A stretch of DNA of 64,000 nucleotides, from positions 1 through 64,000 of the forward strand of contig NC_013799.1 of the NCBI RefSeq assembly GCF_000010785.1, written 5' to 3'. Shown here piece after piece: positions 1-64,000 of the stretch. Position 1 is the first letter of the stretch; the number at the start of each line of letters is the position of its first letter. The notes under the pieces were generated by a model. The model had not been told where the DNA came from and did not search any database. It worked only from the letters and a program-made list of their open reading frames with translations. The DNA comes from Hydrogenobacter thermophilus TK-6. Its GTDB lineage: Bacteria; Aquificota; Aquificia; Aquificales; Aquificaceae. Position numbers and translations under genes: made by a program.

Positions 1-1
1 T

Positions 2-121
2 AAACCTGTCAACAAGGTGATGAAAATACGCACTTTTCTGATGGGGTACTCTCCTGTGGGATGGCTTAAGATAGAGCAAAAACAGAAGAAGAGGAACATA
101 TGGAGAGGCAGGATTTTTTGA
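2..121 (+). CDS. C-terminal tail of an upstream gene (partial)
   Basis: An open frame enters from the left edge and ends at a TGA at 119-121, giving a 39-residue lysine-rich tail ending in GRIF. It would overlap the start of dnaA by about 22 bases, which is normal in this tightly packed genome. I do not recognise the product. Because only 39 codons are visible the frame could be open by chance. The clear dnaA Shine-Dalgarno would lie inside it. Confidence 0.35.
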   Translation, partial: KPVNKVMKIRTFLMGYSPVGWLKIEQKQKKRNIWRGRIF

Positions 122-1299
122 GCTTTATTGAGCAAGCTGATAAGTTTGCTGTTGGTATATTTCGTCAGTTTAAAATAGAAGAAAGAGACAACAGTGTAAT
201 ACTCATCGCACCCACAGAAGCTTACAAAAGATGGGCTATGGAATACATAAAAAGCCGTGTTTTTAACTACGGCAAGAGAATAGAAGTAAGAAGCGCTGGG
301 GAGAGGGAAAAGAATGAGGCGTATCCAAGCAACCTGATAGAAAAGTATAGCTTTGATAATTTTGTTGTAGGGAAGGCTAACGAGTTGGTTTATAAGGTTT
401 GCATCGAAGTGGCAGAGTATCCGGGAAGTTCTTTTAATCCTCTGTTTATATACGGAAAAGTAGGCCTAGGGAAAACTCACCTGCTACACGCCATAGGCAA
501 CAGGGCAAGAGACGGGGGCTATAAGGTCATATACTCACCCATAACTGACTTCTCTGACGAGATGATAGCATACCTAAAAAAGGGACAGATAGAAGCTTTT
601 AGAAACAAGTATTCAAGCGTCGATGTGCTCCTTTTGGATGATGTCCAGTTTTTGAGCGGTAAAGAGAGAACTCAGATAGAACTCTTTAGAGTTTTTGAAA
701 GTATTTACTCCAAAGATAAGCAAATGGTTTTGGTAAGCGATAGACATCCAAAGGACCTAAAGGACATATCAGATAGGTTAATTAGCAGGTTTGAGAGCGG
801 ACTTGTTATAGAGATAGGATTAGATGATGAGACAAAGCTCTCCATAATAAAACAGAAGTTAATTCTCTACGGTATGCCACTAGACCAGAAGGTGATAGAC
901 CACATTTTTGAAAACACGGGATACAATGTCAGAGAAATAGAGGGTGCTATAAAGACTTTGAAGGTGGTAGGTATAAAGGAAACTCCAAAAAAGAAAAGTG
1001 TCAAGGATATAAACTTTGTGGTGGAGTTTACCGCAAGACACTTTAAGCTAAAGCCAGAAGACCTAAAAAAGGAGGGCAAAGAGAGAAAGATAATAAACGC
1101 AAGGCACATAGCTATGTATCTGTGCAAGATGGTTCTTGGCACATCTTACGCAGAGATAAGCAGGTACTTTGGCAAAAAGGACCACACCTCAGCCATATAC
1201 TCCATAAGGAAGGTGGAGGAAAAAATAAGGCAAGATAGGAAGTTCAAGTATATGATGACTTTTCTTGAAAGACATCTTAGAAAGGAACTTGAGCTATAA
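100..1299 (+). CDS. dnaA: Chromosomal replication initiator DnaA
   Basis: AAA+ ATPase that binds DnaA boxes and melts the replication origin. A short N-terminal domain (about 1-70) is followed by the AAA+ core with Walker A GKVGLGKTH (about 118-126) and Walker B LLLDDVQF (about 176-183). The C-terminal helix-turn-helix carries the family signature DHTSAIYSIRKV (about 359-370). At 399 residues it is shorter than E. coli DnaA (467), mainly because linker domain II is nearly absent. The ATG at 100 follows a GAGGA ribosome site. No cluster of DnaA boxes is visible in the 99 bases upstream, so the origin is probably elsewhere. Confidence 0.97.
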   Translation: MERQDFLSFIEQADKFAVGIFRQFKIEERDNSVILIAPTEAYKRWAMEYIKSRVFNYGKRIEVRSAGEREKNEAYPSNLIEKYSFDNFVVGKANELVYKVCIEVAEYPGSSFNPLFIYGKVGLGKTHLLHAIGNRARDGGYKVIYSPITDFSDEMIAYLKKGQIEAFRNKYSSVDVLLLDDVQFLSGKERTQIELFRVFESIYSKDKQMVLVSDRHPKDLKDISDRLISRFESGLVIEIGLDDETKLSIIKQKLILYGMPLDQKVIDHIFENTGYNVREIEGAIKTLKVVGIKETPKKKSVKDINFVVEFTARHFKLKPEDLKKEGKERKIINARHIAMYLCKMVLGTSYAEISRYFGKKDHTSAIYSIRKVEEKIRQDRKFKYMMTFLERHLRKELEL

Positions 1300-1320
1300 T
1301 AAGCTCAGGAGGGATTAGGC

Positions 1321-2289
1321 ATGAAGAGGCTTATTATCTTGCTTGGTGCTGGATGTACTTTTGCTCAGCCTCTTATAAAACCCCAGCTGGCAGATAGGCT
1401 CTTCCCTTACATAACCTACTCAAGCGTTTGGTCGGGGACTCCGGCAGCTTTAAAGGATGTTGCAGTGCCTAATATCCTGATAGTTTATGGTGAGAAGGAG
1501 GACCCGCAGGTGGTGGCTCAGGCTGGAAAGATAGCCTATTACCTGGGACAGTGGACGGATGACATAGGCTTTGGCGCTCAGGAGGTAAAAATGTCCAAGA
1601 TACCAGAGCTTCTTATTACAGATAAGCAACTAAAAAGCATAGATTACAAAAATATTGTGGTGGTAGGGACTAACAACCATGTGGTAAGGGAGCTGGGTTT
1701 ATCCTTTGACAGACCTACCATAGAAGTTATCCAGAAGGACGGAAAGAACATAATGGTGGTGGGTGGAAAAGACAGTCAGGAGGTTATACAGGCTGCCAAG
1801 TACCTTGCGGATGTAAGGCTTAACTTCAAAGCTGGTGCTTACAGAACCTTTTTCTCTTTTGTGGCACTAAGGGGGTACATAGAGAGAGGGGAGTTTGATG
1901 CAGCTTATAGGCTTGTAAAAAACCCTGCGGGCTTGTCCGCATGCGGTAAAAACATGTCATTAGCTGCTCCTATGGTGGCAAACTGGAGCGATGATGTAAA
2001 GAATGTAGTAAAGGTAAGAAATGCCATACTTTATACAGAGCTTCCTAAAGCTCTTGAAGAGAAAAACAAAGAAAAGGCTGTGGAGCTTTGGCAAAAGGCT
2101 ATGTTTACCTGTTATCAGTGCCATCAGGGTATAGGTATTCCACAGATGAGAAAGTTCAAGCCACTTGAGGAGATCCACTCCAAGCATCAGAGAATAGCGG
2201 AAAGCTTTGGTCTTGTAAAGGTGGTGGGTGATCAAAAATCCTGCATAGCTTGCCACAGAGGTGATACTCAGATAAGAGGATACAAATAA
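1321..2289 (+). CDS. Exported diheme cytochrome c-like protein with a novel N-terminal domain
   Basis: The 322-residue protein starts with a short hydrophobic signal-like segment (about 1-16, ending near FAQ), so it is probably periplasmic. Two CxxCH heme c motifs lie at the C-terminus: CYQCH (about 264-268) and CIACH (about 307-311). The first ~200 residues have no heme motif. They contain a segment with repeated short beta-strands and a VVGGKDSQEVIQAAKYL-type stretch, of a kind seen in S-layer and BcsB-like domains; this comparison is weak. An AGGAGGG ribosome site precedes the ATG. It follows dnaA by 21 bases and runs almost directly into the membrane-protein gene at 2291. A role in electron transfer is inferred only from the hemes; the precise function is unknown. 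Confidence 0.75.
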   Translation: MKRLIILLGAGCTFAQPLIKPQLADRLFPYITYSSVWSGTPAALKDVAVPNILIVYGEKEDPQVVAQAGKIAYYLGQWTDDIGFGAQEVKMSKIPELLITDKQLKSIDYKNIVVVGTNNHVVRELGLSFDRPTIEVIQKDGKNIMVVGGKDSQEVIQAAKYLADVRLNFKAGAYRTFFSFVALRGYIERGEFDAAYRLVKNPAGLSACGKNMSLAAPMVANWSDDVKNVVKVRNAILYTELPKALEEKNKEKAVELWQKAMFTCYQCHQGIGIPQMRKFKPLEEIHSKHQRIAESFGLVKVVGDQKSCIACHRGDTQIRGYK

Positions 2290-2290
2290 A

Positions 2291-2920
2291 TTGGTAAAAA
2301 GAGCGGTTATCATCTTACTCTTTCCTTTTGTTCTGGTACTTTTTTGCGTTAGGCTTGCCTTTACGGAGTTTTTTGTTGAGTGGGAATACTCAAAAAAGAA
2401 TTTTCCAGAAGACAGATGGGGACTTAGCAAGGATGTGAGGCTCCATATAGCTAAGCTGGGGCTCAGAGCTGTTCTTTCCGATGAAGGTATGAGAGAGTTT
2501 AAAGCATCAGGATTTTTTAGCTCAAGGGAGATAAAGCACATGGAAGATGTCAAAAGGTTTCTCTCTATAATCTTTCCAGCTTTTTACCTTCTTAGCGCTA
2601 TACTTTTTGCACTGCTTATATCTCTTGGGAGTCTCAAAGAGACAGGCAGGATGCTAATGCTGGGAGGTTTACTTGTGGATGTTATAGCTTTCGTTTTCTT
2701 TTCTTTATCTTTAATAGATTATAACTGGCTATTTGTTAATTTCCACAACCTTGTCTTTGACCCTTATTCGTGGCGTTTTAGGGACTATGACATGCTCCTG
2801 AGGGTGTACCCCATGAAGTTCTGGTTTGATGCTACTGTGTCGGTAATAGTTCTTACTTTAATTTTAGCTGCTATACTTCAAGCTGTGGGATTTCTTTTAG
2901 TAAAAATCAATAGAAACTAA
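2291..2920 (+). CDS. Hypothetical integral membrane protein
   Basis: The protein has 209 residues with about four hydrophobic segments: near 5-25, 93-115, 122-142 and 185-205. A charged extramembrane loop lies between the first two, and another between the third and fourth. The chosen start is TTG at 2291, one base after the cytochrome stop, with AGAGGA ten bases upstream; this start is uncertain. Its close coupling to the diheme cytochrome suggests the two act together at the membrane, which is inference. The 3' end overlaps the convergent SDR gene by 24 bases. I do not recognise the family. Confidence 0.6.
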   Translation: MVKRAVIILLFPFVLVLFCVRLAFTEFFVEWEYSKKNFPEDRWGLSKDVRLHIAKLGLRAVLSDEGMREFKASGFFSSREIKHMEDVKRFLSIIFPAFYLLSAILFALLISLGSLKETGRMLMLGGLLVDVIAFVFFSLSLIDYNWLFVNFHNLVFDPYSWRFRDYDMLLRVYPMKFWFDATVSVIVLTLILAAILQAVGFLLVKINRN

Positions 2921-3568
2921 ATTGGGACGAAGATTTACCAGCTTTATCAGAAAGTCAGCCACTTTTTCAGGCGGTTTGAGGGTTGATGGATCTTCCTGAG
3001 GATAAGCCAAAGCTCTCATCTGCGTTCTTGTAGCGCCTGGATTAAAAGCATAGACTTTTATGTTTCTGCTCTTTAACTCTTCTGCCAGAAGAAGGGAAAA
3101 GCCCTCTATGCCAAACTTAGAAACCGCATAGGCTCCCCAATAGGGTGCAGGTCTTTTGCCAGCACCTGATGAGAGGTTTATTATAATCCCCCCGTCTTTC
3201 ATAAAAGGTATAGCGTACTTGGTTATGTAAAAAACTCCGTTTATGTTTACTCTTATAACCTCTTCCCACACATCCTCCGGATAGTGTTCTATGCTTTCCC
3301 GAAGTCCAAGCACGCTGGCATTATTTATAAGTACGTCAAACTTTCCCATGAGCTTAGCGCAGAATTTTACAAACTCCTTTGCGGACTGCCTTTCAGATAC
3401 ATCACAAGCTTTTATAAAAAGGTTCTCCGGTTTTCCTAACTCTTCCCAGAGGAACTTGAGAGCTTCTTCGTTTCTTGAGCATGTGCAAACTTGGTGACCT
3501 TCTTTTATAAACCTTATTACCGTAGCCTTTCCTATGCCTCTGCTTCCACCCGTGATGACCACATTCAT
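2897..3568 (-). CDS. Short-chain dehydrogenase/reductase (SDR)
   Basis: NAD(P)-dependent oxidoreductase of the classical SDR family, 223 residues. Visible motifs: cofactor-binding TGGSRGIG (6-13), NNAS (82-85), catalytic Ser133/134, and YAVSK with Tyr147 and Lys151. The substrate cannot be told from sequence. The ATG at 3568 lies only three bases from the 3' end of the tRNA-Val gene on the same strand, so the mRNA is probably cut from a tRNA-mRNA precursor. Its end overlaps the convergent membrane-protein gene at 2291. Confidence 0.85.
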   Translation of the reverse strand: MNVVITGGSRGIGKATVIRFIKEGHQVCTCSRNEEALKFLWEELGKPENLFIKACDVSERQSAKEFVKFCAKLMGKFDVLINNASVLGLRESIEHYPEDVWEEVIRVNINGVFYITKYAIPFMKDGGIIINLSSGAGKRPAPYWGAYAVSKFGIEGFSLLLAEELKSRNIKVYAFNPGATRTQMRALAYPQEDPSTLKPPEKVADFLIKLVNLRPNLVSIDFY

Positions 3569-3571
3569 GGA

Positions 3572-3647
3572 TGGTAGGCACGGGGGGACTTGAACCCCCG
3601 ACCTCCGCCTTGTAAGGGCGGCGCTCTCCCCACTGAGCTACGCGCCT
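3572..3647 (-). tRNA. tRNA-Val (anticodon TAC)
   Basis: The reverse strand folds into a full cloverleaf. The acceptor stem AGGCGCG pairs with CGTGCCT, followed by A-CCA encoded in the gene. The D arm is GCTC/GAGC. The anticodon stem CCGCC/GGCGG encloses loop CTTACAA (anticodon TAC). The T arm is GGGGG-TTCAAGT-CCCCC. Reading valine codons GUA/GUN, 76 nt. Confidence 0.97.
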
Positions 3648-3656
3648 TGCTATTAA

Positions 3657-3662
3657 ATTATA
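3657..3662 (-). promoter_or_regulatory. -10 box for tRNA-Val
   Basis: A perfect TATAAT on the minus strand lies nine bases upstream of the mature tRNA-Val 5' end. A weak TTGCTT sits 16 bases further upstream. It is back to back with the tRNA-Leu promoter within a 57-bp gap. Confidence 0.7.
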
Positions 3663-3690
3663 CAGCATAACACAGAAAAAGCAAATTCTA

Positions 3691-3696
3691 TATAAT
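3691..3696 (+). promoter_or_regulatory. -10 box for tRNA-Leu
   Basis: A perfect TATAAT lies eight bases upstream of the mature 5' end of tRNA-Leu. No strong -35 hexamer is visible. Confidence 0.65.
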
Positions 3697-3704
3697 AAAT
3701 AACA

Positions 3705-3787
3705 GCGGGTGTGGCGGAAATGGCAGACGCGCAGGACTTAGGATCCTGTGGGGTTAACCCGTGAGGGTTCGACTCCCTCCACCCGCA
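3705..3787 (+). tRNA. tRNA-Leu (anticodon TAG)
   Basis: The acceptor stem GCGGGTG/CACCCGC, anticodon stem CAGGA/TCCTG around loop CTTAGGA (anticodon TAG), a long variable arm typical of class II tRNAs, and T arm GAGGG-TTCGACT-CCCTC are all visible. The discriminator is A. Unlike the neighbouring tRNA-Val, the 3' CCA is not encoded (the sequence continues CTT), so it must be added after transcription. The ymdB-like gene starts 11 bases after the tRNA end. Confidence 0.96.
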
Positions 3788-3798
3788 CTTGGAGAGAG

Positions 3799-4602
3799 AT
3801 GAGACTTTTTGTAGCAGGCGATATTATAGGCAAGCCCGGCAGAAGGGCTTTAAGATATATGCTCAAACAGTATAGGCAGGTAGTGGATTTAGTTATAGTC
3901 AATGTGGAGAATGCCGCAGGAGGGTTTGGAATTACCAAAAAAGTGTATGAGGAGTTAAAGTCTATGGGTGTTGACCTCATGACTTCGGGAAACCACATAT
4001 GGGACAACAAGGAGGTTTTTGGATTTATAGATGAGGTGGATGACCTTCTGAGACCCGCCAACTATCCTGACGGTGTGCCGGGAAGGGGCTATGGTATCTT
4101 TGAAAAAAGTGGTGTTAAGTTTGTTCTTATAAACCTTATGGGAAGGTCTCTTCTGGATTCAAACCTTGACAATCCCTTTAAAACCTTTGACAGAATTTAT
4201 CAAGAGGTATCCAAAGAAACCAATATAATACTGGTGGACTTTCATGCAGAAACCACTTCAGAGAAGTGGGCATTTGGTATATATGCGGATGGAAGGGCAA
4301 GCCTCGTTTATGGCACTCACACGCATGTACCTACCGCAGACCAAATAGTGCTAAAGCACGGAACTGGATATATCACAGATGTGGGAATGAGTGGATGCTG
4401 GTATTCCGCCATAGGTATGAAGCCAAAAGAAGCTATAGAGAGGTTTCTAACGGGTATACCCCAAAAGTACCAGGTGGAAGAGCAAGAAGATGTGGTTTTT
4501 AACGGTATATTGGTGGAGATAGACCCATTTACTGGGAAAACTACAGCCATAGAAAGACTGCAGCGCTATATAAAGAGGGAGGAGCTTTTAGGGGTTTTAT
4601 AG
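3799..4602 (+). CDS. YmdB-like metallophosphoesterase (TIGR00282 family)
   Basis: Calcineurin-like phosphoesterase of 267 residues, related to Bacillus YmdB, a 2',3'-cyclic nucleotide phosphodiesterase. Metal-site motifs are GDIIGKPGRRAL (7-18), SGNHIWDN (63-70), DFHAE and GTHTHVPTAD. The longer frame opening at 3748 lies inside tRNA-Leu, so I chose the ATG at 3799, preceded by GGAGAG. The gene has no promoter of its own between the tRNA and the ATG, so it is probably co-transcribed with tRNA-Leu. It overlaps the next gene by one base. The cellular substrate is unknown. Confidence 0.9.
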   Translation: MRLFVAGDIIGKPGRRALRYMLKQYRQVVDLVIVNVENAAGGFGITKKVYEELKSMGVDLMTSGNHIWDNKEVFGFIDEVDDLLRPANYPDGVPGRGYGIFEKSGVKFVLINLMGRSLLDSNLDNPFKTFDRIYQEVSKETNIILVDFHAETTSEKWAFGIYADGRASLVYGTHTHVPTADQIVLKHGTGYITDVGMSGCWYSAIGMKPKEAIERFLTGIPQKYQVEEQEDVVFNGILVEIDPFTGKTTAIERLQRYIKREELLGVL

Positions 4603-5171
4603 TGAAGGAGGACATACTTCTCTGTATAACTGGAGCCAGTGGAAGTATATACGGCTATAGGCTTTTGGAGGTGCTTTACGAGAGCTTTCATGTTCATCTT
4701 GTAATATCCCCCTCCGGCTCTTTGGTAATGAAGGAGGAGCTTGGACTTGGAAGAGAGGACCTGCTTAAGAGATTTCCTCGCCTACACCTAATACCCCACA
4801 GCAAAGTGGACAGCGAGGTGGCAAGCGGTTCGCGCCTCATAAATTACAGGGGGGTGATAGTAGCTCCTTGCTCTATGAGTACTCTTGCCTGCATAGCCAA
4901 CGGCATAAACCAGAATCTCATACACAGAAGTTGTGAGGTGGCTCTCAAAGAGCGCGTGCCGCTTGTTCTCCTCCTTCGTGAAATGCCCTACTCCATCATC
5001 CACATAGAAAACATGCTTAAGGTAGCAAAAGCTGGAGCTGTGGTAATGTCTGCAAGCCCAGGCTTTTATCACAAACCCAAAAGCCTTCAGGAGCTTGTAG
5101 ACTTTGTAGTGGGTAAAGTCTTAGATAGCCTTGGCATAGACCACCATCTCTACCAAAGGTGGAAAGCTTAA
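4602..5171 (+). CDS. ubiX: Flavin prenyltransferase UbiX
   Basis: UbiX/Pad1 family flavoprotein that attaches a dimethylallyl group to FMN, making the prenyl-FMN cofactor of UbiD-type decarboxylases. The N-terminal ITGASGSIYGYRLLE motif, the VVAPCSMSTLACIANG segment and the C-terminal REMPYS...NMLKVAKAGAVVMSASPGFYHKP region are all characteristic. Length (189 residues) is normal. The start is a GTG whose G is the last base of the preceding TAG stop, suggesting translational coupling. No UbiD partner lies in this window. It converges on the symporter gene, overlapping by four bases. Confidence 0.93.
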   Translation: MKEDILLCITGASGSIYGYRLLEVLYESFHVHLVISPSGSLVMKEELGLGREDLLKRFPRLHLIPHSKVDSEVASGSRLINYRGVIVAPCSMSTLACIANGINQNLIHRSCEVALKERVPLVLLLREMPYSIIHIENMLKVAKAGAVVMSASPGFYHKPKSLQELVDFVVGKVLDSLGIDHHLYQRWKA

Positions 5172-6547
5172 AAAGCCTTCGCATAAGCTCTTTTTACCAC
5201 CAGAGGCAACAAGTAGCCAACAGTGCTGAAAAGCAATCCAACAAGCAAGGAATACTCAGCACTTAAGGGATATACAGTCAACCATGATACAAACCCCAAA
5301 AGTATGGAGCTTATGGCGCTAACGCTGTTGGAGGACTTAAAGTAAAGACCTGCCACCAGAGGCACAAAGAGGGATACCAAGCTTAGAGCTGAGGAAGCAG
5401 CTACCAGCTCGTATATGGACTCACCCATAAAGGCAAAAAGCAAAGAGAGAAGCGCCACAAAGAGGATGCAAACCCTTGTGACCCAGAGAAAGGCTCTGTC
5501 CGAAAGTTGTCTAAACAGAGGTTTTATCAGGTTCTCACTCAAAACAGCGGAGGGCGCAAGAAGAGCTCCGCTGGCAGTACTCATAATGGCAGAAAGAAGA
5601 GCACCCAAGAAAAGCACCTGAGTTAGCAAACTGGTGTGGTCCATAACCATACGAGGAAGCAAGAGCTGAGCATCCAGCTGAAGAAGCTCCGGATAATAAG
5701 CTTTTGCAAAAAGTGCAAGGATCAGAGGTATCATGGCAACAGTCAGATACATAAAACCAGCCACAAAGCAAGAAAGTACTGCCACCCTTTCGGACCTTGA
5801 GGACATAATCCTCTGAAACACATCCTGCTGGGGTATAGAGCCTAAACCTATGGTGATCCACGCAGCTATGTAAGAAAGGATGTCTTTAATGTTATTATCG
5901 GGGAAAAATTTGTAAAAACCGGGAGGCTGGGATTCCAAAACAGGGATCAACTGACTAAAGCCATGGGATACCTCATGGAGGACAAACACAAGCCCCACAA
6001 CAATCATCACCGTTTGTATAAAGTCCGTAAGAGATACTGACCACATACCACCCAAGAAAGTGTAAAAAAGTACAACACCAAACCCCACAAGTATGCCCAC
6101 CTCTTTTGGTATAGAAAGCGTCACCTGTAAAATTATGCCGATGGCAACCATCTGCGCGGCGATCCACCCCAGATAAGAGAGAGATAACATAATACTTGCC
6201 ACAACTTCAACCTTTCTACCGTAAAGCACTCTGTAAAAATCACCGAAGGTCAGCAGATTCATCCTGTAAAGAGGTTTAGCAAAGAAAAGTCCTACTAAAA
6301 AAAGGCAGAGAGCTGCTCCAAAATGGTCCTCTATGACGCCATAAAGCCCATCCTTTGCTATCTTTGAAGAGGCACCCAGTACCGTTTCTGAACCAAACCA
6401 GGTGGCAAAAAGTGCAGCAGCAGATATGTAAAGAGGTAAGCTCCTACCAGCTAAAAGAAAGTCCTTTGTGCTTTTAACAAACCTGCTTGCCACAAGCCCT
6501 ATCCCTATGGTAATGAGCATGTAAAGAATTACGAAGAGTATGAGCAT
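5168..6547 (-). CDS. Sodium:solute symporter (SSS family)
   Basis: Integral membrane transporter, 459 residues with about 13 hydrophobic segments, using a sodium gradient to import a small solute. The family resemblance is clearest in FATWFGSETVLGASSKIAKDG near residue 50 and GGMWSVSLTDFIQTVMI near residue 170, typical of the PutP/PanF branch. The substrate cannot be assigned. The start lies one base from the aminotransferase stop, so it is probably the last gene of the fabI-aminotransferase operon. Confidence 0.88.
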   Translation of the reverse strand: MLILFVILYMLITIGIGLVASRFVKSTKDFLLAGRSLPLYISAAALFATWFGSETVLGASSKIAKDGLYGVIEDHFGAALCLFLVGLFFAKPLYRMNLLTFGDFYRVLYGRKVEVVASIMLSLSYLGWIAAQMVAIGIILQVTLSIPKEVGILVGFGVVLFYTFLGGMWSVSLTDFIQTVMIVVGLVFVLHEVSHGFSQLIPVLESQPPGFYKFFPDNNIKDILSYIAAWITIGLGSIPQQDVFQRIMSSRSERVAVLSCFVAGFMYLTVAMIPLILALFAKAYYPELLQLDAQLLLPRMVMDHTSLLTQVLFLGALLSAIMSTASGALLAPSAVLSENLIKPLFRQLSDRAFLWVTRVCILFVALLSLLFAFMGESIYELVAASSALSLVSLFVPLVAGLYFKSSNSVSAISSILLGFVSWLTVYPLSAEYSLLVGLLFSTVGYLLPLVVKRAYAKAF

Positions 6548-6548
6548 A

Positions 6549-7730
6549 TCAGGAAAGCTCTTCCAGTGCTTGCTTTATACGTCTTATACCCTCTCTTATG
6601 GTGTCTTCCGACACGCAGTAAGAGAGTCTTACATAGCCTTCCGCACCAAAGGCAGAACCCGGCACACAAGCGGCTCTGCCCTTCTCTATAAGGTATTCCA
6701 CCAGTTTTATGTCGGAGCCTAACTTACCCAAATAGGCGCTCAGATTGGGGAAAATGTAAAAGGCTCCCTCTGGCTTGACAAGGCTTATGTTGGGAATTTC
6801 CAAAAGTAACTGATAGGCTAAGTTTCTTCTTCTTTCAAAGGTCCACTTCATCTCCTTCACAAATTCCTTAGCTTTGGGATTTTTAAGGGCTTCAAGAGCA
6901 CCGTACTGAGCAAAGGATGTGGCGTTGGATATGGTTTGGCTATTTATGTCTGCCATCACTTTGGCATACTTGGCTGGTGCAGCCACATAGCCCACCCTCC
7001 AACCCGTCATAGAATAAGTTTTGGAAAAGGCGTTGACTGTAAAAGTTATCTCCCTTGCCTCTTTGGAAAAGCTTGCGGGGCTTACAAATCTCTTCCCATC
7101 ATAAAGAAAAGCCTCATAGCACTCGTCAGAAATAATAAGTATGTTATTTTCAATACAAAACTCCACTACCTTCCTTAGCTCTTCCTCCGGCACTACAGCG
7201 CCAGTAGGATTGCAGGGAGAGTTTAATACTAACATCTTGGTTCTCTTGCTAACATGAGGCTTTATATCATCAACGCTCAGGACAAAGCCCTTTTCTTCCT
7301 TTAGGGGAACTACTACAGGAATGCCTCCACAGAGCATGATCTGCTCGGGATATGTAACCCAGTAAGGCGATGGAAGAAGCACCTCGTCGCCCTCTTCAAG
7401 AACCGTCATGAAGATAAGGTAAAGTGCCATTTTGGCACCCGCTGTGACTACTATCTCAGAGGGGCTATATTGAACGGAGTTTTCCCTTTGGAGTTTCTCA
7501 GAGAGAGCTTCTCTGAGTTCCAAGATGCCTGCGGATGGTGTGTATTTGGTTTTTCCGTCTTTTAGAGCTCTTATGCACGCTTCTTTTACAAAATCCGGTG
7601 TGTCAAAGTCTGGCTCTCCTGCTCCAAAACCTACTAGGTCTACACCTTTCGCCTTTAGCTCGTTTATCTTAGCCGAGATTTGCAAAGTTGGCGCTGGTTT
7701 TATGTGAGATACTCTCTTGGATAGGTTCAT
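6549..7730 (-). CDS. PLP-dependent class I aminotransferase (aspartate aminotransferase type)
   Basis: Fold-type I aminotransferase of 393 residues. Visible residues: Lys237 in AFSKTYSMTGWRVGY forms the Schiff base, with Asn174 in NPTG, Asp202, Tyr205 and Arg245. The sequence style matches the thermophilic Igamma/Ibeta AspC branch, so aspartate/2-oxoglutarate (or prephenate) transamination is likely, but specificity is inferred. The ATG overlaps the fabI stop by four bases on the same strand. Confidence 0.92.
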   Translation of the reverse strand: MNLSKRVSHIKPAPTLQISAKINELKAKGVDLVGFGAGEPDFDTPDFVKEACIRALKDGKTKYTPSAGILELREALSEKLQRENSVQYSPSEIVVTAGAKMALYLIFMTVLEEGDEVLLPSPYWVTYPEQIMLCGGIPVVVPLKEEKGFVLSVDDIKPHVSKRTKMLVLNSPCNPTGAVVPEEELRKVVEFCIENNILIISDECYEAFLYDGKRFVSPASFSKEAREITFTVNAFSKTYSMTGWRVGYVAAPAKYAKVMADINSQTISNATSFAQYGALEALKNPKAKEFVKEMKWTFERRRNLAYQLLLEIPNISLVKPEGAFYIFPNLSAYLGKLGSDIKLVEYLIEKGRAACVPGSAFGAEGYVRLSYCVSEDTIREGIRRIKQALEELS

Positions 7731-8542
7731 GAGCTTTCTCCAAAAACTTCTCTCTTTATCTCTTCTTCTCTTCCAAATACGCCCATTATGTGATATCCGT
7801 TATCTACATGCAACACCTCACCGGTTATAGCCCTTGATAGCTCACTGCACAGAAATACTGCCGTATCTCCAACTTCCTCAATGGTAATAGCTCTTCCAAA
7901 AGGATTTACCTTTGTGGTGTGTTCCATAAGGAGGTGGAAGCCTGTTATACTGTATGCGGCAAGCGTTTTCACGGGTCCTGCTGAGATGGCATTTATCCTG
8001 AGTTCATACTTGGCAATGTCATAAGCCAGATACCTTACTGTGCTTTCCAGCGCAGCCTTCGCTATACCCATAACATTGTAATGAGGCACCACCTTTTCAG
8101 CACCGTAGTATGTAAGCGTGAGGATGGCTCCGCCTGACCTCATCAAAGGCAGAAGCTCTCTGGTGAGAGCTATCAGAGAATAAACAGATATGTCCATGGC
8201 TATCTTAAAGCCTTCCCTTGTTGTGTCTATCACACCACCTTTGAACTCCTCCCTTGGTGCAAAGGCTATTGAATGAACAAGAATGTCAAGGCTTCCCCAA
8301 GCTGACCTTAATGCTGAGCCAATTGCCTTTATGTGCTCATCCTTTGAAACATCACACTCAAAGGTAAGATGCGAGCCAAACTCATGAGCTATCTCTTCTA
8401 CCCTACTTTTTAGCTTTTCGTTGGCATAGGTGAAGGCAAGCTCTGCCCCTTCTCTGTGAAAGGCTTTTGCTATACCGTAGGCTATGCTCTTTTCGTTGGC
8501 GATCCCTGTAATGAGCGCCCTCTTTCCCTCAAGAATGCCCAT
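7727..8542 (-). CDS. fabI: Enoyl-[acyl-carrier-protein] reductase (NADH) FabI
   Basis: Last reductive step of each fatty-acid elongation cycle. The atypical SDR cofactor motif GIANEKSIAYGIAKA (13-27) is the FabI signature, rather than GxxxGxG. The catalytic Tyr155-x6-Lys162 sits in HYNVMGIAKAALES, with the second conserved tyrosine at 145/146. Length of 271 residues is normal. A GGAGGAGA ribosome site precedes the ATG. Confidence 0.96.
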   Translation of the reverse strand: MGILEGKRALITGIANEKSIAYGIAKAFHREGAELAFTYANEKLKSRVEEIAHEFGSHLTFECDVSKDEHIKAIGSALRSAWGSLDILVHSIAFAPREEFKGGVIDTTREGFKIAMDISVYSLIALTRELLPLMRSGGAILTLTYYGAEKVVPHYNVMGIAKAALESTVRYLAYDIAKYELRINAISAGPVKTLAAYSITGFHLLMEHTTKVNPFGRAITIEEVGDTAVFLCSELSRAITGEVLHVDNGYHIMGVFGREEEIKREVFGESS

Positions 8543-8554
8543 ATGTCTCCTCCT

Positions 8555-9352
8555 TTATTGGTTAAGTATTGCCATAGCTTCCTCAAGAGTGCCACCCTTG
8601 TGAACTATATGGGCTAAAGCTCTTACCATCTTTACCCTATCCTTAGCTTGAAAGATGTTTCTTCCCACTGAGAGTCCCCTGGCTCCCGCTTGCATGGCAC
8701 CTTTCACCATTTCCAAAACTTCCCTATCGGTTTTCATCTTAGGTCCCCCTGCTATCACCACAGGGACAGGAGAGCCTTCCACTACTCTCCTGAAGCTCTC
8801 AGGATCACCGCTGTAGGGAACCTTTACTATATCCGCTCCCAGCTCCGCACCTATCCTTGCACAGTGAGCTATCACCTTTGGGTCGTACTGATTTATATCT
8901 TTGCCTCTTCCGTACACCATAGCCAGAAGGGGCATACCCCACTCCTCACATACTCTTGATACATATCCTAAATCTCTGAGCATCTCCCTCTCCATATCCG
9001 CACCTATGTTGACATGCACAGATACACCGTCCGCACCAAGCTTGATGGCTTCTTCTACAGTGCAAACTAAAACCTTGTCATTCTTTGTGGGAGAAAGGTC
9101 CGTTGAAGCGGAAAGATGCACTATAAGACCTATGTCTTTACCTCTGCCTCTGTGTCCGGCTTTTACCATACCTTTGTGCAGCACTACCGCATTGGCACCA
9201 CCTTCTGCTACATCGTTTACTGCAGATCTTATATCCACTATACCCTCTATGGGTCCGGAGCTTACACCATGGTCCATAGGCACTATTATGGTATTTCCCG
9301 TATTCCTGTCAATAATCCTCTCAAGCCTGACTGCTTTTCCCACGCTTGTCAT
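8555..9352 (-). CDS. DhnA-type class I aldolase / 2-amino-3,7-dideoxy-D-threo-hept-6-ulosonate synthase
   Basis: TIM-barrel aldolase of the DeoC/FbaB-DhnA family, 265 residues. Motifs are [10 protein letters not shown] with Asp27, MVYGRG with Tyr148, Schiff-base Lys177 in [12 protein letters not shown], and the phosphate-binding [10 protein letters not shown] and [10 protein letters not shown] loops. In archaea close homologues make the aromatic precursor ADH or act as fructose-1,6-bisphosphate aldolase. In Aquificales either role is possible and sequence alone does not decide. It lies 12 bases upstream of fabI on the same strand. Confidence 0.85.
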
Positions 9353-9355
9353 CCT

Positions 9356-10063
9356 TCAACCTCCCTTAAACCTAAAGGTAAGTATGCCTGTCTGCACAAC
9401 ATTTTCTTTTATAGGTTCAAACTTTATGCGCCTTACAAACTGTGCAAGCCTCTCGTCTATATCAGGCACTCCGCTTCTTTGGAGGATCTGCACTCTTGAA
9501 ACTTCTCCCGATGGCTCCACCCATACCCTAATCCTAAGTGTTGACGGAAGCTCTTCTGATACAAGCTTTGGCAAAGGAGGAACATAGAGTATACCTCTAC
9601 CCGCACCACCCCCGAATCCTACGCTCCCCTTAGATATAACTGCGCTCACCTCCCCTACTTCTTTTGCAGGCACGCCCTCTTCCTGCGTTTCTTTTCTACC
9701 TTTTACCTTTTCCTCTACACTTGAAAGGATGGAGACATCCTCCTGTGTTTCCTTGCCAGAAGGCAGTGCCGCATCTCCCTCTTTTCTTTCCATCACCATA
9801 GGCGTTAAGCTGGCAGACCCCTTACCCTTGGCTAAGGTATGCTTACCTTCCTTGGGCTTTATATACATATGTCTACCCTTTGAAAACTTCACCTCCTGCA
9901 ACACCTCCTTAGGCGTCTCAAGTGATACATTAAGGGGTGGCATCTCTTCCTTTATGTTTATCTTGAGCAAGAGCAGATAAGAAAGAAAGGTAAAAAGAAC
10001 AAGGTTCACAAATGTGGATATGAGCCAGTAAAAGAGGTCTTCAAAATGCATTCTGTCTTCCAT
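9356..10063 (-). CDS. TonB-family energy transducer-like protein
   Basis: A 235-residue protein with one N-terminal membrane anchor (about 10-32), a long hydrophilic periplasmic linker rich in Lys, Glu and Gly, and a C-terminal TonB domain (about 160-235). The TonB domain contains RIRVWVEPSGEVSRVQILQRSG and ends in GILTFRFKGG. It would couple the proton-motive force to outer-membrane transport. No ExbB/ExbD or TonB-dependent receptor is in the window. The sequence could also serve a TolA-like structural role. Confidence 0.75.
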   Translation of the reverse strand: MEDRMHFEDLFYWLISTFVNLVLFTFLSYLLLLKINIKEEMPPLNVSLETPKEVLQEVKFSKGRHMYIKPKEGKHTLAKGKGSASLTPMVMERKEGDAALPSGKETQEDVSILSSVEEKVKGRKETQEEGVPAKEVGEVSAVISKGSVGFGGGAGRGILYVPPLPKLVSEELPSTLRIRVWVEPSGEVSRVQILQRSGVPDIDERLAQFVRRIKFEPIKENVVQTGILTFRFKGG

Positions 10064-10072
10064 TGCCTACAA

Positions 10073-10483
10073 TTATAGCATAACATAACTTATCACCTCC
10101 TCAAGGCTCGTACTCTCGTCCATGTGAAAGCCTTCAATGGGAAGGTCTCCCAGCACTATCTTTTTTACGCCTTTGAGAGATTTCCACCCCTCAAGTATAA
10201 CTACATCAAAGTCTGAGAAGTATCTCTCCACTATATGAAGGGGGTCATCCTCTACTCTTTCCCACAGCGTCAGCTTTCCCTCCGTCAGGAGGGCCACCTT
10301 ATCCAGCACCTTAAAGAGCCTGTATGTATCGCTACCCTCTTTGTCAGTAATGCCATGACCCTTGGGGTCGTGCTTGATGTATCCAACTTTATAACCTCTT
10401 AAAGATAGCTCCTTTGAAAGCTTTTCTATAAGGGTGGTCTTTCCAGTATTGTGATATCCGACAACGCCAACTATCTTTGGCAT
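10073..10483 (-). CDS. mobB: Molybdopterin-guanine dinucleotide biosynthesis adapter MobB
   Basis: P-loop GTPase of 136 residues that assists MobA in attaching GMP to molybdopterin. Walker A is GYHNTGKTTL (8-17). The motifs YIKHDPKGHG and VVILEGWKSL match MobB, and length is somewhat short, as in many thermophiles. It starts three bases after the phosphohexomutase gene on the same strand. No other molybdenum-cofactor gene is in the window. Confidence 0.88.
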   Translation of the reverse strand: MPKIVGVVGYHNTGKTTLIEKLSKELSLRGYKVGYIKHDPKGHGITDKEGSDTYRLFKVLDKVALLTEGKLTLWERVEDDPLHIVERYFSDFDVVILEGWKSLKGVKKIVLGDLPIEGFHMDESTSLEEVISYVML

Positions 10484-10485
10484 AC

Positions 10486-11868
10486 TTAGCCTTCAAAAAG
10501 CTTTATTCCCTCCTGTAGCACTCTCTCCACCTCTTCCTCCGTAGGCATCTCCACATACACCCTTATAAGAGGTTCAGTCCCGGAAGCTCTGAAGAGTATC
10601 CAGCCATCGTTTTCAAAAACCAGCTTAAGACCGTCTGAGGTGTTTATCTTTTTTACCTTATGTACCGCAAGCCTCTCAGGGGGATGGGATTTGAGTTCGG
10701 CAAGCTTTTTCTTTTTATCCTCCTCCGCACGCATATCATACCTTCTGTAGTAGGCGCTGCCGTAATTTTTAAATATCTCCTCTATAATCTGAGAAAGGTT
10801 CTTGTCCTTTAGAAGCAAAAGCTCAAGAATATTAAGACCAGAAAAGAGTCCATCCCTCTCTGGAAGGAAGTGAACTATGCCGTAGCCTCCGCTCTCCTCA
10901 CCTCCGAATATAACTTTCTCTTGGAGTATAAGCTCGTTTATGTTCTTAAAGCCCACCGCCACCTCTTTTAGCTCAACGCCTTCTCTCTGGCATATCCTAT
11001 CCGCCAAATAAGTAGTGGATACGGTTTTTACAACTATACCATCCTTTATTCCCTTGTTTTTCAGAAGATGATAGAGCAAAAGCACATAAACGAGCTGTGC
11101 ATTAACAAACTTTCCTCTCTCATCTACCAGAGCTATCCTGTCTCCGTCCCCGTCGTTGGCTATACCCAGAAAAGCTCCAACGCTCCTGACTTTCTCCATA
11201 AGTGGCAACAGGTGTTTTTCCACAGGTTCTGGCGCATGACCCCCAAAGAGCGGGTCTCTGTAGGACCTTATGGGAATAGTGCTTATCTTTGTTCCTGCCA
11301 GCACCTGCGAGTAGGTGTTTACCGAAGAGCCATACATGGCATCGTGAACTATAAGCACCTCCTTCTCATAAAACAGCTCCGTATTTATAAAGTCCTTTAC
11401 TTTCCTTATATACTCTCCCCACACATTTATAGACTCTACCTTTATACCTCTTGTATCTACAATTTCCGCACTGCTTAGCTCTTGCTCCACCCTCTTTACC
11501 AACCCCTCCGTAGCAGACCCACCGAAGCTATCCTTTATTTTGTATCCGTTGTACTCAGGAGGATTGTGGGAAGCGGTTATCATAACACCACCGTCAAAAC
11601 CCATGTATTTGATTGCAAAGGACACCATAGGCGTAGTGCAAGACCTGTTGGTTATGTAAGCTTCAAATCCCATAGCCTTAAAAACTCTGCAAACCTCCTG
11701 CGCAAACATCTCTGACATGAACCTATGATCGTAGCCAACAATAACCTTCTTTTTGCCTTGCTCAGACAGCACCTTAGCGTGAGCAAAGGCAACCCTCTTG
11801 ACATTCTCAAAAGTGAAATCCTCCCCTATTACAGCTCTCCAACCGTCAGTACCAAACTTTACTTGCAT
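10486..11868 (-). CDS. Phosphoglucomutase/phosphomannomutase
   Basis: Alpha-D-phosphohexomutase of 460 residues. It has substrate-binding GTDGWR (6-11), the active-site phosphoserine Ser100 in ITASHNPPEYNGYK, the magnesium loop DGDGDR (239-244) and the C-terminal phosphate-binding RASGTEPLIRVYVE. It interconverts hexose 1- and 6-phosphates for glycogen or cell-wall sugars. The frame is open upstream to 12114, but that extension runs antisense through the tmRNA gene and has no family resemblance. I therefore chose the ATG at 11868. The tmRNA promoter overlaps this start on the other strand. Confidence 0.93.
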   Translation of the reverse strand: MQVKFGTDGWRAVIGEDFTFENVKRVAFAHAKVLSEQGKKKVIVGYDHRFMSEMFAQEVCRVFKAMGFEAYITNRSCTTPMVSFAIKYMGFDGGVMITASHNPPEYNGYKIKDSFGGSATEGLVKRVEQELSSAEIVDTRGIKVESINVWGEYIRKVKDFINTELFYEKEVLIVHDAMYGSSVNTYSQVLAGTKISTIPIRSYRDPLFGGHAPEPVEKHLLPLMEKVRSVGAFLGIANDGDGDRIALVDERGKFVNAQLVYVLLLYHLLKNKGIKDGIVVKTVSTTYLADRICQREGVELKEVAVGFKNINELILQEKVIFGGEESGGYGIVHFLPERDGLFSGLNILELLLLKDKNLSQIIEEIFKNYGSAYYRRYDMRAEEDKKKKLAELKSHPPERLAVHKVKKINTSDGLKLVFENDGWILFRASGTEPLIRVYVEMPTEEEVERVLQEGIKLFEG

Positions 11869-11869
11869 C

Positions 11870-11898
11870 TTGTCAACATTATACCAGATTCGTATATT
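11870..11898 (+). promoter_or_regulatory. Promoter of tmRNA
   Basis: TTGTCA at 11870-11875, a 17-base spacer, and TATATT at 11893-11898, placing transcription start near 11905, just upstream of the mature tmRNA 5' end at 11914. It is the best sigma-70-type spacing in this part of the window. Confidence 0.75.
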
Positions 11899-11913
11899 TA
11901 TATAGAGTATGCA

Positions 11914-12258
11914 GGGGGCGAATGGATTCGACGGGGACAGTAGGCAGAGAGTAGCAGGCAGGGTGGCAACCTCAACAGCCAAAGCAAACATTTCCCGAAG
12001 CTGAGCTCGCTCTCGCTGCCTAACTAAAGGCAGCGGCTCACCGGTGGCTGCACCTCTGGGTTGCCGGATGGGTTCAGAAACAGAGGTGTAGGGAGAAGGT
12101 GTTGTGGGGTGCACCTCTTCCGAAAGCTAAACCCCACCTGCCTCTGGAGGTTTGCAGGTGGACATCCGGAGGTCAGTACCAAAACACCTGCTAAGCCTGT
12201 AGAAGCTCCCTTGCCGGGCTGTCCTCGGACGGGAGTTCGATTCTCCCCGCCTCCACCA
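11914..12258 (+). ncRNA. ssrA: Transfer-messenger RNA (tmRNA)
   Basis: The tRNA-like ends are both visible: the 5' GGGGGCG acceptor strand and GGATTCGACGGGG, and the 3' GACGGGAGTTCGATTCTCCC T arm ending CGCCTCC-A-CCA, which pairs with GGGGGCG. A short frame inside encodes a tag ending PEAELALAA followed by TAA at 12021-12023, close to the tag I recall for Aquifex (APEAELALAA). The exact resume codon is unclear; the frame reads ACA-TTT-CCC-GAA just before. It rescues stalled ribosomes and marks nascent chains for proteolysis. No terminator is visible downstream, since the restriction island begins five bases after the CCA. Confidence 0.96.
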
Positions 12259-12263
12259 AACTT

Positions 12264-12929
12264 TTAGAGCCTAAGTAGATGTCCATTATTCTTTAACCAT
12301 TCTCTGTGTTTCTCGTAATCGGGCATAAGCACCTTTACCTTATCCCAGAAGGCTTTACCGTGGCTTTTCTCTATAAGATGTACTAACTCATGAACAACTA
12401 CATAATCAATCACAGGCAGAGGAGCCATTATAAGCCTCCAAGAGAAGTTGAGGTTTCCACTGGAAGAACAAGATCCCCATCTTTTTTCTGCCTTGGTAAT
12501 AGAAACTTTATTGTATATAAATCCTCTTTTTTGAGCATATAGCTGAACTCTCTCTGATATTTTTTCATATGCTCTCTCTTTATACCATTTGATGAACAGG
12601 CCTTTTGCTAAAGGTTGATAATCTCTCAAAAGAAAGAAGCCATTATCAAATTTTAGTGGTGTATCCTGCTGGTTGACTATATATAACTTGTAAGATTTTC
12701 CAAGATAGAGGAACCCTTCTCCGCTTACAAACTCTTTTTTCGCAAATTTTGGGTCTCTACTAAGAATTTCTTTTTTCTTTTCTTCTATCCATTTGGAGTG
12801 TTTTATAACAAATTTTCTTATAGTTTCTTCACTTACTTCAAATGGTGCTTTAACTATTAAAGTTGCATTATCGGTTATCTGGAGGGTTATGGTTTTTCTT
12901 TTTGACCGAATTATTTTATCAATTTCCAT
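12264..12929 (-). CDS. YgjP-like zinc metallopeptidase (DUF45/WLM-type) in the restriction operon
   Basis: A 221-residue protein of the YgjP (DUF45) family. It contains a gluzincin motif HELVH (180-184), a third histidine in SHGKAFW (about 190) and the family-typical WGSCSSSGNLNFSWRL segment (about 151-166). The frame is open to 12959, but GGAGGT seven bases before the ATG at 12929 fixes the start. It overlaps the hsdR end by 11 bases, so it is translationally linked to the type I restriction system. YgjP proteins often sit beside type I restriction genes; their role there is not established. Confidence 0.85.
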   Translation of the reverse strand: MEIDKIIRSKRKTITLQITDNATLIVKAPFEVSEETIRKFVIKHSKWIEEKKKEILSRDPKFAKKEFVSGEGFLYLGKSYKLYIVNQQDTPLKFDNGFFLLRDYQPLAKGLFIKWYKERAYEKISERVQLYAQKRGFIYNKVSITKAEKRWGSCSSSGNLNFSWRLIMAPLPVIDYVVVHELVHLIEKSHGKAFWDKVKVLMPDYEKHREWLKNNGHLLRL

Positions 12930-15900
12930 CTGTTTTACCTCCATAAATGTGATATGCAAGCTCTAATAGTCTTTGAGCTATTTCATTTCTTTTGTTAAAG
13001 ATATTATTATCTCGTCCTTGCTTCAATAAATGGGAAATTATCTCACCTATTAGTTCTTTTTGTTTTGTGTAGTTTTCCCAGAAATCGACTATTTTTATTT
13101 TTCCTTTGATGATTTTTAATATATCTTTGGTTAGTTTAACCAAGAATTCAACCTGATCTGGGCTGTATTTTTCTAAAGGTTCCTTACCCAAGATCATATC
13201 TTTCAGTAATCCTAAGAATGGCATTTCCTTTTTCGGGTCTAATTCGTATGTGTTTTCTTCCTCTCTTCCTTTTTTAATCTCAATTCTTAAGTTTTCTAAC
13301 TTCTCAGCCAGTAAGTCCCAATTTTCTTTATATTCTTCAAGAATCTTTTTTAGTTTGTCTGAAAAACGTTCATACAATTCAGGGTCTTCTTCAAAATGTT
13401 TTTCAATATGTTCTTTTATTGCATACTCCAATTCTACTGCTTTGGCTTTTGGTGGTTTTTGTTTTAATTTAATAGTAAACTCATCAGACAATAAAGGAAT
13501 AGGAGGAATTTTTGGGTCTATTCCTTTTGATACCAAGTATTGCTCTACAATTTCTCTTATCTTATTGCTTACGTCTTTTATGCTTAGTTTATCGTCTCTG
13601 TACCTTTGTCTTGCAGCTTCTTTTATAAAGTTAATAACCTTTAAGTCTTTTGTATACTTTAATGCTTCTGGATCAGGAAGAAGCTTGTCTAATGTGCTAT
13701 TAAACTTGCGAACAAGAGTTATAAACTCTTCTCTTATCTCTTCATCTTCAAGCAGGTCTATACATTCATCAATATTCTCTCTCCAATTAGAGATTTTAAA
13801 TTTTTTGAAAAAATCCTCTATTTGATTGTGGATATATTTAAGTTCATCTTTAATTTTTGATTTATTGACAACAGTTTGACTTATTTCTTCAATATCACTA
13901 TCAGAGTAAACTGCAAGAGCTTCTTTCAAATGATTAAATACACCAACATAGTCAACTACATAGCCACAATATTTATTTTTATAAACTCTGTTAACTCTTG
14001 CTATTGCCTGCAGTAATCTATGTCCTTTTAGTACATTATCAAGATATAAAGCTTGCTCTATTGGAGCATCAAAACCTGTAACAAGCATCTCGTTTACAAC
14101 GATTATACCCACATCCCCGTTTATTCCTATTTTTTCATCACTTTTGTTAAATGGCATCTTAAAACTTTTTATATTTTTGTCATGCTCATTAACATCTGTA
14201 TACTCTTTTTTGTAAATTTGTGGGTCATCATTGGGTGTGCCAGATATTATAACGGCTACTTTTAACCTTTTTAAGGTGTCTATATCAATGTTGTTAGGGT
14301 TATTTTTTTCAAGTTCTGCTATTTTTTCTTTAAGTGCTTCCTCAAGCTTTTCTTTGTATCTTACAGCTGCGAGTCTTGATACAGCGATAACCTGTGCTTT
14401 AAAACCATTTGGAAAAATGTGGGTTATGTAATGCTCTATTATATCTTTTGCTTTTTCTTTTATTACATTTTCATTTTCAAGGTAGCTCTTCCAAGTGTAT
14501 TTCCCTAATATAAGTTGCTTTTCTTCATTATCAAATGCATAGAAAACTGATTCAAACTTTGCGTTAGCTGCTTCTTCATCAGATATCTCTGCTAAATGTG
14601 CCCTTCCTTCGTATACAATTTCAACTGTTACACCGTCCTCAACAGCCTGTTTTATGGTGTATTTATCTATATAATCTCCAAATGTTTGCTCTGTCTTTTC
14701 TATAGGTGTTCCAGTGAAGGCGATCTTTACGGAGTTAGGAAGTGCTTTCCTTAGATTAGCTCCTAAAATGTTGTATTGAGTTCTGTGAGCTTCATCAATT
14801 AATACCAGAATGTTTGGAGATTCGTTAAGGGTTGGGAATTTTGCTGATAAATCTCTCTCTTGGAATTTATGAATCATTGCCATAACTAAATCAGGTGTGT
14901 CTGTTCGTAGAAGTTCTTTTAATTTTTCTATACTATCAGCATGATTAACTGTATAACCAACACTTTTTGAAGTAGCTCTTAGCTGTTTTTCAAGTTGTTC
15001 TCTATCGGTTATAAACACTATCTTAAATTTACTTAACTCGGGATCTTTATTTATTGCTCTGACAGTTAGCATCATGGTTAATGACTTACCCGACCCCTGT
15101 GTATGCCAAACTATGCCACCTTTTTCTTCTGGCGTTTGTCCCTCTTTTATTCTTTTTACTATCTTTTTTACAGCTCTGAATTGGTGATATCTTGGGACTA
15201 TTTTTATTACTCCTGGACCTTTGGAATCTTCAACAAAAAGGGTAAAAATGCGAAGTATATCTAATAAATTGTTTTTTGTAAGAGTCCCTTGAATTAAAAC
15301 ATCCTGGCTTGTTATTGTTCCATTTTTGTTTATATCCAAAAGTGTATAAGGGTACGGGTCTTTCCACTCGTTAAAATGTTCATATCCTGATGTGATAGTT
15401 CCCAATTTTGCCACTTGTTTTGATGTGGCAATCATAAATAGGTTATACCAGAAAAGTTTTTCATTTCCTTCTTTTGCTCCTCTTCTGTTTGAATATCTCA
15501 TAAGTTGAGTAATGGCTTCAGTTATTGGGTCTGTGATTGCTGGAGATTTGCATTCTACAACAACCAAAGGCAAGCCATTGACAAAAAGGACTATATCGGG
15601 AATAATATGTTTTCCAGTTCCAGGGATATTAACTTTAAATTGAGATATGGCAATAAAAGAGTTATTGTCTGGATTTTTAAAATCAATATACCTAACTGTT
15701 GGGCTTTTTTCTCCTGTTTTTCTATTTTCTGAGACTGATGTATTTTCAATTAATAAATCGTGAATCTCTCTATTGGCTTCAATTAGAGAATTTGCTTGTG
15801 GTGTTGTTATTCTTCTTACTACTTCATTTATTTGGTCATCTTCTATCCATGGGTTTATCCTTTTAATGGATTTTTTAAGTTCGTCTTCAAGAATAACCTC

Positions 15901-16086
15901 TCTAAAACTTTCTCTAAACTTTACACTATTACCATAGATAGGTTCGCCATTACTATCAAAGCTGATAATTTCTTTTACATCTTCAGGATTATTTTTATTT
16001 TGTCTGTAAATCTTCCAACCAATCTTTTGAAGCTGAGCAAGAAATGGATTTTCTACATAATATTCTTCATCAAGCTTAGCATACAT
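12919..16086 (-). CDS. hsdR: Type I restriction enzyme R subunit HsdR
   Basis: Motor and nuclease subunit, 1055 residues, that translocates and cuts unmodified DNA. An N-terminal PD-(D/E)xK nuclease has Asp164 and the VVVECKSPA motif (Glu178, Lys180). The SF2 helicase domain has Walker A TQGSGKS (329-335), DEAHRTQ and motif VI-like QAIARVNRVYKNK. The frame opens at a TTG at 16104, but AAGGAGAG just before the ATG at 16086 favours that start. The ribosome site lies inside the 3' end of the HEPN remnant. AT-rich codon use (many AAT, ATT, TTA) contrasts with the flanking host genes. Confidence 0.95.
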   Translation of the reverse strand: MYAKLDEEYYVENPFLAQLQKIGWKIYRQNKNNPEDVKEIISFDSNGEPIYGNSVKFRESFREVILEDELKKSIKRINPWIEDDQINEVVRRITTPQANSLIEANREIHDLLIENTSVSENRKTGEKSPTVRYIDFKNPDNNSFIAISQFKVNIPGTGKHIIPDIVLFVNGLPLVVVECKSPAITDPITEAITQLMRYSNRRGAKEGNEKLFWYNLFMIATSKQVAKLGTITSGYEHFNEWKDPYPYTLLDINKNGTITSQDVLIQGTLTKNNLLDILRIFTLFVEDSKGPGVIKIVPRYHQFRAVKKIVKRIKEGQTPEEKGGIVWHTQGSGKSLTMMLTVRAINKDPELSKFKIVFITDREQLEKQLRATSKSVGYTVNHADSIEKLKELLRTDTPDLVMAMIHKFQERDLSAKFPTLNESPNILVLIDEAHRTQYNILGANLRKALPNSVKIAFTGTPIEKTEQTFGDYIDKYTIKQAVEDGVTVEIVYEGRAHLAEISDEEAANAKFESVFYAFDNEEKQLILGKYTWKSYLENENVIKEKAKDIIEHYITHIFPNGFKAQVIAVSRLAAVRYKEKLEEALKEKIAELEKNNPNNIDIDTLKRLKVAVIISGTPNDDPQIYKKEYTDVNEHDKNIKSFKMPFNKSDEKIGINGDVGIIVVNEMLVTGFDAPIEQALYLDNVLKGHRLLQAIARVNRVYKNKYCGYVVDYVGVFNHLKEALAVYSDSDIEEISQTVVNKSKIKDELKYIHNQIEDFFKKFKISNWRENIDECIDLLEDEEIREEFITLVRKFNSTLDKLLPDPEALKYTKDLKVINFIKEAARQRYRDDKLSIKDVSNKIREIVEQYLVSKGIDPKIPPIPLLSDEFTIKLKQKPPKAKAVELEYAIKEHIEKHFEEDPELYERFSDKLKKILEEYKENWDLLAEKLENLRIEIKKGREEENTYELDPKKEMPFLGLLKDMILGKEPLEKYSPDQVEFLVKLTKDILKIIKGKIKIVDFWENYTKQKELIGEIISHLLKQGRDNNIFNKRNEIAQRLLELAYHIYGGKTDGN

Positions 16087-16087
16087 T

Positions 16088-16213
16088 TTAACTCTCCTTT
16101 TCAAGAAGAAAATTTACTGCCTTTTCCAGCTCTGGAAGTTTAAACTTTTTAATTTTCTCAATCTCTTCAATAATATCTTGTAGAATTATCTTTAATGTGC
16201 GTTTTTTAGACAT
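16088..16213 (-). pseudogene. Truncated HEPN-domain toxin (remnant)
   Basis: A 41-residue frame starts at the ATG at 16213, overlapping the mntA stop exactly as HEPN genes usually follow MNT genes. Its sequence, MSKKRTLKIILQDIIEEIEK then IKKF, matches the first helix of HEPN (DUF86-like) toxins. A full HEPN toxin is about 110-145 residues and carries an RX4-6H RNase motif. Here the frame ends in LEKES-stop just before hsdR, and no such motif is present. I read it as the 5' remnant of the toxin partner of mntA, cut by deletion. A genuine mini-protein is possible. Confidence 0.55.
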
Positions 16214-16496
16214 ATACAGCTTCCTCAAATATAGATGTTTTTAACCTTGGTTTAACGGCAGATTTTATTACAAGGTCAACCCTTTTTCCAAGTAGTTCTT
16301 CAAGGTAAAATTTTAAATCCATATAATTATCAAAAGTCTTATAGCCTTCTTTAAAATCAACAAGAATGTCCACATCACTCTCACTGCTCTCTTCTCCTCT
16401 TGCGTAAGAGCCAAAGATAGCTATCTCTTTTACTCCAAATTTTTCTGCTAAATAACTTTTATGTTCCTGTAAGATTTGATGTATTTTATTTTTCAT
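16206..16496 (-). CDS. MNT-domain nucleotidyltransferase antitoxin (MntA-like)
   Basis: Minimal nucleotidyltransferase of 96 residues with the signature GSYARGE (29-35), SDVD (Asp41, Asp43) and a third acidic residue in RVDLVI (Asp74). Such proteins AMPylate and silence HEPN RNase toxins. The gene starts where hsdS ends (four-base overlap) and its own stop overlaps the HEPN remnant. The triad appears intact although the toxin is not. It is embedded in a type I restriction operon, a common location for MNT-HEPN pairs. Confidence 0.85.
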   Translation of the reverse strand: MKNKIHQILQEHKSYLAEKFGVKEIAIFGSYARGEESSESDVDILVDFKEGYKTFDNYMDLKFYLEELLGKRVDLVIKSAVKPRLKTSIFEEAVYV

Positions 16497-17773
16497 TTTT
16501 TGTCCTCCTCCTTAATTAATTTATTTACCCTAACCTTTCCTGTAAGCAAGTCTTCCATCAAACCTTTTTTGATACGCTCAAGTTTTTGCCTGTAGGCTTG
16601 TTCTTTTTCAATAACATTATCTATCTGTGAGAGGATTTCAGCAATGCGCTGTTGTTCGGTAAGTGGGGGAAGGGGAATAGAATAATTCTTCAATTCTCTT
16701 GAACTAATTGCCTCAAAAGTACTACCTTGACTTAAATTAATAAGATTATTTATAGAAAACTGTAAATAATACCAGATAAATAGGTTGTGGGTAATGCTTT
16801 TATTAGTAACTATGGAGCATAAACCTCTACCTATACAGTATTCTCTATTAGCAATGTTTAAAGCGCCTACCGGAGCTCTAACACTTAAGAGTATGCTTTC
16901 TTTTTTTGCGATTTTTAAAGGTTTTTCTATCCAATTTATAGGATTTGGATATTTTGAAGTAAATTCTGCATTACCTTGTAAGAATGGAATTCCTTTTTCT
17001 TTTTTATTGATTAAAACTGAAGATGGAGATTGTCCCATAATAATAAAACATACTTCCCCCAATCTTACCACTTCCCACTCTTCCGGAATTCTTCCAATTG
17101 GTGAATCTTTAAATTTATGTGTTTTCTCACTTCGGATTTTTCCATTTTCATCAATGCCTTTTGTGAGTAAATCCTGCATCAAGCCTTGTTTTATACGCTT
17201 GTATTTTTCTATGATTTTGTCGGTTTTCTCAATTGCACGGTCAACAGTTTCTAAAATTTCGGCAATTTTTTGCTGCTCGGGAAGGGGAGGGAGGGGAATT
17301 GCGAATTTTGCTAATTCTGATGGTTTTATGGAAACTTGATTTACAGCTTGACCTGATAAATTTCTAAGCCTACTTCTTATATCTTCTTTTTTCAAAAAAT
17401 TTATTAAAAAGAACGGATCAAGAATATGCTTTTTAGTCCTTAATAAAAGTAAATTCATTCCATGAATTAAAGTAGGTATACTCCCATCATATATAGCACA
17501 TTTTCCTATATGCTCGATGCTATTAATATGACTGAATAAAATATCCCCTCTTTGCATTTGGTATTTATTTACCTTATATCGTAATTCTTCGGTAATATAA
17601 CCTAATTTAGATTTGTCTATTTTACCCTCAGAGATTGTCTCAATTCTAGTTATAGGCAGTCCTTCTTTTCTGATCTCAGAAAAACTATAAACATAACCAT
17701 TTCTTAATTTTTCAATTACTTCCCCCAACTTTACCTTTTTCCACCCTTCTGGTAATTTAACATCTTCACCCAT
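16493..17773 (-). CDS. hsdS: Type I restriction enzyme specificity subunit HsdS
   Basis: DNA-recognition subunit, 426 residues, with two target recognition domains. Each is followed by a conserved helical spacer: [20 protein letters not shown] (about 155-175) and [20 protein letters not shown] (about 371-390). The spacers end in near-identical [15 protein letters not shown] and [15 protein letters not shown]. The half-repeated layout implies a bipartite recognition sequence. It overlaps the hsdM stop by eight bases. Confidence 0.95.
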
Positions 17774-20207
17774 TTATATACCCCAACTGTTTTAAAAATT
17801 CATTAAGTTTTTTCACTTCCTCATCTCTTTCTGTTATCAGCTGGTTTAAAGAAATTTTATACTTATCCCATAACTTTTCAAAAATTTTTATAACTTCTTT
17901 CTTTTCGGCATTTATGTATTTTTCCAACTCTTGTTTTATAGATTCTTTAAACTTTTCCAACACCAACCCTTTTGCTTCTTCTTCTGTCAATGTCTCTCTT
18001 TTTTCTCTTATAATTTTTGCAAGTTCTTGTTGCTTTTGTTTTAGCTCTTTATTTAGATTCTTTAATTCTTTTTCCTTTTCATTTATCTTCTCGGCTAAAT
18101 CTTTCCACTTTTGTGCCTCTTTAACAGCTGCTTCATTGCCGTTTGATAGCAAGTCATTAATAGTTTGTTTTATGAATTCTTTCATCTTTTTAGTCGTTTT
18201 CTCTCCTAAATCTTCCTCATCCCAGTCTTCCACTTCTTCCAAAATCTCGTTTAATTCTCCTTCTACCTGTGCAATGTTGCTTTCAATTTCTTCTATCTCT
18301 TCTAACTCCTTTGCAAAAAACTTCCTTTCAATCATCTCATCATCAATAAGTGTCTTACTCCATCCAGATGATACTATGGTTTTAAAATCATACCTTAAAT
18401 TTTCCCACCAGTTGACAAACACACCAGCAATTTTAAACTCGTCAAGAACCCCTAAAGGCAGTAAACTCTCTTTTAAATCTTCTAAAGCCTTTTCCCTAAA
18501 ACTCCACAGATTATTATTTTTTGCAAATGCCTCTATATCCTTTTCAACATTTTCCCACCACTCATTTAACTTTTGGAAGTGTATATCGTATGTTTGCTTT
18601 ACTCCTTCATAATTTTCAATAACTTCTTTTATTTTGCTTTTCTCATTAATATAAGGTATAAAGTCCAAACTATCCTTGTCTATTTCAATAAACAAGTTAT
18701 CAAGACTAATATTAAACTTTTTCATCTGTGGTTTATAAAGTTCAAGCTCTTGTTTTGGTATGTACCCATTTATGTGGTAATGGACATTTTCTATTTCTGG
18801 CTCGGGTGAGTTATCCACATATCTACGAATATTTAAATTAAAATCGTTTTCCTCAATCTCTTTAATATCTACAAGGCGTGAATATTTTGGAATTTCTAAA
18901 TTGTTATCAAACACCGTAACAATTTTTTCAATATCCTCAGGTCTTAAATAATTTTGATTTCTTCCTTCTCCATATTCTCTGTCTGCGTTGATAAATAAAA
19001 TCTTGTTTTTTAGGTGGTCTGGCTTTCTTTTGTTAATAACTATAATACATGCAGGAATTCCTGTATTGTAAAAGAGCTTAGGGGGTAATCCTATTATGGC
19101 TTGAATAAGGTCATCTTTAACTATACCTTCTCTTATAACTTTTTCTTGACCGCCTCTAAACAAAACACCATGAGGCATAACAGTTGCCATTATCCCATCT
19201 GGTTTTAAGCTGGCAATCATATGCTGTAAAAACATTAAATCCGCTTTTTTTCCAGTTTCAGGTGTAAAACCATATTTAAATCTTTCAGGGAAATGCATAT
19301 TTGCTCTTGTGTAATTTTGTGAGAAAGGAGGATTTGCTAAAACTATATCAAACTGTTTAATATAACCATTTTCAACAAATTTAGGGTTTGTAAGTGTGTC
19401 CTCGTTTTCAATTTGTGCATCTGGTATGCCGTGAAGTATCATATTCATTTTACATATAGACCATGTTACTCCGTTATTTTCCTGTCCATAAAGAGCCAGA
19501 TTCTTGGGATTTTGACCTTTTTCCTCTACATACTGTCTTGCTTCAATCAAAAAACCACCAGACCCAACGGTAGGATCGTATATTCTCATGCCTTCCTTAG
19601 GTTTTACAAGTCTAACCATCAATGTTTTTACACTTGGAGGAGTGTAAAACTCACCACCTTTTTTACCAGCAGAATCAGCAAACTCTTTTAGTAAGTATTC
19701 ATAAGCAGCTCCAAGGAGGTCAGGAAACTCAAAATCCTCATTTCTTAAACGGTATTTATTGAAATGGTGTATCAAGTCAATAAGTTGCTGGTCTTTCAGG
19801 CGAGTTTTACCTTTTACAGCGTTAAAATCTATATGCTTTAAAACACCTTCAAGCTCAGGATTTGCTTCTTCTAAAGCTGCAAGTGCTTTATTTAGCTGAT
19901 TGCCAACATCTTCCTTAAGTGTTAAAATGTATTCCCATCTTGCTTTTTCCGGAACAAAAAACGTTTCAGAGTATATATTAGGATCTTCAAGAATCTCTTT
20001 TATTTCTTCGTCTGAGTATCCTAAGTTTTTATATTCTTTAAATAATTTTTCACGCTCTTCATCAAACACATCTGACATACGCTTTAAAAAAAGCATACCA
20101 AAGATATACTCTTTATATTCTGAGGCATCCATTTTGCCCCTTAATATATCTGCTGCTTTAAACAGATGTGTCTCAAGCTCCCTAAGGGTTATCTTCTTCT
20201 TTTCCAT
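17766..20207 (-). CDS. hsdM: Type I restriction-modification DNA methyltransferase subunit HsdM, extended
   Basis: N6-adenine methyltransferase subunit, 813 residues. An N-terminal HsdM helical domain precedes the Rossmann fold. The SAM-binding motif is DPTVGSGGF (211-219) and the catalytic motif is NPPF (292-295); GGEFYTPP (185-192) is also typical. Many HsdM proteins have about 500-530 residues. Here a C-terminal extension of roughly 300 residues is dominated by charged, heptad-like helices (about 640-800), probably a coiled coil. The ATG is two bases from the moxR stop, and its GGTGGAGGT ribosome site lies within the moxR 3' end. Confidence 0.95.
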
Positions 20208-20209
20208 TC

Positions 20210-21112
20210 TTAGGGCACCTCCACCTTGGTGAGTATCTCTTCTATTATAGCCTTGGGGTCTGAGTCTGTTCTGGTAATTATTCTGTGGGGAAGCACCAAA
20301 GGAGCAAGCTCTATTACATCTTCTGGAACTATAAAGTCCCTGCCCTTTACATAAGCCAGCGCCCTTGCACAGCTAACCAAATGGATAGCACCTCTTGTGG
20401 ATACTCCCAGCAACACATCCGGGTGATTTCTCGTCTGGTTTACTATTTCCACAACAAACTTGCCCACATCTGGGGAGACATAAAACCTCTTTATCTGCTG
20501 TATAGCGCTTATAAGTTCCTGTGGTTTTACTGCAGGGTTTAACCTGCTTACCTTCTCAATAGGATTTTCCCCCATTATGATCTGCACCTCCGTGTCCGGG
20601 TCCGGATAACCCAGAGACAGCCTCATGCTAAATCTGTCCAACTGAGATTCAGGGAGTGGGTAAGTGCCATACTGCTCCACAGGGTTCTGGGTTGCTATCA
20701 CAAAGAAGGGAAAGGGAAGCTCATATGTTATACCATCTACACTTACTTTGCCCTCAGCCATGGCTTCTAGCAGCGCGCTCTGCGTTTTTGGAGTAGCTCT
20801 GTTTATCTCATCAGCCAGCACTATATTGTGGAATATGGGACCTTGCTTGAACACAAAGGTCTTCTTTGACTGGTCGTATACGCTCACACCTGTTATGTCC
20901 GATGGCAAAAGGTCACTGGTGAACTGCACTCTTGCAAAAGAAAGCCCAAGCACTTTGGATATGGCAAGAGCAAGCGTAGTTTTGCCAACTCCCGGCACAT
21001 CTTCAAGTATGAGATGTCCACCAGAGAGAAAGCAAACCAGACTGTAAGTTATTACCTCTTCCTTTCCTTTTAGGACTGAGCTAACATCCTGCACAATTTT
21101 CTGCACATCCAT
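20210..21112 (-). CDS. MoxR-family AAA+ ATPase
   Basis: AAA+ chaperone-like ATPase of 300 residues with Walker [10 protein letters not shown] (about 38-46), Walker B-like [10 protein letters not shown], the GAFDS-type pore region and sensor motif [25 protein letters not shown]. MoxR proteins usually help assemble or activate enzyme complexes together with a DUF58/vWA partner encoded next door. Here the position where such a partner would normally follow is occupied by the restriction island, two bases after the stop. It is divergent from rimP. Confidence 0.9.
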
Positions 21113-21130
21113 AAGCCTTTACCCCCATGT

Positions 21131-21136
21131 TATAAT
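21131..21136 (+). promoter_or_regulatory. -10 box of rimP, leaderless layout
   Basis: A perfect TATAAT is followed by exactly seven bases and the rimP ATG at 21144. Transcription should therefore begin at or next to the start codon. No Shine-Dalgarno is present. Confidence 0.6.
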
Positions 21137-21143
21137 TTTAAAC

Positions 21144-21617
21144 ATGCAGATTAACGAAAAGAGTATTGTTGAAAAAGTAAGACAGTTGGCAGAACCTATA
21201 ATTAAAAACTTAGGTTTTAAACTGTTTGATGTGGAATTTAAACCAGAAAGAGGGTGGGTTTTGAGGGTCATATTGGACAAAGATGGGGGGATAACTGTAA
21301 ATGACTGTGAGGAGGTGAGCAAAAGGCTAAGCGCTCTTCTTGATGTAGAGGACATAATACCAACTTCCTACATACTTGAAGTCTCATCACCGGGTCTTAC
21401 CAGAGAGCTTACAAAACCTGAACATTATGAGTTTTTTAAAGGTAGGTTGATAAGATTAGTTTTAAGAGAAGCCTTAGAAGGCAAGAGGGAGTTAAAGGGC
21501 TACATTGTGGATGTAAAAGAGGGCATACTCCAACTCAGAGAAAAAGACAGCGGTAAGATGTTTCACACACCCCTTTCCATAGTAGCCAGGGCACATCTGG
21601 AGATAGAGGGATGGTAA
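21144..21617 (+). CDS. rimP: Ribosome maturation factor RimP
   Basis: 30S subunit assembly factor, 157 residues. The N-terminal alpha/beta domain contains GFKLFDVEFKPERGWVLRVI and the conserved DCEEVSKRLSALLDVEDII. The linker motif LEVSSPGLTRELTKPEHYEFFKG is the family hallmark, followed by an SH3-like C-terminal domain. It heads the rimP-nusA-rlmD operon and overlaps nusA by seven bases. The ATG seems leaderless (TATAAT seven bases upstream, no ribosome site). Confidence 0.95.
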   Translation: MQINEKSIVEKVRQLAEPIIKNLGFKLFDVEFKPERGWVLRVILDKDGGITVNDCEEVSKRLSALLDVEDIIPTSYILEVSSPGLTRELTKPEHYEFFKGRLIRLVLREALEGKRELKGYIVDVKEGILQLREKDSGKMFHTPLSIVARAHLEIEGW

Positions 21618-22594
21618 AAAACCTAAAAAAGCTCATAGAGCAGGTGGCAAAGGAGAAAAACCTGCCCGAATGGATAGTGGAGGGAGCGCTAAAAAATGCC
21701 ATAGCTTTGGCGGTAAAGAAAGACAGAAAGTTAAAGGAGCATCTTCAGGTGGAACTTTTGGAGGAGGGTATAAAGGTTTACATAGTGAAAAGAAACAACT
21801 CGGAAACTGTCAGGTTTCCTCTGGAGATATCCACCGAGGATGTAAATAGAATTGCAGCCTACGCAGCAAAGGAGGAGTTTCTGAAAGAGCTTGAGAAGGC
21901 AGAAGAAGAAAGGGGCTACTTGGAGTTTGTAGAGCAGGAGGGTGAGATCACAGTAGGTATAGTTAGAAGGGTGCTTGAGAATGGTGATGTGCTTGTGGAC
22001 CTGGGCAGAGTTATGGGCGTTCTTCCCAAAAGAGAGCAGATACCAAAGGAGAGCTACAGACAGGGAGAGAGAATAAAAGCTCTGGTGCTTGAGGTAAGAA
22101 AGCACAGAGGGAGGTACGAGATAATTCTGTCAAGAACTCATCCCAAGTTTTTGAGAAAGCTCCTTGAGGCTGAAGTACCTGAAATAAAGAGCGGTGAGAT
22201 AGAGATAAAAGCTATAACAAGAGAGCCGGGTGAGAGGGCAAAGGTGCTGGTGCATGCAAAAGACATGAAGATGGACCCGGTAGGTGTGATAGTTGGGCTA
22301 AGAGGTTCGCGCATAAATCCCGTATCAAAGGAGCTATCCGGCGAGAAGATAGATGTTATAAGGTGGACTGAGAATGTAGAAGAGCTCATAAAAAAGAGTC
22401 TCTCTCCCGCACCTGTGACAAAGGTCAGGCTAATACCAAAAGACAAAAGGGCTGAGGTGGCAGTACCCAAAGAGAAGCTCTCCCTTGCAATAGGCAAGCA
22501 CGGCGTGAATGTTAAACTAGCCAACAGGATAACCGGTTGGTACATAGATGTGCTGTCAGAAGAAGACTTTGAAAAGCTGAGCGCTTTGAGATGA
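21611..22594 (+). CDS. nusA: Transcription termination/antitermination factor NusA
   Basis: RNA polymerase-associated elongation factor, 327 residues. Domains in order: N-terminal RNAP-binding domain (about 1-115), S1 domain (about 118-183, GEITVGIVRRVLENGDVLVD), KH1 and KH2 (about 190-327, with DPVGVIVGLRGSRI and the final LAIGKHGVNVKLANRITGWYIDV). It lacks the C-terminal acidic repeats of E. coli NusA, as is usual outside proteobacteria. It overlaps rlmD by four bases. Confidence 0.96.
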   Translation: MVKNLKKLIEQVAKEKNLPEWIVEGALKNAIALAVKKDRKLKEHLQVELLEEGIKVYIVKRNNSETVRFPLEISTEDVNRIAAYAAKEEFLKELEKAEEERGYLEFVEQEGEITVGIVRRVLENGDVLVDLGRVMGVLPKREQIPKESYRQGERIKALVLEVRKHRGRYEIILSRTHPKFLRKLLEAEVPEIKSGEIEIKAITREPGERAKVLVHAKDMKMDPVGVIVGLRGSRINPVSKELSGEKIDVIRWTENVEELIKKSLSPAPVTKVRLIPKDKRAEVAVPKEKLSLAIGKHGVNVKLANRITGWYIDVLSEEDFEKLSALR

Positions 22595-23853
22595 AGGTTT
22601 TGCCAGAACTTTCCATAAAAAAAATAGTCTACGGAGGCTACGGTCTTGCCGAGTACAAAGGGAAGAAAGTCTTTGTAAGATACGCAGCGCCAATGGAACT
22701 CCTTTCTGCGCAGGTCATAAAAGAAAAGGGGGACCATATAGAAGCTACCGCAAAAGAGGTAATCATTAGCTCACCCTCACGGAAAGACCCACCTTGCAGG
22801 TATTACTACTACTGTGGAGGTTGTCAACTTCAGCACATAGATACAGATCAGCAGGTGAGGATAAAGGAAGACATCCTTATAGAAAGCCTCAGGCGTATAG
22901 GAAACCTGGAGATAAGCGCCTTAGGTGAGAGCATAAGGTCAAAGCAAGATTTTGGATACAGAACACGGGTGCAGTTTAAGGTCAGCAATGGGAGTTTAGG
23001 CTTCTTTGCGTGGGGAACTCACGAGCTTGTAAAGATAGACCAGTGCCTTTTGGTGCATCCGGCAATGAATGACCTCATACCATCCCTTCAGGAACTTAGC
23101 AAGAAGATTCCGCACCTTCAGGAATTGCATGTGCTTTACTCACCCAGCGAGGACGAGTTTCTCCTCAAGGTGATAACTCCTACCATTTACGATGCTGAAA
23201 AACTCAGGAAGCTAAAAGAAAATGTCCTACCCAAGAAAGTGGTGGGTATAGGAAACTACTCAAAACTTGGGGATCATCTTTTGAAGAGGTATCACATAGG
23301 AAGGAGTTTCACTTTCATGCAGGTAAAAAATTACAGATACAGAGTAAGCAACGACTCGTTTTTTCAGATAAACTTCACCCTCTGGGAGGACCTTCTAAAC
23401 AGCGTAGTGGTGAGGGATAAAAGAAGAGTAATTGAACTTCACTGTGGAGCAGGATTTTTTAGCATACCTCTTTCTGAAGGCAACCACTTTGTCATCTCCT
23501 CAGACACCAACGCAACTGCTATAAAAGACGCTCAGTATAATGCCAAGCTTAATTCAAGAGATAACATAGTCTTTTTCCACGAAAGCGCACATCAAACCCT
23601 CAAAAAGCATGCGGGTGAAACCATAGACCTTCTGTTTCTTGACCCACCAAGAGGGGGACTGACCACCGATGAGCTCAGCCTCGTTCTTCAGAACAAACCG
23701 AAGGAGATCGTCTATGTTTCTTGCAATCCCACAACCCTTGCCAGAGATCTTGGTAAAATGGTACGTGGAGGCTACAGTTTGAAAAGTGTCAGGCTCATAG
23801 ACAACTTTCCTCAGACCTACCACATAGAAAGCGTTGCATATCTTGAGCTATAA
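22591..23853 (+). CDS. 23S rRNA (uracil-5-)-methyltransferase, RlmD/RumA family
   Basis: SAM-dependent RNA m5U methyltransferase of 420 residues. A TRAM-like N-terminal domain is followed by the iron-sulfur cysteine cluster C69-x5-C75-x2-C78, with a fourth cysteine in DQCLLVHP. The SAM domain has ELHCGAGFFS, LDPPRGGLTTDEL and the catalytic cysteine in YVSCNPTTLARDL. Which uridine it modifies (23S rRNA or tRNA position 54) cannot be decided here. It is the third gene of the rimP-nusA operon. Confidence 0.9.
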   Translation: MKVLPELSIKKIVYGGYGLAEYKGKKVFVRYAAPMELLSAQVIKEKGDHIEATAKEVIISSPSRKDPPCRYYYYCGGCQLQHIDTDQQVRIKEDILIESLRRIGNLEISALGESIRSKQDFGYRTRVQFKVSNGSLGFFAWGTHELVKIDQCLLVHPAMNDLIPSLQELSKKIPHLQELHVLYSPSEDEFLLKVITPTIYDAEKLRKLKENVLPKKVVGIGNYSKLGDHLLKRYHIGRSFTFMQVKNYRYRVSNDSFFQINFTLWEDLLNSVVVRDKRRVIELHCGAGFFSIPLSEGNHFVISSDTNATAIKDAQYNAKLNSRDNIVFFHESAHQTLKKHAGETIDLLFLDPPRGGLTTDELSLVLQNKPKEIVYVSCNPTTLARDLGKMVRGGYSLKSVRLIDNFPQTYHIESVAYLEL

Positions 23854-23922
23854 AGAAGTTATCGTACTTTTGAGGACTTATATAAATGCAACCAGAATTA
23901 TAAACCCTAAGGTTTTGGAAGT

Positions 23923-23951
23923 TTGACGGGTCATCACGGTAGGTTTATTAT
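23923..23951 (+). promoter_or_regulatory. Promoter of the nrdAB operon
   Basis: TTGACG at 23923-23928, a 17-base spacer and TATTAT at 23946-23951. This predicts a start near 23958 and an untranslated leader of roughly 118 bases before nrdA. Confidence 0.7.
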
Positions 23952-23957
23952 TCAAGT

Positions 23958-24075
23958 GGGGGAAGGTGTTTACAGGTAGCCAATTGCCGCCTGCTGGAAG
24001 ATGGCTATCTACAGAAGGGCGGGATACAAATACACCAGCCATAGGCTTTTGACAGCCTATGAGAGGGAAAGAGCC
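23958..24075 (+). promoter_or_regulatory. Structured 5' leader of nrdA
   Basis: The leader contains two stems. In the first, AGGTAGCC (23974-23981) pairs with GGCTATCT (24003-24010), with one G-U pair. In the second, CATAGGC (24040-24046) pairs perfectly with GCCTATG (24055-24061), just before the AGAGGGAAAG ribosome-site region. The second hairpin could limit access to that site. It matches no riboswitch class I can recall; I compared it by eye with cobalamin and fluoride types. Part of it is also open in the nrdA frame from an ATG at 24001. Confidence 0.5.
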
Positions 24076-26379
24076 ATGTATGTAACAAAGAGAAGCGGTG
24101 TTGGAGAGCCTATGGACATATCCAAGATACGCATAGTTATAGACTTTGCCTGCAGAGGATTGAGGGTTGACCCCCTTGAACTGGAAGCTGATGCCCAGAT
24201 ACAGTTCAGAGAGGGCATATCCACAAAGGAAATACAACAACTCCTTATAAGAACCGCTGCGGAAAAGGTTTCTCCGGAAAACCCAGACTGGCAGTATGTA
24301 GCAGCAAGGCTTTTGCTTTACGACCTTTACAAAGATGTGGGACACATAAGGGGATACAAGGTAAAGGACAAGATAAACGGCAGGTATAAGCCTTACAATC
24401 CCGAAAGCTTTTATAACCTTGTAAAAAATTACGCTGAGAAAGGCATATATGGAGAGTATCTGCTCAGGGAGTATTCCAAAGAGGACTTTCAAGCTTTGGC
24501 AAGCTACATAAAGCCAGACAGGGACTTACTCTTTAACTACACAGGCATAAAAGTCCTGTATGATAGGTATCTGGTGAGGGATGAAGAGGGGAATGTTATA
24601 GAGCTTCCACAAGAGATGTACATGCTAATTAGCATGAGCTTAGCCCTGCCAGAGAAAAAGGAGGAAAGGATAAAGTGGGTTAAAACTTTTTACGACCTTA
24701 TGTCTAAGCATGAGGTGTCTTTGGCTACACCGACGCTTATGAACGCAAGAAGACCCCACACCCAGCTCTCATCCTGCTTTGTACTGACCGTGGATGATGA
24801 CCTTTATGACATATTTGACAACGTGCAGAAGGCCGGACAGATATCCAAATTTGCGGGAGGGCTGGGCATATACTTGGGCAAGGTCAGAGCAACAGGCTCA
24901 CCCATAAGGAAGTTTAAAGGTGCATCTTCGGGAGTTCTGCCAGTGGTCAAAATATTAAACGATGTTATGGTTTATGTGGATCAGCTGGGCATGAGGAAAG
25001 GTTCTGCATCCATAACCCTTGACATATGGCACAAGGATGTTATGGACTTTCTGGAAGTAAAGACCAATGTGGGAGACGAGAGGAAAAAAGCTCACGATAT
25101 TCACCCCGCCATATCCATACCAGACATCTTTATGAAGAGGCTCAAAAACAGAGAAAAGTGGACACTTCTTGACCCATACTACTGCAAAAACGTAAAAGAT
25201 GGCAAAAATCTGGAAGACTTCTACGGAGAGGAGTTTGAGGAGCTATACCAGAGACTGGAAAGAGAGCTTCCGCCCAACGCTAAAAAAGAGGTGGATGCCT
25301 TTGAACTCTGGAAGAGACTGCTAACTGTCGTATTTGAAACTGGAGAGCCTTACATCTTTTTCAGAGACACTGCCAACAGGCTAAATCCCAACAAACACTG
25401 CGGAGTGGTTTACAGCTCCAACCTCTGCCATGAGATAGTCCAGAACATGTCTGCAAGCCAGCACATAGAAGACTCTTTAGACCCTCAAACGGGAGAAATA
25501 GTCCACAGGAAGAAGTCCGGAGATGTGGTGGTTTGCAACTTAGGCTCTATAAACTTAGGCAAAGTTTATACAAAGGAAGATATGGAAAGAGTTGTGCCAC
25601 TGCTAGTCAGGATGCTGGACAATGTCATATCTATAAACTACTATGCCATAAAGGAAGCAGAGTACACCAACAGACGCTACAGGGCAATAGGGATAGGTGT
25701 AAGCAACTACCACTACTGTCTGGTGAAGAACGCTATCCAATGGGAGTCAGAAGAGCACCTCAAGTTTGCAAACGCACTCTTTGAAAGGATAGCTTACTAT
25801 GCTATAAAAGGCTCTATGGAGCTAGCAAAGGAGAGAGGCAGATACCCTCTGTTTGAAGGTTCTGACTGGAGCAAGGGAGTATTCTTTGGAAGAGATGCAG
25901 AAGAAAACCAAAGGATGTCTGAGAAAAATGGCAACAACCTAAACTGGATAGAACTGGCAGAGGAGGTAAAAACATATGGGCTCAGAAACGCATACCTTCT
26001 TGCACTCATGCCAACTGGTTCTACCTCCCTCATAATTGGTGCAACTCCTTCCGTGGACCCCATATTTGCCAAGTTTTACAAGGAGGAGAACATGTCAGGC
26101 ATACTTCCTCAGGTACCCCCTGAGATAGACAGGTACTTCTGGCACTATAAGAGTGCCTACAGCATAGACCAGGAGTGGATTATAAGAGCCGCATCTGAAA
26201 GGCAAAAGTGGATAGACCAGGCTCAGTCTCTGAATCTCTTTATAGATCCAGAACATGTTGATGGACCTACACTTTCAAAGCTCTACGAGCTTTCCTGGGA
26301 GCTGGGACTGAAAACCGTTTACTACTGCAGAAGTAAATCTCTAACAGAGATAGAAGAGTGTGAAAGCTGTTCAAGTTAA
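24076..26379 (+). CDS. nrdA: Ribonucleoside-diphosphate reductase class I, alpha subunit NrdA
   Basis: Catalytic subunit that reduces ribonucleotides to deoxyribonucleotides, 767 residues. The N-terminal ATP cone begins [14 protein letters not shown]. Catalytic residues are Cys234 in LSSCFVL, the NLCHE triad with Cys451, Cys487 in [11 protein letters not shown] and the C-terminal CESC pair (762, 765) that relays electrons. The frame is open to an ATG at 24001, but that region forms leader stems. The ATG at 24076 matches where the ATP cone normally starts, so I prefer it; this choice is moderately sure. No intein is present. nrdB follows 12 bases later. Confidence 0.95.
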
Positions 26380-26391
26380 GGAGGGCAAAGC

Positions 26392-27420
26392 ATGGATCGC
26401 ACCATAATTTTCAACCCGCAGGGAGACAGAGAAACAAGCAAGCGCAAGGTGATTTTTGGCAATCCTACCAATATAATGGAGCTTAATAATGTAAAGTATC
26501 AGTGGGCTTTTGACCTCTATAAGACTATGGGATTTACCAACTTCTGGGTGCCGGAAGAGATTCCCATGCACGAAGATAAAAAGCAGTATGAAAAGGATCT
26601 GTCGCCCTACGAGAAGAGAGCCTACGAGATGGTACTGAGCTTTCTCATAGCCCTTGACTCCTATCAGGTAAACATGCTCAAAGAGTTTGCCAGATACATA
26701 ACCGCTCCCGAGCTGGTGATGGCTCTGACTTCTCAGGAGTTTCAGGAGGCTCTTCACTCTTACTCTTACCAGTTTATCCTGGAGAGCGTGGTGGAACCAC
26801 AGGTGGCTGACGAGATATACAACTACTGGAGACAGGATACTGTCCTTATGGAGCGCAACCAAGTTATAGCACAGCTATACAACGAGTTTATACGCCATCC
26901 CACCGAGGAGAACTTTATAAAAGCAACCTTCGGAAACTATGTGCTGGAAAGCTTATACTTTTATTCAGGCTTTGCCTTCTTTTACACGCTGGGCCGTCAG
27001 GGCAAGATGAGAAACACAGTCCAGCAAATTAAGTATATTAACCGAGATGAATTAACTCACGTTACATTATTTCGAAATATTATACAGACCATAAAGCAAG
27101 AGAACCCAGAACTCTTTACGCCTGAGCTGGAAAAGTGGGTTTACGAGTTTTTCAAATACGCCACCGATGCGGAGATAAAGTGGGGACAGTATGTGACCCA
27201 GAACCAGATTCTTGGCATAAATAACACCCTCATAGACCGCTACATCAAGTACCTTGCCAACCTCAGGCTCACCCAGCTGGGCTACAAACCTCTCTATCCA
27301 GAGATTACCGAAAACCCCATGAAGTGGATAGACCAGTTTAGAACCATAAACGACACCAAGACTGACTTTTTCCAAGCAAAGCCCCAGACCTACGCCAAGA
27401 GAAGCGAACTAAAGTGGTAG
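26392..27420 (+). CDS. nrdB: Ribonucleoside-diphosphate reductase class I, beta subunit NrdB
   Basis: Radical-generating ferritin-like subunit, 342 residues. By comparison with E. coli R2 the metal ligands are Asp89, Glu119, His122 (QEALHS), Glu220 and His223 (RDELTH). The radical tyrosine is conserved as Tyr126 (HSYSY). AGGAGGG precedes the ATG. Codons 213-230 (27028-27081), covering the RDE..H helix, use ATT, CGA and TTA where the rest of the gene uses ATA, AGA/CGC and CTT/CTC. The Aquifex aeolicus homologue is reported to carry an intein of about 346 residues; this one has none. Confidence 0.96.
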   Translation: MDRTIIFNPQGDRETSKRKVIFGNPTNIMELNNVKYQWAFDLYKTMGFTNFWVPEEIPMHEDKKQYEKDLSPYEKRAYEMVLSFLIALDSYQVNMLKEFARYITAPELVMALTSQEFQEALHSYSYQFILESVVEPQVADEIYNYWRQDTVLMERNQVIAQLYNEFIRHPTEENFIKATFGNYVLESLYFYSGFAFFYTLGRQGKMRNTVQQIKYINRDELTHVTLFRNIIQTIKQENPELFTPELEKWVYEFFKYATDAEIKWGQYVTQNQILGINNTLIDRYIKYLANLRLTQLGYKPLYPEITENPMKWIDQFRTINDTKTDFFQAKPQTYAKRSELKW

Positions 27421-27510
27421 TCAGGCTCTTCTCCTGCGTGTAAAGTATCCCCCGAGTCCATGTGGATAGGGGGTAGTAGGCAGGAGGTTTTGGACTCCTG
27501 CAGGGTGGAT
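27421..27510. other. Hairpin-rich intergenic segment after nrdB
   Basis: Two further stems precede the palindromic repeat: CCCCC...GGGGG around 27452-27474, and CAGGAG (27481-27486) pairing perfectly with CTCCTG (27495-27500). No long T-run follows either. The segment may be a terminator region between the convergent nrdB and efflux operons, or a small structured RNA. No coding frame is evident. Confidence 0.35.
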
Positions 27511-27511
27511 G

Positions 27512-27560
27512 GAAAAACTGGGTTAACTAAAGGCATTTGAAGCCTAAAACCTAGTTTTTC
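27512..27560. repeat. 49-bp palindromic element, copy 1 (also likely bidirectional terminator)
   Basis: Outer arms GAAAAACTGGGTT and AACCTAGTTTTTC form an inverted repeat, and an inner stem AGGC/GCCT surrounds ATTTGAA. T-runs at both ends suit a two-way intrinsic terminator between the convergent nrdB and MFS genes; the MFS stop codon lies inside it. A second copy of the same length is at 57502-57550. Confidence 0.6.
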
Positions 27561-29034
27561 TATACCTGAGAAGAAATGTTATGGTAATGATAATGCTCAG
27601 GATGCTCATGTAGGATGCGAGCTTGAAGGCATCCTGCACTGCGTAAGTGCCTGCCAGAAGGTTCTGGAACTGTCCCAGCGCCACCATGTAGCGAAAGGCT
27701 TCAAGTCCAGAGAGTTTTTGCATGTAAGAGACAAAAGCAGGTGAGCTCAGAGCAGACCGAAGCTCGTTTATCTGGTCAAAGTGCAGAGCCCTGTGGGTTT
27801 CAAGGGTATAGGTTGCCAGAGATGTGGCTATGGAAGCCCCAATGAGCCTTGCGTAGTTGTAGAGAGCTGTACCTATGGGTATCTGGTGAGGCTTTAGGCT
27901 TTTGAAAGCCAGAGCGGTAAGCGGAGCAAAGAAAAAACCCATAGCCACTCCCATAAAGCACATGTACAGGGCTATCTTCCACCTTGGCGTGTAGTAGTCC
28001 ACATGGGACAGGAAGAAGAAAAGCGTCAAAAACAGAACACTCTGGGATATAAGAAGCAGAAGCTTGGGCTCTGTTCTGTCGCTTAGCCTCCCGCCTATGA
28101 GAGCAAAGGTGCCAAGCAGTATAGCAAAACCCAGAAAGGTGGTGCCTGTCTGAAAGGTGGGCACTCCCTTGAGGCTCTCCAGGTATATGGGAAGCAGGTA
28201 TATAACCTGGAAAAACACAAGACCGTAAACTACCACGAAGGTGATGAGAGCATAAAGATAGTTGGGTTCTTTAAAGACAGAGTAGTCTATGAGGGTATGC
28301 CGGCTTGTGAGCTCCGAAAGGGCAAAGAGAAGAAGAGAAGCCACAAAAACGCAAAAGGCAGTAAAGGTTTTCATGGAGTAAAACCAGCCCCAGCTCTCTC
28401 CCTTGGAGAGGAAGACTATGAAGGCTATGGAAGCCAGCGAAAGGAAGAGAAAGCTAAAAAAGTTAAAAGGCAATTTCCTTCTTTCTCCCAAATCCGGGAG
28501 CATAAGGTAGGCTACTGGCAGGAGGAGCACTACCACCGGCAGGTTCATGTAGAATATCCATCTCCAGGATAGGAACTCCACCATATAGCCTCCTACAGTG
28601 GGACCAAGTCCCGGAGCGAAAGCTACTGCCATGGCATAAAAGCCCATGGCGGTGCCTCTCTTTTCCGGCGGGAATAGGTTAAAGAGTATGGACTGGGAGG
28701 AGGGAATCAGAAAGCCTTCCCCCACACCTTGCAGGAACCTAAAAGCTATCATCTCTTCAAGGCTTGAAGCCTGACCAGAGAGAGCACTGCCCAGACTGAA
28801 AAGCGCCAGACCCAGTATGTAGGTGTTTTTGAGCCCAAGTCGTGCGGAGGCAAAGTTGAAGACTATTATGGTGATGGCGGTTGCCACTATATAGCTGATG
28901 GCTACCCACTCTATGCCGTATATGTCCGTCTGAAGAGGCGCTATCATCTTGGGTATGGCTACGTTGGTGCTGGTAATTCCCAGCACCGCCAGAAAGGTCC
29001 CCAGCACCACTAAGAAGGTGTAGAACCAGACCAT
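27544..29034 (-). CDS. MFS multidrug efflux pump, DHA2/EmrB type (second of tandem pair)
   Basis: A 14-TM drug:proton antiporter of 496 residues. It has the FNFASARLGLKNTYILGLALFSLGS motif-A region, RFLQGVGEGFLIPSSQSI (motif B-like) and AFAPGLGPTVGGYMVEFLSWRWIFYMNLP (motif C). The frame is open to 29103, but AGGAGA eight bases before the ATG at 29034 and the normal N-terminus of the family favour 29034. This leaves a 25-base overlap with the upstream EmrB-like gene. The two pumps resemble each other over much of their length, suggesting tandem duplication. Its 3' end lies in the palindromic element. Confidence 0.9.
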   Translation of the reverse strand: MVWFYTFLVVLGTFLAVLGITSTNVAIPKMIAPLQTDIYGIEWVAISYIVATAITIIVFNFASARLGLKNTYILGLALFSLGSALSGQASSLEEMIAFRFLQGVGEGFLIPSSQSILFNLFPPEKRGTAMGFYAMAVAFAPGLGPTVGGYMVEFLSWRWIFYMNLPVVVLLLPVAYLMLPDLGERRKLPFNFFSFLFLSLASIAFIVFLSKGESWGWFYSMKTFTAFCVFVASLLLFALSELTSRHTLIDYSVFKEPNYLYALITFVVVYGLVFFQVIYLLPIYLESLKGVPTFQTGTTFLGFAILLGTFALIGGRLSDRTEPKLLLLISQSVLFLTLFFFLSHVDYYTPRWKIALYMCFMGVAMGFFFAPLTALAFKSLKPHQIPIGTALYNYARLIGASIATSLATYTLETHRALHFDQINELRSALSSPAFVSYMQKLSGLEAFRYMVALGQFQNLLAGTYAVQDAFKLASYMSILSIIITITFLLRYRKTRF

Positions 29035-30557
29035 ATCCTTGCTCTCCTGATAAGGTATGTCCAAAGTAGGTAGAAGATGGGCAGTGAGCCCAAAAGTCCC
29101 CAAAGCCCTGCGCTGAAGAAGGTGCTTTCAAAGGCGTTGGAGTATGCGTAAAGTTGCTCAATCCCGTAAAAGAAAGCCTTAGCTCTCTCTTCACCCAGAT
29201 GAAAGAGGCTCAAAAGGTACTGGCTTACCGCGCTATAGCTTTGCACCTCGCTGGTTTTCTGGAAGCTCTCCCACATGTACTTCTGAAGGTCGTTGGTGGC
29301 TATAGCGGTGCCAAAAGAGCCTCCCACAAACCTTATGTAGTGCATAAGGCTAACTCCCAGAGTGGTTTTCTCCCCCAGCTTTTTAAGAGCCAGGTTGGTG
29401 ATGGGTGCAAAGAAAAAGCCCATACCTATCCCCAGAAGAATCATCTTGAGGGAGGACTCCCACGCAGGTGTAAAGTAGTTAAATTGAGGCATAACAAAAA
29501 GCACAGCGTAAAGGTAGGTCAGCACAGCTATGCCAAGAGGCAGTATCTCTCCCTTCTTGTCTCCCAAAACTCCCGCTATGGGAGAAGAAAAGCCAATAGC
29601 CAGCGCCAGAGGCAGTATGTGTATGCCTGTCATCAGCGTACCAATGCCCTTGAGGTTCTCATAATAGAGGGGTATAAGGTAAAAAACCTGATACATGGAA
29701 AAGCCCAGCAGAAAACAGTAAACCAGAATAGCCACCACAAACTCCTTTATGGAGAAAATGGAGTAGTCTATAAGAGACTCTTTTGAGGCAAGCTCCGAAA
29801 GAAAAAACAGCAGGAAGGAAAAGAGAGATATGAGGGAAGTGTAGAGTATAAAGTCCGAGTTCCACCAGCCCTGCTGCTGTCCTTTGGAGAGGGTAATAAG
29901 AAGGAATACGGTCGCCGAGGATAAAAACAGAAAAGACACCAGATTTAGCCTTCCGTGAGCATTCTGAGGTTTGTAGTCTGGCAGGAAGGAAAGGGCGAGC
30001 ACGAGATTTATAATACCCACCGGCAGGTTTATGTAAAAGACCCATCTCCAGTTTATGTATTCTGTAATATAGCCTCCCAGTGTGGGACCCAAAGCGGGTG
30101 CAAAGCTAACCCCAAGCCCGTATATGCCCATTGCCAATCCTCTTTTTTCAGGTGGGTACGCGCTAAAAAGAAGAGCCTCCGCGCTTACTACTATGAGTGC
30201 CTCACCAAAGCCCTGCAGAGACCTTGACGCAATCATCCAATCAAGGGACGGAGCCTGACCAGACAGAAAGGACGCAACGGTAAACAGAAAAAGCCCGGAT
30301 ATGAATACATTCCTGAGACCCACATACCTCTCCAAAGACTCCACCAGAAGAATGCCTGAGGCTGCAGCCATCATGTAGGAGGTTATTACCCACTGAACTC
30401 CGTAAAGGTCAGTACTCAAAGGTGCCATCATTTTGGGCACCACTATGTCCACTATGGTGGTGTCCAGAATAGCCATGAATACCCCCATCATGAGCGAGAA
30501 GGTGAGCATCACCCTCTCAAAGGGACTGACAAGCTCATAAAGAGGGCGTTCTTGCAT
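29010..30557 (-). CDS. MFS multidrug efflux pump, DHA2/EmrB type (first of tandem pair)
   Basis: Inner-membrane 14-TM drug:proton antiporter of 515 residues. The DHA2 motifs LDTTIVDIVVPKM (about 31-43), SRSLQGFGEALIVVSAEALL and SFAPALGPTLGGYITEYINWRWVFYINLP are clear. It would work with the EmrA-like adaptor encoded immediately upstream and a TolC channel from the same operon. The ATG shares a base with the adaptor's stop codon (TAATG), indicating tight coupling. Confidence 0.92.
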   Translation of the reverse strand: MQERPLYELVSPFERVMLTFSLMMGVFMAILDTTIVDIVVPKMMAPLSTDLYGVQWVITSYMMAAASGILLVESLERYVGLRNVFISGLFLFTVASFLSGQAPSLDWMIASRSLQGFGEALIVVSAEALLFSAYPPEKRGLAMGIYGLGVSFAPALGPTLGGYITEYINWRWVFYINLPVGIINLVLALSFLPDYKPQNAHGRLNLVSFLFLSSATVFLLITLSKGQQQGWWNSDFILYTSLISLFSFLLFFLSELASKESLIDYSIFSIKEFVVAILVYCFLLGFSMYQVFYLIPLYYENLKGIGTLMTGIHILPLALAIGFSSPIAGVLGDKKGEILPLGIAVLTYLYAVLFVMPQFNYFTPAWESSLKMILLGIGMGFFFAPITNLALKKLGEKTTLGVSLMHYIRFVGGSFGTAIATNDLQKYMWESFQKTSEVQSYSAVSQYLLSLFHLGEERAKAFFYGIEQLYAYSNAFESTFFSAGLWGLLGSLPIFYLLWTYLIRRARIWSGSTPS

Positions 30558-31684
30558 TACCTTACCCTCTTTATCTCCACCTCTCCCCCCATGCCTACTC
30601 TCAGAAGCGAAGCATCACCCTTGATTATCCTTATCTTTACAGGGATTCTCTGAACCACCTTGGTGAACTCTCCCGCGGATATGTCTCTGGGCACCAGGGC
30701 AAAGGTGGCGGCGGATGCAGGGCTTATCTCCTCCACAACTCCCTCAAAGACCTTGTTAGGATATGCATCCAGCCTCACATAAGCTTTGCACCCTTTCTGC
30801 ACGCCTCTTAGCTTAGACTCCTCCAGAAGTACTTCCACATACATAGAATCCGGCTTTACTATGGCGTACACAGGACTGCCGGGGCTTACCACATCTCCCA
30901 CGCTCACATACCTCTTTGCCACCACTCCGTCAAAGGGTGCTGTTAGCTTGGTGTTGGAAAGGTAGTTTTGGGCAAGCTCTTCCTGCTTTTTGAGGCTCTC
31001 TATCTCCTTCTCCAAAGCTTCTACCTGAGCCTTTAGCTCCTTCTGTTTGAGGAAAGCTATGCGCGAGAGGCTCACATTCTCCAGGCTCTTTTTGTAGCTA
31101 AGCCTTAGCTCCTCAAGGCTCTTTAAAAGGCTCTCTTCTTGGTCTTTTAGCACTTTGTAGCGCGTGTCTGCCTCTTCAAAGGTTCTTCTGGGTATAACGC
31201 CTCTCTCAAGGAGGTTTTTGTAGCGCTCTCTGTCTTTTTGGGCAAGCTCTAACTGCGCTTGCACCTGCGAGAGCTGTTTTTCAAGCGCCTGCTCTCTCTT
31301 TTTCACTTCCTTTGCGGAAATGTCAGACATGGAGTAGTTTACGGAGAGCTCCTGAGAGACCCTCGTTAGCTGGGTGAGCAACTGCTCTTTCTGAGCCTCC
31401 AGGCTTTCTATCTTTGCTCTTATATTCTGAAGGTTTAGCTGGTAGTCTGTTGGGTCTATCTCCGCTATAACCTCACTCTTTTTTACCTCATCGCCCAGGT
31501 CCTTGTAGAGCTTTATCACCCTTCCTGAGACTTTCTGAAAACCTACATTGGAAAGCTGGTCTGCCTTTACAAAAACTGCATCAGTTACAGCGTATTCCAT
31601 ACGGTGCTTTATCCACCTGAAGGCAATAACAGAAAAAACCATCATAAGAGAGATGACTATAGTTAAACCTACCTTGCGCTTCAT
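30557..31684 (-). CDS. EmrA/HlyD-family membrane fusion protein
   Basis: Periplasmic adaptor of 375 residues. One N-terminal TM anchor (about 5-23) is followed by a first biotinyl-lipoyl half (about 38-75), a long coiled coil (about 78-235), and the second lipoyl half with LTAPFDGVVAKRYVSVGDVVSPGSPVYAIV and beta-barrel domain. It joins the inner-membrane EmrB pump to a TolC channel. It overlaps the upstream tolC gene by four bases. Confidence 0.92.
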   Translation of the reverse strand: MKRKVGLTIVISLMMVFSVIAFRWIKHRMEYAVTDAVFVKADQLSNVGFQKVSGRVIKLYKDLGDEVKKSEVIAEIDPTDYQLNLQNIRAKIESLEAQKEQLLTQLTRVSQELSVNYSMSDISAKEVKKREQALEKQLSQVQAQLELAQKDRERYKNLLERGVIPRRTFEEADTRYKVLKDQEESLLKSLEELRLSYKKSLENVSLSRIAFLKQKELKAQVEALEKEIESLKKQEELAQNYLSNTKLTAPFDGVVAKRYVSVGDVVSPGSPVYAIVKPDSMYVEVLLEESKLRGVQKGCKAYVRLDAYPNKVFEGVVEEISPASAATFALVPRDISAGEFTKVVQRIPVKIRIIKGDASLLRVGMGGEVEIKRVR

Positions 31685-32952
31685 ATCTCACCTCCTACAG
31701 CACGCATTAGCTCGTAGTAAGCTTTCAGGTACTCGTAGTAGGAAAGCACCTTGTTTTTCCTCGCCTGAGTGAGGCTCGCCTCAGCCAAAAGAAGGTCAGT
31801 AGAGCTTATTATCTGGTTTTTGTACTGCTCTTGCGAAAGCTTGTAAAACTCCTCTGCGTATCTGAGGGCATCTTCAGCCACGCGCAGGTTATCCTTCGCG
31901 GTAAGCACATCCTCATAAGCTTTTTTTATCTCCAGCTTTATGGCTTCTTTGAGGTTCTCCAGCTCCCACCTGGCTCTCTTTTCCTCTTCCAATCTGCTTA
32001 ACACCCTGTAGTAGGGCTCCAGCGTCTGGAACTCAAGGCTAAGACCCAAAGACAGCGTATAGACACCCTTGGGAGATATCACAGGGTTCTGGTCGCTGTA
32101 AGTATATTCCGCCTGAGCAAAGACTTTTGGTAAATATTTGCTTCTTTCTATATCCTGAAGCTTCTTCGCTTGATAAACTCTTTCCGAGTAAGCGCGCAGG
32201 ATAAGTCTTCTTTCTAAGGCTTTTAGGTACAAGCTCTCCAGGTCTGGAACTTGATAATCTGCTATCTGCGGTAGCTGTAGGTCCTTTAGCTTTTCCTGAG
32301 GTATGCCTGTGAGCTTTGAGAGATTTGCCAGAGCTACGCTATAATCTCCTTCTGCCTTTCTTAGATCTCTCTGGACTTCTGCCAGCCTTACCTTAGCCTG
32401 GAGCATATCGGTGATGGCTACAAGACCTTCTTTGTAAAAAGCCTCCGCACGCCTGTACTGAGAATCTATAGCCTCCAGCTGTTTTCTGTAAACATCAACT
32501 ATCTCTTGGCTTGAGAGTACATCCAAGTAAGCCTTTATCACTTGCAGCTTTATGTCTTCCAGCTTTTCCCCGTATAGGTCTTGCTGTAGCCTCACCTCAG
32601 AGGACGATATGTTTACCCTTCCTTCCCTTGCACCCCCGTCGTAGAGAACCTCCCTCAGCCCTATGCTGAAAGCCCTGTAATTTTGTTTAGCGGATTCTAC
32701 CGAAAGGGGAGGAAAGGGACCAAAGGGAGGTATATGAAGGCTCTGCTTCTGGGATAGCCTGCTGAAAGAAGCGCTTGCAAAAAAGTTGGGAAGGTATAGG
32801 TTTGTGTCCGCTCTGTAGGAGTAGAAAGCAGAACTTACCGCATGTCTTTGGGATCTTATCTCTGGATTTTTTTCTATAGCGGATTGGATGGCTTCCTCCA
32901 TCGTCAATGAAAATGCAAAGGAAAAGGTAAGGAAAAACACAATAAGTTTCAT
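31681..32952 (-). CDS. TolC-family outer-membrane channel (second copy in operon)
   Basis: Outer-membrane efflux protein, 423 residues, with a signal peptide (MKLIVFFLTFSFAFS, cleavage near residue 15). It has the duplicated coiled-coil/beta layout of TolC, including SSQEIVDVYRKQLEAIDSQYRRAEAFYKEGLVAITDMLQAKVRLAEVQRDL and the later YKLSQEQYKNQIISSTDLLLAEASL. Placed between the TetR gene and emrA, it probably serves the EmrAB pumps. It overlaps the genes on either side by four bases. Confidence 0.92.
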   Translation of the reverse strand: MKLIVFFLTFSFAFSLTMEEAIQSAIEKNPEIRSQRHAVSSAFYSYRADTNLYLPNFFASASFSRLSQKQSLHIPPFGPFPPLSVESAKQNYRAFSIGLREVLYDGGAREGRVNISSSEVRLQQDLYGEKLEDIKLQVIKAYLDVLSSQEIVDVYRKQLEAIDSQYRRAEAFYKEGLVAITDMLQAKVRLAEVQRDLRKAEGDYSVALANLSKLTGIPQEKLKDLQLPQIADYQVPDLESLYLKALERRLILRAYSERVYQAKKLQDIERSKYLPKVFAQAEYTYSDQNPVISPKGVYTLSLGLSLEFQTLEPYYRVLSRLEEEKRARWELENLKEAIKLEIKKAYEDVLTAKDNLRVAEDALRYAEEFYKLSQEQYKNQIISSTDLLLAEASLTQARKNKVLSYYEYLKAYYELMRAVGGEI

Positions 32953-33524
32953 CCTTTTACCCCCTTTAGGATAACATCTATACCTTCACTTACAAGGGAA
33001 AGTATATCTTCAAGGGGTATATTATCCTTTAGAAGATACTCCAGGTATACTATTCTTACATACCCCATGAGAATGTTAACTATATTTTCCGTATTTTTGT
33101 ATGAGAATACACCACTTTTCACACCTTTTTCTACTATTATATGAAGAAGTTCTCTCACTTTTTTGTTCTTATCCATATAGAGCTTTCTAAATTTTTCATT
33201 AGTCCCCACCAATTGAAATAGGAATATGTAGGCTATAGGTCTCTCTTCATACATGACCCTGAAAAAGTCAAAGGTTGAGTTTTTTATGACTTCTTCCGGA
33301 TCCATCTCCATTGATGCGTAGTCTTTTAATAGTTTCACCACCTTATTGGACATGCTCTTTACAAGCTCTATAAATATGTCCTCTTTGCTCTTAAAGTATA
33401 AGTAAAAGGCACCCTGAGAAAGCCCCGCATCCGCCACTATGTCCGAGACCCTCGTCTCGTAATAGCCTTTTTTTGAAAAGAGCTTCTTGGCTGAGTTGAG
33501 CAGTTTTTCCTTTGTGTCCATCAC
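32949..33524 (-). CDS. TetR/AcrR-family transcriptional repressor
   Basis: Ligand-responsive repressor of 191 residues. The N-terminal helix-turn-helix contains YYETRVSDIVADAGLSQGAFYLYFKSKEDIF (about 21-51), typical of TetR; the remaining helices form a variable ligand-binding domain. It is the third gene of the efflux operon. A palindrome TGAC-N6-GTCA in the divergent promoter region at 35816-35829 is a plausible operator, so it likely represses both the operon (including itself) and the RND permease. Confidence 0.92.
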   Translation of the reverse strand: MMDTKEKLLNSAKKLFSKKGYYETRVSDIVADAGLSQGAFYLYFKSKEDIFIELVKSMSNKVVKLLKDYASMEMDPEEVIKNSTFDFFRVMYEERPIAYIFLFQLVGTNEKFRKLYMDKNKKVRELLHIIVEKGVKSGVFSYKNTENIVNILMGYVRIVYLEYLLKDNIPLEDILSLVSEGIDVILKGVKG

Positions 33525-34756
33525 TTGGTGAGCCTCTCTATGTTGGCAAGGTCACTCATATACTGGTAAAGTAGGAGATAATAATTTTGTAAAGTCTGAT
33601 TGTAATTGGCTCTTGACTCAAGGACTTCAAGCTGATTGGTCACTCCGTATCTGTACCTTTCGGTGGATAGCCTGAGGGCTTCTTTTGCTGCCTCTAAGGA
33701 GCTCTCCAACGCTCTTATCTGTGCCTTAAGGGAGTTTATGTCTTCTAAGGTCTTTTTCATCTGGGCATCCTGTGTGTAGAGAGTATCTATGTATACCTCC
33801 TTCTGCTTAAGATAATCTATGTTAGCCTGGGCTATGTTTGCCTCCCTCTGAAATCCGTCAAAGAGATGGTAATTTAGCTGAAAGCCAAAGGTGTAGCCTC
33901 TTATCCACTCGGTACCACCAGAGAGACTGCGCCTTCCAGTATTTCCCTGATAGGTGACAAAGCCGGATATGGTGGGGTAGTAGGCATCCTTTGCCACATC
34001 TATGCGCTTCTCGTAAACCTCCACACTCTTCTTGGCTACCAGCAGAGTGGAATTTCTCTCCAAGAGGAGTTTTCTAAGGGTTGGATAGTCTTCTTGGAAG
34101 GGCTTAAACTCAAGGCTTCCCTCGGGCTGTATATCACCCTCCCATCTTAGATAAGCTTTAAAGTCTTCTAAGGACTTTTTGTAATCCGCCAGAGCTTGTT
34201 GATACTGAGCCTCTGCAGTCTGGAGCTGAGCTTTACTTCTTAGGAGATTTACCATAGGCACCACTCCAGCCTCATACTGGACTTTAGTAAGTTTGTAGTT
34301 TTCCTCCCAGTAGCTAAGGTTATCCTGGTAGAGTTTTACCACCTCCTTTTTGTAAAGGAGCGCATAAAAGAGCTGCTTGGTTTGGTTTTCCACAGTTCTT
34401 TTGATATCTTCCAATATATATGCCTGAAGATCCTTTGCCAGCTTAGACAGTTTTATGGCGTCAAAAACAGCCTTATCAAAGATACTCTGATTGACTTCAA
34501 AAACATAAGACTGCCTTTCCGTAGGTGTGAAGCCAAAAGCTAAAGATTTATCCAGCTTAGTGTAAGAGTAAGAAAGGCTAACCTGAGGAAGTATACCCGC
34601 CCTTGCCTTTCTTATGTCCTCTTCTACCCTTTTGAGGTCCAGCTCGGAGAGTTTAACCTGTGTGTTATTTTTCAGAGCTACATTTATGGCTTCTTCTAAG
34701 GTCATAGACCAGCTAACAGACAATACCAACAAAAGTATTACCATAAAGCATCTCAT
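33521..34756 (-). CDS. TolC-family outer-membrane channel (first copy in operon)
   Basis: Outer-membrane efflux protein of 411 residues with a signal peptide (about 1-17, MVILLLVLSVSWS). It carries the TolC duplicated helical hairpins, such as LTKVQYEAGVVPMVNLLRSKAQLQTAEAQY and LSTERYRYGVTNQLEVLESRANYNQTLQNY. Placed right after the RND adaptor gene, it probably completes the tripartite RND pump with the divergent permease. Overlaps of four bases on both sides. Confidence 0.92.
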   Translation of the reverse strand: MRCFMVILLLVLSVSWSMTLEEAINVALKNNTQVKLSELDLKRVEEDIRKARAGILPQVSLSYSYTKLDKSLAFGFTPTERQSYVFEVNQSIFDKAVFDAIKLSKLAKDLQAYILEDIKRTVENQTKQLFYALLYKKEVVKLYQDNLSYWEENYKLTKVQYEAGVVPMVNLLRSKAQLQTAEAQYQQALADYKKSLEDFKAYLRWEGDIQPEGSLEFKPFQEDYPTLRKLLLERNSTLLVAKKSVEVYEKRIDVAKDAYYPTISGFVTYQGNTGRRSLSGGTEWIRGYTFGFQLNYHLFDGFQREANIAQANIDYLKQKEVYIDTLYTQDAQMKKTLEDINSLKAQIRALESSLEAAKEALRLSTERYRYGVTNQLEVLESRANYNQTLQNYYLLLYQYMSDLANIERLTK

Positions 34757-35796
34757 CTTACCTTCACCCTGCTGGTTTGGTTAAGAAGATATGCGTTCTC
34801 TACCGCTATAGCATCTCCCTCTTTGAGGTCAGCCTTCGCATAAACATATCCATCTCCCTGTTTTACTATGTCCACCTTTACAGGAAAGACCTTGTCACCC
34901 ACCACTTTCCAGACAGCCTTCTGGTTGCCTATAAGTACCAGCGCGGTTTCAGGAATCTTGAAGGCTTCAGTGGAGGATATAGGCACGTGCACCTGTGCGT
35001 ACATGTTAGGCTTTAACTCTCCTTTGGGATTTTTCACCAAAGCCTTGATGGTTAGCATCCTGCTGGCGTTTGCTGTTGGTGATACGAAGTTTATCCTGCC
35101 CTCGTAGTTTCCCGCACCTTCCACCTGCAGGTAGACCAAAGAGCCGAGCTTTAGCTTGGGTTGGAGCTCTTGGGGAGCTTCAAAAACCACCTTTATGGGG
35201 TCAAGGGTAACCAGACGAAAGGTTTGGGATTGGGGGGTTATGTAGTCTCCTACATTCACAAACTTCTGGGCTATGTATCCCGAGAAGGGAGCTCTCAGGG
35301 TTGTTCTTGAAAGCTGGAGCCTTGCGTTTCTTAGCTGTGCCTCAATGGCGGAAACTTGGTCCTGGTAAACCTTTAGCTGTGTTTTTGCGTTTTCAAAGTC
35401 CTCCCTTGCTATCAGGTTCTGCTCGTAGAGGAACTTCCTCCTTTCGTATATGGCTCTCTGGTTTTCGTAGTTTGCTCTTGCCTGCATGAGGTTTGCCTCC
35501 AGCTGTCTGAGGGTGTTTTGGTAGTCCGAGGGGTCTATCTTCAAAAGGGGCTGTCCCTGTCTTACCAACTGTCCCTCGTCGGTGAGAAGCTCCAGAACTC
35601 TGCCACTCACCTCTGGTCTTAGTACCACATCCTTTATGGCTTCAAAGTAGCCGTTGGCTGTGTAGAACACCTCCACACTCTCGGGCTTTACCGTATAGAC
35701 GCTTATCTGCACAGCTTGCGGAGCAGGCGGAGGACTTTCCTTTTTCTGACAGCTCAGAAGCACCAAAAGCGATATAAGAGCAAGGCATCTTATCAT
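34753..35796 (-). CDS. RND efflux periplasmic adaptor (lipoprotein)
   Basis: AcrA/MexA-type membrane fusion protein, about 347 residues. The N-terminus ends in a lipobox LLSC (Cys16), so the protein is probably lipid-anchored. Lipoyl halves flank a coiled coil: YNEG-like LRPEVSGRVLELLTDEGQLVRQGQPLLKI, then helices to about 150, then LRAPFSGYIAQKFVNVGDYI. An ATG at 35802 is also possible. I prefer the ATG at 35796 because a TATAAT lies exactly seven bases upstream of it, matching the leaderless layout seen elsewhere. Confidence 0.9.
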   Translation of the reverse strand: MIRCLALISLLVLLSCQKKESPPPAPQAVQISVYTVKPESVEVFYTANGYFEAIKDVVLRPEVSGRVLELLTDEGQLVRQGQPLLKIDPSDYQNTLRQLEANLMQARANYENQRAIYERRKFLYEQNLIAREDFENAKTQLKVYQDQVSAIEAQLRNARLQLSRTTLRAPFSGYIAQKFVNVGDYITPQSQTFRLVTLDPIKVVFEAPQELQPKLKLGSLVYLQVEGAGNYEGRINFVSPTANASRMLTIKALVKNPKGELKPNMYAQVHVPISSTEAFKIPETALVLIGNQKAVWKVVGDKVFPVKVDIVKQGDGYVYAKADLKEGDAIAVENAYLLNQTSRVKVR

Positions 35797-35803
35797 ACTC
35801 ATA

Positions 35804-35837
35804 ATTATAGCATATTGACCAGTTAGTCAGATATAAT
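35804..35837. promoter_or_regulatory. Divergent efflux promoters with palindromic operator
   Basis: A minus-strand TATAAT (35809-35804) and a plus-strand TATAAT (35832-35837) face away from each other. Each is seven bases from its ATG. Midway lies the inverted repeat TGAC-CAGTTA-GTCA (35816-35829), which would cover both -35 regions. It is the likely TetR operator for both directions. Confidence 0.6.
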
Positions 35838-35844
35838 ATAAGCC

Positions 35845-38800
35845 ATGTACAAGTTCTTTATACACAGACCTGTAACCACCATCATGTTCATGCTCTCTTT
35901 TGTGCTTTTGGGACTCTATACCTACACCAAGATGCCCGTTGACAGGCTTCCCAATGTAGACTTTCCTATAGTTACCGTAAACACTACCTATACAGGAGCC
36001 AACCCCGATGTGGTGGATACAAATGTCACCAGATACATAGAGGACGAGGTGTCCACCATCAGCGGTATAGATGCCATAGTCTCCCAGAGCTATGCAGGAC
36101 TCTCCCGGGTGACGATAGTTTTTACCCTGGACAAGAACATAGACGTAGGAACTCAGGAGGTAAGAGACGCAGTCCAGAGGGCATACAGGCGCATGCCTGT
36201 AGGTGTGGATCCTCCTGTGGTAAGAAAGGTGGACACAGGCTCTTTTCCCATTCTGGCTGTACACCTGCACTCTAAGAGCGTGGATTATCAGACCCTTGCC
36301 TACTACGCGGACAAGGTGATAAAGAGAGAGTTTCAGAAGGTAAACGGCGTGGGCGATGTGGGACTTGGGGGCTTTAGGGACAATGTGCTGTGGGTGAGGC
36401 TCTATCCCGAAAGGCTCTACTCTTACGGTATTACTCCCGTGGATGTTCTCAGCGCAGTCTCTAAGAATCATCTGGAGGTGCCTACAGGCACCATCTACGG
36501 CAAGGACAAGGAGTACATCATAAGGCTCTACGGCAAAGTCAAAGACCCCAAAGAGCTGGAAAATACTTATCTAAAGGGCAATCTCAGGCTCAGGGATGTG
36601 GGTTTTGTGGAGTTTACGGAGGACGAAAAGAGGGGGATAGCGAGGTTCAAAGGAGAGCAGTCCGTAGCCCTGATAGTCTACAAGCAGTCTGGCTTTAACA
36701 CCGTTGAGGTGGCGGATGCGGTAAAGGCAAGGATGGCTGAGCTAAACAGGGAGCTTCCTCCCGGCATGCGTATGGACATTACCTTTGACGCCAGTGTCTT
36801 TCCCAAAGAGGGTGCTCATGCTGCAGTGGAAGAAATCATAATAGGTAGCCTTTTAACTGCGCTCGTGGTTTTTGTGTTTCTCGGAAGTCTCAGGCTCACG
36901 CTCATACCAGTGTTTGCCATACCGGTTACACTGCTCAGTGCCATAATTTTCCTTTACTACACGGGAAACTCTCTTAACACCTTTACCCTCCTTGCCCTTG
37001 CTGTGGCGGTGGGTATAGTCATAGACGATGCCATAGTGGTCATAGAGAGCATATACAGAAGGAGAGAGATGGGACTTGCACCTCTTGAAGCCGCAGAGGT
37101 CGGCACACGTATAGTAGTATTTGCCCTCCTTGCCTCTACCACATCTCTGGTAATAGTCTTCTTGCCCATAATATTTTTAAAAGGTGTTATAGGTAGCTTC
37201 TTTGGAAGCTTTGCTCTGACCCTTGCGGTAGCCATAGGAGTCTCTTACATAGTAGCCATAAGCTTTACTCCCATGGCGGGTGCAAGGCTCATAACCCAAA
37301 CTCAGGAAAATGTATTCATGAGAGCTTATGAAAAGTTTGAGCTGTTTTTTGATAGAGTCCTAAGGTGGTCTTTAGACCACAAGTTGGTGGTGCTTCTCTT
37401 CTCTATAGCCACCGTTTATATTGGCTTTCTGTTTCTTAAAGCCACCAATAAGGAGTTTTTCCCCCTTACCGACGAGGGGGCTTTCATAGTGAGGTTTGAA
37501 ACCCCCATAGGCTCTTCCTTTGAATACACAGACCAGAAGGCTAAGGAGGTGGAGGCGGTGCTGTCAAGGAATCCCTACATTGACAGGTTTGGCATAGCCA
37601 TAGGTCAGGGAGTGGCGGGAAGACCTGATGTGAACGGCGGACAGGCTTTTATCTTCTTAAAAGACAGGTCGGTAAGACCCCACCAGAAGGTAATAATGGA
37701 CCAGCTTAGAAAAGAGCTTGCAAAGATAAAGGGTATAACAGTAAGCGTGGAAGCCTTCCCCATAGTTGCAGGTGCGGGAAGGCAGACGGACATAACTTAT
37801 GCCATTAGAGGCTCATCTCTTGAGGAGCTTCAGAAGATAGCCAACAAGATGGTGGCTGAGTTCAGGCAAAAGCCCGGCTACAAGGATGTGGACACGGACC
37901 TTCGTCTCAACGAACCACAGATTCAGATAAAAGTAAACAGGGAAAAGCTGGGAGACCTGGGTATAAGCGTTGAGGATGTGGGCACAACTCTTAACATACT
38001 CTTTGGCAAGTACAAGTTTGGCACCTACGAGGTGGGTGGTGAGAGCTACGATGCTTACATAAAGGCACAGCCCGAGTTTGTCAAAAACTGGGAGAACCTT
38101 AAGAAGGTATACCTCAGAGCAAAGGACGGCTCTTTAGTTCCTCTGACGGATGTGGTGAGCCTTACCATAGCACCCGGATATCATGTAATTAACAGGTACG
38201 ACAGACAGTACTCTTTTACCTTCTTTGCTAACCTCTCGGGTAAAGCCTTGGGAGATGCCACTGCGGAGATAGAGTCGTGGCTAAGAAGCAACCTGCCACC
38301 AGGATACTCCTTCGAGCCCACCGGTCAGACAAGGGAGTTTGCCAGAGCGTTTAAAGGTCTTGCTTTTGCGCTGACGGTAGCTCTCGTAGGTATATACATG
38401 GTGCTTGCCAGCCTGTTTGAAAGCTACAGGCATCCCTTTACCGTGCTTCTGACGGTCCCTCTTAGCCTCTCTGGCACTTTTGGACTCTTGTATCTGACAG
38501 GCACATCTCTGAGTGTACCTTCCTACTTTGGAATAATACTGCTCATAGGCATAGTGGTACGGGATGCTGTCCTATTTATAGAGAGAATCATACAGCTTAG
38601 AAAAGAGGGCTACCAGACGAGGCAGGCCATTCTTCAGGCAAGGCGCGAAAGGCTAAGACCTATCCTCATGACCACCTTAACCGTAGTTTTTGCATTACTT
38701 CCCGTGTCATTGGGTCTTACCGCAGGCTCTGAGCTGAGAAAACCCCTGGCGATAGCTGTCATAGGTGGTATAGCTACAGCGCTTCCTCTGAGCCTTCTTG

Positions 38801-38853
38801 TGCTTCCCATAGTTTATGAGCTCTTTGACGGCTTAAAACTCAAAAGAAGGTGA
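35845..38853 (+). CDS. RND-family efflux permease (AcrB/MexB-like)
   Basis: Inner-membrane proton-driven pump, 1002 residues, with 12 TM segments: TM1 (about 9-29), two large periplasmic loops, TM2-6 (about 325-530) and TM8-12 (about 840-990). The proton-relay pair Asp-Asp is in AVGIVIDDAIVVIES (TM4). FFPLTDEGAFIVRFETPIGSS after TM7 is family-typical. The start codon follows TATAATATAAGCC with no ribosome site, so the mRNA appears leaderless. Its adaptor and channel are encoded divergently. Confidence 0.95.
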   Translation: MYKFFIHRPVTTIMFMLSFVLLGLYTYTKMPVDRLPNVDFPIVTVNTTYTGANPDVVDTNVTRYIEDEVSTISGIDAIVSQSYAGLSRVTIVFTLDKNIDVGTQEVRDAVQRAYRRMPVGVDPPVVRKVDTGSFPILAVHLHSKSVDYQTLAYYADKVIKREFQKVNGVGDVGLGGFRDNVLWVRLYPERLYSYGITPVDVLSAVSKNHLEVPTGTIYGKDKEYIIRLYGKVKDPKELENTYLKGNLRLRDVGFVEFTEDEKRGIARFKGEQSVALIVYKQSGFNTVEVADAVKARMAELNRELPPGMRMDITFDASVFPKEGAHAAVEEIIIGSLLTALVVFVFLGSLRLTLIPVFAIPVTLLSAIIFLYYTGNSLNTFTLLALAVAVGIVIDDAIVVIESIYRRREMGLAPLEAAEVGTRIVVFALLASTTSLVIVFLPIIFLKGVIGSFFGSFALTLAVAIGVSYIVAISFTPMAGARLITQTQENVFMRAYEKFELFFDRVLRWSLDHKLVVLLFSIATVYIGFLFLKATNKEFFPLTDEGAFIVRFETPIGSSFEYTDQKAKEVEAVLSRNPYIDRFGIAIGQGVAGRPDVNGGQAFIFLKDRSVRPHQKVIMDQLRKELAKIKGITVSVEAFPIVAGAGRQTDITYAIRGSSLEELQKIANKMVAEFRQKPGYKDVDTDLRLNEPQIQIKVNREKLGDLGISVEDVGTTLNILFGKYKFGTYEVGGESYDAYIKAQPEFVKNWENLKKVYLRAKDGSLVPLTDVVSLTIAPGYHVINRYDRQYSFTFFANLSGKALGDATAEIESWLRSNLPPGYSFEPTGQTREFARAFKGLAFALTVALVGIYMVLASLFESYRHPFTVLLTVPLSLSGTFGLLYLTGTSLSVPSYFGIILLIGIVVRDAVLFIERIIQLRKEGYQTRQAILQARRERLRPILMTTLTVVFALLPVSLGLTAGSELRKPLAIAVIGGIATALPLSLLVLPIVYELFDGLKLKRR

Positions 38854-38909
38854 ACCGCTTAATTTTATCAAGAGTTTTCACAGATTACTGGTTATATAAT
38901 TCTCATGCA

Positions 38910-39560
38910 ATGAGAAAAGAGGATGTTGAAAAAGTCATAGACATTTTAAGGCGAGAGTTTCCCAGGTGGAATGCACCTGTGGTTAGTCTGATAGCACAAA
39001 AGACCGGAGACCCCTTCAGAGTGCTTGTCTGTGCTCTAATATCAACTAGAACAAAAGACGAAACTACAGCAATGGTTTGCAAGAGGCTGTTTGAAAGAAT
39101 AAAAAATGTGGATGACCTTTATAACATAGACGAGGAAGAGCTCTCAAGACTTCTCTATCCTGTAGGTTTTTACAAAAACAAAGCTAAGTTCCTGAAAAGC
39201 ATAGCGGAGGAAATAAAGAAGAACTATAGCTCACAAGTCCCTAATAAGTTGGAGGACCTGCTAAAACTAAAGGGTGTTGGAAGAAAGGTGGCAAATCTGG
39301 TGCTTTCTGAGGGCTACGGCATACCTGCCATATGTGTAGATACGCATGTTCACAGGATCACCAACAGGTGGTGCCTTATAAAGAGTAAGGATCCCGAAGA
39401 GACAGAGAGGAAGCTTACAGAGATCTTACCTGAAAAATATTGGATAGAGTTTAACAAACTTCTGGTGGCGTTTGGTCAAACACTGTGTAAGCCTGTAAAA
39501 CCCTTGTGTGGTGTATGTCCCATAAGAGAATACTGCGAGTATGAGTTTAAGACTTTGTGA
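38910..39560 (+). CDS. nth: Endonuclease III (DNA glycosylase/AP lyase)
   Basis: Base-excision repair enzyme removing oxidised pyrimidines, 216 residues. The helix-hairpin-helix LKGVGRKVANLVL holds the catalytic lysine, VDTHVHRITNR the catalytic aspartate, and the C-terminal cysteines in CKPVKPLCGVCPIREYC follow the C-x6-C-x2-C-x5-C 4Fe-4S pattern. The frame is open back to a GTG at 38850, overlapping the RND stop. The extra 20 residues are unlike the family, and a TATAAT at 38895-38900 points to a start at the ATG at 38910. The start remains uncertain. Confidence 0.92.
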   Translation: MRKEDVEKVIDILRREFPRWNAPVVSLIAQKTGDPFRVLVCALISTRTKDETTAMVCKRLFERIKNVDDLYNIDEEELSRLLYPVGFYKNKAKFLKSIAEEIKKNYSSQVPNKLEDLLKLKGVGRKVANLVLSEGYGIPAICVDTHVHRITNRWCLIKSKDPEETERKLTEILPEKYWIEFNKLLVAFGQTLCKPVKPLCGVCPIREYCEYEFKTL

Positions 39561-39578
39561 AGCATAAATTATTAAACT

Positions 39579-40436
39579 ATGGCTGATATAAAAAAGAGGC
39601 TTCCTTGCAATGTCCCGGGAGATTTTTTTGTGGATGCCAGTTGTATAGACTGCGATATATGTACCGAGATAGCACCTGCCATATTTGGCAAAGGTAAAGA
39701 TAGTGCCTGCGTCATAAAACAACCTAAAGCTAAGGAAGAAGAAGAAAAAGCTCTCATGGCTCTTCTTTCATGCCCTGTTGGAGCCATAGGTACAAGGAGC
39801 AAGGAAGGAGTGCGCGAAGTTATAAAAAAGTTCCCAGCAAAGATAGAAGATGGCGTATACAGATGTGGGCTATCCTCCAAAAAGTCCTACGGTGCCATGA
39901 GCTACTTTATTTTGCACCCTGACGGCAATTGGATGATAGATAGCCCAAGAGAAAACGCCCACCTTCTCAAAAACATAGCATCCTTAGGAGGATTAAAATA
40001 CATATTTTTGACGCACGAGGACGATGTGGCGGATGCTGAGTTTTATGCAAAGGCTTTTAACGCACAGGTCATTATACACGAAAGGGACGCACACGCATAT
40101 CCCAAGGCGGACATAAAAGTCAGCGGAGATGACCCCACCAACATGGGCGACTTTACCATAATACCAACACCCGGACACACAGCAGGTCATATGGTACTCC
40201 TTTACAAGAACTTTCTCTTTACTGGAGACCATCTGTGGTATTCTCCCGAAAGAAAAAGGCTGTGGGCTTCAGAAGAGTACTGCTGGTACTCGTGGAGCCA
40301 TCAGTTAAAGTCCATAAAAAGGCTACTTGATTTTAGGTTTGAGTGGGTGCTTCCAGGTCACGGCAGAAGTATAAAGATGAGCCATAAGGAGATAAAAAGA
40401 CAAATAAAAGAACTGCTTCTGATGTATAATTTCTGA
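39579..40436 (+). CDS. Ferredoxin-metallo-beta-lactamase fold fusion protein
   Basis: Two-domain protein of 285 residues. The N-terminal ferredoxin-like domain (about 1-75) has CIDCDIC and a distal CPVGAIG, enough for one 4Fe-4S cluster. The MBL-fold domain (about 90-285) has metal motifs THEDDVAD, PTPGHTAGHM, FTGDHLWY and LPGHGRS. The first motif is HxDDxxD rather than the standard HxHxDH, leaving one histidine absent. Such fusions are known in cyanobacteria and other bacteria but their reaction is not established; redox-linked hydrolysis is a guess. Confidence 0.85.
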   Translation: MADIKKRLPCNVPGDFFVDASCIDCDICTEIAPAIFGKGKDSACVIKQPKAKEEEEKALMALLSCPVGAIGTRSKEGVREVIKKFPAKIEDGVYRCGLSSKKSYGAMSYFILHPDGNWMIDSPRENAHLLKNIASLGGLKYIFLTHEDDVADAEFYAKAFNAQVIIHERDAHAYPKADIKVSGDDPTNMGDFTIIPTPGHTAGHMVLLYKNFLFTGDHLWYSPERKRLWASEEYCWYSWSHQLKSIKRLLDFRFEWVLPGHGRSIKMSHKEIKRQIKELLLMYNF

Positions 40437-40444
40437 GTTTCCGT

Positions 40445-41476
40445 ATGGCAAAGAAGGTCTTGGCTGTTTTCACAGATTCGGAGCAAACAGCCAAAATGCT
40501 TTCAGAAATAGCAGAGCGCTATAGCCTTAAGTGTAAGGTTATAAGCAGCGTTGCTTTACTATCTGCGGATAACGAAGAGGATATCCTTGAGCTACTTTTA
40601 GATGCGGACCGGGAGATGGTGAAAGGTTTTAGGTACTTACTGCTCAGTTCAGAAAAACCCATAGAGGTTTCCACGGACTTTTTGTTAAGGGAAGTACCCC
40701 ACACGCTAAATTTGGAAGAACTTCTTGATAAGCTTATATACGGCGTCATAGGAGATGTTTTTTACAATGTAAAGATTGCTTTCCACCCCATACTTGATCT
40801 CAAAAATGGTAAAGTTTTTGCTTGCGAAGCTCTCTGCAGACCACCCATAAAAATTACAGACCTCCTTGAGGTGGGGAGGTCCACTTCTACATACACGGAA
40901 GAATTTTGCAGAAGTAAAGCTATAAAAGAGGCAGGAGAAAAGCTTAATGGGGAAATAAAGCTCTTTATAAACTTCCATCCGAGATTTTTAACGGATCCCT
41001 TTAGAACTTTCGGGGATTTTATATCTATGGCAGTATCTTATAACTTCAAGCCATCAAGAATAGTGATTGAACTTACCGAACATGAAAAGCTAGAACTCAG
41101 TAGCGTGAGAGGTTTTATAAACTTTCTAAAAGAGGAAGGGGTAAAGGTTGCCCTTGACGATGTGGGAAGTGGATACTCTGGGCTTTTTTATCTTTCTGAG
41201 CTACAGCCAGATTATATAAAGATAGATATGGAGCTAATAAGGGATATACACAGGAATAACTTTAAGAAGGTGATAGTGGGACATCTTATTAAGATGGCAC
41301 ACTCAGAGGGTATTAAGGTGGTGTGTGAAGGTATAGAAAAGAAGGAAGAGCTTGATTGGGTAAAGTATGCTGGAGCGGATTACGGTCAGGGTTATCTCTT
41401 CACAAAACCTACAGATAAACCAGATATCGCAGCTGTAGAAGGGATGGCAAAGGAACTTTTGGCTCTTGACGCTTAA
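40445..41476 (+). CDS. EAL-domain c-di-GMP phosphodiesterase
   Basis: A 343-residue protein. Residues about 110-340 form an EAL domain with the signature ACEALCRPP, catalytic glutamate in ELTEHE, metal-binding DDVGSGYSGLFYLSELQPDYIKID, and VVCEGIE plus GQGYLF. All core residues seem present, so it should hydrolyse c-di-GMP to pGpG. The first ~105 residues match no sensor domain I recognise. It may balance the PAS-GGDEF cyclase encoded at 61235. Confidence 0.9.
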   Translation: MAKKVLAVFTDSEQTAKMLSEIAERYSLKCKVISSVALLSADNEEDILELLLDADREMVKGFRYLLLSSEKPIEVSTDFLLREVPHTLNLEELLDKLIYGVIGDVFYNVKIAFHPILDLKNGKVFACEALCRPPIKITDLLEVGRSTSTYTEEFCRSKAIKEAGEKLNGEIKLFINFHPRFLTDPFRTFGDFISMAVSYNFKPSRIVIELTEHEKLELSSVRGFINFLKEEGVKVALDDVGSGYSGLFYLSELQPDYIKIDMELIRDIHRNNFKKVIVGHLIKMAHSEGIKVVCEGIEKKEELDWVKYAGADYGQGYLFTKPTDKPDIAAVEGMAKELLALDA

Positions 41477-41494
41477 TTTTAAAGGGGATAAAAT
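41466..41494 (+). promoter_or_regulatory. Promoter of proA
   Basis: TTGACG (41466-41471), a 17-base spacer and TAAAAT (41489-41494), lying nine bases before the proA ATG. The -35 box overlaps the end of the EAL gene. Confidence 0.65.
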
Positions 41495-41503
41495 TAAGCC
41501 GTT

Positions 41504-42829
41504 ATGAGCATTGAAGTTAAAAGCTACGCGGAGGAAAAGGTAGAAAGGGTAAGAAGGGTTCTACGCGAGCTTGTAGCTTTAAAGACGGAGGTAAAAAATA
41601 GAGCTTTGCTTACTGCCGCAGAACTCATAAACGGCAAAAGGTCTTTTATTAAAGAGGAGAATGCAAAGGATGTAGAGTACGCAAAGAGCATTGGTTTATC
41701 CTCAGCAGTTATTGACAGGCTTGTCCTCAACGATAAGAGAATAGACGGCATAATAAAGGTGTTAAAGGATGTGGCTTCTCTGCCTGATCCCGTGGGTGAG
41801 ATTACAAGAATGTGGACTCTTCCCAACGGCTTAAAGGTAGGAAGGATGAGAGTACCTTTGGGAGTGATATTTATAATCTATGAAGCAAGACCTAATGTAA
41901 CGGTGGAAGCTGCATCTCTGTGTATGAAGTCATCCAATGCAGTTATTCTAAGAGGTGGAAAGGAGGCGATAAACTCCAACAGGGCGCTGGTAAGCATATT
42001 AAAAGAGGCGTCAAGGGAGGTAGGATTTCCAGAGGATGCTATTGAGTTTATAGACAGACCCGAAAGAGAGATAGTGTGGGAACTTTTGCAGATGGAGGGC
42101 AAAATAGATGTAGCCATACCAAGGGGAGGCGAGAGCCTCATAAGAGCTGTGGCTGAGAAGGCAAAGGTGCCAGTTATAAAGCACTACAAGGGCGTGTGCA
42201 ACATATATGTGGACGAAGAGGCGGACCTGAGCAAAGCTTATCACATAGTTTATAATGCAAAAGTTCAAAGACCTTCTGTTTGCAATGCGGTGGAAAATCT
42301 CATAATACACAGAAGGATACTCAGGGACTTCTTCCCACGCATGGCTTACATTTTAGGCAAAGCAGGTGTGGAGCTAAGGTGCGATGAGGAGAGTCTTTCT
42401 TTGATAAAGTCAGACCCCAGGCTTTCTTTTGTAAAGGCTACTCCTGCAAGAGAGGAGGATTACTACGAGGAGTTTCTGGACCTTATCCTTGCGGTAAAGG
42501 TGGTGGGAAGCTTGGAGGAAGCCATAGAGTTTATAGAAAAGTACGGTTCAAAGCACTCGGATGCCATAATAACCGAAAACTACACTAAGGCTATGAAGTT
42601 TTTAAATGAGGTGGACTCGGCGGCGGTTTATGTGAATGCTTCCACCAGGTTCACCGACGGCAACGAGTTTGGCCTTGGTGCGGAGATGGGCATATCCACC
42701 GACAAAGTGCACGCAAGGGGTCCCATGGCTCTTGAGGAGCTTACCATTCAGAAGTTCATAATTTTTGGAAATGGGCAATTAAGGGACAATGTGGGCGTAC
42801 CTGAAGAGATTATGAAAGAGCTATTGTAA
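41504..42829 (+). CDS. proA: Gamma-glutamyl phosphate reductase ProA
   Basis: NADPH-dependent enzyme of proline synthesis, reducing gamma-glutamyl phosphate to glutamate semialdehyde, 441 residues. It belongs to the aldehyde dehydrogenase superfamily. The catalytic cysteine is Cys260 in [36 protein letters not shown] and [19 protein letters not shown] are family signatures. Its start codon lies nine bases after a good -10 box, with no clear ribosome site. It converges on glgB with a 20-base overlap. Confidence 0.96.
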
Positions 42830-44690
42830 AGTAAAGCCCTGCAAGAGATGGAAGCGTCAAGCAAATAGAGTAAGGTCTTCCATGGAAAGGTACATCTTCC
42901 GTGTGAACCGCTTCCGTATCTCCATGCCCAGAGCCACCGTACTCCAGCGCATCGCTGTTTATGATCTTCTTCCAAAAGCCCCTGTAGGGAACACCTATTC
43001 TGTAGTTGTATCTTGGCACAGGAGTGAAGTTAAAGACTGATAGAAAGATGTTTTTACCTGACCTGTCCTTCCTCAGAAAGCTTATCACACTTTGATCCGT
43101 GTCAGAAAAATCAATCCACTCAAAGCCTTCATGACTGAAATCAAGCTCATAAAGAGCTGGATTTTCTTTCACTACTCTGTTTAGGTCCCTTACCAACTTC
43201 TGCACTCCTCTGTGGGTGGAGTGCTCCAGCAAAAACCAATCCAGACCCCTATCGTGATTCCACTCATCCCACTGACCAAACTCTCCTCCCATAAAGAGAA
43301 GTTTTTTACCCGGATGCGCGTACATGTAAGTTAGTAAAAGCCTTAAATTGGCAAACTTCTGCCACCAGTCCTTTGGCATTTTGTTTATTAGCGACCCCTT
43401 ACCATACACCACCTCATCATGAGAAAGAACCAGCACAAAGTTTTCTGAGAAGGCATACCACAGACTGAAGGCGAGCTTGTCCTGATGGTACTTTCTGTGT
43501 ATGGGGTCCTTTGAAAAATAAAAGAGGGTGTCGTGCATCCAACCCATATTCCACTTCATACCAAAGCCAAGACCGCCCAGGTATGTGGGTTTTGTCACCA
43601 TGGGCCAGGCTGTGGACTCCTCCGCTATGGTCTGAATGCCCGGAAAGTCCCTGTAGAGGCACTCGTTTAGTTTTCTTATAAACTCAATTGCCTCAAGGTT
43701 TTCCTTACCGCCATAGATGTTGGGCACCCACTCGCCGGGTTTTCTGGAGTAGTCCAGGTAGAGCATGGAGGCTACCGCATCCACCCTTATGCCGTCCGCG
43801 TGATAAATGCCGAGCCAAAAATGCGCTGAAGAGAGAAGGAAGGACCTAACCTCGGGCTTGGAGTAGTCAAATATGTAGCTGTTCCAGTCAGGATGGTATC
43901 TCTTCCTGAAGTCCTCATACTCGTAAAGGTGCGTGCCATCAAAGTATGCAAGCGCATGTCCATCCGTGGGAAAGTGAGAAGGCACCCAGTCCAGAATTAC
44001 ACCAATACCTTCTTGATGTAATCTATCTATGAGATACATAAAGTCCTGCGGTGTTCCGTATCTGGAGGTGGGAGCAAAGTAGCCAGTAATCTGATACCCC
44101 CACGAGCCATAAAAGGGATGCTCCATGACAGGCAGAAACTCCACATGGGTAAAGCCCATCTCCTTGATGTATTCCACCAGCTCCTCGGCCAGCTCTCTGT
44201 AGCTCAAAGACTCCCACCCTTTCTTTTTCCACGAGCCAAGGTGCACCTCGTAAATCAACCAAGGTGAATCCAGAGCGTTCTTTTTGTGCCTTTCTTTCAT
44301 CCACTCTTGGTCTTTCCACTGGTAGCTAAGGTCCCACACTATGCTGGCGGTTTTGGGAGAAACCTCAAAGAAAAAACCGAAAGGGTCCGCCTTTTCCGCT
44401 TCATAACCGCTCTTTGACACTATAAAGTACTTGTAGAGGTCCCCCACTCTTGCCTTTTCTACAAATCCTTCCCATATGCCAGAGCCATCTTCCCTGAGCT
44501 TTAGAGGGTTTGCCCCTCTGTCCCAGCTGTTGAAGCTTCCTACAACGGAAACATACCTGGCGTTAGGTGCCCAGACCGCAAAGTAAACACCTCCTTCTAA
44601 TGGGTGAGCACCAAGCTTTTCGTAAAGCCTGCAGTGGCTACCTTCTTTAAAAAGATAAATGTCATAATCTGTGATCATAGATAAATTCAT
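42810..44690 (-). CDS. glgB: 1,4-alpha-glucan branching enzyme GlgB
   Basis: GH13 enzyme of glycogen synthesis, about 626 residues. An N-terminal CBM48 domain ([23 protein letters not shown]) precedes the (beta/alpha)8 barrel. Motifs include [25 protein letters not shown], the nucleophile in [15 protein letters not shown], the acid/base in IAEESTAWP, and [14 protein letters not shown]. The open frame reaches 44774 but would overlap the divergent ykgJ-like gene. I prefer the ATG at 44690, seven bases after TATATT. Another in-frame ATG at 44678 is possible. Confidence 0.94.
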
Positions 44691-44697
44691 GTAAAAG

Positions 44698-44703
44698 AAT
44701 ATA
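44698..44703 (-). promoter_or_regulatory. -10 box of glgB, leaderless layout
   Basis: TATATT on the minus strand, then seven bases, then the ATG at 44690. A plus-strand TATACA at 44707-44712, six bases before the ATG at 44719, would serve the divergent gene. Confidence 0.5.
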
Positions 44704-44718
44704 AAATATACAGGCATT

Positions 44719-45276
44719 ATGGAAGAGTTGCAAACAGAGAGGGAAGACAGGTTGGAAGCCATCATTGAGGACATCTACCGCTCTACGGGACACTTTGACA
44801 TAGGGTGCTCTGAGCTGGGTTGCTTTTTGTGCGCCAAGGGTGGCAAAAAATCTGCGGAGTGCCAGAGACTCCAAGAAGCAGTTGTGCTTCTGCCCACAGA
44901 AAACCGTGTTATTAAGAAGCTCAATTCTGCATGCTTTCCCGAGATAAGCGTGAACGGTTTTAGCATAGGCTTTCTGGCTCCCGAGCAGGACTGCCCTTTT
45001 AACATGGACGGTTTTTGTGGTATTCACGGAAAGCACCCCATAGACTGCAGGAGCTTCCCGATAGTCCCCTCCGTAAACGAAAGGGGGGATCTTATCATCT
45101 CCATATCCTTAAAGTGTCCCACCGTTCCACCTTGGGACTTTGTCAAAACTTGGGTAGAAAACTGGAAGAAGCTCTGGGAGCTTTTGCCAAGGGAGTGGTT
45201 CAGGTTTTACTCTGAGGTGCCAACAAATCCCTTAAAACCCATTGCCATATTTAGACTTAAGGAGAAGCATCTTTGA
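44719..45276 (+). CDS. YkgJ-family cysteine-cluster protein
   Basis: A 185-residue protein of the YkgJ (putative zinc- or iron-chelating) family. Conserved cysteines occur in [16 protein letters not shown] (about 31-46) and [27 protein letters not shown] (about 92-118). The function is unknown. The start is preceded by TATACA six bases upstream and no ribosome site. It converges on mutS with a 20-base overlap. Confidence 0.8.
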
Positions 45277-47824
45277 GCATTTTAAGCCTTTCTTTTAACT
45301 GAGAGAGTACTAAAAGAGCCTGCAGGGGCGTTGTGTTGGCAATGTCAATGGATTCAATGTAATCTAAAAATTCCTGCCAGCTTTTCTCATTGGCAATTCT
45401 GACACTCTCTGCGTAAACTCTCTCAAGGAAGGGAAGCTGGAGCATGCTTTCGTACTCTGATAGGATCTCCTTGGCACGGTTTATAAGCTCTTGTGGAAGT
45501 CCTGCCATCTTTGCAACTTCTATGCCAAAGCTGCCTTCGGCGCTCCCCCTCTTTAGTCTATAGAGAAAATTGACCCTTTCTCCCTCCCTGGACACAGCCA
45601 TATGGTAATTTCTTATGCCATTTATTTCCTCCTCCAGCTTGGTGATCTCAAGGTAGTGTGTGGCAAGGAGCGTTCTGGCTTTTACCCTCTTGGCTATGTA
45701 TTCCACCAGCGCTTTTGTCAATGATATACCATCGTAAGTGGAAGTTCCCCTCCCCACTTCGTCAAGCACTATAAGGCTCCTCTCGTCTGCACTGTTTAAT
45801 ATACTTGCCACATCCAGCATCTCGTTCATGAAGGTGGAAACACCAAGAGCCAAGATATCACCCGACCCTATCCGTGCATGTATGGAAGAGACTGTGCCTA
45901 TTTCTGCCTCCTGACAGGGTATGAAACTTCCCATGTGAGCAAGGAGTGTGAGCACCGCCACCTGTCTTATGTAGCTGGACTTTCCTGCCATGTTGGGACC
46001 TGTGATTATCATTATGTTTTCCCTCTCGTCTATGCTGGTATCGTTGGGAACATAGTCTTTGACAAAAGCCTCTATGAGGGGGTGCCTTCCCTCCTTTATC
46101 TTTATGACCTTCTCGTCTGTTATTTGGGGTTTTTTCCATCCTTTCTCAAGAGCCACATAAGCAAGGGACTGCAGATAATCTAAAAAACCCACCTTCTGCG
46201 CACTTCTTGCTATGGCTTCTACTTTTGAAAGGACTCTCTCCCTTAAACTTGCGAATATCTCATACTCCATGTCTTTTATCCTTGCCTGGGCGGACAAAAT
46301 CTTTTCCTCAAGGCTGGAGAGCTCCTCTGTTATGAACCTTTCTGCGTTGCTGAGCGTCTGCCTCCTTTTAAAGTAAGAGGGCACATACTTCAAGTTGGGT
46401 TTTGTGACTTCTATGTAGTAACCCATCACTCTGTTGTATCCTATCTTAAGGCTCTGCACTCCTGTTTCCTTTCTTAGCTTCTCTTCGTACTCTCTGAGAA
46501 GACTTTCCGAGTTCTGACATATGTATCGCAGGCGGTCAAGCTCGTGGCTCACCCCGTCCTTTATGAGTCCTCCTTCTTTTACATGAAGCGGTGGGTCATC
46601 CACAAGGGTGTTGTCTATGTCCTGAGCAAGCTCCCTAAGGTCCTGCATATCTTCAAAAAGGCTTTTCAGAAGGCTTGAGGAAAACTCAGCACCCGAAAAA
46701 CCCTCTTTGAGCCTGCTTGCTAAAAACAGAGCTTTCTTGAGAAGTACAAAGTCTCTGGGCGTTGCTACATTTCCGCTTATTCTGGATATTAGCCTTTCTA
46801 TATCGGGCATGTCTTTAAGATACTCTCTTATCTCTTTCAAAGCTTGTCTTTTCTCTGTAAGCTCTTCCACTGCGGACTGCACCTGCAGGATCCTCTCTCT
46901 GCTTCTAAATGGGTGAAGGAGGTGAAATTTAAGCCTTCTTCTTCCCATTCCCGTGAGGGTTCTGTCTATGACGCTAAAAAGGGAAATATCTTCTCTTCCC
47001 TCGTAGCTCTCAAGGAGTTCAAGCCCACGCCTTGCTCTGTAGTCTATACGGACATACCCCTCATCCGAGTAGGGTTTTGGTTTTGACACAAAGGGTGTAA
47101 AGCCTCTCTGAGTACTTTTGAGATAAAGGTAAGCACATCCGCAAGGGATAAGCTCCTCCTGCGTCTCAAAGCCCAGAGACCTGTAACTGTGCAGGTTAAA
47201 ATCTCTGATTAGCTCCTCAAGACCTCTTGAAAAGTACTCCTCGTCCAGCTCTGTTTTGTAGGTTCTTATGTACTTTTCCGGTTCTAAGTGTGTGCCTCTC
47301 TGAAGCAGAACTTCTCTGGGAGAGAACTTGCAGAGAAACTCGTAAACCTGCTCCTGAGAAAAACTGCCCGCTACAAACTCACCGGTTGATGGGTTCAGAT
47401 ACGCGCAGAAGTACCTCTTGCCCTTTACATAGACGCATGCCAAGCCAGAAAGGTCCTTTTCAAAGTAAGTCCCCGGTGTTATAACCCTTATGACTTCCCT
47501 CCTGACAAGACCTTTTGCCTGAGTTGCATCCTCCATCTGCTCGCATATGGCTACCTTGTAGCCCTTAGAGACAAGCTTTGTTATGTAATTGGTAGAAGAG
47601 TGGTAGGGGACTCCGCACATGGGTATTCTCTCTTTGCCCTTTCCGCTGGGTCTGGAAGTTAGCACCAGTCCTAGCTCTTTTGAACCTATGTGTGCATCCT
47701 CGTAAAAAAGCTCGTAAAAGTCTCCAAGGCGAAAAAAGAGAAGGCAGTCGGGATGTAGCCTTTTAAAGTGGTGGTACTGAGATAGCATGGGAGTAAGTTC
47801 GCCTTCACTTGGCGTATTCCACAT
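45257..47824 (-). CDS. mutS: DNA mismatch repair protein MutS
   Basis: Mismatch-recognition ATPase, 855 residues. The N-terminal domain has PMLSQYHHFKRLHPDCLLFFRLGDFYELFYEDA, including the Phe-x-Glu-type mismatch-reading motif (FYELF). The ATPase has Walker A TGPNMAGKSSYIRQ and DEVGRGTSTYDGISL. The length is that of full MutS1, not MutS2. It overlaps the rny 3' end by 20 bases on the same strand, so rny-mutS are probably one transcript. Confidence 0.97.
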   Translation of the reverse strand: MWNTPSEGELTPMLSQYHHFKRLHPDCLLFFRLGDFYELFYEDAHIGSKELGLVLTSRPSGKGKERIPMCGVPYHSSTNYITKLVSKGYKVAICEQMEDATQAKGLVRREVIRVITPGTYFEKDLSGLACVYVKGKRYFCAYLNPSTGEFVAGSFSQEQVYEFLCKFSPREVLLQRGTHLEPEKYIRTYKTELDEEYFSRGLEELIRDFNLHSYRSLGFETQEELIPCGCAYLYLKSTQRGFTPFVSKPKPYSDEGYVRIDYRARRGLELLESYEGREDISLFSVIDRTLTGMGRRRLKFHLLHPFRSRERILQVQSAVEELTEKRQALKEIREYLKDMPDIERLISRISGNVATPRDFVLLKKALFLASRLKEGFSGAEFSSSLLKSLFEDMQDLRELAQDIDNTLVDDPPLHVKEGGLIKDGVSHELDRLRYICQNSESLLREYEEKLRKETGVQSLKIGYNRVMGYYIEVTKPNLKYVPSYFKRRQTLSNAERFITEELSSLEEKILSAQARIKDMEYEIFASLRERVLSKVEAIARSAQKVGFLDYLQSLAYVALEKGWKKPQITDEKVIKIKEGRHPLIEAFVKDYVPNDTSIDERENIMIITGPNMAGKSSYIRQVAVLTLLAHMGSFIPCQEAEIGTVSSIHARIGSGDILALGVSTFMNEMLDVASILNSADERSLIVLDEVGRGTSTYDGISLTKALVEYIAKRVKARTLLATHYLEITKLEEEINGIRNYHMAVSREGERVNFLYRLKRGSAEGSFGIEVAKMAGLPQELINRAKEILSEYESMLQLPFLERVYAESVRIANEKSWQEFLDYIESIDIANTTPLQALLVLSQLKERLKMLKDASP

Positions 47825-49541
47825 GTCTTGTCTCCCTTATTACCACCACCTTTATCTGACCCGGATACTCCATCTCCTCCTCTATCTTTCTGGCTACCTC
47901 CTTGGAAAGGACATACGCCTCCTCGTCGCTTAGCTCTTCCGGATTGACTATTATTCTGACCTCTCTTCCTGCCTGCACTGCGTATGCGTTGGCAACACCT
48001 TTAAAGGACTTTACTATGTTTTCCAGCTTTTCAAGCCTTTTGAGGTAAGTCTCAAGGCTTTCCCTTCTTGCACCGGGTCTTGCAGCAGATAGAGCGTCCG
48101 CTGCGCACACGAGAGCAACCTCGGGGTATCTGACTGGCTCTTCGTTGTGGTGTGCCTTTATGGCATTCAGGACTGGGTCCGGCTCTCCGTACTTTTTGCA
48201 GAGCTCTATGCCTATGTCCGTGTGAGAGCCACCAAGCTCGTGGGATATGGACTTTCCAATATCGTGAAGGAGTCCTGCTCTTCTTGCCATTTTTGCATCA
48301 AGTCCCAGCTCTCCAGCCATAAGTCCAGCTATGTAAGCAACTTCCTTTGAGTGAAGCAAAACATTCTGCGAGTAGCTGGTCCTGAAGTAAAGCTTACCTA
48401 TATAGTAGTAAAGACCTGGGTTTATATCGTAAAGCCCAAGTTCTGTGCAGGTTTCTTCCCCCATCTTCCTTATCTTTTCATCCATCTCCTTCTTGACCTG
48501 ATTGACCACCTCCTCTATGCGTGCGGGATGTATCCTCCCGTCATCTATGAGTATCTGAAGAGCTTCTTTGGCTATCTCCCTTCTGAGGGGGTCAAAGGAG
48601 GATATAGTTACCACATCCGGTGTATCATCTATGATGAGGTCAACGCCAGTTAAAAGCTCAAAGGTTCTTATGTTTCTGCCTTCCCTTCCTATTATTCTGC
48701 CCTTGAACTCGTTGCTGGGCAGTTCTACCGTAGTTGTGGTGTAGTTTATGGCTATTTCCGGCGAAAGCCTCTGGATAGCTGTGGTTATTATCCTCTTTGC
48801 CTCAAACTCTGCCTTTTCCTTAGCCTCTTCCTCTATGCGTTTCATGACCCTTATGGCATCTATTCTGGCTTCCTCCTCCGCTCTTTTTAAAACTTCCGCC
48901 CTTGCTTCCTCCATGCTCATGGAAGCTATCCTCTGCAACTCAAGAATTTCTTTCTGCCTGAGGGATTCTACTTCCTTCTCCTTCTGCAAGATGCCGTTTA
49001 GCCTCTCTTCCAACTCTCTCTGGAGTCTCTCCAGCTGTCTTTCCGTTTCTCTTGTATCCTTTTCCCTTCTGTAGAGCTCTTCCTCTCTCCTTTCTAAAAC
49101 TTCAAGCCTTCTCTCCAATTGATGTTCCTTCTGGATAAGACTCTGTTCCAGCTTCTGAAGCTCAGCCCTCTTTTCCGCTATAAAGTCTTCGGTTTCTCTC
49201 CTTCTCTTCTCCGCCTCTTCCTTTATCCTATGGGCTTCTTCCTTAGCTCTCAGAAGCAAACTTTCCGCCTCTTCCTTGGCAAGTTTTCTGTACCTTTCTG
49301 CCTCCTCCTTGGTTATGCCTATGAGCCTTTCTGTCTCTTCCTTGGCATCCTGCCTTATCTTTTCTGCTTGTGCTTGTGCTCTTTGCAGTATGTGCTTGGC
49401 CTCAAGCTCCACTTTCTCTAAGTCCACTTGTGGCACTCTTTGGCTTTCTTCTTTCCTAAGGAGTTTTGAGAGAAAAAAGCCTACTAAACCAGAAAATACA
49501 GAAGCTACCAATAAAACCATTAACAGCACTTCAATACTCAT
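47805..49541 (-). CDS. rny: Ribonuclease Y
   Basis: Membrane-anchored endoribonuclease that starts mRNA decay, 578 residues. Order: N-terminal TM helix (about 3-24), a long coiled coil (about 35-245), a KH domain with GRIIGREGRNIRTFELLTGVDLIIDDTPD, and an HD domain with LLHDIGKSISHELGGSHTDIG. AAAGGAGG precedes the ATG. It overlaps the 5-formyl-THF cyclo-ligase gene by 11 bases. Confidence 0.96.
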   Translation of the reverse strand: MSIEVLLMVLLVASVFSGLVGFFLSKLLRKEESQRVPQVDLEKVELEAKHILQRAQAQAEKIRQDAKEETERLIGITKEEAERYRKLAKEEAESLLLRAKEEAHRIKEEAEKRRRETEDFIAEKRAELQKLEQSLIQKEHQLERRLEVLERREEELYRREKDTRETERQLERLQRELEERLNGILQKEKEVESLRQKEILELQRIASMSMEEARAEVLKRAEEEARIDAIRVMKRIEEEAKEKAEFEAKRIITTAIQRLSPEIAINYTTTTVELPSNEFKGRIIGREGRNIRTFELLTGVDLIIDDTPDVVTISSFDPLRREIAKEALQILIDDGRIHPARIEEVVNQVKKEMDEKIRKMGEETCTELGLYDINPGLYYYIGKLYFRTSYSQNVLLHSKEVAYIAGLMAGELGLDAKMARRAGLLHDIGKSISHELGGSHTDIGIELCKKYGEPDPVLNAIKAHHNEEPVRYPEVALVCAADALSAARPGARRESLETYLKRLEKLENIVKSFKGVANAYAVQAGREVRIIVNPEELSDEEAYVLSKEVARKIEEEMEYPGQIKVVVIRETRHVEYAK

Positions 49542-50106
49542 ACTTTTTACCTCCTTTTAAGATGTAAGTTTCGGTGATGAGAAGATCCACCGGCTCATCC
49601 CAGCTATCAACGGGAATCTCTTCAAGCACCTGAAAGCTATAAGCTACTCCCACCTTTACTCCCTTCACCCTTTTAAGCAATCTGTCGTAAAAGCCCTTCC
49701 CAAAACCTATCCTGTATCCTTTTGTGTCAAAAACTATCCCCGGCACTAAGGCAAGGCCCACTTCTTCTGGCTCCACCTGAGTGCCATCCTCAGGCTCCAA
49801 TATACAAAAAGACCCGGGCTTTAGCTGATTTGAATGTTCAACTTTGTAAATCCTCAGTCTGTCCCCATCTACTTTTGGAAGTAGAGCTTCCTTCCCCAAG
49901 GATATGGACTCCCATATAAGAGATGTAAGGTCTGGCTCGTTTTTTATGGGGCAGTAGAAGAGTATCTTTTTGGCACCTTTGAAGTCTGGCAAACTCTTTA
50001 CTCCCCTCTTTATCCTCTCCGAATATAAAAACACCTCCTCCTCTCCCATTGCCTCTCTTCTATTTAAATATGCCCTTCTTAACTCGCTCTTTTTCAAAAC
50101 CTTCAT
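49531..50106 (-). CDS. 5-formyltetrahydrofolate cyclo-ligase
   Basis: ATP-dependent enzyme (MTHFS; YgfA/Fau in E. coli) converting 5-formyl-THF to 5,10-methenyl-THF, 191 residues. It has the N-terminal KSELRRAYLNRREAM, IKNEPDLTSLIWESISLGKEALLPKV and the ATP-binding GIVFDTKGYRIGFGKGFYDRLL. AAAGGAGG precedes the ATG. A 6S RNA lies directly upstream on the same strand, the ssrS-ygfA neighbourhood known from E. coli. Confidence 0.94.
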   Translation of the reverse strand: MKVLKKSELRRAYLNRREAMGEEEVFLYSERIKRGVKSLPDFKGAKKILFYCPIKNEPDLTSLIWESISLGKEALLPKVDGDRLRIYKVEHSNQLKPGSFCILEPEDGTQVEPEEVGLALVPGIVFDTKGYRIGFGKGFYDRLLKRVKGVKVGVAYSFQVLEEIPVDSWDEPVDLLITETYILKGGKKYEY

Positions 50107-50138
50107 CTTCCGCCTCCTTTCTTAGGAGGGGAAGGCAA

Positions 50139-50300
50139 GAAACCCACCCGTGCGGTGGCAAGGAGGCTACGGTGGGCCCCTAAGCTTTAGGTGGGTGCTC
50201 TCCCGAAACGCCCTCAGGACAGTTCCGGAGACCGAGCTCCCAATTGGCTCACCTTGTGGACCCCAATTTAAACCTCTCTACCACCGGCAGGGCAGGCTCT
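50139..50300 (-). ncRNA. ssrS: 6S RNA
   Basis: The reverse strand folds into the 6S form, a single long rod with an open centre. The closing stem pairs AGCCTGCCC at the 5' end with GGGTGGGTT at the 3' end. It continues past a 3x3 internal loop into CGGTGG/CCACCG and a further stretch TAGAGAGGTT/AGCCTCCTTG with wobble pairs. An apical arm has GAGCTCGGTCTCC opposite GGGAGAGC. At about 160 nt the size fits. It sits between pheT and the folate cyclo-ligase gene, the same linkage as in proteobacteria. 6S RNA binds RNA polymerase holoenzyme in stationary phase. No good promoter was seen; it may be processed from a longer transcript. Confidence 0.82.
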
Positions 50301-52614
50301 ATCTGAGCCTTGCTCCAAAACTATCCTCAAGGGAACTTATCAGCTTGTTTACCAAACCGTTTACTTCCCCATCGGACATACTGCCTTCAAAACTTCTAAA
50401 TACCAACCTAAAACTCACGCTCTTCTTGCCTTCCCCAAGCTCTGAGCCTGTATAAATGCTAAACACCTTCACTTCCTCTAACTTCTCCTTAAGCAGGTTT
50501 TGTGTATGAGATATTAATTTATCCACAGCTACCCCTTTGTCCACCACCACCGAAAGGTCCCTTATGACTGGAGGATACTTAGAAAATGGTTTGTATAACT
50601 TAGTTTTTTGTTGGATGTGTAATAGTCTCAGCTCTCCAATAAAGACCTTTCCCTTTAGCTCCAAGGTATTTACTATCCTTGGACTTAGCTGTCCCACAAA
50701 GCCCACCTTCTCATTTTCCAAAACCAAGTCCGTTTGCACATAAGGATGTAGGAAGCCATAAGAAGATGACTGGCTTTCCATCTTTAAACCCAATATCCTC
50801 CCTACATCAATAAGCAGGGAGAGGGCATCGTAAGCGGTGTACACTTCTTGTGGATAGAGCCTGCGCACGCCAGTGAGCAAAATTCCCACCCGTTCCTCCT
50901 CTCCCTGGTGTGTATACACTCTTCCCACTTCAAAAAGTGCCATGTCATAGTTGTGCTGTCTCTGGTTGTAAAGACAGGTTCTTAGGAGAGAAGGTATAAG
51001 GGAGGTTCTCATGTAAGCCTGGTTTTTGACGAGGGGATTTGTGATGCTTATGGTAGGTTTTTCTATGTCTAAAAGCTCGTAAAGGCTGAGGTCTTCAAAG
51101 GAGAAAGAGATGATCTCTAAAAGTCCCCTGCTTTTGAGAAGCTCTCTTACTTTGTCAGTAATACTTTTGTGCTCAAAAGGTAAAGAAGGAAGGCTAAGCA
51201 CCTCAGAGGGTAGGCTGTTGTATCCCTTTATTCTCAAAATCTCTTCTATTATGTCCACATCTCTCTGCATGTCGTAGCTTCTATGAGATGGTACATAAAC
51301 TTCAACACCGCATCTCATGGGACTGTTGGGAATGCCCAGCTTTGTAAGAATTTCAGAGGCTTCCTCCCTGTTTAGCGTCTCTCCCGCGTACCTTCTGTAC
51401 TTTTCCAGGCTCAGAAATATGGTCTTGGGCTGGTAAGGTGATGGATAAGCATCTCTCAGGGCAGTAAGAGTTCCCCCAGCCACCTCAAGTATCAGCTCTA
51501 TAGCCAAATCCTGATACCTTTTTACACCTTCTATGTCCACATTCCTCTCAAATCTGTACGAGCTGTCCGTTTGTGTGCTGATTGCCTTGGAGGACCTTCT
51601 CACCCTGTAAGGCTCAAAGTAGGCAGATTCCAAAAGTATTCTCCTGCTGCTGTGGTTCACACCGCTTTCCTGACCTCCTACTACACCTGCTACCGCCAGG
51701 GGCTTTTCCTCATCCGCTATAACTAGGTTGTCCTCGGTAAGGGTTTTCTCCGCTCCTGTAAGGAGAGCTATCCTCTCTCCTTTTTTTGCGCTCCTTACCC
51801 TTATGCCCCCGCTAAGCTTGTCCGCATCAAAGGCATGAAGCGGCTGACCGTCTCTCAGCATTATGTAGTTAGTTATGTCCACCACATTGTTTATACTTCT
51901 TACACCACACTGCCAGAGCCTTCTCCTGAGCCAAAGAGGAGAGTCTTTTACAGACACCCCTTCTATTAGTGCTCCTCTATACCTTTTGCAGTCCCTGTCA
52001 ATTATCTGTATGTCCAGCTCCCCAAATTCCTCAAAACTAACTTCCTTATCTTTCTTCAGATTTCTTCTGAATATGGCGCATACCTCCCTTGCCACACCCC
52101 TCACGCTCAGAAGGTCTCCCCTGTTGGGAGTTATCTCCAGCTCCAGCAGGTACTCACCAAAACCCAGAAGGTCATACGCGGATGTGCCGGGTTTTATCTC
52201 CTCCCATATCTTCAAAACACCCTCAGAGTGAGGTTCAAGCCCAAGTTCCTGAGCCGAAAGGAGCATCCCCTCCGAAACAACACCGTCAAACTCTCTCTTT
52301 GTTATGCAGAGCTCCCCTACCTTTGCACCGGGCAGCGCCAAAAACACTCCATCGCCCAACTTCAGAGACCTATCACCTGTTATGACTGTAGGATGGTATC
52401 CCCCACCCACATCCAGCCTGCACACCAGAAGGTTTTTCTTAGTAGGATGCTCTCTCATCTCCACAACTTTCCCAAAGACTACTCCATCCAGGTCAGCGTC
52501 AAACTTCTGCACACTAGTTTCAACGCTTTTAAGGGTCAGCTCACGGGCGATATCCTCCGGAGAGATGTCCTGCACATCCACAAGTTCAATAAGCCACGTA
52601 TAGGGGACTTTCAT
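50299..52614 (-). CDS. pheT: Phenylalanyl-tRNA synthetase beta subunit
   Basis: Large subunit of the (alpha-beta)2 enzyme, 771 residues. Visible parts: N-terminal tRNA-binding EMAP-like domain (KVVEMREHPTKKNLLVCRLDVGGG), B3/B4 editing region, B5 domain, catalytic-like core (FSFEDLSLYELLDIEKPTISITNPLVKNQAYMRTSLIPSLLR) and the C-terminal ferredoxin-fold anticodon-binding domain. pheS is not in this window. The ATG lies six bases after a minus-strand TATAAT with no ribosome site. Confidence 0.97.
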   Translation of the reverse strand: MKVPYTWLIELVDVQDISPEDIARELTLKSVETSVQKFDADLDGVVFGKVVEMREHPTKKNLLVCRLDVGGGYHPTVITGDRSLKLGDGVFLALPGAKVGELCITKREFDGVVSEGMLLSAQELGLEPHSEGVLKIWEEIKPGTSAYDLLGFGEYLLELEITPNRGDLLSVRGVAREVCAIFRRNLKKDKEVSFEEFGELDIQIIDRDCKRYRGALIEGVSVKDSPLWLRRRLWQCGVRSINNVVDITNYIMLRDGQPLHAFDADKLSGGIRVRSAKKGERIALLTGAEKTLTEDNLVIADEEKPLAVAGVVGGQESGVNHSSRRILLESAYFEPYRVRRSSKAISTQTDSSYRFERNVDIEGVKRYQDLAIELILEVAGGTLTALRDAYPSPYQPKTIFLSLEKYRRYAGETLNREEASEILTKLGIPNSPMRCGVEVYVPSHRSYDMQRDVDIIEEILRIKGYNSLPSEVLSLPSLPFEHKSITDKVRELLKSRGLLEIISFSFEDLSLYELLDIEKPTISITNPLVKNQAYMRTSLIPSLLRTCLYNQRQHNYDMALFEVGRVYTHQGEEERVGILLTGVRRLYPQEVYTAYDALSLLIDVGRILGLKMESQSSSYGFLHPYVQTDLVLENEKVGFVGQLSPRIVNTLELKGKVFIGELRLLHIQQKTKLYKPFSKYPPVIRDLSVVVDKGVAVDKLISHTQNLLKEKLEEVKVFSIYTGSELGEGKKSVSFRLVFRSFEGSMSDGEVNGLVNKLISSLEDSFGARLR

Positions 52615-52620
52615 ATTATC

Positions 52621-52628
52621 ATTATATC
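52621..52628. promoter_or_regulatory. Shared bidirectional -10 region, pheT / ABC exporter
   Basis: The minus strand reads TATAAT (52626-52621), six bases before the pheT ATG. The same bases on the plus strand give TTATAT/TATATC, six to seven bases before the ABC ATPase ATG at 52635. One AT-rich box may fire both ways. Confidence 0.45.
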
Positions 52629-52634
52629 AGCACG

Positions 52635-53627
52635 ATGCTTTTACACGCCATTGAGGTAAAGAATCTGGTCAAAGTTTACGATGGGAAGGTTCGCGCTCTT
52701 GACGGTGTGAGCCTAACGGTTCAAACTGGGCAGGCTTTTGCTCTTCTTGGTCCCAACGGTGCTGGCAAAACCACCCTCATGCGCATCCTTACAACCCAGA
52801 TAAAACCTACGCACGGAGATGCATACATATACGGCTACAGCGTAGAGAGACAAAGCTCGCAGGTGAGGAAGCTCATAAGCTATGTGCCACAGGAGATGAG
52901 CGTATGGACGGATATAACCGTTTACGAAAACCTCCTCATATATGCAAAACTCTTCGGTCTTTCGGGGAAGGATAGAAACAGAGCCATAGAAAGAGCGCTG
53001 GAGGATATGGAACTAAGGGAGGTAAGGGATGACCTTGTGAACACCCTTTCGGGAGGTATGATAAGGAGGCTTGAAATAGCCTGTGCCATGCTCATAGAAC
53101 CAAAGGTTATGTTCCTGGATGAACCCACCATTGGGCTTGACCCGGTTGCCAGAAAGAGGGTATGGGAAAAGCTCAAGCAGTTTAGGGATAACTCGGGCGT
53201 GACTATATTCTTTAACACCCATTACATGGATGAGGTGGACATGTACGCAGACCGTGTAGCCATCATAAATAAGGGGAGGATAGTGGTGAGCGGAACGTGT
53301 GAGGAACTAAAGCGTTCTGTAGCTGCAGAGGCTGTGCTGGTCCAGACGGAAAACCCTCATGCCAACTACAACCTGCTTAAGCATGTGCCTGCGGTTAGAG
53401 AAGTGCATACCGAAGGTGATGAGATAAAAATACTCGTTGATGATGCGGAAGCTTTCCTGCCCGTGCTATTGGACATTCTCAGAAAGGCTGGAGTACGCAT
53501 AAGAAGGGTGTCGGTATCCAAGCCTACGCTTGACGATGTGTTTCTAAAGTATGCGGGTACAAAGTTTGAAAGTGCAGACAGGATAAGCGATGTGAGGCAA
53601 ACAAGGAAGATGCTCAGCAGGATGTAG
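52635..53627 (+). CDS. ABC-2 type exporter, ATP-binding subunit (DrrA-like)
   Basis: ABC ATPase of 330 residues with Walker A GPNGAGKTTLMR (about 39-50), signature LSGGMIRRLEIA, Walker B VMFLDEPTIGLDP and switch histidine in NTHYMDEVDMYADR. A C-terminal ~100-residue regulatory domain is typical of the drug/polysaccharide exporter DrrA branch. It pairs with the permease three bases downstream. The exported substrate is unknown. No ribosome site precedes the ATG. Confidence 0.92.
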   Translation: MLLHAIEVKNLVKVYDGKVRALDGVSLTVQTGQAFALLGPNGAGKTTLMRILTTQIKPTHGDAYIYGYSVERQSSQVRKLISYVPQEMSVWTDITVYENLLIYAKLFGLSGKDRNRAIERALEDMELREVRDDLVNTLSGGMIRRLEIACAMLIEPKVMFLDEPTIGLDPVARKRVWEKLKQFRDNSGVTIFFNTHYMDEVDMYADRVAIINKGRIVVSGTCEELKRSVAAEAVLVQTENPHANYNLLKHVPAVREVHTEGDEIKILVDDAEAFLPVLLDILRKAGVRIRRVSVSKPTLDDVFLKYAGTKFESADRISDVRQTRKMLSRM

Positions 53628-53629
53628 CC

Positions 53630-54391
53630 ATGAATGCAATTAAGAGTATTCTTGTGATGATGGAGTTAGAGCTAAGAAGGCTCAAGCATGACAGAACGGA
53701 GATATACTTCAGAGCCATTCAGCCTATGCTCTGGCTTGTCATATACGGACCAGTTATGGGTAGCGTGAAAGCCATACCCACAAACGGTGTACCCTATACG
53801 GACTACATAACTCCGGGTGTTCTCATACAGTCCACCACTTTTGTGAGCATCTTTTACGGACTTATGATGGTCTGGGAGAGGGATGTGGGAATACTTAAAA
53901 GACTCCTCGTTACACCCGCACCGAGGTACTCGGTAGTTGTAGGCAGGTCTATGGCTTCCGGCTTGAGGTCCCTCCTTCAGGTCTTTATTATTCTGCCAGT
54001 CGCGTACATAATAGGTGTTAGATTCCTGCCAAACCCCCTTTACTTTGTACTTGCGCTGGGTGTTATATTCCTCTCATCAGGAGGTTTTGCCTCCGTATCT
54101 ATACTGGTAGCCTCTTTTATGAAGACCAGAGAGAGATTTATGGGCATAGGGCAGGCTATCATAATGCCCCTGTTTTTTGCCAGCAACGCACTATACCCAG
54201 TTAACCTTATGCCTCCTATACTGAGGGAGCTATCCATAATAAACCCCCTCACTTATGCGGTGGATGCGGTAAGGGGGCTTCTCATCACAGGCGATATCTC
54301 AAAGCTTTACCTTGACTTAGGTGTATTAATTACCTTTGACATCCTGATGTTTACCCTCTCTTCCTTGAGCTTTAGGCGCATCATAGAGTAG
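53630..54391 (+). CDS. ABC-2 type exporter, permease subunit
   Basis: Integral membrane protein of 253 residues with six hydrophobic segments, matching ABC-2 permeases. It contains the family region MPLFFASNALYPVNLMPPILRELSIINPLTYAVDAVRGLL (about 177-216). It is translated two bases after its ATPase partner and just before znuA. Confidence 0.9.
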   Translation: MNAIKSILVMMELELRRLKHDRTEIYFRAIQPMLWLVIYGPVMGSVKAIPTNGVPYTDYITPGVLIQSTTFVSIFYGLMMVWERDVGILKRLLVTPAPRYSVVVGRSMASGLRSLLQVFIILPVAYIIGVRFLPNPLYFVLALGVIFLSSGGFASVSILVASFMKTRERFMGIGQAIIMPLFFASNALYPVNLMPPILRELSIINPLTYAVDAVRGLLITGDISKLYLDLGVLITFDILMFTLSSLSFRRIIE

Positions 54392-54393
54392 AT

Positions 54394-55242
54394 ATGCTAA
54401 AATTACTACCCATGCTACAGCTTATTTTCCTAATGCTCTCCGTCTTAAGTCTTTCCTTCTGCGGAGAGATAGTAGCCACCACATACCCTGTCTACTACCC
54501 CCTTAAGTATTTGGTGGGAGAAAAGCACAGACTAGAAGTGCTAGTCAGGTCTCAGGCTGACCCTCATCACTACGAGCTTACACCAAAGGACGCTGAAAGG
54601 TTGCTGGGTGCTAACTTGGTGATGACCCTTGGTCTTGAAAGCTGGGAGTGGCGTCTTTTAAAAAACCTGCCAAAGGGAAAGGTGGTCACTTTAAGCGAAG
54701 GAATAAACCTCTTAAAGCGAGGCAGTTTTCCGGATCCACATGTGTGGCTTTCCCCAAAAGAGTACAGAGTTGTGGTAAGGAACATAAAGGATGCGCTGGT
54801 AAGATGGGACCCTTCCCAAAGGGCTTACTACCAGGAGAGGTACAGTCAGTACCTTCAGAGATTAAACAGCTTAGACAGGAAGTTGGAAAGCACGCTGAAG
54901 ACATGCAGTTATAGAACGCTTGTGTCCACACACAGAGCCTGGGACTATCTGTCAAGAGACTATGGGATTAAGACTCTGAGCCTTTCGGGAGTTCATGCGG
55001 AGGAGGAGCCAAAGCCTTCCGAGATCAAGGCTATAGTGCAAACTGTAAAGAGAGAGGGCTTAAAGTACATCTTTGCGGAGGTGGGACAGGACAGGAAGGT
55101 GGCGGACTTTATAGCAAGCCAGACAGGCACCAGAGTATTAATGCTAAACTCCTCACTCTTTCCACAACTCAATTCTGATGACTACTTTTCTATAATGGAG
55201 AGGAACCTAAGAGCGCTCAGAGAGGGGCTGGGATGCAGGTAA
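54394..55242 (+). CDS. Zinc/manganese ABC transporter substrate-binding protein (ZnuA-like)
   Basis: Periplasmic cluster A-1 binding protein, 282 residues. A signal peptide (about 7-25, LIFLMLSVLSLSFCG) is followed by metal-ligand regions: QADPHHYELTPKDAERL, PDPHVWLSPKEY and STHRAWDYLSRDYGIKTL, which together give the usual histidines, plus an acidic residue near the C-terminus. Zinc versus manganese cannot be told; no long histidine loop is present. An in-frame ATG at 54412 is an alternative start. It overlaps the ATPase gene by ten bases. Confidence 0.9.
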   Translation: MLKLLPMLQLIFLMLSVLSLSFCGEIVATTYPVYYPLKYLVGEKHRLEVLVRSQADPHHYELTPKDAERLLGANLVMTLGLESWEWRLLKNLPKGKVVTLSEGINLLKRGSFPDPHVWLSPKEYRVVVRNIKDALVRWDPSQRAYYQERYSQYLQRLNSLDRKLESTLKTCSYRTLVSTHRAWDYLSRDYGIKTLSLSGVHAEEEPKPSEIKAIVQTVKREGLKYIFAEVGQDRKVADFIASQTGTRVLMLNSSLFPQLNSDDYFSIMERNLRALREGLGCR

Positions 55243-55910
55243 AGGAGGCGCTAAAAGTCAAAAACCTGAGCTTTCGCTACAGGCGGGACGAGCCTCTGAT
55301 AGATGACCTTAGCTTTTCTGTGCTTGAGGGGGAGTTTTTTGGCATACTGGGTCCCAACGGCTCTGGCAAGACAACGCTCTTGAGACTCATACTGGGGTTT
55401 TTAAAACCTCTGAGCGGTAGCATAGAGCTATTTGGCGAGGATGTCAGGACTTTTAAAAGGTGGAATAAGGTAGGGTATGTACCTCAGAGGTTTCATGTGG
55501 AGAAGGCTTTTACCGGCACTGTGGGTGAGCTTTTCAGAGCTTTAGCGCCAAAAGAGAAAGTAGGCTGGATAATAGCTTACCTTCATCTGGAGGATCTTCT
55601 AAAAAAACAGTTTACCAAGCTATCAGGTGGTCAGCAACAGAAGGTGCTTCTTGCCCTTGCACTCACCACAAACCCTGACATGATCCTGCTTGACGAGCCT
55701 CTAACAGGTCTTGACATACACGCACAGGAACACATAGAGAGCATACTAAAAGAGATAAGCAGGAAGAGAACGGTGATAGTGGTGTCTCACGATGTGGGAT
55801 TTGTGCTTCGGAACGCGGACAGAATTTTGTGCCTTGGCATGCAAGAGTGCAGACTTATAAAGGCTCAGGAGCTTGAAGGCATGCTGAAAGAGCTATACAG
55901 ACTTCACTGA
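55233..55910 (+). CDS. Zinc/manganese ABC transporter ATP-binding protein (ZnuC-like)
   Basis: ABC ATPase of 225 residues with Walker A GPNGSGKTTLLR (about 39-50), a Q-loop in VGYVPQRF, the signature LSGGQQQKVLLALAL, Walker B MILLDEPLTGLD and switch histidine in VVSHDVGFV. It is the energy-supplying subunit of the metal importer encoded with the flanking genes; it overlaps the binding-protein gene upstream. Confidence 0.92.
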   Translation: MQVKEALKVKNLSFRYRRDEPLIDDLSFSVLEGEFFGILGPNGSGKTTLLRLILGFLKPLSGSIELFGEDVRTFKRWNKVGYVPQRFHVEKAFTGTVGELFRALAPKEKVGWIIAYLHLEDLLKKQFTKLSGGQQQKVLLALALTTNPDMILLDEPLTGLDIHAQEHIESILKEISRKRTVIVVSHDVGFVLRNADRILCLGMQECRLIKAQELEGMLKELYRLH

Positions 55911-55911
55911 A

Positions 55912-56739
55912 ATGCTACTTTTAGAATATGCTTTCCTCTGGAAAGGTTTGGTAGGGGGTCTTCTTATAAGCGCTTCTTCATCCTTAGTGGGTGTGTTTTT
56001 ACTCATGAAGAGACTCTCCCTTCTGGGTGCGGGACTCTCTCACGCAGCCTTTGGCGGTATAGCTCTGGCTATTCTTTTTAACGCAGACCCAACACTTTTT
56101 ACGCTCCTTTACACGGTGCTTTCTGGACTTCTTCTCCAGTTTCTGATAGAAAAGAGGGGATTGCCTGCGGACACTGTTATTTCCCTCTTTTTCTCCCTGG
56201 GTGTTGCCCTGGCTATACTTGTTCTGAGCATAACACAAAACCTCGGCAGTAATGTATACTCTTACCTGTTTGGGAGCGTGCTTACCGTCTCCGACAGGGA
56301 GCTTTATAGCGCCTTAGCCACTTCACTTTTGACTTTTCTGTTTGTACTTGCCTACTACAGAAAGCTGTTGCTTATTAGTTTTAACGAGGAGCTTGCCACC
56401 TTGAGGGGGGTAAAAGTTAGCCTTTTAAACTACTTACTTATCAGCATAGCATCCGCCAACATAGTCTTTGCCATAAAGGCTGTAGGTCTCATACTGGCTT
56501 CCTCCTTCATAGCCATTCCTCCCATGTCCGCACTGCTAGTAGCCGGCTCCTTCTTTTCCACTTTAGCGCTCTCCCTGTTTCTATCTTTGAGCGCAACTCT
56601 GCTGGGCATGCTGCTATCTTTGGAGCTTGATGCGCCACCAAGCGCCACCATAATTCTCTGCATGGTCTTTATCTTTTTGATCCTTACCTTATGGAAAGGC
56701 ATCACCCTTCTAAAAAGAAGACTTTCACAAACTTCTTAG
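55912..56739 (+). CDS. Zinc/manganese ABC transporter permease (ZnuB-like)
   Basis: Integral membrane subunit of the ABC-3 family, 275 residues and about eight TM segments. Typical segments are FLLMKRLSLLGAGLSHAAFGGIALA (about 28-52) and VGLILASSFIAIPPMSALLVAGSF (about 190-215). Its 3' end overlaps the convergent RNase HIII gene by 38 bases. No Zur-like palindrome was found upstream of the operon. Confidence 0.92.
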   Translation: MLLLEYAFLWKGLVGGLLISASSSLVGVFLLMKRLSLLGAGLSHAAFGGIALAILFNADPTLFTLLYTVLSGLLLQFLIEKRGLPADTVISLFFSLGVALAILVLSITQNLGSNVYSYLFGSVLTVSDRELYSALATSLLTFLFVLAYYRKLLLISFNEELATLRGVKVSLLNYLLISIASANIVFAIKAVGLILASSFIAIPPMSALLVAGSFFSTLALSLFLSLSATLLGMLLSLELDAPPSATIILCMVFIFLILTLWKGITLLKRRLSQTS

Positions 56740-57481
56740 CCTTATGAGGCTCATCCTTGAGCATAATTCTCGCCTTTGTAATAGCGTCTTTGCCTGCACC
56801 CTTTGGAAGGTTATGCTCCCTTATCCACAGGAGAAACCTGGCTCTTGCAAACATGCTTGCCACGGACACCGCAACATCCCTCTCTCCCTTCTTTTTAAAC
56901 ACCACACCCTTTCCGAAGGGACTCTGGCTTGAGTAAGCATCTATGGTTATCTCCACATGGTAATGCTTGCGCACATCCTCTATAAGTGTGCGGTAAGCCC
57001 TGTCCATTATTCTGTTGAGGTTTCTCACCTCACTGTAAAGCTCGTTTAACTGCTCAGGCTCGTACACAAGGCACTTTGCCTCTACTAGAGGAGATAGTGC
57101 CTCCACCTTTTTAAGTAAAACCTCATCCTTCAAAAGTTTGCAGTCTTTTGGCGCTAACGAAAGCACCCTCTTGTAATGGGAGGGTGGTATTATTACACAG
57201 CAAAGCACTAAAGGACCAAACACATCCCCCTTCCCCGACTCATCGCAACCTATCTGCACCCCTGACGGCTCTTCCATCAAAGAGAGTATTTCTTCTTTTA
57301 GAAAAAGCGCCCCATTTCCCTGCAAGAGCAAAGAGCCAGAGCGATACAAAGTAGCGCAGGTGCCTTCTCTGCATAGCGACCAGATGGCATACTCTATTTT
57401 TCTCTCTTCAAAGCCCCTGTCCTTTAAAAAAGCCCTTACCTTGTCGTAATACTCTTCTGGAAGTCTCAGACTAATATTCAA
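56702..57481 (-). CDS. rnhC: Ribonuclease HIII
   Basis: RNase H2-fold enzyme cleaving RNA in RNA-DNA hybrids, 259 residues. The signature GCDESGKGDVFGPLV (about 77-91) is that of RNase HIII rather than HII, and an N-terminal ~70-residue TBP-like substrate-binding domain fits. Further acidic catalytic residues occur in ITIDAYSSQS. The C-terminus matches RNase HIII. Convergent with znuB. Confidence 0.92.
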   Translation of the reverse strand: MNISLRLPEEYYDKVRAFLKDRGFEERKIEYAIWSLCREGTCATLYRSGSLLLQGNGALFLKEEILSLMEEPSGVQIGCDESGKGDVFGPLVLCCVIIPPSHYKRVLSLAPKDCKLLKDEVLLKKVEALSPLVEAKCLVYEPEQLNELYSEVRNLNRIMDRAYRTLIEDVRKHYHVEITIDAYSSQSPFGKGVVFKKKGERDVAVSVASMFARARFLLWIREHNLPKGAGKDAITKARIMLKDEPHKAKKFVKVFFLEG

Positions 57482-57501
57482 AGTGCTAAAATATTATATA
57501 T

Positions 57502-57550
57502 GAAAAACTGGGTTAACTCAACAAGTTTGAAACTTAAAACCCAGTTTTTC
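57502..57550. repeat. 49-bp palindromic element, copy 2
   Basis: Outer arms GAAAAACTGGGTT (57502-57514) and AACCCAGTTTTTC (57538-57550) are perfectly complementary. The inner AAGTTTGAAACTT is itself a palindrome. The first 17 bases are identical to copy 1 at 27512 and the last 15 differ at one base. It lies between rnhC and the DUF2892 gene, where T-runs could end transcription. Confidence 0.7.
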
Positions 57551-57556
57551 TGCAGC

Positions 57557-57757
57557 TTAACACTCTTTTATGCCCAGTTTCCTGTACAGGCTCATCACGG
57601 GACACCAGTTGGTGAAGGCGGACTGTATTTGGTTGAGAGACATAAAGAGCAGGAAAAGCTTCCAAAACCAGTGAACATCCGAGCCTCTTATGCCAAAGAG
57701 AAACACTATCAAAAGGAACACACCTGATGTAAGCCTCAATGCTCTATCCATAGTCAT
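57557..57757 (-). CDS. DUF2892 family small membrane protein
   Basis: A 66-residue protein with two hydrophobic stretches (about 8-25 and 30-45) and the family ending NWCPVMSLYRKLGIKEC. DUF2892 (YgaP C-terminal-like) proteins are small inner-membrane proteins; in YgaP the domain is linked to rhodanese activity, but no rhodanese is encoded next to this gene. Alternative start ATG two codons in. The palindromic element lies just after its stop. Confidence 0.8.
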   Translation of the reverse strand: MTMDRALRLTSGVFLLIVFLFGIRGSDVHWFWKLFLLFMSLNQIQSAFTNWCPVMSLYRKLGIKEC

Positions 57758-57846
57758 GGCTATCCTCCAAATAAGAATATAAATATATTATTATATACCA
57801 TAAGCAAGTTCTATTTTGTTTATCTTTGCGCGAGGTTATGCCAGCT

Positions 57847-57852
57847 TATAAT
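57847..57852 (+). promoter_or_regulatory. -10 box of the sigma-54 activator gene
   Basis: TATAAT ten bases before the ATG at 57863, with no ribosome site between. The 5' leader would be only about 3-5 bases. Confidence 0.45.
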
Positions 57853-57862
57853 ATTTTGATAC

Positions 57863-59380
57863 ATGGAAACGAAAAGACAGCTTAGCACACGAGAGGTCAC
57901 CATCATAAACGAGGTTGCAAAGATACTAAGTAAGGGTATGAACTTTTTGGAAAGTGCAGGGGAGGTACTTAAAATACTTTACTCCTTTTGGGATGTTAAA
58001 TACAGTTATGTAGCCCTTTACAGAAAGGATCTTAAGCTTCTCAAAATAGTGAAAGCTTTTGGCTTGAAAGAGGAGGAAGTGGAGAGAGGTCTTTTCAAGA
58101 GAGGAGAGGGTATTATAGGCAAGGTTTATAAAAGCGGTGTACCTGTGGTACTTTCAGACCTCAGCACTAACTCCTACCTGAATAGGACAGGTTTAAAAGA
58201 GAGATTGGAAGGAAGTGAGTCCTTTATAGCGGTACCTATAAGAATAGGTGGCGAGATCATAGGTGTGCTTGCTCTTTTTAAGAGCTTTGATAAAAAGGAA
58301 AGCGTGGAGAAAGCTGTTGAGCTTCTGATAATACTTGGGACTATGATTGGCATGCTTTACAAGTTGGAAGAAAGAATAAACATGGAAAGGCAGGAGTGGG
58401 AAGAGGAGAAAAAGGCTCTGACGCAGGCGCTTGGTAAAAAGTATAGTCTTGAGGGCATAATAGGCAGAAGTGTTGCTATAAAGAATCTCATAGACTTAGT
58501 AGAAAGGGTATCTCAGACGGATATAACGCTTCTTTTAACTGGTGAAAGTGGAACTGGTAAGAGCCTTATAGCCAAGGCTATACACTTTTTGAGCCATAGG
58601 AAGGAAAAGCCTTTCGTTACCATAAACTGCTCTGCTATACCTGAGGCACTCCTTGAAGCTGAGCTTTTTGGCTATGAAAAGGGTGCCTTTACGGGTGCTT
58701 ACACTTCTAAAAAAGGAAAGTTTGAGATAGCTAATGGTGGTACGGTATTCCTTGATGAGATAGGTGATATGCCCCTCTCATTACAACCAAAGATACTGAG
58801 AGTTCTTCAGGAAAAGGAGATAGAAAAGCTTGGTAGTGAGAGAAGCATCAAAGTGGATGTTAGGATAATATCAGCAACCAATAAGGACTTACGGCAGTTG
58901 GTCCAAAAGGGGGACTTCAGAGAGGACCTGTACTATCGCCTCAGTGTGCTTCCTATACATATACCACCACTGCGGGAGAGGAAGGAGGATATACCTCTTT
59001 TGGTGGACCACTTTTTAAACACCTTCAATCAAAAGTACAGTAAGAATGTAAAGATAGATGCCAAAGCCTTGGAGCTTATGATGGAGTATCCTTGGTATGG
59101 TAATGTGAGAGAGCTTGAAAATACTATAGAGAGGTTGGTAATACTAAAGGACGGCATTGTAAAGGAGAGTGACTTACCGTCTTACTTTTTTGTTGAACTT
59201 AGCAGAGATGAGCCCAGAAACCTCCCATCCGTTATAGAGCTTACAGAAAGGGAAGAGATAATAAAAGCTCTTGAAAGAACTGGCTATGTTAAGTCAAGGG
59301 CTGCCAAGCTTCTCGGTTATACTCTCAGGCAGCTTGATTACAGAATACGCAAGTATGGGATAAGCTTGAAAAAATTCTGA
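57863..59380 (+). CDS. GAF-domain sigma-54-dependent transcriptional activator (NifA-like)
   Basis: Enhancer-binding protein of 505 residues. A GAF sensor domain (about 15-175) is followed by the AAA+ sigma-54 interaction domain (about 200-430), with Walker A GESGTGKSLIA, the sigma-54 loop GAFTGA in ELFGYEKGAFTGAYTSKKGKFE and Walker B GTVFLDEIGDM. A Fis-type helix-turn-helix ends the protein (about 465-505). The domain order matches NifA and related activators. Its targets are unknown; no TGGCAC-N5-TTGC promoter was spotted nearby. Confidence 0.93.
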   Translation: METKRQLSTREVTIINEVAKILSKGMNFLESAGEVLKILYSFWDVKYSYVALYRKDLKLLKIVKAFGLKEEEVERGLFKRGEGIIGKVYKSGVPVVLSDLSTNSYLNRTGLKERLEGSESFIAVPIRIGGEIIGVLALFKSFDKKESVEKAVELLIILGTMIGMLYKLEERINMERQEWEEEKKALTQALGKKYSLEGIIGRSVAIKNLIDLVERVSQTDITLLLTGESGTGKSLIAKAIHFLSHRKEKPFVTINCSAIPEALLEAELFGYEKGAFTGAYTSKKGKFEIANGGTVFLDEIGDMPLSLQPKILRVLQEKEIEKLGSERSIKVDVRIISATNKDLRQLVQKGDFREDLYYRLSVLPIHIPPLRERKEDIPLLVDHFLNTFNQKYSKNVKIDAKALELMMEYPWYGNVRELENTIERLVILKDGIVKESDLPSYFFVELSRDEPRNLPSVIELTEREEIIKALERTGYVKSRAAKLLGYTLRQLDYRIRKYGISLKKF

Positions 59381-59403
59381 ACTTCCTTTATAATTAATTA
59401 GGT

Positions 59404-59429
59404 AAAAAGGGGGCAGCCCCACTGGGGGC
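59404..59429 (-). terminator. Rho-independent terminator of the porin gene
   Basis: Read on the minus strand, GGGG-CTG-CCCC is followed at once by TTTTT, with an alternative stem GCCCC/GGGGC just upstream. It lies 21 bases after the porin stop. Confidence 0.65.
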
Positions 59430-59449
59430 AAAAGAGCCTGATGCGCTTT

Positions 59450-60640
59450 TTAAAATATTACTTGAGCAGCTATTGTGGCATTGGTTCTTGTTGAACCTTG
59501 ACTGGGGTCTACCACATCGGCACCTACCATCACTTTTGCTGCATGTCCATTCAGGTAGTAATTAAGCCACACCTGATATCTGTTTAGCTTTATGCCACTT
59601 CCAGGGTTACCCTCGGGCTTTTGATACTCCCACCTTAAACCCAAACCGGGCTTCCCTGCACCTACCTTCTGGTCGTAGAGAATCTGTCCTTCAGCATAGG
59701 CTAATTTGCATTTTTGATACTGACTGCAGTCAGTACGATCTGCGGGAACTGATGATGCGGGTAAAAAGTCCTTAGTCTCCACATAACCTGCACCCAGGTT
59801 GGGAACGATATCACCGAACTTCTTTTCAAACTGGAAGTCCACCGTCCACATCTTGGCAGTTTTTGAATTAGTTGCTGTCTCCCACTTCTGGGCTGTATAA
59901 CCCGCACCCACTGTAAGCACATCTTTCTTTCCCAAGTATGTTTCGCTTAATACGTAATCCGTCTCAGGAGAAAATCCCAGCATGGTGGGTGAAAACTGCA
60001 CCCTTACAGTATAAGCTAAGTTATCTTTTACTATGTTCTGACCATTTACAACATCACCCTTGTTATAAAGGCCGTCGAATAATCCTAGCCTATACTGAAA
60101 CATACCACCAGCGATGTTCCCCCAGAGTGCCACACCCTTATCTCTGTAAACAGGGCTTACTGCAATCCCCTGTGCAAATCCTCTGTATATAGGTCCCGTT
60201 TCCGTTACATAAGTTGCTTCATTGGTAATGTGCAGTCTTGTGTAAGGTGCTCTAAACTGACCTGCGGTTATCTTAAATTCATCAGCCAAGTTGAAGTTTA
60301 TAAAACCATCAATGAGACGCATCTCCTTCCCCAAAGCGTTGTTTTTGTTATCCACCAAACCAGGTGCTATCCATATCAAGGCAAAATCCACCTTATCATA
60401 GGCTTTACCCATGAACCACCATGCAGGATATACAAGGTTAACATTGTAGCTCCTTTGCGTATTGGTGGGGTCAAGTCTCAGGTCGGGAGTGATACCTTTG
60501 TCCAAATAGCCACCCCACACCTTCAGCCACGCTCCAAGACTCAGCGTGACATCTTCGCTTACCTTGATGTCAACGGCGCTGGAAACTGATGGCAGAGCTA
60601 CAAGAGCGCTTAGCAGAATAACTTCTCTTAACTTCCCCAT
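59450..60640 (-). CDS. Outer-membrane porin
   Basis: A 396-residue protein with a signal peptide (about 1-22, ending SSA) and alternating beta-strand pattern, ending in AAQVIF with the C-terminal phenylalanine typical of outer-membrane barrels. It resembles phosphate/anion-selective and other 16-strand porins, but the substrate is unclear. AAAGGAGG precedes the ATG, and a strong terminator follows, so it is probably a single well-expressed gene. The -10 box lies within an inverted repeat (60674-60689). Confidence 0.8.
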   Translation of the reverse strand: MGKLREVILLSALVALPSVSSAVDIKVSEDVTLSLGAWLKVWGGYLDKGITPDLRLDPTNTQRSYNVNLVYPAWWFMGKAYDKVDFALIWIAPGLVDNKNNALGKEMRLIDGFINFNLADEFKITAGQFRAPYTRLHITNEATYVTETGPIYRGFAQGIAVSPVYRDKGVALWGNIAGGMFQYRLGLFDGLYNKGDVVNGQNIVKDNLAYTVRVQFSPTMLGFSPETDYVLSETYLGKKDVLTVGAGYTAQKWETATNSKTAKMWTVDFQFEKKFGDIVPNLGAGYVETKDFLPASSVPADRTDCSQYQKCKLAYAEGQILYDQKVGAGKPGLGLRWEYQKPEGNPGSGIKLNRYQVWLNYYLNGHAAKVMVGADVVDPSQGSTRTNATIAAQVIF

Positions 60641-60673
60641 GGCAAACCTCCTTTAAATTGGTTTAATCGTCAG

Positions 60674-60689
60674 GTGTAATTATATACAC
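60674..60689 (-). promoter_or_regulatory. Porin promoter -10 box inside an inverted repeat
   Basis: GTGTA (60674-60678) and TACAC (60685-60689) are perfect inverted repeats flanking exactly the minus-strand TATAAT (60684-60679). The arrangement looks like an operator over the -10 box of the porin gene. The regulator is unknown. Confidence 0.5.
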
Positions 60690-60739
60690 TTTTTGTAGCG
60701 TTTCCATTCAAATTTCTTATGAGGGCTATAAGGTTAGGT

Positions 60740-60745
60740 TATACT
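60740..60745 (+). promoter_or_regulatory. -10 box of purE, leaderless layout
   Basis: TATACT followed by exactly seven bases and the purE ATG at 60753. No ribosome site is present. Confidence 0.55.
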
Positions 60746-60752
60746 AAACCGT

Positions 60753-61247
60753 ATGAACCCCAAAGTTGCCATCATAATGGGTAGCCTGTCAGATTGGGAG
60801 TATCTGAAGGAAGCACATAACTTGCTTAAAGAGTTTGGAGTTGAGTGTGATGTTAGAGTGGTGTCCGCACACAGGACGCCCGAGGTGATGTACGAGTTTG
60901 CCAAAAGTGCAAAGGATAACGGTATTGAGGTTATCATAGCAGGAGCGGGAGGAGCTGCTCATCTGCCGGGCATGACAGCATCTCTAACGACTCTGCCAGT
61001 CATAGGCGTGCCTGTACCCTCCAAGCATCTTTCTGGCGTGGACTCTCTTTACTCCATAGTTCAGATGCCTGCAGGTGTACCTGTGGCAACGGTGGGTATA
61101 GGCAACGGGGTTAATGCAGGACTTTTAGCTCTGAGAATCTTATCCATAAAGTACCCTCACATAGCTCAAAAACTGGAAGACTACAGAAAGAGCCTTCAGG
61201 AGAAGGTAGAGAGAATGAATCAGGAGCTGAAGAATCAAACTACATAA
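60753..61247 (+). CDS. purE: N5-carboxyaminoimidazole ribonucleotide mutase PurE
   Basis: Purine-synthesis enzyme moving a carboxylate within CAIR, 164 residues. [13 protein letters not shown] (9-21) and VSAHRTPE (about 40-47) bind substrate, and [25 protein letters not shown] is the class I core. No purK neighbour is present. The start appears leaderless. It converges on the GGDEF gene with 13 bases of overlap. Confidence 0.96.
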
Positions 61248-62806
61248 TACCTGTTTTTGCCCTCGCGCTTTGCTCTGTAAAGACCAGCATCCACTCTTCT
61301 TAAAATGGTATCCACAGTATCCCCCTCTCTATAAGTGGTTACTCCCAAGGATATGGTTACCTTAATGCCTTTATCAAAGACGGTACTTTCTACCATTTTC
61401 CTTATCTTCTCAGCAAAGGCTGCAGGGTCTTCCAGCTGAGGTAAGATAATTAAAAACTCCTCACCACCCCATCTTCCGAATATATCAGCCTTTCTTATGT
61501 TTCCCTTTACTAAGCGAGCAAGTCTTTTAAGCACCATATCTCCCATTTTATGTCCATATGTATCGTTTATGCGCTTAAAGTCATCTATATCAAAAAACAC
61601 TATACCGAAGGGAAGTTTGTATCTCTCTGCCTTTACAAGCTCCCTTGAAAGGAACTCCTCAAGAGCATATCTGTTGTATATCTGCGTAAGCCCATCATAC
61701 ATAATCAGTCTTCTCAATTTCTTTTCAGCTATCTTTCTCTCAGTTATATCCACCATCACGCCTATGCCTGCGGGAGACCCCTTATAAAAAATTGTCTCGG
61801 AGCTAATTTGAACCCATCTTATCTTCCCATCCTTCCTTTTTATTCTTACCTCGTATCGCTCAACGCCTTTTATTCCCGCATCCCTTTTTAACATAACGTT
61901 TCTTACCATCTTTCTGTCCTTGGGATGGATAATATTTAGCACATCATCAAGCTCTATAAGTTCCTCAGAAGAATAACCTGTGATCTCGGCTAAAGCTTGA
62001 TTTACATAAAGAAGTTTTTTGCCCTGCCTTAAAAAGATGCCCACAGGAGAAGCATCAGAGAGATTTCTGATGATCTCTTCCTTTTCGTGCTTTTCAGTAA
62101 TGTCCATAACATAGCCGTAGTATCCTATGACCTCTCCTTGGTCGTTCTTTACCACTGTGGTGTGGTCCAGAACCCACTTGACTTTACCATCTTTGGTGAC
62201 TATCCGGTAGTCTTCGTGCGTCCATGAAGGTGCACCGCCTTCTGTATAGGTTTTAACCTCCCTTGCTACCCTCTCAAGGTCATCCCTGTGTACCATGTCC
62301 GCATAGGTTATATCACCTCTTAAAAACTCCTCCACGGTGTAGCCAGTAAGGTCCTTAACATTTGGAGACACAAGCTTCACAGGCCAACCTGGACTGTTAT
62401 CCCAGAAGAAGAACACTATGGGACCCTCTGAAACAAGCAATTGAGAACTAAGCCGACTCCCCTCAAGGGCTGTTAGTAGGTGAGAAAGGTCTATGTGGAG
62501 CTCTATATAAGTTTTGCTCTCTGGAATGCATCCCGCCACCACATAAAAGTAAGCCTCCCTCCCTGCCATCCTGTGAACATGCACCGCATGATAGCTTTCC
62601 AGTCCCTTTTCCTCTATAGATTTTACTGGACAGGGGCAGTTTTCCATCGTATAGCACGGCTGAGAGAAGCTGTGAGTGATTTCATAACACTTGCCTTCCC
62701 TATCTCCGTAGGTCTCCTTAGCCTTTCTGTTTAGAAAAATTACCTGGTAATTCTCGTCTATGACAAGGACAGGCAAAGGAATAAAGTCAAAGGCTGAGTA
62801 ATCCAT
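61235..62806 (-). CDS. PAS-domain diguanylate cyclase
   Basis: Signalling protein of 523 residues with three PAS domains (about 1-105, 110-235 and 240-355, each of the later two followed by a PAC-like segment) and a GGDEF domain (about 360-523). The active site reads GGEEF. An RxxD inhibitory site (RKAD) lies five residues before it, so the cyclase should be active and product-inhibited. No TM segment is seen; it is probably cytosolic. It overlaps acpS by 20 bases on the same strand. Confidence 0.93.
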
Positions 62807-63173
62807 ATGAGTGGGCCTCTATAAGGGCAACCGCAACAGAATAATCCCTTTCATGAGAGATAGACACCCATATGCTAACACTTTCAAGCATACCCTTTAA
62901 GTCATCTCCCAAGATGTTTACCTTTGCAGGCTTTCCTCTGTCTCCAAGCACCTCTATTTGGGAGAGCTTAAGAACTATACCAAACCTCTGGTAGAAAGCT
63001 TTCAAAACAGCCTCTTTACATGCCCATCTGGCGGAAAGACACTCAAAAAAACACTTCTGCGCCTTGCAGTATTCTAACTCCTTCTGTGTATATACACGAC
63101 TCAGGAACCTATCTCCAAACCTCTCCACCGCGGTTTTTATCCTCTCGTTTTTGACTATGTCTATACCCAGCAC
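62787..63173 (-). CDS. acpS: Holo-[acyl-carrier-protein] synthase AcpS
   Basis: Transfers the 4'-phosphopantetheine arm from CoA to acyl carrier protein, 128 residues. LGIDIVKNERIK (2-13) holds the magnesium aspartate and CLSARWACKEAVLKAF the second acidic site; VSISHERDYSVAVALIE is near the C-terminus. The frame is open to a TTG at 63197, inside the terminator of the globin gene. A GTG at 63173, six bases after TATAAT and right at the family's usual N-terminus, is the better start. Confidence 0.92.
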   Translation of the reverse strand: MLGIDIVKNERIKTAVERFGDRFLSRVYTQKELEYCKAQKCFFECLSARWACKEAVLKAFYQRFGIVLKLSQIEVLGDRGKPAKVNILGDDLKGMLESVSIWVSISHERDYSVAVALIEAHSYGLLSL

Positions 63174-63179
63174 AAGGAA

Positions 63180-63185
63180 ATTATA
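63180..63185 (-). promoter_or_regulatory. -10 box of acpS, leaderless layout
   Basis: A perfect minus-strand TATAAT, then six bases, then GTG at 63173. It directly follows the T-run of the globin terminator. Confidence 0.6.
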
Positions 63186-63203
63186 AAAGGGGGACAAGCC
63201 CCC
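63185..63203 (-). terminator. Rho-independent terminator of the hemoglobin gene
   Basis: On the minus strand GGGGG-CTTGT-CCCCC is followed by TTTT. It lies about ten bases after the hemoglobin stop and merges with the acpS promoter. Confidence 0.75.
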
Positions 63204-63212
63204 AGTAAAGGC

Positions 63213-63656
63213 TCACTTCTTTTCCACTATAACTCCCTTTAGCGGTGCTACTGCCTGCAGAAACTCCTGCTGTTCCTTTGGGGGTACTTTAAACTTGTTG
63301 AGGGTTTCCTTGGTAAGTTCCACAAATCTGTTCCAGTCTGAGTCGGATATACCGAGGCCTTCGTGTACAGTCTTCATATCCCTTCCTGTATAAATACAGG
63401 GACCACCTGTTGCACTGCATACAAAGTCAGTAAGATGAGCTATGAGCCTTCTCTTGCTGTCGTTGCTAAGCCCCTTAAAGTAAACACCCAGCTGTTTGTC
63501 GGTGACTAGTCTGACCGCCAGGTCGTTGACCACCGCGGATATGGCATCATAACCGCCCAGCCTCCGATAAAGGGTCTTTTCTTTGTGCATCATCTCCGCA
63601 GAACCAACCCCAAAAAGCCCAAAAACCAACATAAGGCTAAGTGCAGTTTTTCTCAT
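63213..63656 (-). CDS. Exported group 1 truncated hemoglobin-like protein
   Basis: A 147-residue protein with a signal peptide (about 1-20, LMLVFGLFGVGSA) and a truncated-globin fold: LYRRLGGYDAISAVVNDL, DFVCSATGGPCIYTGRDMKTVHEGLGI. His98 is the proximal heme ligand by homology. Most truncated hemoglobins are cytosolic; this one should be periplasmic. Two cysteines (80, 87) could form a disulfide. A paralogous gene lies 14 bases upstream on the same strand, so the pair is probably an operon. Oxygen, NO or electron handling is possible; none is proven. Confidence 0.85.
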   Translation of the reverse strand: MRKTALSLMLVFGLFGVGSAEMMHKEKTLYRRLGGYDAISAVVNDLAVRLVTDKQLGVYFKGLSNDSKRRLIAHLTDFVCSATGGPCIYTGRDMKTVHEGLGISDSDWNRFVELTKETLNKFKVPPKEQQEFLQAVAPLKGVIVEKK

Positions 63657-63670
63657 GATATCACCTCCTT

Positions 63671-64000
63671 TTACTTATTCCTGTCATCAACTACATCGTT
63701 CCTTTGGCTTTCTAGTATGTTGAGAACTGCTTGCTGTAGGTCATCAGGAACGCCGTTTTTCTGCATAGATTTTTGAACGCACGCCTTAAAACTGTCTACA
63801 TCATCGTTGGCTATCCCCTTACCATCAGGTCCTACCATACCTTGATGTGCCGCTCTCATAGGTCTACATGTAAAGGTCCTCTGCACTCCATCAACAGGAC
63901 TTGTGTAAGTTATGGTCGTTGGAAAAGTACAGGGTCCACCGGCAGCGGCGCACAGCTGTTTTGTTAGGCATACCTTTATACGTTCAAGAGAGTCCGCTGA
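63671..64000 (-). CDS. Second truncated hemoglobin-like protein (partial, 5' end outside window)
   Basis: The frame is open from the right edge to its stop at 63671, giving the last 109 residues. It shows RIKVCLTKQLCAAAGGPCTF and RPMRAAHQGM, aligning with VCSATGGPC and MKTVHEGL of the next gene; the histidine should be the proximal heme ligand. An extra stretch of about eleven residues (after PCTF) separates the two motifs compared with its neighbour. A charged tail ends in DVVDDRNK. The N-terminus and any signal peptide are beyond the window. Confidence 0.75.
   Translation of the reverse strand, partial: SADSLERIKVCLTKQLCAAAGGPCTFPTTITYTSPVDGVQRTFTCRPMRAAHQGMVGPDGKGIANDDVDSFKACVQKSMQKNGVPDDLQQAVLNILESQRNDVVDDRNK

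What the first reader, a model, noticed from the sequence alone, without database searches (positions are those of the whole stretch)
27028..27081. Foreign-codon patch exactly over the metal-binding helix of nrdB: possible intein or homing scar
Codons 213-230 of nrdB use ATT, CGA, TTA, GAT, GTT and AAT, while the rest of the gene and its neighbours favour ATA, AGA/CGC, CTC/CTT and GTG. The protein sequence (RDELTH region, metal ligands Glu220 and His223) is normal. A short recoded patch in the most conserved active-site motif is what one expects after gene conversion, loss of an intein, or recoding that blocks a homing endonuclease. The Aquifex aeolicus R2 gene is reported to hold an intein of about 346 residues; I do not know its exact insertion point.
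Basis: partly seen in the sequence, partly recalled or inferred. Interest (0 to 1): 0.62.

Follow-up and report, generated by a model that had tools for sequence, protein, structure and literature searches.

The report
Possible homing scar in nrdB
A heat-loving bacterium carries 57 bases of foreign-looking spelling inside an essential DNA-synthesis gene, centred on the exact point where some relatives carry a self-splicing parasitic insert (an intein), so it may be the scar of a past attack, but the donor sequence has not been found and chance is not ruled out.

Summary
Codons 212-230 of nrdB (27025-27081) are the most atypical stretch for codon usage in the 64 kb window and second of 129,640 windows in 464 kb of this genome. 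None of 51 other Aquificaceae nrdB genes shows it. The protein is unchanged.

In all four intein-bearing Aquificaceae the intein lies between residues 221 and 222 (27054|27055), within 1.5 bp of the patch midpoint. Some phage nrdB genes also carry an HNH-encoding, group I-like intron at 218|219, inside the same patch.

The patch is not closer to intein-bearing genes, and it keeps Thr222 where every intein-bearing gene has Cys. This genome has no intein or LAGLIDADG relative. The spelling fits AT-rich phages. Two uncultivated viruses with Aquificaceae-type nrdB share unusual codons in the right half, but that likeness is not significant once AT-rich spelling is allowed for, and the left half does not match.

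Best reading: a short gene-conversion scar at a homing site, templated by an intein-free, probably viral nrdB (confidence about 0.45). Rivals: chance drift, or intein homing followed by precise loss.

The parts
26392..27420 (+). nrdB, class I ribonucleotide reductase small subunit (R2), 342 aa, uninterrupted
   Evidence: single copy in the genome
27025..27081 (+). recoded patch, codons 212-230 (reader: 27028-27081), AT-rich and CGN-Arg spelling, protein unchanged
   Evidence: segmentation; codon scores
27054..27055 (+). position equivalent to the Aquificaceae NrdB intein insertion site, between Leu221 and Thr222 (Leu229|Cys230 of A. aeolicus); empty here
   Evidence: PMC8772380
27045..27046 (+). 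position equivalent to the HNH-encoding group I-like intron insertion in some phage nrdB genes, between Arg218 and Asp219; empty here
27049..27051 (+). Glu220 codon (GAA), di-iron ligand, equivalent to Glu228 of A. aeolicus R2
   Evidence: alignment; ligand role from PMC8772380
27058..27060 (+). His223 codon (CAC), di-iron ligand, equivalent to His231 of A. aeolicus R2
   Evidence: alignment; ligand role from PMC8772380

Best explanation
The patch is a short gene-conversion tract at a homing-endonuclease target. Most likely a homing endonuclease (of the NrdB intein, or of an element using the neighbouring intron site) broke nrdB at this motif, and the break was repaired over about 57 bp from a divergent but protein-identical, intein-free nrdB, most plausibly carried by an AT-rich virus of Aquificaceae. 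The result is an intein-free gene with foreign spelling centred on the cut site. Shown: the foreign spelling, its limits, its centring on the intein site, its absence from relatives, and the existence of Aquificaceae-type viral nrdB genes without an intein. Inferred: the break, the repair, and the identity of the donor. Any benefit from losing the target site is speculation.
For: The intein site in four Aquificaceae genomes is 27054|27055 and the patch midpoint is 27053. The patch is far likelier under AT-rich phage usage (log-likelihood about -14 to -16) or Aquificaceae-virus usage (-18.9) than under host usage (-26 to -27.5). Two viral contigs (L093 from a 129 kb contig, L094 from an 88 kb contig) carry intein-free nrdB 74-75% identical in protein, placed inside the Aquificaceae nrdB tree near Hydrogenobacter. 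They share TTA ACT/ACC CAT GTT ACA TTG TTT CGC AAT with the patch codon for codon or nearly so, and a degenerate pattern for that spelling matched only these two contigs in 2.9 million viral contigs and none in about 85,000 prokaryote genomes. One of them encodes a UvsX-like recombinase near nrdB. Phages carry HNH-encoding group I-like introns at 218|219, so the same 57 bp is a target for two kinds of homing element.
Against: No donor found: the likeness to L093 over codons 221-230 (26/30) has P = 0.007 under host usage but 0.07-0.09 under AT-rich or virus usage, and codons 213-220 do not match the virus (17/24). The nearest sequence overall is a cellular gene, L047, at 45/54. This genome holds no intein or LAGLIDADG relative. 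The site is not a hot spot of synonymous change in other Aquificaceae. Inteins and spontaneous recombination both favour conserved motifs, so the coincidence of place is weaker than it looks.
Confidence: 0.45

Rival explanations
1. Ordinary drift: the patch is the tail of normal codon variation, with no transfer event.
For: The distribution of 18-codon scores has a continuous tail; a score about as low occurs in one other gene of near-normal usage within 464 kb. No donor is identified. The synonymous distance to congeners is matched by another window of the gene.
Against: Against the gene's own usage the score is -6.65 while the lowest anywhere in 51 relatives is -4.44; both Arg codons are CGA, which is 1-2% of Arg codons here; the midpoint of the segment falls within 1.5 bp of the intein site.
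Confidence: 0.27
2. Intein homing followed by precise loss: an intein-bearing donor co-converted the flanks, then the intein was removed exactly, leaving the foreign flanks.
For: The site matches; inteins are patchy here, 4 of about 52 genes; G045 shows Cys222 and Ser225 like distant intein-bearing genes, so flank change with intein gain is plausible.
Against: All four intein-bearing genes have Cys222; the window has Thr222 as ACT, and its patch is less like intein-bearing flanks (34-37/54) than host-style random recoding (39.5-40.9). Loss by recombination with an empty allele would erase so narrow a patch. No relative of this intein was confirmed in viral contigs.
Confidence: 0.16
3. Selected recoding: synonymous changes accumulated to block a homing endonuclease.
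For: The patch differs from the A. aeolicus homing site at 19 of 54 bases, more than host-style recoding gives (P about 0.002), and is centred on the site.
Against: The same distance is expected from AT-rich foreign spelling; about 18 separate changes are not needed to destroy a site; no intein was found in the five genomes of the genus.
Confidence: 0.07
4. A DNA or RNA signal (hairpin, promoter, structured RNA) explains the spelling.
For: The RNA folds into a hairpin spanning the patch, z -2.6, stronger than in most synonymous samples (P 0.007-0.017).
Against: Several relatives without the patch fold as well at this site, and the patch ranks only 72nd of 323 windows in nrdB; no promoter- or terminator-like site, no Rfam match; the next gene downstream is on the other strand.
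Confidence: 0.05

Closest known systems
Aquifex aeolicus NrdB (RIR2) intein, LAGLIDADG type (PMC8772380)
   Same: Same gene family, same insertion point (Leu|Cys between the Glu and His iron ligands); the patch is centred on it
   Different: No intein in this genome; the residue after the site is Thr, not Cys; flanks not alike in DNA
Co-conversion tracts beside homing sites (inteins, group I introns, SegG-type marker exclusion; cited in PMC10643990 and PMC2814812)
   Same: Short foreign tract of coding sequence around a homing site
   Different: No element present, donor unknown, no experiment; here it is read only from codon usage
Phage nrdB group I-like introns with HNH endonucleases (Alicyclobacillus phage KKP_3916; IMG/VR contigs behind L138, L140, L142)
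   Same: Insertion at Arg218|Asp219, inside the patch
   Different: No intron here; the patch has CGA, not CGT, before the site
nrdB of uncultivated Aquificaceae-type viruses (IMGVR_UViG_3300005856_000023, 3300042858_000011)
   Same: Same protein motif; unusual codons shared over 221-229
   Different: Codons 213-220 differ at nearly every synonymous site; 80% identity over the patch, not the donor itself

Membership tests
Homing-site gene-conversion (co-conversion) tract | Tract lies at a known homing-element insertion site | tested here: met
   Intein site 27054|27055 against tract 27025-27081; phage intron site 27045|27046
Homing-site gene-conversion (co-conversion) tract | Tract differs in character from the rest of the gene and is absent from close relatives | tested here: met
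   Codon usage; absent in 51 relatives including 4 congeners
Homing-site gene-conversion (co-conversion) tract | Identifiable donor with matching DNA | tested here: inconclusive
   Best matches 45/54 cellular and 43/54 viral, not significant once AT-rich spelling is allowed for; metagenome contigs could not be scanned
Homing-site gene-conversion (co-conversion) tract | Cleavage by the homing endonuclease followed by repair | not testable with these tools
   Needs a biochemical or genetic assay
Gene that lost the Aquificaceae NrdB intein | Cys after the insertion site as in intein-bearing genes | tested here: not met
   Thr222 (ACT); all four intein-bearing genes have TGC/TGT
Gene that lost the Aquificaceae NrdB intein | Flanks closer in DNA to intein-bearing genes than expected | tested here: not met
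   34-37 of 54 against 39.5-40.9 expected
Gene that lost the Aquificaceae NrdB intein | Residual intein sequence or relative in the genome | tested here: not met

The most novel reading that the evidence does not exclude
A virus-borne, intein-free nrdB served as repair template at an intein homing site of its host, leaving an intein-free cellular gene with a 57-bp viral patch; that is, viruses can re-spell homing sites in host genes and so act as donors of intein-resistant alleles.
Probability: 0.15. Interest if true: 0.65.

Novelty: new member of a known kind. Interest (0 to 1): 0.4.

Why it matters
If real, it shows that traces of homing-endonuclease attack can be read in genes that carry no intein, from local codon usage alone, and that viral ribonucleotide reductase genes may act as repair templates for their hosts. 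It also gives a testable case in a gene where the intein has been reported to aid iron loading (PMC8772380).

Tried and rejected
Donor search: blastn of the patch in phages and plasmids gave only chance-level hits, the best a Bacillus velezensis plasmid nrdB at E = 0.08. A 20-mer from the left half hit one phage nrdB in IMG/VR (L060/L102), but its protein is only 43% identical and such a match is plausible by chance among AT-rich nrdB genes. Exact and degenerate patterns gave no genome hit and the exact 39-mer no viral hit; the window's own genome may be left out of those scans. No second copy of the patch in the own genome. General hot spot of synonymous change at the site in Aquificaceae: no. 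Similar patches in other relatives: L047 and L031 looked suggestive but are within noise. Co-conversion in intein-bearing G045: weak, only Cys222/Ser225. Hairpin, promoter and Rfam explanations rejected. Intein relatives in viral contigs: none confirmed. The Pectobacterium phage R2 intein sits at the other metal-ligand motif, not here.

Full report
What was checked. The window is the first 64 kb of a 1,743,135-bp single-contig genome. The size fits Hydrogenobacter thermophilus TK-6 (identification from memory of the assembly size; PMC3111988 gives 1,742,932 for the DSM assembly of the same strain). nrdB runs 26392-27420 directly behind nrdA and is single copy.

The patch is real as a codon-usage anomaly. 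Scored against genome usage, the 18 codons 213-230 give z = -5.3, the lowest of the 64 kb window and second of 129,640 windows in 464 kb of the genome; the only lower one lies in a gene that is foreign throughout. A segmentation that was not told the limits returns codons 212-230, 27025-27081. Against each gene's own usage, the window's nrdB stands at -6.65 and the next of 51 other Aquificaceae genes at this site at -2.99. A caution: the tail of scores in this genome is continuous, so the anomaly alone would not exclude chance.

The intein site is inside the patch, at its centre. Of 136 Aquificota genomes searched, four carry nrdB split in frame by a 345-346-residue intein (G045, G001, G015, G008). 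In all four the junction is Leu221|Cys222 in window numbering, that is 27054|27055. The published A. aeolicus structure paper gives the same point, Leu229|Cys230 (PMC8772380). The midpoint of the segment found without knowledge of the site is 27053. Phage nrdB genes add a second element: four phages (Alicyclobacillus phage KKP_3916 and loci L138, L140, L142) have 750-820-bp insertions between Arg218 and Asp219 that encode HNH endonucleases (PF13392); the one tested alone matches the group I intron model at 9.5e-7, below its gathering score. The location is therefore a target for two kinds of homing element. Inteins and group I introns prefer conserved motifs in general (PMC2814812), which weakens the force of the coincidence.

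What the patch is not. It is not shared by any relative, including four congeners. It is not nearer to intein-bearing genes: 34-37 of 54 bases, fewer than random host-style spelling would give. It has Thr222, whereas all intein-bearing genes have Cys222. The genome contains no relative of the intein and no LAGLIDADG_3 match. So a simple history of intein gain and loss is not favoured. Structural RNA, promoter and Rfam explanations found no support.

Where the spelling may come from. Codon usage of AT-rich phages explains the patch better than host usage by about 12 log units, and that of two Aquificaceae-type viruses by about 8. Those two viral contigs (L093/L152, 129 kb; L094/L151, 88 kb) carry intein-free nrdB 74-75% identical in protein that branches inside the Aquificaceae. 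They use TTA, GTT, ACA, TTG, CGC and AAT at codons 221-229. A degenerate pattern for that spelling matched only these two contigs in the viral collection and nothing in about 85,000 prokaryote genomes. However, the numerical likeness of the patch to L093 is not significant once an AT-rich donor is assumed (P 0.07-0.09 for codons 221-230; no likeness for 213-220), and the closest sequence over the whole patch is a cellular gene (L047, 45/54). The donor is therefore unidentified; a relative of these viruses is a fair guess, no more.

Verdict. The best-supported account is a short conversion tract at a homing site templated by an intein-free, probably viral nrdB (0.45). Drift is the main rival (0.27), then intein gain with precise loss (0.16). 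The kind of event is known; reading it in an intein-free gene from local codon usage is the new part.

Noticed in passing
window 12919-20207 (-): A type I restriction-modification system (HsdR 12919-16104, HsdS 16493-17773, HsdM 17766-20207) with strongly foreign, AT-rich codon usage, about 4 kb from nrdA.
   Followed up: partly
L030, L031, L036 (G004, G002, G003), codon 222: Three intein-free relatives of A. aeolicus carry the intein-type Cys222 and Ser225; they are better candidates for past intein loss, or for receptive empty sites, than the window genome.
   Followed up: no
L152 (IMGVR_UViG_3300005856_000023): Large AT-rich virus with Aquificaceae-type nrdB, GTP cyclohydrolase and UvsX-like recombinase genes; a likely virus of Aquificaceae that took nrdB from its host.
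   Followed up: partly
G000:C1:1105986-1106672 (outside the window): Gene with very foreign codon usage that holds the single lowest 18-codon window of the 464 kb examined.
   Followed up: no
G029-G033 (genus g4) and families f2, f3: Several Aquificota have only a distant R2 (25-31% identity) in place of this nrdB, suggesting gene replacement within the phylum.
   Followed up: no
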